Positions 1 to 64,000 of a stretch of 64,000 nt of DNA are shown here, in pieces. Source of the stretch: Pegea sp. RAD2-039 (taxonomy: Eukaryota > Chordata > Thaliacea > Salpida > Salpidae); NCBI GenBank assembly GCA_034620365.1, contig JAQGEQ010000023.1:461574-525573 (forward strand), written 5' to 3'. The first letter of the stretch is position 1. Every line of letters begins with the position of its first letter. Both the position numbers and the translations under genes were made by a program. Under the pieces are notes generated by a model, which saw nothing but the letters and a program-made list of their open reading frames with translations, had not been told where the DNA came from and made no database searches.

Positions 1-1965
<1,965 letters not shown>

Positions 1966-3765
1966 TTTTAAATTTATAAGGTATAAAACTGTTTTGAACA
2001 AAATATTTCTGAAAAAAATTGTCTTGATTTTAGCATAAACATACATTTGATAAAAAATATATTTAACAGTTTATGGTTAAGTAAAATTATTATAAAATTA
2101 ATTGAATATTATCAAAATTAAAAGTATAAAAACTATTTAGAGAGATAAATCGTTCATACAAGTTTACTTTTTAAGAAAATAAAAAGTAAAAATTCAAAAA
2201 AGTATTTATCAAAAACTTAATATAATGATTTAAATGAAGTTTTACCTTAAAATAAAATTATCCAAAATAGATTTAAAATCTTACTCTAAAACTGAGGTAA
2301 AAATAACATACTAATAAAAAATTTAAAATAATTTAAAATTAATCACAAATTAACAAGAAAGATTTACTGTTAATAAGTTAGTAAAGTTTTATATTAAAAA
2401 TAAAGATATAACAAAAAAAAGTTACATCTGTAGTATGAAAAAACAAGATACAAAATATTTTCAAATTCAAAAATACAGAAACGATAGTGACGGTCAAAAC
2501 AATAATTTAAAAACTGCAGTTTTACCACATAACGAAATTTAAAAATCGACAATTATGGCACTTTTTTAAAGCTTACCCCTCATTTGCCTAATTTGAACGT
2601 TCAATCATATATTTTTAGTTTTGAAATATTAATTACGAAGTATAAACAATTCTCTCATAAAAATCTAATTTTGGTTTTATTCCCAGTAATTTCTAAAATA
2701 ATAAAGAGTAAAAAAGTCGTTGAAAGCCTGTTTACTTAAGAGTCTAACAGACACTACTACAGTTACTTAAAATGATATTAAGAATACAGAATAAATATCT
2801 ACTAATACTTATAATGAAAATTCAGCATGATAAAAGACTGCAATAAATTGACAAACAGGTTTAATACTAACACTAAAAAGTAAACATTTATTTTTCTCAT
2901 CGAGAAAACATAAGTGTACAAAGTTTAAAAGGAGTTTTTGTCAGTATAAATAAATCAGGTTGTATATTTCTTTTCTATAAACAAAAAATCAGTATTGTTT
3001 AAGATTTGCGGTATTATTTGCCAACTATATTATGCGCAGCTTTGAATATAATAAAGTTCTGTCAAAGAATTATAATTGGTAGTAGCTGGCAAGTTTAAAG
3101 TAATGACTACAAGATTTATAAGATATAAATTTATGATTGATAAGCTGTCTCAGAGGTATGACTTCAACCAAGCGTAAATAAAAAAGAGAACACTATCCTT
3201 ACAAATTTAGTGCTGCATTTAAATAAATTAGTAAAGCATATATAGCATCAAACAAAAACAAAAGCTAACTTAGTATTTAGTAGGATTTTTAATTTTATAT
3301 TTTGTGATTGGTAACTTATTTCTTCTTATCGTTTATAATAATACCATTAACTAATGTAATTAGTTTTTCATCTAGTTGAGATTTGACTTTTATAGTAGGC
3401 TAAATAAACAACGTTTATGAATGCTGAATTACAAATATTTTCATGTCAACGTTTTCAATCATATCGCTTATAATCTTAAACTACATGATTTACTCAAGTT
3501 TTCTAAATAATTGCAGTTTTTTGTTCAGAATATATTTTACAGTGTCTATTTTTCTTACTGAACTATTTTCGACAAACAGCCATAATTGGGTAAAGTTTGT
3601 TATGTTACATAAAAATGTTCAGCGTATTTTTAATAACTTTCTTATCAACTCTAACATGATTAGAGGATATTTCTTCGTTTTTTTTAATAAGGTTCATTCT
3701 TATATTTTTTATCAATACTTTTAGACAAAACAGCTTTTTAGAAATATTTATCATAATTGTTTAGG
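1966..3765. other. Intergenic, divergent promoter region
   Basis: This stretch separates two genes that are transcribed away from each other (SHCBP1-like to the left, DUS1L to the right). It is A/T-rich. The part next to the SHCBP1-like gene is A-rich on the + strand, and the part next to DUS1L is T-rich. A 93-codon open frame at 3443-3724 is low-complexity and has no recognisable domain. No gene or repeat is recognised. Confidence 0.6.
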
Positions 3766-6185
3766 ATGAAAGAAAAATTAGGTGGTTATGAATTTTATTC
3801 AAAAGTATTGGGTAATCCAACAAAAGTTGTTGCACCTATGGTTGATCAAAGTGAGCTTGCTTGGAGGATGTTAAGTAGAAAATATGGTGCTGAACTTTGT
3901 TATAGCCCCATGTTTCATTCTTCTGTCTTCTTAAAAGATCCACAATACCGGTTAGTTTATATCTTATAAGATTTAATGAATTTCTTATCAGGCTATAAAT
4001 ATTTACTGATAGTACAAAGTTTATACTAATTGATATATGTTCTTTTTTCAAACTATTTGTCAAGCTTATTTCAATTTATTTTTGAAGGTAACATTCTTTT
4101 TATTATTATGTTTCATAAATTGTTTATAAATTTATTTACTCTATATACAATTTGCTATTATTGAATAGATATGCTAATAATTAATAATTTCTAAAATATA
4201 GAAAAGTATAACTGATATTTAAGTTTTTGTTTTGTCATTTTTTAATTTGATCTGTAGAGGTTTTTATAAACCATTTTATTTATTACTATTTGCAATAAAT
4301 CAGTCATAGTAAGAATGCTTCTTAGGTAATTAATATAATTTTAATCTGACCAGCTGTATGAGTATATAAATCATTTAATTATATATTGTCTTATTTGTTT
4401 AAAGCTTATGAAATAAATTGAACCAATAACCATAATTCAAATATCTTGTTTTTATCACTTTTTAAATTCTTGTTTTACTTCTTTATTATCTGAGATTGTT
4501 AAAATGTACAATATTGAAAGCTTTTTTCTACTTATATTTTTCTACTTAGTGTACAATTAAGGTTTTTGTTCAAAATGTAAATTAAATGTTGTGGCTGAAA
4601 CTTATTGTGTTTTTAGCAAGTTTTTTTTAATACTTATTTCAAAAAAATATTTATTTAAGCTTATAGTTAGTTTATTTTTGTATATATTTATAAAAAATAT
4701 ATAATCTCAGTTTAATTTCAAAGTTTTGATTTGAAACTTTTTTGATGGTTTTATTCATAGGAATGATGCCCTGGCTAGCTGTAAAGAAGACAGACCTCTT
4801 ATAATCCAATTTTGTGGCAATGACCCGGACATAATTATTAGGGCATCCAAATTGGCTGAGAAACATTGTGATGCAATTGATTTAAATTTAGGATGTCCTC
4901 AGGTTGAAACTAATTTAATATTTTAATATTTTTCAAATAGTTTAAAACTCCTCCTGTGTTTTCTAACTTAAGTTTTTGGGATAAATTTTTGAATAAGATG
5001 AATGATAAAAAAACAACTCAATTTTCAACTCCTCATCAGATGATTGCTAAAAGAGGATATTACGGAGCGTTTTTAGAAAAGGATTGGAAATTGATTGAAG
5101 AGATCATAAAACGTTGCCATGAAGAACTTGATGTCCCTATAACTTGTAAAATTCGTGTATTTGATGATATCAAGAAATCAGTGGAATACGCTCGTATGAT
5201 TGAAAGGTTACAACTTCTTTGCATCTCATTTAAAGTCTTAAGAAGATGTTATTTTTAGAGCAGGGTGCCAACTTTTAACTGTTCACGGACGGACAAAAGA
5301 AATGAAAGGTCCGAACACCGGAATTGCTAGCTGGAAGCACATCAAAGCTATCAAAGAATCTCTTCAAATCCCTGTAATTGCAAATGGAAACATCCAGTAT
5401 AAACAAGACTACTTAAGGTAGGTGAGATCAGTATCTTCATCATCTTCATCATTTATTTCATCAGATGTATGGAAGAAACTAATGTAGATGGAGTTATGAT
5501 AGCGGAAGGAAGTCTTCGGAACCCTGCTCTTTTTCAAGGCGTAAATCCTATAGTATGGGACATCACAGAAGAATATTTAGATCTAGTGGACATATACCCA
5601 TGTCCACTGTCTTATGTTCGAGGTCACGTGTTCAAAATGTGTCATCACGCTCTACAGCGCCACCATGTGGCGCGCGAAGCAGTTGCTACTTCTAAATCGC
5701 TTTCTGACATCCGAACAGCAGTCAGTCTTCTGAAACAGATCTGTACTGAACAATGTCATCAATCAAGTGATGACGTCACACATACTGATGACGTTGCACT
5801 TCCTCTTCCTCATTGGATGTGTCAACCCTACATCAGACCTCCTCCACCAGAAACTTCGATCCCCAACGAGAAGATCAAAGATGAAAATGCAAAGATTTCA
5901 AAGAAGAAGATGAAGAAGCTAATAAAAAGGAAGCATGCTCCTAATGTTGAAGGAATGACTTTAGAAGAAAGCGCTAGAAAGCTTCTTGCTTTTGAGATTG
6001 AACGAAGTAAGATGAAGATCACTTATTCGAAGTGTGTCTTGTGTGGAAATCCGGCTGGTGAGAAGTGTGTCTTTAAAAGTTGTAGACTTTGTTGCAAGAA
6101 AAGGTCGAAAGAAGTTGAAACTATTAACTGTTATCCCCATAAGCAAGCTCGAAAAATGAAATCTGCCAACAAAAATAAAGTTTAA
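3766..6185 (+). CDS. DUS1L: tRNA-dihydrouridine(16/17) synthase, DUS1L-like
   Basis: An FMN enzyme that reduces uridine to dihydrouridine in the D-loop of tRNA. Five exons join in phase to give 456 residues: 3766-3950, 4761-4902, 5040-5206, 5259-5417 and 5465-6185. The Dus TIM barrel fills about residues 15-310: [13 protein letters not shown] near the start, LNLGCPQ with the catalytic Cys at about 107 followed by KRGYYGAFL, then CKIRVF, LTVHGRT and NGNI. The tail carries a basic lysine-rich stretch and a Cys cluster (CVLCGNP through CRLCCKK) typical of DUS1L. Human DUS1L is of similar length. The ATG lies directly after a TTGTTTAG acceptor, so a spliced leader or 5'-UTR intron is likely. An AATAAA overlaps the last codons (6174-6179). 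Confidence 0.95.
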
Positions 6186-9100
6186 TTTTCTTGCTATTCC
6201 AAAAATCATTTTTTATTCATGCAAACTTTTAGTGAAGTAGTTTGCATATCAAATTGTTCTTCACTATTTATTGTTTAGCTTTTGGTGCTTTCATTTATTT
6301 ATTTATTTATACCTTCCACTGACTCTATGATTGATAACTTAAAAAGTCTCAGGTGAAAATTTGCTCAATTTTTTTTCTTACTAAAACATACTTGATCCGA
6401 TTTTCTAGAAATAATCATTTCCAAATTTGTCAGCAATAATGATCAACTAAAAAATATTGATATTTAGAAGTAAAAATCAAACTGAAATAGAACTGGGTTT
6501 ATTTTCCAGTAAAATTTTAAGAATTTTCTGTTTTTGTTGCATCCAAAATTATGTGATAAAAATAAATGGCTTTCACTAACTTTGAAATTTTTCATACAAA
6601 TTTTTAGCTGGTGTTAGTCTTATAGCTGAGGTTATCTATAAATAGCAAATAGTTTTGAAAGTTATGGAAAAAAATTGATTAATTTCATTCTAAGTAAAAG
6701 CATTCAAATAAAGAGTAGAATCAAAATGATTAATTCTACTAAAATATTGATATTTATCTAGCGGAAAATTTGACAATTTAATATTAAAATAAATGAAAGT
6801 AAAGAAGTTGTTATTATGAATTCATGAAGCAACTTTATCATATGTTAAATAACAAGTTTTAACAAGAATGATATCAAGATAACCAATTAAATTTCTTTCA
6901 ATCGTTACAGTTTTTACTAGAGGACTTCTTATGTTGAAATCTTCAATAATTATTTTTTAATCTTAGCTTCTTTTTAATTACTGTATGGTATTTAAATACA
7001 TTTGTTAGCAAACTGATTACCAGGTTTATTAGAAATCCTGTTGTTAATTATTACTTTAAGTATACAAAAATTACAGCTTTTAACATTAAGTCTTCCGATA
7101 TCAAATAAATACATTTTACTTGATTGGTTCTTTGTTCTAGCTTTGCTTTTTAGTAAATTTAAAATGTCAGAATCTACAATATTTAGTTTTCTTAGAAAAA
7201 AACCATTTAAGAAGTTGTTAAAAAGTTTGTTTGCAAGCTTATAGCTATTAAATGAAAAAACTTTACTTTCTCAGTAAAAAATAGATTTCAGTCGAAAAAA
7301 TACCAAAAAATAGATAAACTGTTCTAAAAATTGGTAAGATTATCTATAATAAAACGTCCTTTTTACAAAATCAGTTATATCAAGTTATGATAATTAAAGT
7401 TATTTAATTTTTACAATTGATAATTGCAAATTACAAAATATACATTTTTTATTTCAAAGATGTATAAGCTCCAAAATATCTGATTAGTGTTATTACCACC
7501 GTGATTAGATTTTACAAACGATTGAATATATAATGTATCAGATCCACAATTAAAACTTTTTGATTTTTACATCTTCCATCTCTTAGTAGTCATAAAAACT
7601 TTAAGTTGTAAATTAACCGAGCTTCTTTGAGTAAATAGTGAAGCATCATCAAAGCGTTGACTTGTCATAAAAAATTTGTAGGCCCACAAATAAAAAGTAT
7701 ATATGTTGTTTATTTCTGCAAGTCTGAGCCATTTGTATGTTGCATTTACATTCATAATTTTTAAAGTATCAGTAGATTTTTTGAAACAATAAGGTGTTCA
7801 AAGAGTTTTAGTTAAGCAAATTAGAAAGAAAAAGGCTAGTAGTTGTTGAAGTTTTAGGAAATAGAAAAATACTTAAACTTAACAACTGTTATTGTACTGC
7901 AAGCTGAACCATGAAAACTGTTGTCTGATTTTTTTGAAAGTCTTTAACTTAATATGAAGATTTTAATGAATAAAAGTTAAAGAATGTTTTAAAAATAGAA
8001 CTTTAAATATAATTTTGATTTACAAAATCTATTATAATAGTCAGGTAAAACTTGACTTCAGTTTTATTTTGAGTAGATATTTTGATAAATTTTATTCTAA
8101 ATTTTTTACGTTCATTATTATTTCATCCAACTTGTTATTTAAAACTTGTGACATTTCTGTAATGATTCACATATAACGGTTGAAAAGAACAACAAGAGTT
8201 AGACTTTTGCGTCATACATATTGATGTCACATCCGTATGTAAGTTGCAATCAGTTTTTCCATTATTTTAACGCCTATAATGAAATTGAAAAGTAAAAGCT
8301 ATCAAGTCTAAAATCTGATCTAAGTTTTGACTTTTCTTTAAAAACATGTTTATTGAGTAACAAACTTTTTTATGAGTTTAGACTTGAGTAATATTTATTA
8401 CATATTGATGAAATAATGTAAAAAATATCAATGGTAAATAAGAAATCTTAAATGAAAAAAGTCGAGTTATTACAATTATGAAATCAATGTTTTTTTTTAG
8501 ATAAATATTAACTTAGTTTCATTTTTTCACAGTGTAGACTTGAAAATAGTTTATCAGTTATTAGCAAGCTTTATTATTTTAAATTTTTCAAAAGGAGCAT
8601 TATAGTATGATCACTATTAAGCAAAGATTTTTTGTGTCCAATGTTGATTTGTGGTTATGTAATTATTTTAGAATTCAGTTTCAAAAATTAAAAAAGAAAA
8701 CAGGAAATTGAACAACTTGCTCAAACTTACTCAGCCTTCAACTTTGTTTTGATAAAACTAGTTTTTTGTTTATCAACATTTCTATAAATGATAAAGACTT
8801 TAAATAATTTTTGATGTTATACTAAATTTACATTTGCTTTAAGAAAGTAGAAAAAATACCATAAGGTTTTTTTTTCAGATGTTACTAAACTACAAAGTAT
8901 TTCTTTGCCAAATAGCTAACTAGTTTCACTTTGTAGGCAGCCTAATATAAAGACTTGGAAATTTTTCATTAAGTCAAAAGTAGTCAAGAAAGAATAGCAA
9001 ATAAGATTTATTTACTCTTATGATTTGGTTTATAAGGAAGCTATATTAGATTTTTAAAAGAAATTAGTTCTAAAGTGTTTATTATGTTAGATGAAAAAAT

Positions 9101-9702
9101 AATATCCTACTTTCATATATTGGTAAAAGTTTATTGAAAAAAAAACCCTAATATGATACAAACTTATTCTTAAGTACAAAGTGCTATTATCTTTGGTTAC
9201 TGTTTAATTTGCTGTATTTTAGTAAACAAGTATAAAAATATATCTTTAATTAAATAAAAACTCTCTAAAGCGTTTCTATGTAACTTGAATTACTACTTTA
9301 TTTTCATTTCTTAAAAGTCACGGTAAATTTTCAGTTTAGCTTTTTTATTTTACAGTAGCAGTCAGTAACCAACTAACAGATTTTAGTTATTTCGCTTTTT
9401 AGTTGAATTTGTTCTTAAAATTGTAACTAAGTTTATTAATCATACTTAAAACAACTTCTGTTACTCACTTATTAATCGTAATTATAGCTAATAATAATTT
9501 GAAAGTTTAGTTTTACTAAAAATAAATTTTCAAAATATATTGTTGTTAAAGATCTTATAACAGTGCGAAAACATCATCTATAATTGTTGATTAACTTTAT
9601 AATTTGAAATAGCAATTTCATTATTTTAAATTAAAACTATTTCACAAGTATTTTTAGAATTTTTCAATACATTTCTGCTTTTCTGGTCGTCATAGTTAAA
9701 TA
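6186..9702. other. Intergenic, no gene recognised
   Basis: A/T-rich spacer of about 3.5 kb. A short ATTT microsatellite lies near 6290-6312. The open frames here (for example 7041-7244 and 7567-7755) are short, low-complexity and lack conserved motifs or splice partners. The last few hundred bases would hold the adaptor gene's promoter and leader. Confidence 0.6.
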
Positions 9703-12700
9703 ATGAGCTCAGAGGTAAGTACTTTAAATTGATTACTTTATCTTAGAAAGCTTAAAAGATGTTCACATAACTGAGCTAGTGTTAGTTGTATGTTTGCCAC
9801 TAGACTATTAGTAACATCAATCAAATCTGTACAGATTCAAAAATATAAATGTTTGTTTTATTTATTTACAGCAACCAGCGTGGATGAAGGAGCTAGCTGC
9901 TCTACGTCGTAATAGTGCTCTAAACGATGCCACTAAGTCAAATCCATGGCAGAATAAAGGAAATCAACAAACAACTAATCAAAGAAGCAGTCTTCTATCA
10001 AGAAATAAGTTTACTTCATCAAGTCCAGGTATAAACGAAAGAAAAGAAAATCAAGATACTGGAAAATCGTTAGCTGAAACATTAAGAGAAAGATTAGATG
10101 AAAGAAAAACAAGAGAGGCTCTCGAAAACCACACAGAGGAGTCTAATAGTAGTTCAAAGAAAAATATGGAATGCAAGGATGACGTTTGCCAACAGCAACA
10201 AGTTTCTAACTTTATGAGAGAAGGTAGTCGTGTTGGAAACAAAACAAATTCTGTTAAGTTTGATCAATCAAAGAAAAATGATCCTGTGAAACCAAACTCA
10301 TGGCTTCACAGTGCAAAGATTAAAGAAAAAAATTCAAATATTTCAACTTCAAATTCTCTCAATAAATCTTCTAGCATGCAAAATCATCAAAGTATTCGTT
10401 TTTACATTTTTTATTACTCATATTAGAATGATATTTAATTATGCTGATCTATCATTCATCATTTCCTCAAGCTTTCATATTATTATTTGTATAGCTTGAA
10501 TAAACAACTACAGAGATATTCATTTACTCTTTAAAAAGATTTTTAGAGTTTATTTTAATGATTTAAAACTCTTCGCGAATTAAACATAATAATTTTATGA
10601 TATTTTAATGTTTAAATTTTCTTTCGTTTTAATTCTCTTCTAATTATCTGCTTCATATATCACGATTGTTGTACAAATTTATTAAAACCACCATTGTGTA
10701 AAATTAAGTTTAAAAATCATAAAATCTAGATTGAAAAATAATTTATTTTTTCATTTAAATTTTGTTGTTAAAAATTTAGTTTTTAAACAAATTAGCTTTA
10801 ATGAATTTTTAAAATAAGTTTCGTCATCTTATAATGTTGTTCACAGAAAATCTTCCTCCGCCACCGAGCTTCGTTGTCAACTCAGATTCTTCCCAAGCCT
10901 ATTCTTCGGATACTTATTTGACATCTTACCAACCACAAGAGGTATTTCCAATACCTCCTAAGCCACCAATGAGTGCTTTACCATCAAAAAAACCCCAATT
11001 TTACAAAACATCTTCTTCAAATCAAATCCAATCATCAAAAATTGAACCCAGATCTTCATTGCCTAATATACAATCACCTAAAAATATATTTTCGGCTCCA
11101 ACTGTCGAAAATTCATTTCCTGGACCTCCTTTACCATCGAAACCACTTCCTGATCCACCTCTATCATCTATCCCCTTACCTGGACCACCCTTGCCATCCA
11201 AACCATTTTCTGGACCACCCTTACCGTCCAAACCATTTCCTGGACCATCTATTCAATCAAAACCACTTCCTGAACCACCATTACCATCCAAACCATTTTC
11301 TGGACCACCCTTACCGTCCAAACCATTTCCTGGACCATCTATTCAATCAAAACCACTTCCTGAACCACCATTATCATCCAAACCATTTTCTGGACCACCC
11401 TTACCGTCCAAACCACTTCCTGGACCATCTATTCAATCAAAACCACTTCCTGATCCACCATTACCATCCAAACCACTTCCTGAACCACCCTTACCATCCA
11501 AACCATTTTCTGGACCACCCTTACCGTCCAAACCATTTCCTGGACCATCTATTCAATCAAAACCACTTCCTGATCCACCATTATCATCCAAACCATTTTC
11601 TGGACCACCTTTGCCGTCCAAACCATTTCCTGGACCACCTTTGCCGTCCAAACCATTTCCTGGACCATCTATTCAATCCAAACCACTTCCTGAACCACCA
11701 CTACCATCCAAACCATTTTCTGAACCACCATTACCATCCAAACCATTTTTTGAACCACCTTTGCCGTCCAAACCTCTACTTGAGCCCTCTAAAACATTCC
11801 CAGAACCTCCTTTAGCATCCCCACCACTCTCTGGTCCTTCTTTATCATCTAAACCAGAATCACCAGTTCCTTCTAGGACATCTTTTCTGTATAGAACAGC
11901 AAAAACAGGTTTGTAACTTCCTATTTATTTTGATTTCTAATAACCGATATTTTAGGTGAACCAAGAAGAAAGTCAATTCCACAAGATATTCTCCAACGTC
12001 CAAAACCTGCTAAGCCGGTCAAACCTGCGATCATAAAAGGTCTTATGGAAACTAATTATTTAGTTTTGATTTCTAAAGCAAGCAAAACTTCAAAATTTCC
12101 GAGAAAAGTTTTTTGAAAAGTCTTAACGTCAGCAGTTTTATGAAAACTTGATTATTTGTAGGAAAAAATCTTCACTATGCCAGGAAATCGTTACCAGCTT
12201 TACCTGAAAATGGTAACTAAACACCTAAATAATAATATTTGATAATAAGTTGCTTAAAAAAGTTTTTATTTATCTATTTTTAAATAGTTTTATAATCTGT
12301 AAAACAATTTTCAGTGCCTTCAATACAATCATCACAAAATATGATGTAAGTACATCCACAACAGACAAAGATCTTTTCAGTGAACTACCAGATGTTTGTC
12401 GTCGGCTTTAAAAGTAACAAGATTGTTTAGAGATACTTGGGATGATGAGGAAGCCCCTGATGTTATTTATCAAGACACAGATAATCCTGATCCTGCACCT
12501 ATTCTTCCACAAAGACCACTGACTCTTCCACCAAGAAGACCTTCCATTACAGGTTGCCGGAAAACTTACTTATTGTTTCTAAACTTTATCTAATATTGCT
12601 TACTAGAGCCAGATAATGTATACTTAGACACCGAAGCAATACCTCCGGAACCGGCACCTGCATCTGTTCTTGCATTTGCTCCTAAACTAAAGTTTAGTTT

Positions 12701-14306
12701 TTTTGGAAGGTTTGTTGGAATGATTAGATCACAAACTATTTTACAAATTGAGGAAATTTAATAAATAAATAATAAATAAATCTTGCAGCATGCTTTGTTT
12801 GTTTATAATCTAATTTATTTGATTGAATTTATGTGAAAATAAGAATCTTATTGAAAATATTTGCAATAGTAATAAGGTTAAGTTTTATTCTGTGTGGATA
12901 ATTATAAAGTTTGTGGCTGGTTTGGTATGTTGCTTGTAGTTTTATAAATGTACAAACTTCAAATCAGGTCGCAAAAAAAGCAACAGCCTCAAACAGACGA
13001 TGTTTATGAGGACACAGCAACTCCTGGTAAGTTTAACGGGTGATGAAAAGTTTGAACTTTTTTGAATATATGATTCTCTTTTTTCAGAAAAAAATTTACA
13101 AGATGTAAGTAAAGACAAATTCAGTTTCGAAAATTCAAAGATATTTTGATTTATGATTATTTTTTTAAGAATCTGGACCAGGATACATATGAGTGTTTTG
13201 ATGCAAGGTTGGTAGGGTATTTTATTGGACAAAAAGATTAAAAGTTCAATAATGCGATTTATAATTACTTTCAGTACTGTTCCTCTTTCCGATAGTATAA
13301 AAAAGGATAAGAAAAAAGAAAAAGAGATGAGAAAAAAGTTTAAGGTAAGTAAATTTCTTAGACGTTTCAAATAAGTAAAATTAAGGTACATATACTCATA
13401 TGAGTTCCATCAAAAGAATCTTTTGAAAATAAGACTTTCGTAATTTTTTTCAGAACATGATTTTAATAAAAGAATGATTTTTAGATCTCTAATTGAAAAT
13501 TAAAAATTATATTTAAAAAAAGAATTTATTAATAGCTTCCAAAGGATGGGGAAATCCCTGTTCAAAGCCAAGCTTCAATTATAGCTGTCGCCAAAGGTGG
13601 GGGTAAAGATCTTCCAGTATTTCAAGGAGAGATGGTTTATGTCATCAGAACTGAAGATTGTCCTAAAAGAAAATGGTTGATTAAGAATAGTGCAGGAGTT
13701 TGTAAGACTTTAGAATGTTATATGTTCAAATAATTATGAAGTTTATAATATTTTTTGGATAAAATTGTTACTTGAAATTCTTGAAACTTTGAAACTTAAA
13801 AAATTAAAGTAAAACTGAAAAATTGTGAATTAGCGTTGCTTCTTTTTTTATAAAGTTATAATTTTTTAGATGGCTATGTAGAATCCGAAAAAGTGAAAAT
13901 AGATACGTCAGACATTCATAGAACCGCTGAAAGATTCTCTACAAAAAAACAGTGAGTTTACTTCAATTCTATTGATGTATTTGGTTGTTCACGAATGTAA
14001 AGATAGATTTCGATACTTTTGATAACTGCTTATTATTCTGATTTTAAATTTTTTTTTATTTTGTTTACTTAATTCAAGGTAAAAATTCTTATATTAATCC
14101 GATTTACATAATAGAATAGAAGAAGCTATACCACAGGATATTCCTGAAGATATATATGACAATGCATGTAAGTTAAGTTTTATAAAATTTAAAAAATTTC
14201 TCAATCTGTTTAAAGAAATATAAATAGCTTCAAAAAATACTTGAAATTCTCTAAATATAAATTTATTTTAGGTGTTCCAACAGAAGATATCTATGAAATA
14301 CTTTAA
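9703..14306 (+). CDS. ADAP/FYB-like adaptor with proline repeat array and helical SH3 domain
   Basis: Sixteen exons join in phase to give 847 residues: 9703-9714, 9872-10391, 10847-11908, 11956-12039, 12162-12212, 12315-12345, 12392-12552, 12607-12709, 12968-13026, 13088-13104, 13170-13207, 13275-13344, 13536-13701, 13870-13951, 14115-14167 and 14272-14306. The N-terminus has a Trp-containing helix (PAWMKELAALRR). About residues 268-491 are decamers of the PLPSKPFPGP type carrying PxxPxK SH3 ligands. Next come acidic Tyr motifs (VIYQDT, NVYLDT, DVYEDT). A basic helix KEKEMRKKFK leads into a helically extended SH3 domain (about 737-815), and the tail has DIYDN and DIYEIL. The KEKEMRKKFK-hSH3 join is the hallmark of vertebrate FYB/ADAP and PRAM1, scaffolds that link tyrosine kinases, SLP-76 and Ena/VASP to integrin and actin. 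The precise ortholog is unclear. Confidence 0.85.
11110..11790 (+). repeat. 30-bp coding minisatellite with 90-bp higher-order unit
   Basis: Within exon 3 of the adaptor gene, 30-bp units encoding decamers such as PLPSKPFSGP, PLPSKPFPGP and SIQSKPLPEP repeat more than 20 times. They often run in the fixed order A-B-C, giving a 90-bp period. Neighbouring 90-bp units are nearly identical at the nucleotide level (for example around 11220-11310 and 11310-11400), so expansion looks recent. Because the unit length is a multiple of three, a second frame also stays open across the array (10973-11815). That frame is a shadow. Confidence 0.93.
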
Positions 14307-16478
14307 CATTTTAACGGTCATGAAAATATCTAATTTGCATTTTAAGAGTTATGTTTAGAGAGTGAAAAGTAAAGAATTAAACAAACTGCAGAAGATATTA
14401 TTTTTTCCATTTTAAGTTTATTTACCGTTTTTTTTCATAAAAGGTGTAAGCTTGACATAATTGGGTAGATAGTATGCTCTTTAAATAAAACAATTCTTTA
14501 TTTTCTTCTAAATGCAAATATTAAAATTGGATATATTATTATCATATTTGGTTTTTATATTTCATTGATTACTATTTGACTTTCATTTTATTTCAATTTA
14601 TTTTAATATTATTCAAGAATCAAAAAAATAGAAAAAACAATTATAGAAAAACAATTATGTGTTTCAATTTGTTGTTTAAGCTTTATTTGAATGACATTAG
14701 CGTGAAATATTTACAATTAAACTAAACATTCGATTTTTTACCAAATTTTATTTTATCAAATTGAACAATTAGTAAAAAGTTTCATATGAATAACTCAATT
14801 TTAGTTTTCTGTAATTATTTTTCCAATATAAATGTCAAAAATAAGCTAGAGACCATTTAGTAACTTACATCTTCTAGCAACTTCTTAACCTTCCAAAATC
14901 AATGGCAACTTACACGACAATGTCAAAATGCAAAGACTTTGGAAGGTCAAGAATTATAAAGAGTTAACAGATTTTTAGTTTACGATTTTTACAGCCTGTA
15001 TCAGCAGTAATTTTTACTTTTAAAGTCTCATCTTACTCATCCTCTTAATTTTTTAGTTTTTAGAACTGTTTTTTAGCAATCATACTTAAAAAAATAAGTT
15101 TTGTAGTACTCCTACAAGTACTCAAATATATAAGTAATTCTAGAAAACTGAATTAAACTTTATGTTTGTCTATGGCTTGTAGTGATATATAGAAAGTATT
15201 TATTTTGCCATTTCTAAAATAAAACATTATAATTACTACTTTGAAGCATCGTTTGTTTAAGCAAACTGAACAAAATATATAATTATAAATTGATTTATCC
15301 GAATCAAACACAACTTTTTTTATGACTAGTTACTTTGCTTGCATTCTTAGGAACATACACACTATTGTAGTTGTAAGTGATTTGTTACGTATAAGAAATA
15401 AGAATAACTTCTTTAGTAACAATATCAAAACTTAGAGTAATTAGAACGCAAAAATTGTCTAGCCTTTGGTAGCTTACTAATTGTTAGTGAATTTCATTAA
15501 AGCTCTTATTCAAAACAATTAGACTAAAGATGTTTTTGAAAGGGATTTTATAAAGAAAAGGATAAAACTTAATGTATATCTTTAATTATTTAATAGAAAG
15601 TTTATAATTTGTGAAAAAGTTTTTAAATTTAAATCAAGCTTGCATTAATGAACAGTTCAGCTAAACTTTAAAAGAATAAGTTTTGTGCTAAGGTTTATAA
15701 AATAATATATTATTTAGCATCTAAAAAAGCTGATAAGTTGGTAGAACATATTTTTATAATTTAAAAAAAATGGTCGTTTTTATTGCTTAAACCTGACAGA
15801 AAATTAAACCATATATGACTTGTAGTACAACGTAAGGCTAAAATGATGGTTAAAGTTAATAATTTTTATTTTAAAGTTTTGACTTTAGTTGTTAATTTCA
15901 TATTAATATAATTAATCTAATTTAAATGTTTAAATTTTTATTTTAAAAAAAAGCGATATTCTACGCTTAAAGTACTAAAAAAACTGTAGGGTTCATAAAA
16001 TACTTTTAAATTGAAGTTAAATAGATTAATAAAAATTAAATATTCCAAATTTAGCAAATATTTTTATTGTTTTATAAATAATAGTTTTGTGCTTAATGAT
16101 AATATTTATTGCATAATCAAATTGATAATAAACTGACTTCAAATGTTAACATTTATCTAATATATAAAATTATTATTAACTTTCTTTGAAAGTATAAAAT
16201 TTTCAAATCAGTTAATTTTTTCAAAATTTTCTAACTCTGTTAATACATGCTTTTAATATAACTGTAGCTTGTTTAATAAATGTTAATTATAATTAATTTA
16301 TGTTCATATAATCTTAAGCAAATTTGATTTTTTATATTGAAATAATTTTGAGTTTTTAAATTATGTTTTTAATTTTATATTTTTTGTTACAAGTATTAAA
16401 TTTTAAGTATAATATTTATCATTTTTTACATATGCTATCTTAACATGTGCTTTTTAGACTTTTAATAATTTTACAAAC
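14307..16478. other. Intergenic, 3' flank of adaptor gene and 5' flank of ELP3
   Basis: A probable poly(A) signal for the adaptor lies at 14484-14489 (AATAAA). A 16-bp imperfect inverted repeat occurs at 14882-14953 and is listed separately. The rest is A/T-rich with no recognisable gene. The final stretch before ELP3 is rich in T. Confidence 0.6.
14882..14953. repeat. 16-bp inverted repeat with 40-nt loop
   Basis: Arms 14882-14897 (TTCTTAACCTTCCAAA) and 14938-14953 pair over 16 positions with one mismatch. The stem is richer in G+C than its surroundings. Its role is unknown. It could be a MITE remnant, a hairpin RNA or chance. Confidence 0.75.
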
Positions 16479-18193
16479 ATGGGCAAATCAAAAGAGCCAA
16501 TCAGATCTCAACACGAGTTGTTAGCAATTTCAACAGCTGAGATAGTTAAAGCTTTGATAATTGCTCATGAAGAGAAAAAAGATGTTAATTTAAACAAGTT
16601 AAAAGGAAAAATATCATCTAAAAATGGTTTAAAATCTCAACCAAGACTAACAGATATTATAGCAGCTGTACCTAACAAGTATAAAAGAATACTTTTGCCA
16701 AAATTAAAAGCAAAACCTGTAAGAACTGCTAGTGGAATTGCTGTTGTGGCTGTGATGTGTAAACCCCATAGATGTCCACATATAAACATGACTGGAAACA
16801 TCTGTGTTTATTGCCCAGGAGGGCCAGATTCTGACTTTGAATATTCAACTCAGTCTTATACTGGGTATGAGCCTACATCTATGAGAGCAATCAGAGCTAG
16901 ATATGACCCTTTACTACAAACTAGGCATAGAGTTGAACAATTAAAACAGCTTGGCCACAATGTAGATAAAGTTGAATTTATTGTGATGGGAGGAACATTT
17001 ATGTCACTTGCACAAAATTATAAAGATTATTTTATCAGAAATCTGCATGATGCCTTATCAGGACATCGAAGTAAAACTGTTGAAGAAGCTGTTAAGTACT
17101 CTGAAAGAAGTCGTACCAAGTGCATCGGATTGACTATTGAAACAAGACCTGATTATTGTCTGAAGAAACATCTTAGTGAGATGCTGTCATATGGATGTAC
17201 ACGACTAGAAATCGGTGTTCAGAGTGTTTATGAAGATGTAGCTCGTGATACTAATCGCGGACACACAGTGAGAGCTGTTTGTGAATCTTTCCAAATGTCT
17301 AAAGATGCTGGATTCAAAGTAGTTAGTCATATGATGCCTAATCTTCCAAATGTACCAATTGAAAGAGACATCCAACAATTTGTTGAATTTTTTGAAAATC
17401 CAAACTTTAGAGCAGATGGTTTAAAGATTTATCCGACTCTAGTGATCAGAGGAACCGGTTTGTATGAGTTGTGGAAATCCGGGAGTTACAAGAGCTATTC
17501 TCCTAATGTCTTAATTGATCTTGTTGCTAAGATACTCGCATTGGTGCCTCCATGGACACGTGTCTACAGGTGACGTCACCACCTCAATAATTCTTTGATT
17601 AATTTCAATTTTATTTCTATAGAGTTCAAAGAGATATCCCGATGCCTCTTGTGACGTCAGGAGTGGAGCATGGCAACCTCCGGGAGCTCGCTCTTGCTCG
17701 AATGAAAGATCTGGGAACGACTTGTCGAGATGTAAGAACCAGGGAGACTGGTATCCAAGAGATCCATCACAAAGTCCTTCCTTACGAAGTGGAATTGATT
17801 AGACGCGATTATGCAGCTAATGGAGGCTGGGAGACCTTTTTGGCTTATGAAGATCCCAAGCAGGATATCTTAATTGGACTCCTCCGTCTTCGGAAGTGTT
17901 CTTCTGAGACTTTTCGTCCAGAACTGACCTCTCAACCCACTTCGATAGTTCGAGAGCTTCATGTTTATGGTAGTGTGGTTGCAGTTAGTGATAGGGACCC
18001 CAGAAAGTTCCAGCATCAAGGATTTGGGACTTTATTGATGGAAGAAGCAGAAAGGATTGCGATTGAGGAGCACAGATCAAAAAAACTGGCTGTAATCTCA
18101 GGAGTCGGAACCAGGAATTACTACAGAAAGTTGGGATATGAATTAGATGGACCTTACATGTCAAAAATGTTGGACAAATCCGACATCTTGTAG
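16479..18193 (+). CDS. ELP3: Elongator complex catalytic subunit ELP3
   Basis: The catalytic subunit of Elongator uses acetyl-CoA and a radical-SAM core to start 5-carboxymethyl-type modification of wobble uridine in tRNA. Two exons (16479-17569 and 17623-18193), joined through a split Arg codon, give 553 residues (human about 547). The radical SAM cluster follows CX9CX2C with C99, C109 and C112. The GNAT acetyltransferase domain fills the C-terminal third ([32 protein letters not shown]). The ATG lies 21 nt after a CTTTTTAG acceptor (ends 16457). THG1 starts 121 bp downstream on the same strand with no AATAAA between them, so the two may form one transcription unit. Codons in the 5' half favour A/T endings more than those in the 3' half. 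Confidence 0.98.
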
Positions 18194-18285
18194 AGATCAG
18201 ATATTTAGAGGAAAAAGAACTTTATCTTTTTTGTATTTATCTAATTTTGAAATATATTTTCTGATATACATTTGTTGCTCATCAA

Positions 18286-18314
18286 CTTCTGTTTCCTTTC
18301 AGCTTTTCTTGAAA
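18286..18314 (+). promoter_or_regulatory. Candidate spliced-leader acceptor before THG1
   Basis: The pyrimidine tract CTTCTGTTTCCTTTCAG ends at 18302, 12 nt before the THG1 ATG and about 109 nt after the ELP3 stop. No donor for a cis-spliced leader exon is obvious in the 121-bp gap, and no AATAAA is present. This is the expected layout of a downstream gene in a trans-spliced operon. Confidence 0.5.
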
Positions 18315-20393
18315 ATGGCAAATAGTAAATGGGAATATGTCCGTGAGTTTGAACAACCTGACCATGTCCTCTACAATTGCTGGCCTATCGTACGTATAGA
18401 TGGCAAAAACTTTCACAAATTCACCAAATTACACCAAATGCAAAAACCCAACGATACGGAGTTGTTACAACTGATGAACCGCGCGGCAATTTGTGTGATG
18501 CAACAATTCGAGGACATCATCATCTCATATGGACAAAGTGATGAATATTCATTTATCTTCAAAAAATCCACGAAAAGTTACAATCGACGCAGTAGGTTAG
18601 TGACAGTAAAATGACTTCATCACTTTCATCAATTATCTCTTTACAGCAAACTATCTTCTTTAGTTGTGTCCCATTTCTCCTCTTCTTTTGTATTCCATTG
18701 GAACTACTTCTTCTCTAAGCCTCTACAATACCCTCCTACGTTTGACTCTCGAACGATCTGTCATCCTACAGATAAGCATATGATGGACTACTTACGTTGG
18801 AGACAAGCTGATTGTAAGTTTTGTGTCTTCTTCCTCATCTTTAACTTCACAACTTGCTACAGGTCATAACAACAATCTCTACAATACTTGCTTTTGGTCT
18901 ATTGTTGATTCCGGTAAAACTCCCAGAGAAGCAGAAAGCATTTTAAAGGTGAGTTTCTTGTTAAATCTTCTATTGGTCCTTTTATCATTTTTTTTATAAT
19001 TTAGTTTTACGCTAGATGGCGTTAAAGAGTTGAAATTTAAACAGTAAAAATTTTGTGATTTTTTATAAATCCAAATTTACAATATTAGTAATTCGGCAAC
19101 ATGAATAAAATTTGGCAAATATTTCACTTCAAATTATCAAATATTCAATTTCATTAAAAAATGTAAATTATTTTCTTTTTCTATAAATCTAAATGATTTC
19201 TTTTTATATTAAATAAAAATATTTTCAAGAAAAAGTTTTTTTTATTAAAATCATATTTTTGATATCATTTCTCACATTTCAGTAAATATTTTTGGGTTAA
19301 TTCGCTTAAAACATAACAGACCTAACTAATAGTGATACTGCTGAAAGATTGACTCCTGATCTTTCATCAATCTTAAATAGAATAAATTGTTGATAACTTA
19401 CATACAAGGTTATTTGAAGCATAATTTTTTGATGAATTTTTTCTTCGCTTTCATTAAAAATTGAAATTTTCAATTCGATGAAAGTATAATAGAAATTAAA
19501 AAATTGGCAAAAGAAGCTTTTTTGTCAATTATATTCATTTTAATTTTCTTTAAACATTTTTTCATGCACAAAAATGTTAATCCTCTGAAATGATCTGAAA
19601 TGAAAAGATCAAAGCAACAGTTTTCTTAAATCATTGTGTCAAAAGCTTTACAATTTTATCAAAGAAATATTTTGTTCATTTATACAGGGTACTCTATCGA
19701 AAGATAAGCATGAAATACTTTTTCAGCAATTTGAAACTAATTACAACAACCTCCCTCAGCTATTTCGTAAAGGAACTGTAATTGTACGGAGAGAGAAACA
19801 AGTTAGCAATGACTTTATTTTTTTTTGTTGTCATCTGCTTCCACTAAAACCAGTTTCGTTCATGAATGCAGAAGAACCGTTACGTTCCACTGAACACATC
19901 TTTCCATTTGCAAAAAATTTGCAGCAATTCATTGCAGCAATTTTCTAGTTGTTATTAAAATTCATATGCGAGAATAATTGGTTAGGAAGTGATCGCTTTG
20001 AAAGGTTAATTCAAGGATCATATCTTCATCCGGCTTTAAGCTTCCGGTTAAAGTGTGATGTGGTGGAAAGATACAATAATTTTCTTTGCATATTTATTGC
20101 TAATTGTTCAGGAGAAATATTTTAAAAGAGAAGTTTGAAGCAAGTTTTTCTTTTGTGGCTTCCATTTTAAGCCACGCAGCCATTGTAGACGTGATGCTAG
20201 CAAATAATGGGCGTGGTCCCATCTATTTTTCAACTCAATTAGTGTCTTTTATGACACTCTTGATTATATTAACTCAATCTAATTTATTCTTCAGAAGCAG
20301 AAGCAAGTAGTTAAAGACGAGCTCTTTAAGATCTCTCATGAAAGTATCATTGATGATTCATTTTGGAGAGATCATTCCTACCTTCTCAAATAG
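18315..20393 (+). CDS. THG1L: tRNA-His guanylyltransferase THG1
   Basis: Adds G-1 to the 5' end of tRNA-His by 3'-5' polymerisation, creating the identity element for histidyl-tRNA synthetase. Five exons join in phase to give 248 residues: 18315-18595, 18647-18813, 18863-18948, 19688-19801 and 20295-20393. The catalytic set is intact: [10 protein letters not shown] with D29, and YGQSDEYSF with D76 and E77. Later motifs are [30 protein letters not shown] and a closing DSFWRDH. Human THG1L is longer (298), mainly at its ends. Exon 4 reads on for 49 codons into intron 4 (to 19948), so intron retention would give a different C-terminus. Exon 5 was placed by its resemblance to the human C-terminus (DAFWKEHP). 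Confidence 0.93.
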
Positions 20394-23300
20394 TTCTCAT
20401 CTTTTGTTGGAAGCGTTTTTAGAAGGAATTTTTCATTTTATAATATATAACATTTGTCAATCAATTTGCTATGTTATTAAATATTTTCTGAAAAATGAGT
20501 TTTTTGTTTCAAAAACTAGTTACTGTATAAGGCGGAAGTTACAGCAAATATTTGAAATATTTAGGGCTTTAAAAGTTGAAAAGTTAACTTGTTTTTTGTT
20601 AAAGTTTCAAACAAGACTAGTATTGATTTCAAAGTCATCTGAAAAGATATTTTTCATTCCATTTTTATATCGTAAATTAACAAAAAAAATCTCTTGTCAT
20701 AAGAAGTTAATTGGTAACAACAATGTCTTTGATCTCTGAACTTTTTCAAATCCATCTTTTAGACTTTCAAAGCATTTATTATATTGGTAATTAATTATTT
20801 TATTCGTTAACAAAACTTTTTAAAATTGTCAGGATCATGCCTTGTTTGTAGTTGGGTTGTACTTTTATTACAATAAGTCAGTTTAGATTTAAATGATATT
20901 ACTTTAGTAACGTAATCTCTATCTTCTATTTATTCTTTACAATAAGTTAATTAAAAAAAGTTTTATTACAAAAGAAAGGTTCCAGGTAATAACTGTAAAA
21001 ATTAAAGAAAAGTTTTGATGTAATGTAAGATTTTTGAAGATTAGAAAGACAATTATTTGGGGAAAAATTTAATCTTTTCAAAATCCGATTTTCTACAAGA
21101 AAATTGATAATTTTGTTACAATTTGAGATAAGAAACAAGTTATTGTTTAAGACGAAAATATTTTGGAATATCAAGTTGTTATAACAGAAAAGATTTTAGA
21201 GCTTTCTCTTTAGAGTTATTATAAAAATTGTCTCTAAATTTATATATTTTAATTTATAATATTTTTTGTATAAGTATTCTTGAACTTATAAAAAAGTTAA
21301 CCAATTTTGAACGCTGTTGACCTTAAAGAAAACATTCTTAAGTTAAAAAAATGTTTTTACATTTTGCAATGTTCTAAAACTCCATTTTTACCTTTTTTTT
21401 AACCCCTAACTAAAATGTAACAGATTTTAAAAACTTAAATAGTCGTAGTAAAATTTATTTCTAGATTTGACATATTTACTTGCACAAAAATATTTTCTTA
21501 CAACTGAATGAATATTACCAAATTCTAGACATATTTGTCAACCTATTTTTAATAATATAAATTAAAACTTATTATTGATTTCCTTATAAACCCGAAATTA
21601 TGTTTTTTTATAATAACTTCATCATCTTTTAATGATATGGAAAGTCTACAGTTACTAAGAACTAAAAATGAATACATATAAAAGAAACTATACATATTTA
21701 TTTATTCATTTGAAAAAGTAGGTTATAAGTTATGATTTAAAAAATAATTTAATCTTAAAATAATGTTTGAATTGATATTTTAGAATTTCATCTGCTTGAA
21801 ATCAAATACTTTAAACAAAATCTTAAATTAAAACAATTTCATTAAACATCAATCGCTAAATTTATTATACCAATTTTGTTTGTTCTCTAATTAGGTTTAG
21901 AATTACTTTAATCTAATTTAAATGTGTCTTTTAAATTCTCAAACTTTATTTTGCATGGTAATTTCATTAGCCCATCACTTATTTTTCAATTGAGAAATTC
22001 TTGTGGTGGAAAGAAAGATCAAAAAATGAATATTTTACCTAAAAAAAACTTGTAGTAAAAATTGAAATGAGTTAAAAACGTTTTACTCCTAAAAGTACTT
22101 TTTTTTTTATAAATCACTTTTTAAGACCTTATGATTGAAACTCTTATAAATCAAAATATAATATGGATACTTTATTAATATATACAAAACGGATTTTTTA
22201 ATTAAACCTTATTTATAACCATTTAAAAGTTGGTATAATTAATATAGTAACAGTTTTTTGTTTACCCTAAAGCTAATTTAAAAACTACTAAAATTATATG
22301 AAAATTAAGTCAAAACGTAAAATACAATTTAAACTTTTATTTTTAAGTTTAAATAAATAACTTTGACTGGCTAACTGATTTTTTACAACATTTACGAATT
22401 GCTGTTATTTAGTTTTTGTGTAATTTTGTACAATAATAAAGCTTTTTTTACTGAAAAAGTAAAATTTCTACTCTAAGCTTTTTACTGAAAAAGCTTCCAT
22501 AGCGTATAGCAACTTGGACATCAGTTTTTCTACATCAATATCATCATTTATCAAACGAATACAGATTCATATTTATTTCAAAATTACCCCAAGTTTTGTA
22601 GAAAAAAAAACACAATATCTAATGTATAATACAAGTAGCAAATATTTTTAAAATCATTCTTATTCATGAAACAATCAAAAAATTGTTTTGTATTTTTGTA
22701 GATAAAAATGTAAAAATTTGTTTTTCACTAAAAGAACAAAGTTAAACCACATTCAAATCCACATGAGTTGAAAAAATAGGATACTAATAAATATTTTCAA
22801 ACTATAAGCTTTTAAGCTTTACCAATAATGGCTTAGGAAATATTTAATTAAATAACATTACAAATTGAAATTTACTTTTGATAATTAAATGCTTTGAAAG
22901 TAAAATTCTTTAAGCATTACATCAGGTAATCTAAAAATACTTTTTTGTTGATTTCTAAACTTGCTTTTTCCTGAGTTAAAAACAAAATAAAAAAACGGTA
23001 AAATGCATACAAGAACACTAAGATAAGTGTGAACCTCATAAACCTCCAATAACTAGAGCTCACACCATTTCCACCACAAACTCTAATTTATTTCTTTGCT
23101 TTTCTTTGTATGTAAAACGATTAAATAAAATCTTGAATTTAAGTGAGCAAAACTAATCAGAGTAGTATCTGTCAATACATGTATTGTTAAAATTTGAAAA
23201 AAAATGCTTTAATATTAAGGATATCAAAAAAAGGTGATTATACCTGACTTACTTATCAGTAAGCTGCTTTAACAAAGCTTTGTAGTATTATCTATGATTT

Positions 23301-25861
23301 CTAATCTGAAAATATATTTTCGATTTGTTCAGTAGTTTATAAATGAAAATTAAAAAACCATTATGAGTTTACATTTCGTTTTCTTTAATGTTTTAAAGCT
23401 TGAATTATCACTTAATGGAAATACATAAATGAAAGATTATGAACAATTTTTTCTATAATTTACCAATAAATAACAGTTAAGCTGGATAAATTTTGGATTT
23501 ATTGAGACATCATCCTAATATAAAGATACTAAGATACTCAGATAAAACCGTTTTAATGAGATCTCATTACAATTGTAATATATCACACTAATGCCATTTT
23601 GTGAAAACTTTTGAACGCATGGAAAAAAATACAAATATTTTCGAATTATATAAATCTTCAAAATATTTCATGAACTATTGAGAATCAAAAATGTTATTTC
23701 TTACAGAGTTACCTGAATTTAAAAATGAATTTGAAAAGTAAAATTTCTTTTAATTGTGAGTCATTTTCTATCGACAAAATTATGAATGAAGAAAACTTTG
23801 CAAAGCAATGAATAGAGGAAGTACAATTATCATTTCTTCATATTTAGTCTAAAATATACTTGATAATTTGCCACTTAATTCTGCATATGTTTCCGATTGT
23901 ACCCTATACCGGTTATGCTATTATATAAACGATATAAGAAGTAGATTGGTCAATCAGATGATAAGGTATCAATTTTTCTCAGTCTTATAAAAATCCCGGT
24001 ACGGCATTGTTGGAAAAATCTTAGAAATAAAGAATATCTTCTTCATCATTTTGACTCAAACTTATTCGATGTCTATGTATATATTATTCACTGGTAGGTT
24101 AATATTTCAAACTATTTTAAAGTAAATAGGTTAAAACACAAAGTACTTCAAAAAGTTTTTAGCTTTTATCTTTATTTTGATATAAAATTTTCTTTTGTTG
24201 TTTTTAAATCTTTTTCTTTTCATTAAACAGCTAACCATTTGTAGTTCGAAATATTGACTTACTTTGTTCAATCTATTTTATAGAATTTGCTAAATTTTTA
24301 TTATTTTTGTAATGACAAAAACAAAATACTATTATAAAACTTTATAAGTTACAAAATAAACCGAAAAAAAATGTTTTATAAACGACAAATATCCATCTTT
24401 TCAAAATCAATGAAATAAAAACAAAATAATGTTAATTAAAAGCTAAAAGTAAACAATGATTTGAAACTGAAAAGAAAAAGGCGAACTTAACGATAAAAAG
24501 TGAAAGTTTTATGATATAGAGGAGTTTTTATATTGCAAAAATGTATATAATATATTGAATTATATTTATTTTTATAACATAGTTTTTATTACTAGTGATT
24601 CTAATTCTGTTGAACTTTTTGTAAATTTTGCAAAAAATTAACTTTACCCGACTTTTATTCGGATAAAATAAATCTATTTGATAAAATATTTTAATGAAAT
24701 GAACTTTATCTCCCCTTAATTATATTCGAAGATATCTATTTCGTCGAATAACTTTTTATTAAAAATTCTACAAAGTTCGTTTATGAAACATTTTTCAACA
24801 TCATTTATTAGTAAATTTCTATCTTTCAAATATTTCTAGTTTTTTAATGCTTAATCTCTATAAGCAATGAATTGTAATATTTCAAGAATTCTTCTATAGT
24901 CAATCACAAGGGGTTAAGTCTTTCATGCGTAGCTTTAACTAACAGAAAAAGCTTCTCACCACACCTATAAGCTATGGATCTATTAATAATAATGACAGAT
25001 AAAAACGAAAAAAAACTGTTACATTTGAAATTACCTCAATTGTTACAAAGCATTGTCTTATTAAAACTTCAAAGAAAAACTTCTTTTATTAATTTTATTT
25101 ATGCAGTTTACCTATATGCTTTTAATAGAAAAAATTAGATTAAAATTTTTTGGTAGAATTAACTTAGAATTTATTTAATTTTAAAAAAGTATAATAAAGC
25201 AATAATTTCCATCAATTTCTTAAATATTGTTACTTTTACTAACATATTAGTTATTGTTTAAACTAAAGCTTATTAATATGCCTTTAAAACTGAAAAATAA
25301 TTGTTTAAAATGTTTAAAAATTTTCAAAACTGTACTAATAATTAACAGATAATTAATTTCAGTTTATTAACTAACTAAATTTTATAGTATATTTATCTTT
25401 ACATCACAAATTGAAAAGGTTATTTTTGGTTTTTACTTAATCATTTTAACTTTAATAAGCTAATAACTAAATCATAAGAAGCTAAATTGGCTTACAAATT
25501 CCAAAGATATGAGATAAACAATTCTTTTATTTATCTTTTAGCAGCAATATCTACAGCCTAACCACAAGGGCCTTTTGGTTTTTAAATCCAATTTAATTAT
25601 TCTCCAAAGTTAAAAACTTAATAATATTGCCTGTTCGAATCTGGCCTCTGTCTTTTCTCCTTTTCTATATCCTTGCCGGTTAAGTCTTACACCTTCTTAA
25701 CAGAACAAAGCCTCTCTCCATTACTTCGGGCAAATCTTTTTTCTTCTGTTTTCTCCACGTCATAAGGTTGATTATAAAAGAAAATACTTTTATCAAGGGC
25801 GATGTCTTTTTGTATTTCTAGTTTTCGGGTTCATTTCTTCAGGCAGAGGAAAAGTTAAAAG
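20394..25861. other. Intergenic, 5.5 kb, no gene recognised
   Basis: Low-complexity A/T-rich DNA. The 133-codon frame at 20338-20739 overlaps the end of THG1 and is rich in Phe, Leu and Lys from A/T bias. It is not considered real. A tRNA B-box-like GTTCGAATC at 25633-25641 lacks an A-box or cloverleaf. The final 300 bp are pyrimidine-rich and G+C-richer, probably the promoter and leader of the first secreted peptide gene. A TTTCTTCAG acceptor there ends at 25841. Confidence 0.6.
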
Positions 25862-26460
25862 ATGCTTGCTCATAACAATATTCGTTTGATGATTGTTGCT
25901 ATGGTTACTCTTTTCTGTCTTGAAATGATTTGTGAAGGCAAAAGTTTACACCACGCCAGGTAAGAAACCATCGTTTTTTTTTTTGCATTTAATTTTTTTT
26001 ATAATTTTTTTTACTCAGAAATAAACGTTCTCGCGGAAACGGAAATGCAAATCAAGTTCTTCTCAACTACCAGCTTGAATCTCTTGGATCAGGAGCCACT
26101 GATGCACGATTAGTTGGTTCTCATGGAAACGCAGATTCTATTTCAAAGGTGATAAGTGAGATACACGGAGAAGGAGCTACTAAAAGTGTCTTACCTGGTG
26201 AAGGAGCAGCTGATCTTACTGATTCTAAAATCGATGCTGGAAAAAGCTCTCTAGCCACATTTAAACTTGACTCACCAAACAACAGTTATGAAACTTCTAT
26301 TACTTTCGGCTTTCCAATCAAAACTAAAGCTTACCTAACTGAGCTTCAAAAGCGATTGATTTATAGAAAGACTGTTGAACTTTGTCGAATGATTCGTCAC
26401 AAGCTTAGTAGAAGTATGAACCTTCAAATTGAATGTGATTTCCCGGGAAAACACTTTTAA
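25862..26460 (+). CDS. Secreted preproprotein 1, two-cysteine family (unrecognised)
   Basis: Two exons (25862-25959 and 26019-26460) join through a split Arg codon (AG|A) to give 179 residues. Residues 1-26 form a signal peptide with a hydrophobic core. The join gives GKSLHHAR-NKRSRG, with a dibasic KR at 35-36 next to the intron. A Gly-rich stretch with repeated GEGA motifs follows. The C-terminal domain holds the only two mature cysteines, C155 and C172, in CRMIRHKLSR..NLQIEC. The ATG follows TTTCTTCAG by about 20 nt, and AATAAA lies at 26550-26555. The intron position, basic site and Cys motif match the gene at 30582, so the two are paralogs. A secreted prohormone or other small secreted factor is likely, but I do not recognise the family. 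Confidence 0.85.
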
Positions 26461-29400
26461 AATTTATTGACGTTGTTGGTTATTAAGATTCTAATTTTTC
26501 GCACTCACTCACAAAAAAAATACAAATTAAAACTTACTTAGAATCGTACAATAAAGCCATTATAATTAAAATGTGAGCATTTTGTTTGCTTCAATAATTT
26601 TATGCTACAAAATGTTGCTTTAGCTTTATTGCCGTCTTGATAATAATCGTATTAAAATTATTTGGTTGTTGGCTAAACTTATGTTTTGTACAAAAGCTTT
26701 TATGTAATTTTTTGATGAACAGCCAAATTAAAAGTTCAATTTTATTTATTTTTCTTATTTTCATGTTTATTTATTTTGTACTGTCTTATACTAGACTTAT
26801 AAATTTGTTTCATAAACTCTGTTTTATCAACATCTCTTTTGCTTGCCGCTATAATTTTTCCCCTAAAATAGCTTTCGTTATTTTTATTTTTAAATAAACT
26901 TTACAGTTGTACTTGATTGTACTTTTAGTTGTAAATTATTATTTTAAGTTCAAAAAGGTTTGCAGTTAAGTTCAGTTTAGTTTTTTAGTTAAGAAATTGA
27001 AAATATAAATTTAGTTTAAGACTTAATGAACTTTTACAAAAGTAACTTTAATTGTTAAGTAAATGTTTGCTGTAAGAAAAGTTTAAAGTTTCTTTATGCT
27101 TTCTATTTATATAGACACGATTCTTAAATAAACAAGTTCCTTTTATTATTTAAACAAGTTTGATTTTGATCACGTTTAAGTTAAAACAATTTTATTAGTT
27201 AAATGTTATATTAAAAAATCAAATTATAAACACAAAAATATTTTGATCTATATAAGTAGTTTGAAACGAAACAATCAATTAGTTAAATAAATAAAATATA
27301 TAAACAAACTGCAATAATAACTATAAATTAAGTACCTAAGAAAAATTTAAAAACTACTTTTTAAAAAGAAAATAGTCAAAAGCTTTCATAAAATTTGTAT
27401 ATTTATAAAGTGTTTACATTAACATTAAAGCTAATTTTATTAAAATATATATTCATATTAAATTATTTGCAATTTCAACTCTATTTTAGGTTTATTTACA
27501 GAAAATTAACTTCTGAAATATTTTTGATAAAACTGTTTGAATAAATAGTAAATAAATAACTAAATAAGAATTATAAATCTTCTTTCAAAGCAAGCGCAGG
27601 TTTTTACATGTCGCCTATGTAAATCAGTTTTATGTAAATAGAAATTGTGTTTGTTTATAAATCAAAAACTTGAGTATTCACATCGACTTGCTGTAACATT
27701 TACATTCAATATTTACTTTAATTATCTCATTTCATTTTAGAAATAATTAATCACTTTATAAAGTAAAAAAAAATATTTTCTAAATTCACCTCATTGATAA
27801 GCCAACCATCTTGACAAGATGAAAGATTAAAAACATATTTTATATCAAAAACTTTATATTTACATCGGGATCGTGTCATATTTAGTATTTTTAAGTACTG
27901 TACTGTAATCGCTTGATTACTTTTAATACAGTTATAAAGTATTAACTTTTTTTGGTAATTTATTTAATTACGTTGCATAAATACTTAAACTAAACAAGCA
28001 GTTAATAAAGTTAGATATATATTTTTCACTTAATAGTACATATATTTGTAAAAATGAACTAAATTGATAATATTTCAATATTCTTGATGATTGTACAAAG
28101 AAATTTGCCTTCTAAATATTAATTTAACTATGTTATAATACTGAATTTTAATTTCTGTTTTACAACTATTTTAAAGGTTTGCATTTATCTAAAAGTTATC
28201 TTATTGAAGACTTTAGCTTAATTAAAATAGCGATTAGAGTTATTGATAGCTTAGCTGGTAGTAGTAATGGGTACTAACTTCATGAATGAAAGTTTGAATT
28301 TTCAAAATCACCACAAATATTTATTGAAATAAGATATCATTAGTAACAATTTACAAATTGATTTAAGTTTAGCAAAATACTTGGTAATTTTATTTTTTAA
28401 TTTATTAAGAGCGTTACATAAGCCTGTCTTGAGACTTCCTGTTATGATACTTTTCTCATTGGTAAACGATCTGATTTACATTTAACATCGTATCATAATC
28501 ATATTACTAAACATTAACAAAAATAAAGCTTCTAGGTATTATGAAACGCGCTATTTTAAAAACAAGTTTTCAGCAACTTGAAACACTAAACATAAAGTTT
28601 GTTTATAATACCCAAAACCCTTGCTTTCAAGTTTATTTGAAAAAATTTTAAAAACTTTAAATAGTTTTGCTGATTAACTAATTATGCAGATACTTATTTG
28701 GTTAGCTTATAAGGCTTTTGCAATTATTTTAAATGTATTCGTCTAAAAATATGAGAGAAACTTTAAGTTGTTGTATTAGCTCAAATCCTAAGTAGAACAA
28801 AACGAATTAAATATAAAACCACTCGAGGTGGTTTAGCATCTTGAATTGTAAATCTCTTCGACCAACACACCAGGCCAATACTGTTTACTTTTCATTTTAT
28901 TTTATTATATATTTTAAATGTGCAAATAATTAAATAAACTGTTTTTTTTTCTTGGAAACTTTTGAAAGAAATATCTTATTAAACAATTTTCTTAAAGTTT
29001 ATTTAAATAAATTGAATTTAAAAATCACCAACTAAATGTATTTATTTAGTTTAAAGATTATCAGTCCTATAAAAATTAAAATTGAAATAGTTTTAACACA
29101 AATTGATAAACTATTAAACAAATTCAACACAACTTGTTAAAGCAAAAAGAAGTAGGTGACATTTTCTTCAAATTAGTATAAAATCAAAGTTTATATTTTT
29201 CAAAACAATCAATTTTAAGATTATTAGAGAGAAATTTTTTCCTAAAAAGATAAAAAAGTATTCAAACAGTTTAGATATGATGTATGCTAAAAAAATAAAT
29301 TATATAGTAATATTTGTCTGTCATTTATTGTTAAAAGTAATTTCTTTTAGTTTTTACTTACTACAAAAAATATTAGCCAATGAAAAAACTTAATTTATTT

Positions 29401-30581
29401 GTGAATAAAATAATATATTTTAAAATAAGTTTAAAAAACTTTTTTGAAATTACAAATACTTTATACTTCTAATATGAAATTGAACAGAATATAACATCAA
29501 CATAGATAATTTTAGTTATATAACATCCATATATTTGTAAAATGCAAGCATGTAATCAGACATTTAATGTCAGGTAAAAATTTACCTATCTCAACCACAT
29601 ATCCAAATTATTTTTGTTGCAGAATAATACTTAGTTCTTATCTTCCAGGATTTTAAATGATCGCTTGAAGGAAACGATCATTACTTCATTTCCGATTACG
29701 GATAATAGTTTTCTGATTTTAACCAATTTGAGATCTTTATCAAACTAATTATTAGTTTTTCAGAACCATTTTAGTCTTCATTATATAAAGAGTTAATTGT
29801 AATGATGTAATCTAGAAATTACATTTGAAAAATTAACTGTTAATCAGTTTTTATCAGTTTCTTGAGTCTAATTTACTTACTACTAAAATGACAGTAAAAA
29901 CATCTCGATTTAAACCATATAAATCTTTTGTGATAAACAATATCAAAAACTAAAGACAATAAGATTACAAAGCAAACATTATAAGCCGTCTCAAGGAACA
30001 ATCAGAGATATTATAAAGCAAAATTCTTGATAAACGCATTAAAGGATGTTATCAAATAAAACATGTACGTAACATTGGTTCTGAACGAAATTAAATTCTC
30101 ATTTAAACGATTAGTAATTTCTGAATTGAAGCTTTTAGTGTCACAACATTTTGGTTGTAGATCTCTTTATGATTTAGAACTAAATTACCATATAGTTAAT
30201 CTATCTGACGTATTTCAGAGTGTAATCAGTGTTTTTTTAACAAGTCTTAAAAAGAATAATATAAAGCAGTAATAGATGTAAATGTAATTAAAAAAACAAA
30301 AAAGAGTTAAACCTTAAATCAGATTTAACACTTAATACCATTTTAACGTGATTTTATTAAAGCAAGGATTTTAGCAACAAGGGTTTCATGTGTTTGATAT
30401 GATTGAGAGAAATTAAATTTTTTCACAAACTGCAACAACAACAACCTCTAGTGATATATCTGAAGGCTTTTTTCACTCGAAAGTATCGGATATAAAATGA
30501 GATGAATCGCCTCAAAATGCACTAAGTGAAGAAATAGCCCAAAATTTCTTAAAGTGTTTCAAGCCTTTTATAACAACGATA
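26461..30581. other. Intergenic spacer between the two secreted peptide genes
   Basis: About 4.1 kb of A/T-rich DNA holding no third copy that I can see. The 86-codon frame at 26637-26897 is low-complexity 3' flank. A hairpin AAACCAC-TCGAG-GTGGTTT lies at 28816-28834. An 8-bp hairpin (AATGATCG/CGATCATT) lies near 29656-29682. The frame at 30063-30272 has no recognisable motif. Confidence 0.6.
28816..28834. repeat. Short perfect hairpin, 7-bp stem, 5-nt loop
   Basis: Arms AAACCAC and GTGGTTT flank the loop TCGAG. The stem has three G-C pairs in otherwise A/T-rich spacer. It does not match the histone 3' stem-loop. Function unknown. Confidence 0.7.
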
Positions 30582-31079
30582 ATGAGTATTCAATATTCGA
30601 TCTTCATCATCTTCTTCATCTCTATGATCATTTGCAGTACAAATGGAAAGAGTCTTTCCAGGTAAGACAAACGTTGCTTCAAAGTTTTGTTTATTTATTT
30701 AATCAATTTTCTGATCAGACGTAAACGAACTCCCGAAGCTGAATTAGATAGAGTAAGACGACATCAGATGAATCAATACGTTCGGATTTTGATCAGAAAA
30801 GAGGAAGAAGCTAAACCTGAAATCATAACAGACCCAAACTTTTCCGAAGTTGGTAATCGAATGGAACCTGGTCCAAGACCAAGACATATACCCGGCTTAG
30901 TCCCTACCTTAGTATACGGGGAGCCAGTTCCTTTTGGCTTGGCTGGCTTCAATGATAGAGCTGCAATTGAAGAAAAATTAATTAGATTTTGTATTCGGTT
31001 AAAAGCAAAACTGAGAAGAGTGGCTGGTAATGTAGAGGTTACTTGTTCTACTTATGCTTTATCAAAAGGTCCCGCTTAG
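30582..31079 (+). CDS. Secreted preproprotein 2, two-cysteine family (unrecognised)
   Basis: Two exons (30582-30661 and 30719-31079) join through a split Arg codon (AG|A) to give 146 residues. A signal peptide covers about residues 1-22 (long Ile/Phe core). The join reads GKSLSR-RKRTPEAE, giving a tribasic RKR at 28-30, a probable convertase site. Next is a charged helix-like region (residues about 31-60) and a Pro/Gly-rich linker. The C-terminal motif FCIRLKAKLRR..NVEVTC carries the only mature cysteines, C118 and C136. The same gene layout and motif occur in the gene at 25862. AATAAA lies at 31317-31322. No strong acceptor was seen just before the ATG. Peptide hormone, growth factor-like or defence roles are all possible, and none is shown by the sequence. 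Confidence 0.85.
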
Positions 31080-33372
31080 CAAGGACTTTTGGTTTAATTC
31101 TAAATATAAATATTTAAGTGAAACGCATCTGAATTTAAAATGCAAGTTGTCGCCATAAAAAGTTGTTTGTACTTTCTTATTGTTTGGCTTTTAGGTGCAG
31201 TTATTTTTTTAATTTAATCTAATTGAATAAGTTATATATGACTGAAACTGTTTATTATTTATCCTTTTTAACTGCTTCATTTTTGGCACTATTGCTACTG
31301 TTGCATTTCGTAAAAAAATAAAACTATAAAAAAACTGAAATTATATTTGGTGTTTTATTTTTAATAGAAACCATTTGACAAATTAAAACTTTATAAAACC
31401 CAGCATGGATACACCATCATTAAACTATGCTTGTGTTAAGGTGTCTCATTAGATATCACAAATGGATTTGAAAAAGTGAAAACCTATCAACTTAGTTGTA
31501 AAACATTTGATAAGTTTTTTAAATGGTGTGTGCTGATTATCAAATGTAAACTGCTTCAAATGTTTTATTGTGATTTAAGTTTTGAATTTACTTTATTTTT
31601 CTTTATAGCAAGCTTTTAAAAGTTTTTAACTAATCGCAATTAAATATAAGAATCAGTTTTTGTTAGCAGCTTGAATTACCTTAGACAAAGTGTTATGTAT
31701 TTGATGCAAAGAAACACAAGAGTAACTTTAATAATTTTGGACTTAATATATTATAAGCATAAGCTTGAAAGCATATCTTATGGCCATTAAAACCCTGGTA
31801 TCAAAGTATCTTAATGATAATCAAGTTTTCTTCTAACAGATTGGTGTTTATTGAAATACTGACATGAGATTTTATCAAAAAGATCTTAGCAAATATACTT
31901 TTTAGATCAGATAAACGTTGATGTCGCTAATGATATTGCCATTAGGATGTCAATCAAAAGGTCATTTCAACGATAATATCAAAATTATGTTTCTTATTAT
32001 AGTTGCAATTCAAAAAACACACCTTTAAAAAATCCTAGGTTGTTTTTACAATATTTTTTTATTATTGATTTCTAATATTACTGAATTTTGAAGCTTGATG
32101 AAAAGTTTACAATCTTTGATAATAACTGTCCAAGTTCATTACTTGATTTTAACTTGCAAATTGATAAAAACTTACCAAATAAAAGTAATTTTCTTTTCTA
32201 TATGATGAACTTACACAGTTACTTCTTCTTTAATCAGGAATTTTTATTTGATTTATAACTGATAATAAATATAATTTATAAAAGTATTTTTTAATTCAAC
32301 TCCAACAAACACTTTAGTTAAAACCTCCAACCCAAAAATGAAATCTTCAAAGAACTTTCAGATTACAAAAGAGACTTCAAAAATTTGATAAAATCTACTT
32401 AAAGATCAGCCTAAGATTTGAAAATAGATCTAAAAATAGGTTGCTGAAGTCACTAGTAATCAGAGAATTTAGTTGCTACATCAGATTTCATGTACATCAA
32501 ATAAATGTTTGCTGTTTTTCGATTACTTTTGTTCACATAAGCTCGAGTACAAAATCTACGTTGACCATGTAACTTGACGCACGTCTTAATCGATTGAGAA
32601 ATTATTATTTTCCGTTGATAACTTTGATTGCGTCACTAAACGTAGTTATGAGCTAAATTGTTGGTTAGTTTCAAAAAGTTTTAATGATTTTTACACTTGG
32701 TTATTCGTCAAAAACAGTTTTATTGCTTTAAACCAAATGTCTTTTAATACATGCTAAAAATGAAATACAGATTATTTAAAAAATATAAAAAGTGTTTCAG
32801 GATAATCAATTTTGAGGTTTAGTAAATCTATTATATCTTCACAAAATAAAATCAAGTTTAGTTTACAAAACTTTAAATACTTTCTTAAGACTTTAAATAA
32901 TATTGATTAAGTAGCAACAGTTCAAAGATTACTTTTCTTGTGTTAGATTGGTAAACATATTTTTTATTTATCTGAATGATTTAAAGCGATTTATGGTTAC
33001 ACTAAAAAGTTTCATCATTATTGTTCAGATTTCAAGTCTTTTAAAATAAATTAGAAGAATGATATAAGTTGTGAAAACTAAAATTATTATGGTTTTACTC
33101 AAAAACTTTTTTTATACTAATATTTTCTATCAAAGTTGATACCTGAATCTTTTTAGGCAACAATTATATAAGAAAAACACCCTAAGCTAATAAAAAACAA
33201 TTTTTGCAAAGTTTAACAATTGCAATAAATGCAGCAAAATCTATTTTATAATAAATTTGATTTTATAAAGATGTTATTGTGTACTACAACTAATGAATAG
33301 TACTGTTGTAGTTTTAAACATTTCTGTAAAATTTGCCTGATAAACTCTTATATCTAATACACAACAAAGCCA

Positions 33373-33387
33373 GCAGATATTATCTGC
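33373..33387. repeat. 15-bp palindrome
   Basis: GCAGATA and TATCTGC flank a single T. The arms contain GATA/TATC cores, so it could be a dimeric GATA-type binding site, but nothing around it confirms this. Confidence 0.6.
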
Positions 33388-35160
33388 CGAAGAAGACTTG
33401 TAATTTCACTAATTTGTTCATAAACAGATAAATTTTGGTCAGAATATTACTTTCAATACTTTAAGTTAATTAAACTTAAGTTATATAATTTCTTAAGTAG
33501 AGTTAACAATTTAATTTTAATTATTATTCATTTTAAATAATGTTTCAATTAATAGTAAAACTTGTATTAATTACTGGAAATGTGCTATCTCAATTTAAAA
33601 CATTTTGTCTTACAGAAAAATCGTTAACTTTAAAACTGTTTACGATTGTTTTTATTGTTAAAACATTTTTTATTCTTAAGTCATATTTCTGTTAACTCAT
33701 TAAGTTTAACACCTAAATGAACTGTAAGTAGTAAAATACATTTTAAATCTAAATTTGTATTTTTTCATGGAAAAAATTATATAAGAAGCTTAACTAGAAT
33801 AATGCAAAATTTAATTACAGTTTCTTAACAGGTCTAGAAGTTATGAAAAATAAAACTTATTAAAAACGTTTGTACAACGTGACTGAAAAGTTGATTGGCT
33901 AAACCAAAATGATATCAAGTTCTAAAAATAAGTTTTAAGGTATTTTTAAAAGGTAATTTTTATTGGAAATCAGGATTAAAATTACGGTTTGCTTTTTTAA
34001 ATAACTTACATTTATAGGGGGTAAACCATGTGACGCCAAGTAATGTAAAATAATTACTTTGTTGCAGAACCAAGATGATTTAATCACTATGTATTATCTA
34101 TTTACGTAAAATGTAAATTGTAAGTATATGAAATTACTCACATCTTGTTTATAATCGATAGAATTAAGAAAATTCCAAAATAACATAACAAAATTAAATC
34201 ATATTCTTTGAAAAGATGTACTTACAAGATTTTTAACTGAAAACATGTTGGGTATTTCTGAATATCTAACAAAAACTAAATTAAATTCAAACTTTGATTG
34301 TATTTATTTGTTTTATAAATCAAATGAAATGAATGGTGGGAATTAAAGTTCAATTTATCTTAAATTAAATAGGAATTATTTGGCTGGTATTTAGGAATTT
34401 TATTCACAAAGACCAAACAAGTTTTATTATAATAAACTTCTATAAAAATTGGTTAGAAGTTACGAAAGTGGCGTTTATCTTTTGTAATTCACTTACTTTT
34501 TAACAGCTGTGACTCGTTAACTATTTAACGATTGAACTATTAAAGACGTACATAGAATTAAGAAATGACGTGAGAAACTAAATAATTTATTGATTCCATT
34601 ATAATTATGGTTATTATTGATGTCACGTGGTTTTTTTATTGACGTTCAGATGAATTTCTCAAATAGAAATTTAAATCAAATATACTTTGAGAAAAGTGTT
34701 TGAAAGATTTTTATTTTGTAATAAATGCTGACAGTTATAAATAAAGATTTCTAATTTTCTTGTAATTTTTTTCTGACTTACAAATAATATTTTCAACAAT
34801 ATTGCTTAAATATAAAGCTTATAAATTATATATGTTTATCTAAAAATAAACGTTAATATTATTACTGTGAAAAATCTATTTTCTGAAATTTATTTTCTTT
34901 TATATAGTGATAGTTTAAAACGGTCATATACTTCTTAGTTTGCTTATTAAAGAATAAATGTGGGTGTAAAAAGATTGCTTCAAAAAAAGTTTTGAAACAT
35001 TTGTTTATTGAAAAAAGTTTGTAAAATTTTAATAGTTTCTTTTTATTCTAAAGTGTTTGTGGTTTTTCGGATGTTTACATCACTTCAACCACATTAAACA
35101 ATAGCCTACAGTCTTTTTTTGTGTGGTAATATCCTTTTCATTATTTATGGTTCAAACAGT

Positions 35161-35184
35161 CGGTTTCTTTAGTAGTTGAAACCG
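35161..35184. repeat. Hairpin, 7-bp stem, 10-nt loop
   Basis: Arms CGGTTTC (35161-35167) and GAAACCG (35178-35184) are perfectly complementary and lie in a locally G+C-richer patch. No RNA family is recognised, and the stem is too short for a typical pre-miRNA. Confidence 0.6.
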
Positions 35185-38129
35185 GAAACAAACCCGAAGG
35201 TACACTAATTCAAATGAAGCTTCGACTTTGATTTTTTTACAATGGCATTACTGAATATAGGAAAATTATTCATTAATAAGTTACTAATCCTTTAAAGTAT
35301 CAAGCTAAACTCTTAAAAAGTGGTTTAATAAAATATTAATCATGTTAAAATCAAATCTCTGTTACATTGAATAGTATAACAAAGAAAATGTAATCGTGTT
35401 ATAACAATACTTTATAGATACGATTTTTCAAGTACTTATCAGCCTATTTTTTGTGATAGTTATATTTGCAGTTGTCATAATTTAAACAAGCAGAAAAAAC
35501 TCAAGTTAAATCAAAGCAAACCGTTTTTAAACATAAATAAAGTTTTCTAAAGCTTAAGATATTTTCAACAATTAAGGTATTTTATTCATAAAAATTTTGT
35601 ATGAAAATATTTCCGCATAATTCTAAAATTTATTCAATATTCACAAAGTAAAATTTTAAGTATTTAAAAATACTTCAAACTTTTTATTTGGAAACAAAAA
35701 AGTTGTTAAGTAAAATTTGAAATAGTTTATTATTATTATGTTCTGTAAATTTATTTTTGGTCTATTAAAAGTTTTCTAAGTTAATTTTTGTAATTTATGT
35801 AAATCGTGAAATTTCATACAGCTACATTTATTTTAAAATATTCAAATTATACTTTTCAAGTATTGCTGCAAATATTATAATTTTGTTTATTGTTTAAAGT
35901 AATCCTATTTCCTATATAAAAATTAAACACTTTTATAAGAGTAAATAGCAACCTAATATAAAGCAAAATGATACTGTACATAATCATATAATAAATTGCA
36001 TATAAATCACTAAGCACATATTTAAAGCAACAGCATCAGCTACCGTTTAAAATTTCCAGACCAAAAGTTCTTATGACAATAGATCGAAAATACTAAGTTA
36101 ATTGTTGTTAAAGATAAAGCTTAATATAAGAGATTTATATTTTAAATTTTTATTTCAATATAAGTTTGAATTTCAAGTATAAATATCATCAAAACAATAT
36201 AGCATCAGGCTATACAAGAATATCTTACTAGATAAGTTTAACTAATTTAAATTGTAATTAACATACTTAAGATGCAGTTTGAATAATAATAGATAGATGA
36301 TAACTTTAGTGAGTGTTTTACAAACACATTGTATTTTTAAGTTTTCGTAAAATCTTAGTGAGTATGCCAAAATGAAATAACTTCAAATTGTCTAATGTAG
36401 GACCTAAAAAGTCTTTAACCATGTGCGTTTAATCAGTTTCACACAAATTTTGGTGCTTGTAGAAATGTGGTTGAAGCAACAAGCTTTTTAAACAAAACTT
36501 TTTGATTTAAAAAAAAAGTTTGCAAATTGTCTTTAAGCTAAGTTAAGAACATTATTCTTAAATTTTCAGGTGCAAAGTCACAAAGATAATTTTCCTTTTT
36601 ATCAAGGACTTTAAATATTTTCTCATGACTATATACAAAATTTTATTATAAAGATTGAAAGAGAACTTTTCATGCAAAAAAATGTTTAAGTCCTCACTTA
36701 ATAATTTTTAAATAATCTTTACTGGCCTAAATTAGTAGGATACAAGATAAAATACTTCCTTTTTCATTAGCTGATGTAACAGTTTTACTTTCAGAATGTC
36801 CAGTGCTCAAAAGTCAACTGTTTGTTTTTAATTTGAAGAAGTAACCTTCGTGTTTTTTTCGAAGGAGCGTACACGGTGCCAGTAATCATCATCTATTTAA
36901 CCACCAAGCGTAAGATTTTTCTGGGTATACGTTTCATATCAAAAAATGTCTTAAGCTGATTCATATTAAATCTAATTAAACTCATTAATCAGCAAGTATA
37001 TATCCATCTAAAATATGTCATATTTCCAAACTGTAGTTTAAAAAATTATTATTATCATTAAAAAATAGGTTTGAATATTTTTATGTAAGATTTGATTTAC
37101 TACATAGCAGATATAAGCTGAACTTAAGTAAAATTAATATATTTAATAAAGGCAACTTTTAAAACCCTCTCTGCCAACTTAAAGTCTGTCTTTTCACTAC
37201 CTTCAACCACAAGGTTAGTTTGTAAGACCAATTCTCTGAGTTAGGTTTTTCAGAGTTTGCCTGAGAAGTTTTTATAGAACAAGATTAGTCAGTTTGCGAT
37301 TAACTAAACTTGTGTGTTTAACTGCTACCTAAAATTTCTTATTAGGCTAGAAAAGGTGTTTGATAGATATTTAAAACATCAAGTAATATAAGAGTCATCT
37401 AAAATCTTTTTAACGATTTTAACAAGTAGTAAAAGTTTCATAAAAAAAACTGATAATCAATTGGTTACTAATTTAATAATAACTATTCTTATGTGTTATA
37501 CAAAAACAATCAAAATCTACATCAAATATAAAATATAAATTCTGATAAAATGTTAAAAACTGGAAAGGATTTCTGTAGAATCAACTTTTACTCAGCTGTC
37601 TATATTCAATCTTGTTTACAATGTTATTCTTATAAACGGCTTGATGTAGAAATAAGAAAATACTAATAACACTAGGACTAAGGCTTATAGAGGACTTTCA
37701 ATATGACAAAAGTTTGTAGCTTGAAATTTATTTCATGAAATTTAGAAAAGACTTTACTTATTTCTAAGTTCATGTAAAAGAAAACATCACAACTTAATTT
37801 TTAAAAAAGTTAATAATTTTTTTTGGTAACATTATATAACTGAAGAAGCAAAAAATAGTTAAAGACACTAGAAAAATTAATGAATTTTCAATCTTGAAGA
37901 TTCAATAAATAGAGCAACAGTAAAACTCACACAAAGCCATTATCTTATCATTATATTTTCATTATAAAGTTCACACTAATTATCGTTTGCTAATTTGTAA
38001 AAAAGTATACAGCATAATATATAAACATATAAATAATATATAAATGTTATATATTCAAACTGTTAACAAGTTTTATTTATAACTGAAAAATTAAAAGTTT
38101 GAAATTATAAGTATTAAAATTATTAGTTA

Positions 38130-38724
38130 TTAGTCTTCTTTTTTGGAAAAAGATTTATTTTTATTTGGATAATCAGAAGATTTACAATATAATTTTGAAA
38201 GTGAAGAACCATAAACCCTCCATGCTATATAAATAGCAAAAAGTAAAAATCCAATTATCACAAGCTCTGAAATAATTACTTGATATTGCCAATCAGATTG
38301 CATCCAATAATTGTGGAAGTTTTTGATGCTTTCAGTCAAAAGGAATGTTTTATCAACATCACTCAGAAATTGTTTAAAAGATGTCAAATTGAAGCTATAA
38401 AAGAAAATGGTTTATTAATATAAAATTTTTAAAAAGTGAAAATATAAAAGTGACTTAAATTTTTTAACTTTTTAACTATCATAGATAAACAAATTATAGT
38501 AAACAATTGAAACTTCATAAAAACAACTTATATCAAATTACCATTTTAAACACATTTATAATAAATTTATTAATAATATTGCTTTAAAAACATGAAAAAT
38601 ATATAGAAAAAAATGAAAAAAGACATCAGTTTTAATAAAAGTAAAAAGTACTAAATAGTAAATAAATTTACATTTCAATTTCTTTAAGATTTTGAGTTAA
38701 GATGTTCTTTAAACTTTCTGACAT
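38130..38724 (-). CDS. Small single-pass membrane protein (unrecognised)
   Basis: Two exons, 38724-38672 and 38394-38130, join in phase 2 through an Ile codon (AT|C) to give 105 residues. The start MSESLKNIL follows a TTATTTTTCAG acceptor by about 50 nt. The N-terminal 55 residues are polar and helix-prone. One transmembrane segment lies at about 61-83 (core VIIGFLLFAIYIAW). A short basic, Ser/Lys-rich tail ends in KKED. The ending resembles a KKxx-type retrieval signal only loosely, because the lysines are at -4 and -3 (K-K-E-D), which does fit the KKXX spacing, so ER residence is possible. I do not recognise the family. Small integral membrane proteins of this size are common in animals. 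Confidence 0.7.
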
Positions 38725-40303
38725 TTTGAGATTTACTTACAAAACCAAATACTTTTATTTATCAAATAACAGTTCCTGAAAAATAAGAAATTTTAAATAT
38801 ATATTTTATAGTAAATTTCGTGAAACTGACACCATTTTAGTTCTACAAGTCTTTCATTTAAAGTATATCAAAAAGCTTATTTTTAAGAAAGCAAAGAAAC
38901 AAATAAGTAATGTAATAATTAAATCTGTTATATAGGGGATTTCCCGTTTTACGGCCATAATACAATTTTGATATCAAGTATATTATATATAAAAAGATTT
39001 TTTCTTAAACTGTAATTTAATATTCTACTTTTAATTCTAACACTTCTCGTAAAATTTTACTAGAATGTGTTGATCTGCTTATGTGGTTATAACAGATTGG
39101 TTAAACTTTTACGAGTTTTATTTGTAACAAAATCTAAGCATTTATATCGAAAAATTATGTTTGAATTGTTATCTTTAAGGTATCTTATCTACTTTCAAGT
39201 TTAAAGCTAAGTTTTAAAATAATAAATCGATCTTTGTTTTAGTACTCAATTGGTAGAAAAATTTTTAATGAGCGTCAAAATTAATTACAGCAAATTCTTT
39301 GCTAAACGATTTTATTAATTATTGTATCATAGAATTTTTGGTAAATCTGTTTTACTGGTCAATTTTAATTCTTTATAATTCATATTACGACTAAGGATCA
39401 ACTCTTTACGCTGTTCTATATAGGCAAATCATAAGTATAAATAAATGAGAAAAATCGGTATTTTATAAGGGGTTTTAAGGTACTTTCCCTTATCTAAGTA
39501 AATTTCAATTATACTTTGAATGAAAAGTTAACTTTCTTAATTGATAACTTATTTTTTTAAATATAGTATTTTCCATAAAACAATCCTATATCTACAAAAG
39601 TTTACAAAGAAATCGTTTTAATTTTCTACATTAACTATATCTATTCTATAACTTCTTAATTTACTTAAGTTACCATTTGTGTCATTGAATTTGCTCTTTA
39701 AATAATTTTTTATTGAAAAAGTCAATTTATAATTTAAAACTTTAATCTACAAAATATATCCATATTTTGTTTATTCTATATTTTATGGTATATATACTTT
39801 CAAACTAGACCATGTTGATATGCTTATATTGTTAAATATTAATTTTTTAATATTTTGTTCCATTATTTTTTACTTTATTCAACGCATTTTATTTATGACG
39901 AGCTTCAGAATTATGAAAAAATCATTTTAGTTAGATTTACATTTTTTTCTTAAATTTTTATATATTATGCTGTCTTAGTTACTATACAAATATATTTCAA
40001 ATTATTTTAGAGAAAATTAGATTTTAAATTTTTAAATAATCTATTTTTTCTCCTTAAGCTTTGACTTTGATGAGGTATTTTAGATAAAGAAATAAATTTA
40101 TATAATTATATAGATATATAATTTGATATTTTCTTCAAAAATAATAAATTTCCCTTTTGTATATTTTGTATAAGCTGCAACGAAGTCTTAAGATAAATTA
40201 AAAATATATTTATAATATTTATCATTTGTATTTAGAATGGAAGAATTTTTTTAGATAAATAAATTTTGTTTTTAGTTTAAACTTGAAAGTTTGTTGAAAC
40301 AAA
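38725..40303. other. Intergenic, divergent promoter region
   Basis: This stretch lies between the small membrane protein gene (-) and NAT9 (+). It is A/T-rich with no recognisable gene. The last 300 bp are T-rich and end in a TTTTGTTTTTAG acceptor just before the NAT9 leader. Confidence 0.6.
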
Positions 40304-40936
40304 ATGAAAGTTGATCAAGTAGTGGTAGTTGGTGATGTTGTTCTAATTCCATATTGTCACCATCATGTTAAAAAGTATCATTCTTGGATGTGTGATCCTG
40401 AGATCCAGCTCTTGACAGCATCAGAACCTCTGACTCTTGATGAAGAATATGAGATGCAAAAAACGTGGTTTAAAGACCCTCTAAAACTTACTTTTATTTT
40501 AATGGATTTTATTAAGTGGAAGAAAACAGAAATATCTTCATCTGTAGAAGATATGGAACAAAACTTAAATCATTTAGAAGCTTCTTGTATTATTGGAGAT
40601 GTAAATATCTTCCTAAATGATGGAGATGATGTTGGAGAAGTTTCTATTATGATTGCAGAAAAAAGTTATCGCAGGAAAGGTCATGCTACTGAAATTTTGA
40701 ATGCAATATTTTCTTATGTTTATTCTAATTTAAATCTCAATTATATCGTAGCAAAAGTCGGTTTAGATAATACAGCAAGTTGGAAGTTATTTGCAGAAAA
40801 ATTGTATTTTAAAGAAGTTTCTAGAAGCAATATTTTTAAAGAAGTTACCTTAAAGCGAAAATTAATTGAAAAAGATTTGAAAGAATTTCACACTGAAGAC
40901 CATCAAATTTTCCGAAGTAAAAAGAAAAATGTTTAA
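40304..40936 (+). CDS. NAT9: N-acetyltransferase 9 (NAT9)-like
   Basis: A single-exon gene of 210 residues (human 207). It is a GNAT-fold acetyltransferase with sequence similarity along its whole length: LIPYCHHHVKKYHSWM, LTASEPLTLDEEYEMQ, GDVNIFLND and GEVSIMIAE. The acetyl-CoA loop is RRKGHA at residues 123-128, and the end of the fold is FKEVTLKR. In flies NAT9 is reported to affect microtubule stability. The substrate is uncertain. The ATG lies 28 nt after a TTTTGTTTTTAG acceptor. AATAAA at 40988-40993 is a probable poly(A) signal. The gene is in the same orientation as AIFM2, 943 bp downstream. Confidence 0.93.
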   Translation: MKVDQVVVVGDVVLIPYCHHHVKKYHSWMCDPEIQLLTASEPLTLDEEYEMQKTWFKDPLKLTFILMDFIKWKKTEISSSVEDMEQNLNHLEASCIIGDVNIFLNDGDDVGEVSIMIAEKSYRRKGHATEILNAIFSYVYSNLNLNYIVAKVGLDNTASWKLFAEKLYFKEVSRSNIFKEVTLKRKLIEKDLKEFHTEDHQIFRSKKKNV

Positions 40937-41879
40937 AATGTTATTAGTTTAGTAACTATTACGTTGCATTTTCTGGTTTAGACTTTGAATAAAGGTTTTG
41001 TTTGCGTCTTCTTCGTCCATTTCCTAAATCACAATAGTATAAAAGAATGTTCATTTGCAATTTTTGTATTTTAAGAAGTTCATAATTTAGAAACAAATTA
41101 ATGACAGATTATTATATACTTGACTGCTTATATTTATCAATTTTTTTTTTTTAATTTGTTTTTGTTTTTTGAAACTGGAAACGTGTTCATTAGACTTTAA
41201 ATTAACTTTACCGGATGTGGTATAAAGTTTAATTCGTCAAAGTTTATAAATAATTTTGTTATGAAAATCATAGCTTTGTCAGAATGAGTTTGCATTTTTA
41301 GTTAAAAAATAGTTTTATTTCTAAATTTTTAAGAACTTTAGTAAATAATTCATTTATTTTAAGGCTAAAATTTTAAGGGTTATATTTCACATATTTATCA
41401 TTCTTTCTTGGGTTTACAAGGTACTCTCATATTTAGAGAGTTTCAAAGAAAATAATTTTGTCAGTTTTAATTATCTTTCCAAAAGTCTAATAAGATAGAT
41501 TAAAAATTGTTTGTTGAGGTTTTCGTTAAGCTAAAGTTAGGAAAGTAAAGCAGGTTTGTGGTTATTAAATAATCATATAAAAAAGCTTTTTATAATATTG
41601 AAAATTTTTTTTAGAGATTATGTCATATTTTGTACGTTTAAAAATTAGATAAGTTATAAAAATTATATTTTTGTGTTTGACATTCTTTTGGTTATAACAA
41701 CGTTTACTTTAAAAGCATTTTTCGATGTAAAACTTTAGTAAATATTGATTTAAGCTGATATAAAAGAAAATTAACCAGGAAAAGTTTGCTTTCAAATAAT
41801 AGTCTATTTAATAATATTTCAAAATTCTTAGAGTATCTAAAAGAGTTACTTAACAATTAATTGAATTTTAAGTACAAAA
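40937..41879. other. Intergenic between NAT9 and AIFM2
   Basis: This holds the NAT9 3' end and the AIFM2 leader region. A possible acceptor (AAAATTCTTAG) lies near 41831, about 50 nt before the AIFM2 start. No other gene is seen. Confidence 0.55.
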
Positions 41880-44088
41880 ATGGGTTCTAGCGGTTCAGTG
41901 TTAGCTGATAACAGTGAACATGTAGTGATAATAGGAGGTGGTTATGGTGGTCTATTATTGGCTTATAAACTTTTAAAGAAAAATCAATATAAAGTAACTT
42001 TGGTTGACCCAAAAGATTGCATGGTTCATTTCGTTGGTGCTTTAAGATCTTCTGTCACGCCAGGTACAGCTGTTTCATTTCTTAATATCTATTTAATTTT
42101 TTTATTAATTTTTAGATTTTGCCAACAAAATTTTTATTCCTTATAAAGAAGTTCTAGGTGAATCGTTTAAACGCGGAAAAGTCGTCTCTATCGATACGTC
42201 TTTGAGAACAATCAAGCTTGATGACGATTCAGTTGTATGTTGCAATGCTTCTATTTTTATCCAATTAAATTATATATAAAAAATTGTATAACTAAAAGCA
42301 ATTACCAAGATTATTTTTGAGGATTTATATCTAGCTGCAGTTATGTTTTTTCTTCTTTTTATGACCAAAATATGACTAATTAATATTTAATTTTTGCGAA
42401 GTCATAATTAGAATTTAGTTTTACAGAAAAAAAAATCATTTAAATACTTATAAGTTTATAAATTAAATCAATAAGTCTTACAAAGTGTTTTGTTTTATTT
42501 TTATTCAGATATATGATAAGATTTTTATTAATTCTTTTTTCAATTCAACATTTACAGATACAGTATTCTGATTTAGTAATATCAACTGGAGCTTCTTCCC
42601 CATTTCCAGGAAAAATAAATTCAAAAAAATGTGACATCACTGCTAAGGAAGGGATCGAGTTTTATCAGAACTTTTACAATGAGGTCAGTTTAAATCTTAA
42701 AGATATGTTCATTGAATTTAAAGACAATTTAGATCAAGCAATCCAAGAAGATATTGGTTGTTGGTGGAGGAGCTGTTGGAGTAGAGATGGCTGGAGAGAT
42801 TCGAACTGAATTTCCTGAATCTGAGGTTTTAGAAGTTGATTTATTTAAATATAAAAACGAGTCATAACTTTTAAGCGACAGTTTGCTGTTAGTAAGAAGT
42901 TAAATATGAGCTCATTTTATTTACAGATTACAATCATCAATTCCAAAGAGTTTCTAGTTTCAACTCGACTTAGTAAACCTTTTCAAGCTCGACTAGCTGA
43001 AGAGTTGAAAGAAAAAAAGATCGATGTTATTCTCAGTGAGTTTTTTCAGTTTGGTGGTAAACTATAATCCGAAAATTCAGTTGAAGTATTTAATACTTTT
43101 TATAAAATCTCAAATTAATTAATTACAAAAATAAGTTGTCTCCTTATTAAGTAGCAAAAAAACTTTAATTAATAAATTATTAATTTAACACCTTGGTATG
43201 TAAGATTTCTAATCCCTGTTTCAAAGACAAATCTTGCGCTTGATGTTAGAAGATGTGCAAAAAAACACCTGGTTTAATAGTAGCATGTTTACTGCTCAAA
43301 AAGTATAGAATTACTAAACAAGTTTTTAATTTTTTAGATGATAGAGTAACTGATATGGAAGATTTGATTTTAAATAGACATCAGAAAGATCAGGAAGTGA
43401 AAACTAAAGAAAATAAAACACTAAAAATGGATTTAGTTATTCCATGTGTTGGCAACACTGTTCAAACAAGCTTCTGCAGAGACTCGTTGGGTAATTAATT
43501 CTAATTAATTCTGCTGTTTATTAATTTGTTTTTAGCTTAGTTTGTTTTTTCTTTCTTATTCTTTTTATTATTTTGTTTCGGGTCAGGTGATTCAATGACA
43601 GAAAATGGATTAATTAAAGTCAATGAATACTTGCAAGTGATTAATTATCAGAACATATTTGCAATTGGCGACGTGAATAATATTGAAGAAGAAAAGATGG
43701 CGTACACTGCTAAATTACAAGCAACATTCTTAGCTGAAAACTTTAAACTAAAGTTTGAACAAAAGAGACTGAAAACTTATAAGCCAAGTTAGCTTCTAAT
43801 TGTAACTAAACATAGATCAAACAAACTTTTTAAAATGAAATAAAAATAACTTTTTACAATATTAATCATAAATTTTTTAGATTTAGTTAATTAGAAAGCG
43901 ATTTTGTTGATATGTTTTAATGATTAATTTTTATAGGTGATCTGATTCTGGTTTTACCTCTTGGTAAAACAGGAGGTGTAGGGTTTCTCAAGGGAGTTAC
44001 AATCGGTAACTTTTTGGTTAAGATGCTGAAAAGTAAGAATCTATTTACTCACCAAACCTGGTCAGATGTCGGATTAAAATCTCCTTAA
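41880..44088 (+). CDS. AIFM2: Ferroptosis suppressor protein 1 / AIFM2-like FAD oxidoreductase
   Basis: An NAD(P)H-dependent quinone reductase of the NDH-2 type. In mammals it regenerates ubiquinol and vitamin K at membranes and blocks lipid peroxidation. Eight exons join in phase to give 378 residues (human 373): 41880-42063, 42116-42234, 42558-42683, 42733-42825, 42927-43035, 43338-43490, 43587-43787 and 43937-44088. The N-terminus MGSSGSV fits an N-myristoylation signal (Gly2, Ser6), as in the human protein. The FAD-binding loop GGGYGG lies at 19-24. The NAD(P)H loop [14 protein letters not shown] lies near 152-165. The second FAD contact FAIGD ends at D290. MAYTAKLQA follows it. AATAAA at 44123-44128 is a good poly(A) signal. 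Confidence 0.95.
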
Positions 44089-44904
44089 TTTTCAAATTTC
44101 TCTCTGTATATATCTTTTACTCAATAAAGCTAATCTCAGTTAATGAATTTCTGAAAACTTTGTTAAGTATTAAAAGTTGTTCTAACTTTTGTTGCATGTG
44201 AACATAGAGAATAATTTCTCGTTTCTTGAAATTTTGATAATTTTATTGCATGTATTGTAAAGATTAAAGTTCAATTATTCATAATAATAAAATTTAAGAA
44301 ATGATACTTCTATCTTTTAATTAAACAACGAGCATGTGATTAATAGTTTGAATTTTTAGGTGTTCTGCTTATAGAAAATAAGAATAAAGAAATATTTTTT
44401 TCTTAGTATCGTTTTCTTTTAGTTTTGTTTTTCAATCTTAATCCGAGTTTGAAATAATTTTCATATTTATTTAGTTTATAAATGAATAATTTTTTGTTTT
44501 AATTATTGTTCTTATAATTTTCCACTTTGAAATTTTTGAAATCTTCAAATAATCTTAAATATCAAAAATGAATTTTCAAAACACTTTCTCATATTTATTT
44601 CGGAACGATTTCTTATAAAGTGAATAGAAAATAAATGCTTCGAATTATATTCTTTAAGAAAATAGCTAATCAAGTAACTACTTAAATTATGCTTATAGAT
44701 CAAATTTTTTGCTTGAACAATTACATAAATATTTTTATTTTAATGCATAACATCATCAACACTATTAATCAAATAAATCTTAAGCTTCCCATGTTTTTAA
44801 AGAGCAAATAAAGTTTCGCTGCTAAACCGGTTGTAGTTAATTAAAAAGTTTGGTTTTAATATTGTAATGTGATTAATTGTTTGAAAAATAACTGATAGCA
44901 TTAA
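44089..44904. other. Intergenic between convergent genes
   Basis: This is the 3' flank of AIFM2 (poly(A) signal at 44123) and of the MRH-domain gene on the opposite strand. No further gene is seen. Confidence 0.55.
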
Positions 44905-46019
44905 TTAGGCTTTGGATGAAAAATTTACGTTGCCAAAGCCAGTAGTTGAACTTTCTTTAAAACAAACTAAAGTTTTATTACAAAAGAAAAACATTAAAAA
45001 GCAAATAAGAACAAAAATAAAGCAAATAATCATATCATGAAAGATTAAACTGACTAAATCGTAGCCAACTACATTCCACTTGAGTTCCTGAGAGCTTGAA
45101 TCCGCGCTGGGAACTGAAAGCATAAATAGAAAATAAGTCATATGTAAGTTTAATTTTGGGTTAGTTTACCAATAACGCCATTTTCGTCACAGCCATTTGG
45201 ACAGGCGCATGGTCCTTCTAGTAAAAAATCCTAAGAAAAAAATTGCAAATTATTTTTATAACTTAATGTTTGATTTCTGTTACATATTCTTTAATGATGA
45301 GTTCTCCAACAAAGTAGAAAAGATGTATGGGAAGGTTGCGGTTACAAATTAAACTGACTCGAGAAGTTCTAATAAAGATTCCGATTATATTTTCAACTTC
45401 ATTTCTTTGATTTATCAAAACCTTTCTTGATCTGATGAAGTGTAATGAACAAACAAACCGGCAGATTGGGTGAGATTAAACTCCTCGTTAGATTGAACCC
45501 CAAGATCATATGATCTATCTGAACTGGATTGAAGTATCTGATAACAAACTGTTGGTTGATGAATTAAAAATAGTTTTAAACTAACAGCAAGATCTGTAAA
45601 ATCAGCAGTTTGAAAGCCTTTGCAAGGATTATAAGAATATGAATAATATCCGTCATCAACAGTAAACCTCGCAGAATCAGCAGTCTGAATAATTCCTGCT
45701 AAGTTGATTGTACCACTTCCATCTATCATTTCACATCTAGATCAAGTAGAAGAAGATATATCAATACTTTAATAATCAAATTAAAAGTAAGTTTAAACTA
45801 TTTTACAAGTTTGTAAAACTTTAAAGATTTTGATTTGTGAATACTTAGAAAAGGAATAGTAAGTAATTAAAACTATTTTTCTATGACATTAGTGAATTTA
45901 AGAAAACTAGAGCTTATTTTTTATCTTTACTTGCATCTTCCACTTGTAAGACACTGCTGGCTCTTAGCAGAGTTCAAGAAAATAATTAGTAGAAGTAAAA
46001 TTTTCTGAGATTTAATCAT
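44905..46019 (-). CDS. Membrane-anchored MRH (mannose-6-phosphate-receptor homology) domain protein
   Basis: Five exons join in phase to give 252 residues: 46019-45931, 45736-45422, 45368-45284, 45230-45170 and 45113-44905. A signal peptide covers about 1-20. The MRH domain fills about 30-175: CEMIDGSGTINLAGI, FTVDDGYYSYSYNPC, VCYQILQ, SYDLG, FVHYTSSD, RVSLICN and a closing EYDFLLEGPCACP. The pattern of Cys, Gln, Arg, Glu and Tyr positions resembles domains that bind mannose-6-phosphate or high-mannose glycans (M6P receptors, OS9, GNPTG, Atg27). A transmembrane helix lies at about 204-229 and is followed by a roughly 20-residue cytosolic tail. It probably acts in secretory or lysosomal sorting. 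I see no acidic-dileucine sorting motif in the tail. The ortholog is uncertain. Confidence 0.85.
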
Positions 46020-48958
46020 TACTAGATCAAAGTTTTAACTCCTTGTAAGTCTAGATTCAATACTTCACAATTTTCTGAATGCAGAATTTAAAACAATTTG
46101 CTTTACTAATCAGAACTTTCTTATTCTGAAAATATTTTGTCTTACATAATTACAATGATATTTAACAAAACTTTATCTTTTTATCTTTCAATAATTTGCT
46201 GATAAGGACAAAAAATAAAACAAAAAAATAAATATGTTAAGATATGATTGACTACATTCAAACTCTATAAAAATAAAGCTATGGGGTATCATAAAAATAA
46301 CTTTTGCATTATAAATTAATATTTAACTTTTGCTTTAGAAAGTTTTATTTTGATTAAATTTGCAAAAGGGTAATTTAAACAGGAAAATTTTTGTTTGACG
46401 ATGAACCAAATTTATTAATTTATGAACAACTAGTGCTGGAAAGCTTGATGGCTAGCAAAATTGATAGCTTCAACTTTATTACAAACATTTTTAGCAAGTT
46501 TCAATTTCAAAATACTTTTTAACTTGGTTCTAAACCTTAATAACAGTATAAACAAATTATAATGAATAGATCTCGTATAAAAGTGTAAATAATTCATTTC
46601 AACAATATTATCCTTGTGCAGAAGATACTTGTAGATAAGATAGTTGTAAACCCAAAAAATATACGATTGTCATAAGTTTGAAAATTAATTTTAATAATTT
46701 CTTATTAAAATAGTTTATAACAAATTTAAGATCTATGTAATATATTTGATTAAATGCTTTTTAATGGTCCTATAAAAGGTTTTTCAAACTTTATGAAATA
46801 AATAACTCACAGTTTATTCACTAACTTTTAACTGAGTATTGAAATTATATGGAGCTCTGAATTTTTCAAAAAGGTATTTTTATTTTTCCGAAATCTCATT
46901 TACCATCTACTTAACTCTACTTGTTAAATTGAAGTTTAAATATTTAGAATTAATTTTGTTAAAATTAACGGAATATTTGTATAAGATGTATAAATTTGAT
47001 ATTTAAATAAGATATATATAAAAGCTTGCTCCTAATCTTAAAGTTTTTCAATCTCAACTTCTAGCCAGAGTTTGCAAAGTTTAGTACTTACCTGTTATTT
47101 TAATCATTAGTAAATTAGAAAATGTTGTGTTGAGAAATAATAAATTTTACTTTTAGTAAAACTACTTCTTTTAATTGTTATAATATTCTTCAAAGAATCT
47201 ATTTAGTTTAATGACTCGAATACTGAAAGTATTTTTTTAAAACGACATAAACAAAAACATAGATAAATAACAGCTGGAATTTTTTGTACATATTTATAAT
47301 ATTCCACAATAAATTAATAGTTGAATTTAGAAAAATACATAATAAAGTAAAATACTTTTCAAATAGTTTATTTAAGAAGTTTACATTTGATATTACAATA
47401 CTAGTTATTTTTTAATAGTTTTTACTTCACTATCAAATCGTGAAAGTTTAATAATTCAATCTATTTTCTAACCTTTTTAACTTCTTAACTGACTTTCAAA
47501 CGTTAATACAGTAGATCTTGTACATAGTTATAATACAAAATTAAAACGTTTTTATACTATTTGCAAGCTTTTATTTCTTTAAATTAAACTTATTTTAAAA
47601 AATTGTATTGATATTTATCTTGAGAACGTACTTTCTTGTAAATCATAAAGTATTTTTCATTGACATGTTATTTATATTTTAAGTATGCTTATAAAGTTTT
47701 GTATATTCTAGAAGCTGAAATCTTATAAAGTTAATCAATGTTTTGGAGATTAGTTAATTGACTAATATGATTTTAAACATTAAATAGAGATTTAAAAAGT
47801 TTTGTCATTTATTTTTGAGGTTATTTTCTCACAAATGCTTTTTAATATTTGATTTTTTAAACCAATATAGAAACGCTTTAAATATTTTAAATCATCAAAA
47901 ACTGCAGGCGTAGTTTTTGGCATCAAAGATGTACAAGTCATAAAACACTAATTAAATAACATAAAATTTGAGTAATACCATCGTAAAAAAAGTTTTTACT
48001 GTAAAACATCATATTTTTTTCATTTAGTTTTTAATTTGTTGCAAATTAAACAAGGTCTAAACCTACAACTTTTAATCATGGTAAATAAGATTAATCACAT
48101 AAGCTTATTTTGCTAGCAAAATAAACAAATACGAAAACTGATTTTACGGATAGAAAATTTTACATTTGAAAATTTTCTTTTAAATATTTTACATTTAAAA
48201 TAACAAAAAAAAACAATTCAAGCTTGAGTTTTTATCATATTATTTCTATCTACAATACTCTACATTATAAGTTCAATAATTTTACAATTAAATCTTTAAA
48301 ATGTATTATAAAAGCAGAAACTTATCGAAAAGTGATAATTACATATAATATTGATCGTTTACAATTCAGATAAGCTTTATTATTATGTTTAATCAGTTTT
48401 TTATTTCATAAAACAAGCATCTTAGTAATTTATTAGTTGTGTATGACTGATTTGATTCATATAAATTCTGTCATAAATTATATTCTAATGTTTACACTTT
48501 TCAAATTTGATTCTAAATTTATTCAAAATTGAACACCATAAAAAGAAAGACTTAAAAAACATATAGAAGGTTTTCTGTTGAAAGTTTTTCTAAAAGTAGT
48601 TCAAATGTTTAGATGAAAATGAATTCACAACTAAAATCTGTAATGCTTGAGCTTTTACTAGATACATCTTTTTAAAGAATTGCATCTTAAAAGAGTTCTG
48701 TTTATCCGGCTTTTGACTACAGACTTTTAGAAGGTAAAGTCTAATAAGTAAAGATGGCAAATGTTCAAGTAATAGTGAGAAGCGACTTGATAATCATTTG
48801 CGAGTTAATTAAGCTTTTCGAAGTAGCAACTCTGCTGGAAACAATTTTTTTTTTTAATTTTTATATGTACACAACTCTATTAATTCATTCCGTCACTGAT
48901 AAAAGTTTAATTAAAATTATTTAAGCTTATTTCAAGTGTCTTAAATACTATTAAATTT
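46020..48958. other. Intergenic, no gene recognised
   Basis: A/T-rich spacer upstream of the MRH gene. No open frame with a recognisable domain, tRNA or repeat is seen. Confidence 0.6.
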
Positions 48959-49069
48959 GATGCTCTGCTACCGACAGCTAGAAGCATCTCAACTCTAAAG
49001 CATTAAGCACAAGGTTTGTTTTTGTGACAAACTTTTAGTAGAACAGAGTTGAGAATTATGGTGCTTAAT
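48959..49069. repeat. Cluster of nested and interleaved inverted repeats (possible structured RNA)
   Basis: Perfect arms W GATGCT (48959-48964) and AGCATC (48983-48988) form one hairpin. X TCTCAACTCT (48987-48996) pairs with 49045-49054. Y ATTAAGCAC (49002-49010) pairs with 49061-49069. Z AAGGTTTGT (49011-49019) pairs with 49027-49035 with one wobble and a 7-nt loop. The order X-Y-Z-Z'-X'-Y' is a pseudoknot topology. The element is G+C-richer than its flanks and lies about 240 bp upstream of the Cys-rich protein start. No RNA family is recognised. Confidence 0.7.
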
Positions 49070-49311
49070 TAATCCAACTAGTTTTGGTTAATATTTTAAA
49101 TCAAATTTTTATCTAACTTTATATATATGCTAATAAGGGATTTAAACTAAGTTACAAGCATTAAAAATCAAATCTTTATCACGTGGCTTTCAAACTATTG
49201 GCTTAATTATTTTAGATTTAAAAAGTTTAAAATTGTGACGTAACAATATACAACTAAAACTCTAAAGATCATAAAATATAGTTTATTAATTTTAGTGCTG
49301 CAAGCAGCAAC

Positions 49312-49746
49312 ATGTTTACATTCAATTTCTTGAAGTTTTTTTTAGGTATTTTGATGTTAGCATGCCTTATGCCACAAATAAAGGGCGAAGAATGTACATC
49401 AAGAATAAACTGTTCAGACTCGGGGGTTGGTACATGCTGCCATGGTGGATATTGCTGTTTAGAGAATTCTTCTTCCAACTGTAGTTCTGTTTGTCAAGAT
49501 CAGCTTATTTGTTGCCCTAGTGGAAGTTGCTGCAGTATAAAATCTGTGGATAATACGAATAGAATAATTACCAATTTGCAACGATTTATTTTCTTTCTTT
49601 TTCTGGTTGTTGGTGGAGTAATGTTCTTTATCTACATCGTCTATAAATATTGTAAAAATGACAAACTGTTACACACAAAAAGTTCTCCTTCTGATCCTAT
49701 CATTGATGGTGCAAGAAAATTAAGTAAAGGATACCATGAGCTCTGA
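49312..49746 (+). CDS. Cysteine-rich single-pass membrane protein
   Basis: A single-exon gene of 144 residues. A signal peptide covers about 1-25. The short ectodomain (28-74) holds twelve cysteines, including four CC pairs arranged as two copies of CC-x4-CC (CCHGGYCC and CCPSGSCC). It also has possible N-glycosylation sites (NCS, NSS). A transmembrane helix spans about 92-111, followed by a 33-residue cytosolic tail with Ser/Pro. The CC spacing recalls granulin half-repeats and CYYR1/shisa-type small receptors, but no family is certain. The ATG lies 17 nt after a TTAATTTTAG acceptor (49294-49295), which supports this start. Function unknown. Confidence 0.75.
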   Translation: MFTFNFLKFFLGILMLACLMPQIKGEECTSRINCSDSGVGTCCHGGYCCLENSSSNCSSVCQDQLICCPSGSCCSIKSVDNTNRIITNLQRFIFFLFLVVGGVMFFIYIVYKYCKNDKLLHTKSSPSDPIIDGARKLSKGYHEL

Positions 49747-52700
49747 CTTACATGAATGTATTTTAAAGTTGATTTGTTTGAAAAAGATATTATTTAATCA
49801 GTAATTAATTAATAATTATTGAATTTCCTTTTCATATAGCTTTTGGTAAGTCACAGCAACAGCTTTTATTTAAAAGCAGTTTGTTTTATCAAAAGATATA
49901 TTCTTAATAGTCGTTTCAAGCTTTATTCATGAAACCAAAATATAAACAAGTTTTATAAATGGTTTTTTAACGTCTTTAGATAAACTGCCAAAATTGTTCA
50001 TTTATAAAGTTGAATGTCAAACTTTAAAATAAATCTAATTTTTAAAATTACATGTCTTAATCAGATTAACTCATTTGTGATGTAGATTAGAAGCTCTATT
50101 CTTAACTGTTTATAAGATTAGATGAATGAAAAATGAAATGATAAGTTATTATGTGCTTTGTTGAAATATTTCTTTTTGTTTGGATGTTTCTTAAAAATTT
50201 ATCATATTATAGTACACTTTGTATTATATATATTTCTCCAGCTCATAATTTTAATAAAAAAACTTATCGTTTCTGAGACTTACAATAAAAAATGGTTAAA
50301 TTGAAAGATAGCATTTCAAGCAAACTTGTGATTTTTGTAAATATGCATCTTGTCTATTCAGCTTAATTAAATAATTACAGTTATCAAATTAAAATGGTTG
50401 AAATTTTTACTAAATTCAGAGCAACTGTCAAAAGTAAACAAAAGTCGAAATTTCAGACTAAATTAGGTTTATTTTAGTTATAGTATTTCTGATATAAATT
50501 TTTTCTCAAAGTTGTATTACAAAAAAGTTTTGTGAGCTTATTTTCTTGAAGGAAATATTTAATAAAACTAGAGTATAACCATATGAGAGAGAAAGAAAAA
50601 TGTTTCAAGTTTTATTTAAACATAAAAAGTTGTCAGTACTTGAGTATATTCTAGCTTTACCAGAAGTTATTTAATCTCAGTTATAAAGACCTTAAAAGGT
50701 AATCTATGTACAACTGACTTTTAAGTATTGAAGTAACTTATTCTAAAATAAATTTTACAATTAAAAGATTTTATTTTTGCTTTTTACGTCCAAAAAAGTT
50801 ATTCAGCATTGAAAATATTATTTTTTCTTTGTTTTTACTTACTTTAGCTTTTTTTATTCTTTCAGAAACTGTCAGACTATATGTACATTGATTTAATTAC
50901 TCGCAAAAAATTCATCAAACTTTTTTATCAAAAATTTAACTTCCTCTAAATATTTTTGATCCAGACTAAATATAAAAGCCTCAAAACTAAGTAAATATAG
51001 AAAAATAAATGTTTTTTTACTTTTAAACTACAATGTAAATTTCTAAATAAAAGAAAAATTAATTGTTTTTTTTCTTAAAGTTAGCCCTGTAATTAGTGTT
51101 TATTGTTTTGAAAAGAAATATCTCTTTTTATAGTAATCGTTTGACAAAAAGTTTACGCATCACTGATTTTGGTGACTTAATTATTATATTTGAGTCATAG
51201 GGCTTGTTTGTTTCAGTAACGTATTTTGGTATATTTGTTCATCTTTCAATTTTAACCTTTCAAGTTTTATCAGGCTTTATTTGAACTTTTTTCAACTTGT
51301 AGCTGTTTTTCTCAATTGTTTATTTTATTAATTTTTCACCCTACAAATCAATTTATAGCTATGATATTTTTAAAATTGTTTTTTAAACATAGCATATCAA
51401 ATAAACTTATATTGTTAGCCTTTAGATAAACAAATGTATGAGCTTAATTAAACAAAAATTTTGTTTTGATATTCAAAAATTTTATTCATTTTTTTATTCT
51501 TTTACAAAATGAGGGTATATTTTCATTCTAATTTTCAAACTATGTATGTTTTTATTTTAAGTATTTTTTATTATTGATTAGCTTGCCGATATATTACATT
51601 TAGTTTGGATAAATCTTTTGTTGAACTTTCAGTTACAAATTTTCTTTTCTCCTTCAGTTTGAATCACTGACAACATTCTGTTCTTGCTATTTTAATGGGT
51701 TGCCACAAGAATAAAATTGTTTTAATTCTCAAATCAAAGCTTTTTCTGTTTCAAAAAACTATCTGGCAGCATTTATTTGTATTAAATTTATTTATGTTTT
51801 GTAATTTATTTTGTATATTTGTTGAAGTTAGTGATGATTAATCAATATTTTTGAGTTTATTTTTATTCTTTTTCTTACCTTTTTATATCATGATATTCTA
51901 ATTATTTTTTATTTTCAAATCTTCTTATAAACTGTACTACAAAGTGAAATTTATAAAATTGTTGTTTTGTATCTTTAAAATATGTTTTTAAGTTGCTTGT
52001 GAGAAATAATTTTTAAAGAAATATTTTCTTTTTTGAAAATATTATTTTATCTTACTGATTACATTCAGCTGCTTTTTTAATAAAATGTTTCTATAAATAA
52101 TCATTGAAATTTATAGCAATATGTAATTGCCTAAATAAATGATTGATTTTCAATGTAATAAGTCTTTGTTGATCTTCATTATAGCTAAATTAGACATTTA
52201 TGCTTTCTAAAACAAGATAATTGGCCTTTATTAGATTTTGATGTCATTTATAAATCCTATTAATGTCAATTTAAAATCTATAATTATCTGGTTAAAGTAA
52301 CCATTTAAAACTAGTCTTTTAAGGATATATAGTAGCTGTTTAAGAACTTTACATTTTTCTTATTGTTTTATCATATGACAAATACAAAAAAGTATATGTT
52401 TTATAGTAAATATTATGATTAATCAAAGGAAGTATAGTAGTAATCTAGTGTTAGGCTTGGCTATTGTAAAAAAAGTAATTGTAAAAACAGTCTGTTGTTG
52501 AAAGTAGGTCATTGTTTTTGAGATTATTTTGAGTACATAATTGTTTTTTATGATTTTATATCAACAATTTTACTTATCTTTTAAGCTTGAATATTTCAAA
52601 TTCTCTTTACTCTATTAATTTACATTTAATTTTTTGTATAAATTTTTAGCTTAAGAAGACCTTGTGTGTTTTGTTTTGTTTTGCTAGAAGTGAGTTTAAA

Positions 52701-53296
52701 TCATTTATGTTTGTACGAAGTAAAATTTAGGTCGCCATAAATGTTTCTAAATCAGTAAATAACGGATTTTTCTCATTTATATTTAGTAATTTATTTATTA
52801 TTATTTGGTAATTTCTATTCTATTTATTGATATTATATACTGTAAACATTATTTCATCTATAAGACATTATATTCTATTATCTATATTATAATTATGTAT
52901 TAGGTTTTTTGTTGTAATTAAATAAATTTAAAAACTTATATTTACTAAACTGTTAATTCAATTATTTTTGGATAATAAGCCAATATTGGCATACTTTTTT
53001 TCAATTTTTATCTAATTTTACTTGAAAAATTTGATCATAATAAATAATAAACCATAAATAATGTTCTTTAACTGATTTTTAACGGTTTAGTAAAATATGA
53101 GTTTAGCAAATTGTTTAATACTTGTTTTGTTTGTGCTTCTTAATATGTTACTTTTATATCATTTTTGTTAATAGATAACCAAAAATATGAATTTAAATCT
53201 TTCTGTAGTTGAATATATTTAAAGAAATTTTGATTTTTTAGGCAATTTTGAAGCTATTTAGTTTATATTTGTTGATTTTGTATTTGTTTTGTTACA
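49747..53296. other. Intergenic; T-rich leader region of MOB3 in its right half
   Basis: No gene is recognised. From about 50.8 kb to MOB3 the + strand is visibly richer in T than A, as in the introns of plus-strand genes here. This suggests a long transcribed leader, 5'-UTR intron or outron. A TTTTTTAGG acceptor-like site lies near 53241. Confidence 0.55.
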
Positions 53297-54608
53297 ATGA
53301 TGTCTAGAGGCCCTCTCAATCTAAAAGCAGTTTTCAGTAAAGATAGAACTTTTCGTCCGAAGAAGAAGTTTGATCCGGGAACAACTAAGTTTGAGTTGCA
53401 CAAGAAAGCTCAAGCCAGTCTACGTTCAGGTAACTTTTTTTCAGTTTGCGCAAGAATTCAGTTATAAGCTCTTCAACATTTCTACAAATTGACTTTTTAT
53501 CTAAAATATTATTTTACAAATTTCTAAACTTTTTATAATTCTGTCAATTTTCAGGACTTGATTTAAAAGCGATTGTTCTGCTGCCTGCCGGTGAAGAAAA
53601 AAATGATTGGTTAGCTGTTCATGTAGTTGATTTCTTCAATCGAATCAACCTAATCTATGGAACAGTACTGGAATTCTGTACAGTGGAGGTGGGTTTCAGT
53701 TTACTTTTTCAACCACTAGAAGCAACTTTTGATGAATAATTTCTTCACTGTAGTCTTGTCCTATGATGTCAGGAGGACCAAGATATGAGTACAGATGGCA
53801 AGATGACGATAAATATAGAAAGCCAACAAATCTCCCTGCTTTTCTATATGTTAAAGAGCTAATGAATTGGATTGAGAAGCAAGTTAATGATGAAGCAATA
53901 TTTCCCACAAAAGTTGGTTAGTTAACTTCAAACTGAAATTATTTCGTTTTTTTATCAATAATTTCTTCTTTAAGGTATTCCGTTTCCCCCTAAATTCGAA
54001 AATATCTGCAGTAAGATACTAACAAGACTACATCGTGTGTTTATTCATGTCTATATTCATCACTTCGATCGAGTACAGGTTACTTACAGCAACTTAAAAT
54101 GAAATTTTAACTGTTTTACAAAGTTTTGAAAAATTTCATAAAACTTTTTTGAGTAATTTAACTTATGGCAATATGCCAGTCTAAAAAGCAATTGTCATGA
54201 AGGTTGCTGTACTTATTTAACAACTATTCAACCCTCGTATATTGACATTTTAGATAGCAAAGTTTAACATTTTCGTTTTCTTATTACCTTCACGAAATTG
54301 ACGAGCTTTTTTACAGAGCATGGGTGCCGAAGCTCATATTAACGCTTGCTACAAACATTTCTTCTATTTTGTTCGTCATTTTAATTTGGTCGGCAACCGG
54401 GAGTTAGAGCCTCTTGTAAGTTGCTTTTTATTTATTAAGTTTTATATTTTGAAACATTAAAATCCAAGCATCGAGCTAAACTAACACACATGTACAAGTT
54501 TCTCTCTGTCACAAATGACGTATTTCCTTGATGGTCTTTATCATTGATATATTTTCACTTTAATATTTAACTTTACAGAAAGATATGCAAGCTATCATAT
54601 GTCACTAA
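53297..54608 (+). CDS. MOB3: MOB kinase activator 3
   Basis: A zinc-binding MOB-fold co-regulator. Other MOB proteins activate NDR/LATS kinases, while MOB3 members bind MST/STK kinases and modulate Hippo signalling. Six exons join in phase to give 220 residues (human MOB3A 217): 53297-53429, 53555-53688, 53754-53916, 53975-54078, 54317-54415 and 54579-54608. Strong matches are [55 protein letters not shown] and [14 protein letters not shown]. The zinc ligands C86, C91, H168 and H173 are present. Two ATGs are in tandem (53297 and 53300), and either could start the protein. The last exon encodes only nine residues ending in ICH, as in mammals. Confidence 0.97.
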
Positions 54609-56470
54609 GCAGGCTCAGCTGGTACTTTCTAACAAATTTGAAAAAGTAGCAGATCAATTTTCTATTCAACAAACAACTTTTTTATCCAATTCTTTTTGCA
54701 AAGTTATCAATTTTTATAGTTTTCCACCCTTTAAATGAGAACATTTTCAAAGTAATAATCTATTTAAATAAATAGTATGTGAATAAAATCAACTTTAACC
54801 TCTTTACTCTCTTTAAAGCTCTTATTTTCATATACGTAAGTAATGCATTCCAATAAGCAAACCAGTAAAAAGCTGTTGGGTAAATCAGTGAGAAGGTCTC
54901 ACTATATAACTGCCTTTGCTATTGTGAAACTATTTGCTTGTTTATAAGGATGTTGCATCAGTGAAACACTTTCATATGTACACGACTAATACCTGTTAAC
55001 TTTTTTTACGTTGATATCAAGTGTAGCATTTATGTAGTTGGCTCTTCTGTTTGCTGTTGGCTGCTTAATACAAACTTGTCGAAATTTTCTGTTGTAAATT
55101 TCTAGTGAAATGTCATAACAACTAACAGTTACGTGTTATGACTAATCATGTTTATTTATTTTATTTTTATGTTTGATATCTAACAAATAATGATCTAATT
55201 CTGTAGATTATCAGCAACTTGATGCAAACAAAACTAAAAAAACTGGTAGTTGGTTAGAATTAGCATCTTGATTTCTAAATATTTTCACCTAATGTAAAAT
55301 ACTCATAGGTCAATCACGTATTAAGTGGTATTCTCAGGTAGTTGTTCAACTTTTAAAACCAGTTTCTATTTATCTACAAAGATATATTCATGATGTCAGT
55401 ATATTCAAAATGTTTGTATAAAAGTAAACAATTAGAAAATTGTCTTCAGCAAAGGGCGGAAACTTGTCAGAATATGCTAATAATATAAATTATTCTATTC
55501 AAAAAGGAGCTATGTTTCAAAGTATCCGATTTTAGTTGATGTAAGCTGTTAACAAAAGTAGTTTTTGTAATATTAGATATTTAATAGCTTATCAAAAATT
55601 GTCAACTAAAATATTAGAAAAAATACTTTTGGTCAACAAATTTTTGAGTCTGTTTATGAAAGAGATTAATTTTAGAATTAGATTCAAAAAAATAACAAAA
55701 AGTTGTAATTTTCAAGGAAATCTATAAAAAGCTTACAGATGTATACAATTTACTTTATTTATAAAATTCATTTTAAGGTAGAACTTCTTCACTTAATATT
55801 TATCATTAACCTAAAATAATTTAGTCATCGAAAAATTTTATTGATAAAATAGAGCAAATATTTATAAATAAATAGTTTTTATTTAAAATTTTATTTAAAA
55901 TGTTACTGTTGCGAATTCTAAAGGTTATAAAGAGCAAAACATGGTTTCATAGTTGTGAAAATTTAAATATTTGATTAGAATTACTAAAAACGTTTTTTAT
56001 TTGAATATAGTTTGAGATATGCTTGGATTGACTGATATTATTTTGCGGATGAGTAAAATTAAATAAAAAAGTTAAAAATCTTTGGAATAAATGACTAGTA
56101 GAAAATGATAAAATTTTTTGATAGAATATATATCCAACACAATCAAAATGTTTAAATTAAAATGTTATTGAGTTGCCTTAAATTTAATCTTATCACAAAA
56201 AGTTTATAATTCAATATTGTAATTATCACATTATTGCTTATTTTGCAGTATGTTGAAAAATTTTATTTTTAATTGCAGCTGTAATGGTTTATATTTAGCA
56301 AATTTATCAAAAACTACAAAATTAAAAAAACAGCTTAAATTATAAAGATTTCTCGCCAACAAAGCTTGACTGATAGGTTTAAATGTGCTGTAAAGTGTTG
56401 TAGTTCCACTTATATATTTTGAATGTCCTTTGAATAAACAAATGACTTGCAGCAAAATTGTTGTCCTTAT
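54609..56470. other. Intergenic, no gene recognised
   Basis: 3' flank of MOB3 and A/T-rich spacer. The reverse frame at 56231-56455 is short and lacks homology. No repeat is recognised until the retrotransposon fragment begins. Confidence 0.55.
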
Positions 56471-56962
56471 TTTTATTTATTTATTACAATAAATGCAAAA
56501 GAGGGTGCCTGAAAAGAAGCACCTCTCGCTAACACACATTCTCACAAATAGCATCCATTTAGTCAAAAATAGAAAGCAAAAGATGTAACACATGGCATTT
56601 CGGTAGCACTCAAAGCATATAACAGTGAACAATTACATAGAATTGTAATAATATTTAGAAAAAAAGTAACAGTTTAGAAATGACAATGTTGGCAATATTA
56701 TAACGGTTCAACTTCTTGAACAACGCGAGTGATTCTGATATAACAATGTCTGATGGCAGCTGGTTCCAAGTACTAATTGTGCGGTATGAGAAAAAATTCG
56801 CTCTGATCAATGTACCAGGTGATATGGGCTTATTAAGATGTAATATGTGTCGTCTGAGCTGATATAACTTGAGGGAAGGGCTAATGGAAAAGAAATCATC
56901 AAACTGAAGGTCAATTAAATTGTGGATAATTTTATAAAATAAGAATTTATTTTTGCTAAATG
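56471..56962 (-). mobile_element. Non-LTR retrotransposon 3' fragment (CR1/L2/Jockey-like), copy 1
   Basis: Read on the minus strand, about 100 codons stay open from near 56960 to the stop at 56656. They encode the tail typical of these reverse transcriptases: FFSYRTISTWNQLPSDIV followed by LALFKKLN. A 3' UTR and the terminal repeat CATTTATTGTAATAAATAAA follow (end at about 56471). The copy is 5'-truncated, as expected from target-primed insertion, and its open tail suggests it is fairly young. The same family occurs at 58130 and 60665. Confidence 0.85.
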
Positions 56963-57187
56963 TTTACAAAGATAATCTGAAGCAGTACTTACAAAACGTA
57001 ACAACCTTGTAAGTCAGTTGCTTTGCAAAAATATCCGATGAAAACTTTAGAAAATGAAAAAATCAAGAAATTAATTTAGGGTATGCAATCTATTGCCTTG
57101 ACATTATCTTTGCAACTCACATATTAGCTTTAGTTCTTTCTTTCTTTTAAATTTCAAAAAAGGAAGATAATTTTTGATGCACAATCT

Positions 57188-57415
57188 TTAAGCTGTTTGC
57201 GGAGCAGAGAGCGCTACTTGAAGCGATCTGCTGCGATATCTTCCCATTTGCTAGTTCCGATATTAAGTAATATAAATTTATATATCAATTGGCGCTTGCA
57301 CGTATTTTTAAAACAAAGGCAAGGACGGCTGATGTTACGTTTGCCTTTTTGGAGCGCTTTTCATTCGAAAGATCTTTTGCGATTCGTCTGTCTTCTATGC
57401 AACAAATATGGCCAA
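57188..57415 (-). mobile_element. Degenerate non-LTR retrotransposon ORF2 C-terminus, second type
   Basis: The minus strand shows a conserved tail of another LINE class: GHICCIEDRRIAKDLSNEK, then after a frameshift GKRNISRP, KNTCKRQL and SKWEDIAADRFK. A stop codon (TAG) replaces the usual Trp, followed by RSLL. The pattern GKR..GRP..YKDTCKR..WE.LA.DR..WR is common in animal LINE proteins. The stop and frameshift show that it is dead. The plus-strand open frame over the same DNA is a shadow. Confidence 0.8.
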
Positions 57416-58129
57416 GTCAGTGAAGCCTGTACTAAGCTTAGGGTTTTGTACATTGTTGTCAGTCCAGTGGGCTTCATGAGTTTCTCGTTTGAGATCTTTT
57501 GCTGCTACCTCTTACGTAGGATATGACAAAGAAAATGAAAGATGTTAGGTTTATTTTGACAAATTCCAACTTTTGCTGGCGGTAATAACTTTCAAATGTA
57601 TTAAATTAGAAAGAATGTTAAAAATAAGTCCTCATGTACATTAGAAAAACATTAATAAATTTTATTAAAATAAATTGAATAAAATATTAATTGACAATCT
57701 ATTACTTTAAGATTATAATTTTTCGTTTTAACTTTTATAAAATCAATTGAATTATTTGGCAATTATTGAATATATATAATCAAATGTTAAAATAGAAATT
57801 TAAGTCGACGTAAAGATGCTTACAAATTTTTTTGATTTATAAATAAAACTTATTTAGATATAATTGCCGTAAAGTTATCAACTAAATTCTTGAATAAATT
57901 TGTTGTCAATAAATCCGAACTATTCTACATTTAAATTTGTTAATCAGTAGTTATATACTGATAACTATTTTGCTTCTTATTTTTGGTTCAATTGAATTAC
58001 TACCCTGCTTTGTTTTCTTGATTTACAGTATTAAAACCAAAGACTAGCTAATGTTAAAACAATACTATGATTCTGTGCAATTCTTCATTGTCATATGCTT
58101 TTTCGTTTACACGTCAAATAGATCTAATT

Positions 58130-58208
58130 TGTGAGAATGTGTGTTAGCGAAAGATGCTCTCTTTAGGCACCCTCATTCACATTTATTGTAATAAATAAAT
58201 AAATAAAT
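58130..58208 (+). mobile_element. Non-LTR retrotransposon 3' end, opposite orientation
   Basis: About 79 bp closely match the 3' UTR of the copy at 56471 in inverted orientation. They include GTGAGAATGTGTGTTAGCG and end with CATTCACATTTATTGTAATAAATAAATAAATAAA. Only the 3' end is clear, and weaker similarity may start near 58080. With copy 1 it forms an inverted repeat around a 1.2-kb interior. Confidence 0.8.
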
Positions 58209-58498
58209 CAGGCTTTTTACTGTTTCTACTATTGTTTTGTAGATTCATTGTATTTTTATGACTATTTTAATGCAAAAAATCTTCTGCTTTCCATGATATT
58301 TTAAAGATTAATTAAACCAACATACTGATGAATATCTAATAAAAAATGCCCTAAGAAGCTAGTATCAGAGGGTGCTACTTTTATATAAACGTTAATAAAA
58401 TTGAAACTAGTTTTAAAGTCATCTTTAAAAGTTTAAAAATACAAAACGTTGATTTGTTAATTTTATTTTAGATCAACAAATTAATCTGCGAGGACAAG

Positions 58499-59536
58499 TT
58501 ACAAGTAGAATTTTCTACGCTTTGTGTCCATGTCATGAGGTCGATGTAACCATTCAAACTCACCAAATTTCGAATCAAATGTTCCTTTTTGTAAGGATCG
58601 AAGCTTTAGAGTGAAACTGGGACCTATTTCTTGCAACCCAACTTTTTTGGCATCTTTAAAAATATATCTATGATGTCGAAAAAAGATAAAATCTCGTTGA
58701 TTATGAAAAGTGACAACTTGACGCCCTTCAAACTCAGCTTTTTGAGGATACAAAGATGAGAACATCCGCCCTATACGATGACCTAATCTCGTACCAAAGT
58801 TGTTCAAAATCACTTCCGGCTTGTGTTCTGAAGGAGTGGTGCTGTTCTTGATTTCACTTCGTACTTTTACATTCGATATTTTGAAGTAGGCGGTCGGACC
58901 TTCAGGCAAGTGGCAGAGTAACAGTCCGTTGGGTTTCTTTCGATCTTCATTGACAACCATGATGTCAGTAAACCCACGAGCGATGGCTTGTGTAACAATC
59001 TTCTTAACTGGAATCGCTCGACGATAGAACACGTGACAATTGGGAAGACTCTCCTGTAGCTGCTTGACAAACTTAGCAAGATAACTACGAGGCCGATCTG
59101 ATGTGGTTAGCAAGATCTTCGGCTCGACGCTTTGAGAGAAATAAGAAGCAAATTCATCTGATTGATCTTCCAACATCACCTCCTGATCGTTGATCTCGAC
59201 CATCGAATCTTCTTTTTCTCTACGGTTGTCAATTGTGATTTGTTTAGAGACACAAACTGCATCGTCTCCAAGAGTCTTTCTCATCTTTTGCCTGGATTTT
59301 CGTTCTTTCATCTTTAACTTCATTTGCTCCCGACGTTTCTTCACGTGTGTCTCTCTTCTTCTTTGTTTATTCTTTATTCTAAATTGAGATGATGTGGCAA
59401 TGCTAGAAGAAGACACTTGAGTGTAATTTGAGATGATTGAGTTGCCATCTTCAGTAGGATCCACCGGAAAAACTCCTCCGTCATCTAAAGTAATGTTGGA
59501 TTCCATTGAAACAATTGATTCTGCGTCATCAGCCAT
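58499..59536 (-). CDS. RPF1: Ribosome production factor 1 (Brix domain)
   Basis: A nucleolar factor required for assembly of the large ribosomal subunit. This is an intronless gene of 345 residues (human 349). The N-terminal third is acidic, then strongly basic (KKRREQMKLKMKERKS). The Brix domain fills about residues 140-345: PKILLTTSDRPRSYLAKFV, CHVFYRRAIPVKKIV, VVNEDRKKPNGLLLCHLP, LNNFGTRLGHRIGRMFSSL and FHNQRDFIFFRHHRYIF, ending EMDTKRRKFYL-like (HDMDTKRRKFYL). I chose the ATG at 59536 because it matches the family length and lies just after an acceptor (TTTTTCAAGCAG). The frame continues upstream without homology. AATAAA on the minus strand lies at 58467-58462. Confidence 0.97.
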   Translation of the reverse strand: MADDAESIVSMESNITLDDGGVFPVDPTEDGNSIISNYTQVSSSSIATSSQFRIKNKQRRRETHVKKRREQMKLKMKERKSRQKMRKTLGDDAVCVSKQITIDNRREKEDSMVEINDQEVMLEDQSDEFASYFSQSVEPKILLTTSDRPRSYLAKFVKQLQESLPNCHVFYRRAIPVKKIVTQAIARGFTDIMVVNEDRKKPNGLLLCHLPEGPTAYFKISNVKVRSEIKNSTTPSEHKPEVILNNFGTRLGHRIGRMFSSLYPQKAEFEGRQVVTFHNQRDFIFFRHHRYIFKDAKKVGLQEIGPSFTLKLRSLQKGTFDSKFGEFEWLHRPHDMDTKRRKFYL

Positions 59537-60664
59537 TTTAAATAAATCCTTATTGATCTGCTTGAAAAATGAGAAATACATTTTTGTTAAAATATTTTCA
59601 AATTTCATGATAATAATATATAGTAATATAATGATAATTTTATAACAAATATAAATCTTAATCTAAATGTAGAACATATTTGATAATATAATTTGAGTTT
59701 AAATAAAAAAAGATTACAATATCTGTAGTCTATTATTTATAAAATTTTATAATATAATGATAAATATATATTAAATACCAATTATTAGCTGATATATAAG
59801 TAGACAGAAAGTTTAATCTAAGATTGCATTTTAAGAAAATAATTTTGGTTAATAATTGAATTGATTAACTTAAAAAATATTCTATATATATCTAAAATTA
59901 TAATTCATTGCTTAAAGGTTTTTAATAGTTTTTGAAAAGTATTCAAAGTTTATATCTAAAAATCATAATAACAATTTAAGTAAATAACTTAATATACTTT
60001 AACATAAGTTTTTCAAACAATAGTTTTATTAATTACAAATTTGTACTAAATTAGATATAATAATTTTATTAGTTAAAAAACTTTTAATGACTTATTAACT
60101 TTTTTAATTTTTAAATGCAATAAAATAAAAGAATTTGAATATCTAAGTTAACTTAAAAAGCAAAATTTTAATACGATCTTATATATAAAAAAAAATTAGT
60201 TATCATCTAGATAAAAATTTGTATTAAATATTTGCTAATTAAAAATAATAAATCAATATGTTTAATTTTAATGAGCAGCCACAAAAAAATAAGAAATGTA
60301 TAAAATTATAAAGATTTAATTATAAGCTTCAGCAAAAAAATTAAATAAAAAGTTACAAATTGACAAATATAGTATTGAAAGCTATCCACGCCGTATATCT
60401 ACAAAATATAGTGTAGAAGTAAAGCTTAACAATTTGGCCACTTTTAGCTGTGGAGTTAATAAAAAATTAAATTGATAAATAAAATTGTATTTAAAACATT
60501 TCTCTGATTGATTTTTATTTCCCAATTTGATATAAGAATTTAGAATTTATTTTGTACATTCTAAGGTAAAAAAAGATAAAAATAAATTTAGTTGTTTTGA
60601 GGTGCCAACAATATCTACTCTAAAAAACAATTTATTGGGATAAAATGAAATATAAAAGAAATCT
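59537..60664. other. Intergenic upstream of RPF1
   Basis: A-rich on the + strand (T-rich in the RPF1 sense), consistent with a leader or outron of RPF1. No gene is recognised. Confidence 0.5.
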
Positions 60665-61350
60665 TTTTTAATTTTATTTTATTAAAAAAAAACGCCAATG
60701 AGGATGCCTGAAAAGAGCATCTCACCAACACACATTTACAAAAGCAATATTATATATATTAATACCTATATAATTAGGATACAAATATAGAAAAAAAAGA
60801 TGACATGGCAGCACAGTAGTCCCCATACACTATAACAGTGAGTAGTTGAACAGAATGTTAAATATATAAAAGGTAAAAAAGAATCAAATTCTAGAAATGA
60901 CAATGCTGGTATTATTGAAATGGTTCAATTTCTGCTTGAACAGAACGAGTGATTTTGATATGACACTGCCTTCGTTAAAATTAATTGAAATTGATATTCA
61001 TTTCAAGTAATTATTGTGCGGTATGGGAAAAAACTTTCTCTTATTAGCGTACCAGGTGATATGGGTTTACTAAGATGTTAAGGTCAATCAAATTGGGGAT
61101 AATTTTAGAAATAAGAATTAAATCGTATTTAATCCGTCGAATTTTTAAAGTATGTAAATTCAAGAAGCTAAGATGTTTATAACTATCGTATTTAATATTA
61201 AGTTTCCTGCATACCAATATCGTAAATGTTGCCTGAACAGATTCGATTTTTTTGATGTCACCAACTTGATATGGCATCCATGCACTGACAATGTATTCAA
61301 GAATTGAACGTACATACAATTTGAAAAGGTTGATAACGAAGTATGGATCT
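60665..61350 (-). mobile_element. Non-LTR retrotransposon fragment (CR1/L2/Jockey-like), copy 2
   Basis: On the minus strand the reverse-transcriptase C-terminal region is clear: LFKLYVRSILEYIVSAWMPY, then DIKKIESVQATFT and LNLHTLKIRRIKYDLI. This matches the common LINE pattern YVRPILEY..W.PY..DI..IE.VQR.FT. The reading frame breaks before the FFSYR region seen in copy 1. The nucleotide sequence around 60890-61085 aligns with 56660-56870. The 3' UTR GATGCCTGAAAAGAGCATCTC matches copy 1 but ends in a poly(A/T) tract in place of the ATTT repeat. The copy is 5'-truncated and decayed. Confidence 0.85.
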
Positions 61351-62389
61351 TAAAATTAATGGTCTTCACAATAAGCTAAACAAGATTGATTAAATAATTG
61401 ACCTTATTAATCTTAAGTAATCTATTTAATTACTTTAAAAAACTTTAAAGATCATATCACTATCGAAATATATATTTTTAGACCACGATAGTTAACCACG
61501 CAGCTTGTGTATACGTTTAAAGTATTTTACAAGCTACATTGTCAAATCTGTTAGATATGCCAAGAGTTTTTTAGCACGATGTAAAAGTTTAATAATGAAC
61601 CATCAACTACATAGATTAAAATAGTGAACTTTTAAGAGCATTGTAGGCAAACTTATTTTTACAACAATAAATTCAGGCTTTCTATGAACTAATTACTTTC
61701 GTTATTTATCAAATATTTTAAATACAACTTTGTTATCAGGAATATCACAACATCTATTATAGTAATTAATTACAAAGAACGTGATTTTTTTTAAGTAAGT
61801 TTTCGGAAAAATTTGTAAAACATGAGTTACAAGATTAACTTCATTAACGATTTCCTAGAAATAATCAATGAATGGTAATAACCTGTTTATTTTTTATCTA
61901 ACTTTTGCAAAAATAGTTTTCAATCTTATGATTGAAAATATTGATGAGAGTAAAAGAAATATAAATTTTTGTAATTAGATATCAAATTCATGAAACAAAT
62001 CTTATCAAACAAAGTAAATGTTTATTGACTAAATTGTAGAAAGGTTTTTCAAAATAATTTTAAATTAGTGTTAAAAAGTTGTGAATATATATAGATACAA
62101 ATTGAGGGGACTTATTTTTAGAGAGATTTATACAAATCTTGATTTTGTCAAGTTAAGAGTACAATATAAAATCAGTAGTAAAGAAAGAATGTTCCAGTTT
62201 ACAAGTTCCCGCTAAAAGTCTCACTTATATGAGAAAAAATCGTTAATCTTTTGAAAATTAAAAAATTTTTCACAATAAGAATATTAGGAGAGACTCACTA
62301 CCAGATCATCTATAAAAAATTTTGAAAGTGATTTGAGTACCCACAAACATAAAACTTAAAGCTTTTATTAAATAACACAAAAGTCGTGC
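61351..62389. other. Intergenic between LINE fragment and U2 gene
   Basis: A/T-rich spacer with no recognisable gene. The last 100 bp would hold the U2 promoter. No known proximal sequence element was recognised by eye. Confidence 0.5.
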
Positions 62390-62397
62390 TTCGAGTT

Positions 62398-62587
62398 ATC
62401 GCTTCTCGGCTCTTTGAGCTAAGATCAAGTGTAGTATCTGTTCTTCTCAGTTTCAAACCTGAGAGGTAGGCCACTGGCCTACTCCAATGTTTGACTGAGT
62501 TTTTGGAATGGGATCAGCACGGAGAGCTTGCTCACCTCTGATCATGAGTCGGCCCGGTATTGCAGTACCTCCGGGAACGGCTCACCA
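62398..62587 (+). ncRNA. U2: U2 spliceosomal snRNA, copy A
   Basis: 190 nt (human 188). The 5' end ATCGCTTCTCGGC is canonical. Stem-loop I is GCTC-TTT-GAGC. The branch-point recognition sequence is GTGTAGTATCTGTTCTT. Stem IIa (CTCAG/CTGAG) and IIb (GTAGGCC-ACT-GGCCTAC) both form. The Sm-like site is GTTTTTGG, where most animals have ATTTTTGG. Stem-loop IV has the usual U2B''/U2A' loop GGTATTGCAGTACC. A perfect 7-bp hairpin ACTCCCC-ATT-GGGGAGT lies directly after the 3' end (62588-62604), possibly for 3' processing. Confidence 0.95.
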
Positions 62588-63800
62588 CACTCCCCATTGG
62601 GGAGTGACCTATCGAGTCAATCGCATCTAACAAAGTTATTGTGGTAATTGAAATTATTTAAAATGTATCTTTTATTTATATATCTTCCAAAATAATTTCT
62701 TCTAGTCTCATGGGAATGATTTATCAACTTTTCACAAACAGTTTTGGAAGCAGGTATAATCAAAATGAATTACATTTTGCTCGTGATTCTGTAAATTATT
62801 TTGAGAATGTTGGTGTGATTATTAAATGCAAAATCATTGAGATCTGTTTTAAAGTACTCTATCGTTAATTTGATTGAACAATCAAGTTGAAACATTGAAA
62901 TAACTTGATTGTTTCAATTATTTTTGGCAGCTTCTTTTAAATTGTAAAAACATTACAATTTAATAAAACGTGTTCGAAATTATTGGTTCTTCAAATTCTA
63001 CATAAAAGTTATTTTTCAATCTTAGTATAATTATTTTGAAGTTAAAAATATTATCAAAACATTTTATTATTTTATACAACAAAGATGTACTAGGAAAGGG
63101 TTGTTGATGTTTTGAAAAATCATAAAACTAAAATTTGCTTCTTTGATTCAAAAGTTAAATATTTTATAATCAATACAACAGATGACATTCGATGTATTGG
63201 TTAGATGTCTCAGATAACCAAATCTTTTCTTATTAGTAATTTCAGTTTAGAATCTTCTTCCAATTTCTATCAAAATTAATCTCCTTTTTTCAGATTTGCA
63301 GAAAAGTTAAAGAATTTCAATAATATAATGCTGGATTCTATTTATCTAATCTGATAATTTTTATTTATAACTTATATTTCATTTTGACTGTGCAGTGTTT
63401 CTATTTTTTACTTTAATTAAACTGTGATAATTAAAAACTTTTCATTGTATTCGCTATAAAAGCTGTATAATTGGTAATCTGCGTCAAAATAATCAAACAC
63501 ATTGGCAAGCAAAAGAAAACTATTTTATTGCTATTAAAATACGTCTGATTTTGTAATAGAAATTTGTAGAATCTTTATATATCACTGAAATCAATCATAA
63601 ATTTCCCATGAAAATAATAACTCATTAGAGTCTTCTGAAAGATTTCTTGCAACAAAAATTGATAAAATGTTTTATTTCAAATTTTATTTGGGTGTCAATC
63701 AATATAAAATTTATATTTTTAATCAGCTATTCTCTCTACTATAGCACATTTAACTTAAATTACTTTGATAGGTTAATAGGTCACTCCCCAATAGGGAGTG
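62588..63800. other. Spacer between convergent U2 copies
   Basis: The first ~25 bp and last ~25 bp are the matching 3' flanks of the two U2 copies, each with an ACTCCC(C/T)-ATT-GGGGAGT hairpin. The interior is A/T-rich with no gene recognised. The open frame at 63647-63856 runs into the U2 antisense strand and is not real. Confidence 0.6.
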
Positions 63801-63990
63801 TGGTGAGCCGTTCCCGGAGGTACTGCGATACCGGGCCGACTCATGATCAGAGGTGAGCAAGCTCTCCGTGCTGATCCCATTCCAAAAACTCAGTCAAACA
63901 TTGGAGTAGGCCAGTGGCCTACCTCTCAGGTTTGAAACTGAGAAGAACAGATACTACACTTGATCTTAGCTCAAAGAGCCGAGAAGCGAT
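63801..63990 (-). ncRNA. U2: U2 spliceosomal snRNA, copy B
   Basis: Inverted copy of the gene at 62398, also 190 nt. By eye it differs at one position: GGTATTGCAGTACC in copy A is GGTATCGCAGTACC here (63827 on the + strand), inside the stem-loop IV loop that U2B'' contacts. The 3'-flanking hairpin has one C-to-T change that keeps a G-T wobble. The matching 5' flank TTCGAGTT is present, but the promoter lies beyond the window. It may be a functional variant or a young pseudogene. Confidence 0.9.
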
Positions 63991-64000
63991 AACTCGAAAC

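Follow-up and report, generated by a model that had tools for sequence, protein, structure and literature searches.

We estimate about an even chance that two neighboring genes of the salp Pegea sp. RAD2-039, here called A and B, are old tandem duplicates that encode small secreted proproteins, of a family that our searches did not recognize. Both lie on the forward strand of the window, the whole 64,000-nucleotide stretch of DNA that was analyzed, and are separated by 4.1 kb. Residue similarity alone is no proof of their paralogy, which we nonetheless regard as likely because the introns of the two genes agree in phase, are similar in size and interrupt the same codon of a furin-type site, the TATA boxes lie at a similar distance from the ATG, and the genes stand in tandem.

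Structure and coding potential of the two genes

Gene A (25862-26460) has two exons and a spliced product of 179 amino acids. Its first exon (25862-25959), called from the open reading frame, a hydrophobic core and a GTAAG donor, encodes the signal peptide and the start of the propeptide, MLAHNNIRLMIVAMVTLFCLEMICEGKSLHHA, plus the first two bases of Arg33. A T-rich, phase-2, GT-AG intron of 59 bp (25960-26018) follows, and the open frame of exon 2 (26019-26460) supplies the rest of the furin-type site RNKR, a mature protein of 143 residues and the stop. The site reads R33-N-K-R36, and the codon of its P4 Arg is split AG/A by the intron. Exactly two cysteines occur in the mature chain (mature positions 119 and 136), within a two-cysteine motif located by motif scan, CRMIRHKLSRSMNLQIEC (26383-26436), and the dibasic pairs KR and RK precede the first of them (mature 108 and 113). 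By motif match, a TATA box (25773-25779) stands 89 bp before the ATG; a candidate AATAAA polyadenylation signal is found at 26550-26555.

Gene B (30582-31079) is also built of two exons, with a spliced product of 146 amino acids. In the splice model, exon 1 (30582-30661) encodes the signal peptide and propeptide start, MSIQYSIFIIFFISMIICSTNGKSLS, plus the first two bases of Arg27, followed by a phase-2, GT-AG intron of 57 bp (30662-30718) and an exon 2 (30719-31079) whose open frame holds the rest of the furin-type site RRKR, a mature protein of 116 residues and the stop. A second in-frame acceptor gives a 90 bp intron and a product of 135 amino acids. The site, R27-R-K-R30, again has its P4 Arg codon split AG/A by the phase-2 intron. 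The mature chain has exactly two cysteines (mature positions 88 and 106), in a motif found by the same kind of scan, CIRLKAKLRRVAGNVEVTC (30990-31046). A check of its cleavage sites shows that, after residue 24, the next dibasic site is RR at 96-97, inside the cysteine loop, with none in the stretch leading up to the loop. The TATA box (30491-30497, motif match) stands 91 bp before the ATG, and a candidate AATAAA signal lies at 31317-31322.

Exon 2 is coding-like in both genes, with codon log-odds of 0.376 in A and 0.470 in B, against 0.31-0.32 for ELP3 and RPF1, both of which belonged to the training set, and -0.314 on average for intergenic DNA. Composition shuffles reached these scores in 0/5000 and 1/5000 cases, respectively. 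The exon 1 scores are weak (A 0.19; B 0.07, its reverse complement 0.52), so the exon 1 calls rest on the ATG, the hydrophobic core, the donor site and the upstream TATA box. Exon GC content is 34-40% versus 22-24% in the flanks, and a search for repeats in the two genes found none. These signals mark out the gene structures, from which we infer transcription and splicing. An earlier note on this DNA had proposed two two-exon genes of these sizes with a phase-2 intron splitting an Arg codon and a basic KR/RKR site straight after it; splicing in silico and the coding-like second exons bear out the gene models, the split Arg codon is present in both, and the basic site can be stated more sharply as R-x-K-R with an intron-split P4 Arg. 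The 4.1 kb spacing that it gave holds, as does the isolation of the pair in gene-poor DNA, judged by eye: we recognized no other gene in the open frames listed for the surrounding 17-18 kb. Over 164 kb the GC content is 27%, below the 33-41% given for nine tunicate genomes in PMC5882950, which by itself would count against a tunicate or point to an atypical one.

A shared architecture argues for common descent

Common to A and B are a signal peptide with KSL, an R-x-K-R furin-type site whose P4 Arg codon is interrupted by the intron, a phase-2 intron of 57-59 bp, a single second exon, and a TATA box 89 or 91 bp before the ATG. In both, a hydrophobic signal-type N-terminus is followed by R-x-[KR]-R, as expected of a furin-processed secreted proprotein. 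Scanning both strands of 164 kb for a hydrophobic exon 1, an intron of up to about 800 bp and R-x-[KR]-R near the junction, features selected after both genes had been seen, returned only A and B themselves, in three rows, of which the last reflects the alternative acceptor of gene B. The signal peptide had been described as ending in GKSL. That sequence is present in both proteins, but by the -3/-1 rule the signal peptide presumably ends at Gly, in which case KSL would begin a propeptide of 10 (A) or 8 (B) residues.

The claim of only two mature cysteines in C-x2-[IL]-[RK]-x-K-L-x-R-x(2,3)-N-[LV]-[QE]-[IV]-x-C holds for both proteins, each an exact match. In six frames of 164 kb this strict motif occurs only in A and B (0/10 randomised sequences), although, having been written from A and B themselves, it shows only that such a motif is not common; its loosest form has three further matches in the 164 kb (randomised mean 0.2, maximum 1).

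Sequence comparison gives a mixed picture. Full-length BLASTP of A against B is not significant (E=19), and in searches of their own genome at E<=10 neither protein retrieved the other. Against shuffles, local alignment gave 105/2000 for the full length, 104/5000 for the mature chains and 18/5000 for the C-terminal part, and global alignment gave 157/5000 for the C-terminal part and 1/5000 for the N-terminal part. When shuffling keeps the cysteines at their positions, 327/6000 shuffles reach the C-terminal global score, which is then not significant. At the DNA level, exon 1 plus intron gave 30/500 randomised, no similarity was seen in exon 2 (493/500 randomised as good or better) or in upstream and downstream DNA, and the 120 bp upstream regions align only at the 7-base TATAAAA. 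The middle parts were described as completely diverged, a fair description by eye (Gly-rich versus Pro-rich).

If A and B were unrelated secreted genes that resemble each other by chance, this would account for the non-significant BLASTP result, for the lack of DNA similarity in exon 2, upstream and downstream, and for the unlike middle parts. It would hardly account for introns that agree in phase and split the matching codon of a shared cleavage motif, for the like sizes and promoter spacing of two genes 4.1 kb apart on one strand, or for the lack of a third such case in 164 kb, and we judge this explanation quite improbable. The paralogous pair that had been proposed is thus likely from architecture and adjacency, while residue similarity alone does not establish descent.

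Family searches and the mature product

No relative of A or B was found in Pfam, NCBIfam, PDB, viral or bacterial collections, nor by four protein searches of the genome, in agreement with the earlier failure to place them in a known family. A Pfam scan up to E 10, with filters that drop most matches above 0.1, gave only DuffyBP_N for A (0.038), below the cut-off of that profile.

Other searches yielded observations on the genome itself. Hox13-like and Hox12-like genes lie on one contig, 22 kb apart (12/71 homeodomain matches read). We name the latter from its likeness to Hox12 sequence. The best PDB Hox chain is Hox-B13, above Abd-B, for the Hox13-like gene and Hox-A9 for the Hox12-like gene; both searches are headed by an engrailed-derived chain that matches over two stretches. 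One GH6 match is marginal (27.5 bits versus a cut-off of 27), and we read it as a tunicate cellulose synthase fusion. In tunicates, Hox12 and Hox13 are described as linked (PMC7337526, PMC5882950), and the Hox pair together with the GH6 match makes a tunicate genome probable. A rotifer was suggested by the AT-rich DNA and the short introns, but the bdelloid spliced leader was not found even with one mismatch allowed. An arthropod is disfavored, Chitin_bind_4 having no match in the genome in a search without positive control. COX1 has no match in the assembly.

Structure models of the two proteins have low confidence, with a mean pLDDT of 54.7 for A and 40.3 for B. At the C-terminal end, both place the first mature Cys in a helix and the second in a strand, and another helix and strand precede these; that the longer predicted elements follow one order in A and B, helix-strand-helix-strand, is the only hint, at low confidence, that the divergent proteins share more. 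A small disulfide-bonded C-terminal peptide had been suggested as the likely conserved product. For B this is not supported because no dibasic site frees such a peptide and one sits inside the loop. Both sequences fit better with a secreted protein of 143 (A) or 116 (B) residues that is trimmed by furin and has a single disulfide.

From these sequences we infer common descent, a disulfide, cleavage and an extracellular role. The signal peptide would be removed after Gly, leaving a propeptide of 8-10 residues starting with KSL; a furin-like convertase would probably cut at R-x-K-R, the motif seen in the sequence, and release the whole mature chain of 143 (A) or 116 (B) residues. A putative intramolecular disulfide would pin the basic C-terminal helix to the short C-terminal strand. 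The mature protein would then have an extracellular role, most probably that of a ligand for signalling or binding, with signalling the least secure step. The conserved part would be the C-terminal helix-strand unit, the N-terminal and middle parts having diverged freely.

The same helix could instead be the active part of an antimicrobial or defence peptide, which proteolysis would release or expose, as happens with haemocyte peptides of ascidians. The last 46 residues of each protein are basic (A +7, B +5) with a helix predicted there in both, the KR of A lies just before the basic part of the helix, and tandem arrangement and fast divergence are typical of secreted defence proteins. We consider this unlikely, since the helical moments are not clearly above shuffles (A 470/3000, B 211/3000) and B has no site to free the helix. 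Moreover, the mature part of antimicrobial peptide families usually varies while the prepro part is kept, contrary to A and B, whose C-terminal part is among the better conserved.

Structural, tunic, egg-coat or fertilisation proteins, secreted and fast-evolving with no signalling role, would suit the divergent Gly-rich and Pro-rich middle parts (by eye), the adjacency of A and B and the lack of relatives elsewhere in the genome. However, a furin-type site straight behind the signal peptide together with only two cysteines is commoner in hormones, growth factors and plasma proteins, and neither gene has repeats; we find such a role rather improbable.

A parathyroid hormone connection

That A and B are divergent members of the PTH/PTHrP/TIP39 family is, in our view, very improbable. 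The precursor plan is similar, with a short basic propeptide beginning KS and an intron just before the dibasic site; in both genes the intron immediately precedes the prohormone cleavage site, a feature of the PTH family. The prepro part gave 17/4000 (B) and 123/4000 (A) with human PTH and 18/4000 (B) and 2418/4000 (A) with PTHrP, and the mature stretch RRHQMNQYVRILI of B aligns locally with RRHWLNSYMHKLL of TIP39 at 23/8000. Among six local mature comparisons only this last one stands out, however, A reaching 1206/8000 or worse with all three hormones. The stretch in B follows 9 mature residues versus 21 in TIP39, so that B would lack the N-terminus that activates the receptor. PTH hormones are not known to carry a C-terminal disulfide, and their intron-split codon may be P3, versus P4 in A and B.

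A receptor-binding 1-34 sequence was not found right after the dibasic site of A or B by global comparison of their mature N-termini (34 residues of A, 36 of B) with human PTH, PTHrP and TIP39; the best comparison, B with TIP39, gave 55/4000 with gaps of 12 and 9, and the remaining five gave 1021/4000 or worse. The Pfam profile Parathyroid (PF01279) has no match in A or B, and none in the genome in a search without positive control. With no Pfam match and an unmatched mature N-terminus, membership of the PTH family is not supported. Elephant shark pth2 has an intron before KR (PMC4354418), PTH-like peptides have been reported in tunicates (cited in PMC4354418), and PTH-type receptors are predicted in tunicates, two of them in Ciona (PMC3483286). 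A long shot is that A and B represent a so far unknown chordate hormone family, or a far-diverged tunicate PTH/TIP39 branch with a gained C-terminal disulfide unit, and hence candidate ligands of a PTH-type receptor.

Significance and comparison with known systems

If real and expressed, A and B would be a small secreted family missed by homology searches and recognizable by gene architecture. In tunicates, which are the sister group of vertebrates, gene architecture would then be a practical guide to secreted signals that evolve fast.

Like A and B, the precursors of PTH, PTHrP and TIP39 have a signal peptide, a short basic propeptide, an intron before the dibasic site and the mature part in the next exon. 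They differ in that the mature N-terminus of A and B does not match theirs, two cysteines lie at the C-terminus, and there is no Pfam match. Helical antimicrobial peptides are described in ascidians, with botryllin made as a pre-propeptide (PMC9966394) and the LCAMPs of Ciona (PMC7387483). Botryllin/styelin-type precursors and the LCAMPs are also small and secreted with a basic helix, but that of A and B has a C-terminal disulfide loop, is relatively conserved and has no release site in B. Natriuretic peptides, somatostatin and MCH share with A and B two cysteines near the C-terminus; in contrast, the ring residues of A and B look unlike theirs by eye, no short peptide is freed in B, and a helix is predicted inside the loop.

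Two adjacent proproteins with a common precursor design

Genes A and B, neighbors on the plus strand that encode secreted preproproteins of 179 and 146 residues, each yield a well-formed predicted two-exon model, with exons at 25862-25959 and 26019-26460 around a 59 bp GT-AG intron in A, and at 30582-30661 and 30719-31079 around a 57 bp GT-AG intron in B. Exon 2 codon use in both resembles that of ELP3 and RPF1, which are among the training genes of our codon score, and differs from intergenic DNA; the exon 2 score was matched by 0/5000 (A) and 1/5000 (B) composition shuffles. The short exon 1 has weak codon scores (0.19 in A; 0.07 in B, where the opposite strand reaches 0.52), so its call rests on the ATG and the donor site, together with the hydrophobic core and the promoter. 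Gene B (30582-31079) also has a second in-frame acceptor that would skip RKR and give a 135 aa form beginning ...GKSLSRVRRHQ, possibly a splice variant.

The shared design described in the earlier note is borne out, and is sharper than first described. In both genes a phase 2 intron falls within the codon for the P4 Arg of a furin-type cleavage motif (A, R33-N-K-R; B, R27-R-K-R), G-KSL precedes that motif, and TATAAAA is similarly spaced, 89 bp (A) and 91 bp (B) upstream of the ATG. Most simply, the signal peptide would be cleaved after the Gly, leaving propeptides of 10 (A) and 8 (B) residues. We scanned both strands of the window plus its preceding 100 kb (164 kb in all) for structures in which the first exon is hydrophobic, the intron spans at most ~800 bp and R-x-[KR]-R lies close to the junction. 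The three rows returned correspond to A, to B, and to B spliced at its other acceptor. Of the six candidates from a narrower scan (introns of at most ~130 bp), four were phase 2 and two phase 0. A dibasic site lay close to the junction in 4/6: A, B, B's alternative and an unconvincing minus-strand structure.

By residues alone, the paralogy proposed earlier is not proven. BLASTP of A against B gives E=19. Against shuffles, local alignment gave 105/2000 at full length, 104/5000 for the mature chains and 18/5000 for the C-terminal part, whereas in global alignment the prepro part (signal peptide plus propeptide) reached 1/5000 and the C-terminal part 157/5000; the C-terminal global score loses significance with cysteines fixed in the shuffles (327/6000). 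Compared with randomized DNA, exon 1 plus intron gave 30/500 and exon 2 gave 493/500. That A and B are not paralogs is a reading we consider unlikely. Architecture and adjacency make paralogy quite probable; one reservation is that it was in these two genes that the features first came to notice.

The mature product

Each mature chain (143 residues in A, 116 in B) contains exactly two cysteines, separated by 16 (A) and 17 (B) residues within a shared motif, and the simplest reading is that they would form a disulfide. Low-confidence models (mean pLDDT 54.7 and 40.3) predict the order helix, strand, helix, strand in both proteins and place one cysteine in the last helix and one in the last strand. 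A small disulfide-bonded C-terminal peptide had been put forward as the common product; this is unlikely because gene B has no dibasic site placed to free the loop region and has one inside the loop. The whole furin-trimmed protein is a better guess.

Relationship to known families

As in the earlier note, the pair could not be placed in a known family: sequence searches of Pfam, NCBIfam and PDB gave no usable match, and no relative was found in viral and bacterial/archaeal collections. Protein searches of the genome found no further member, but they did not link A and B to one another at E<=10 either, so any other member in the genome as divergent as these two would also have escaped them.

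Membership in the parathyroid hormone family (PTH/PTHrP/TIP39) would draw on the prepro part of B, which aligns with human PTH (17/4000 against shuffles; A, 123/4000) and PTHrP (18/4000; A, 2418/4000), and on mature B, RRHQMNQYVRILI, which aligns with TIP39 (23/8000), although this score is one of six mature comparisons. Mature A, however, shows no similarity to PTH-family hormones, Pfam has no PTH-family match for either protein, and the TIP39-aligned stretch of B is wrongly placed in the mature chain for a class B agonist. Membership fails on these features, and we regard it as very improbable.

A and B are probably a lineage-specific pair of secreted proproteins. That the two share so precise a design provides good evidence of a family visible in architecture but not to similarity searches. 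The pair is of moderate interest, and nothing in its data calls for a new kind of system.

Neighboring loci and genome context

Open frame 10813-11916 contains 22 copies (11114-11774) of a 30-base tandem unit encoding a Pro-rich PLPSKPFPGP-like repeat; it has no Pfam match, and by eye its product resembles a WASP-interacting-type protein. Inspection by eye of a 154 aa single-frame Cys-rich protein (49282-49746) suggests a signal peptide and a single transmembrane segment; its Pfam match is sub-threshold only. Minus-strand open frames 56655-56963 and 61044-61349, without credible Pfam matches, look by eye like the ends of LINE-type reverse transcriptase ORFs. Some 67.7 kb upstream of the window, a cystine-knot protein (contig C101, stretch L009:2267-2707) matches Pfam Cys_knot over the cut-off (E 1.9e-5) and sclerostin under it (E 4e-4).

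The genome assembly (G000) comprises 387 contigs and 105.7 Mb. One GH6 match, barely over the cut-off (27.5 vs 27 bits), fits the cellulose synthase fusion of tunicates; a search of the genome for cuticle domains, run without a positive control, found none. Among the 12 of 71 homeodomain matches that were read are two homeoboxes (C235:97051-119385), separated by 22 kb and opposite in strand, whose sequences resemble chordate posterior Hox genes. The top PDB row for both is an engrailed-derived two-domain chain; the best Hox chain is Hox-B13, above Abd-B, for the Hox13-like homeobox and Hox-A9 for the second, which we take to be Hox12-like. Hox12-Hox13 linkage has been described in several tunicates (PMC7337526, PMC5882950). 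The source is likely, though not certainly, a tunicate. GC content over the 164 kb is 27%, below the 33-41% given for nine tunicate genomes in PMC5882950.
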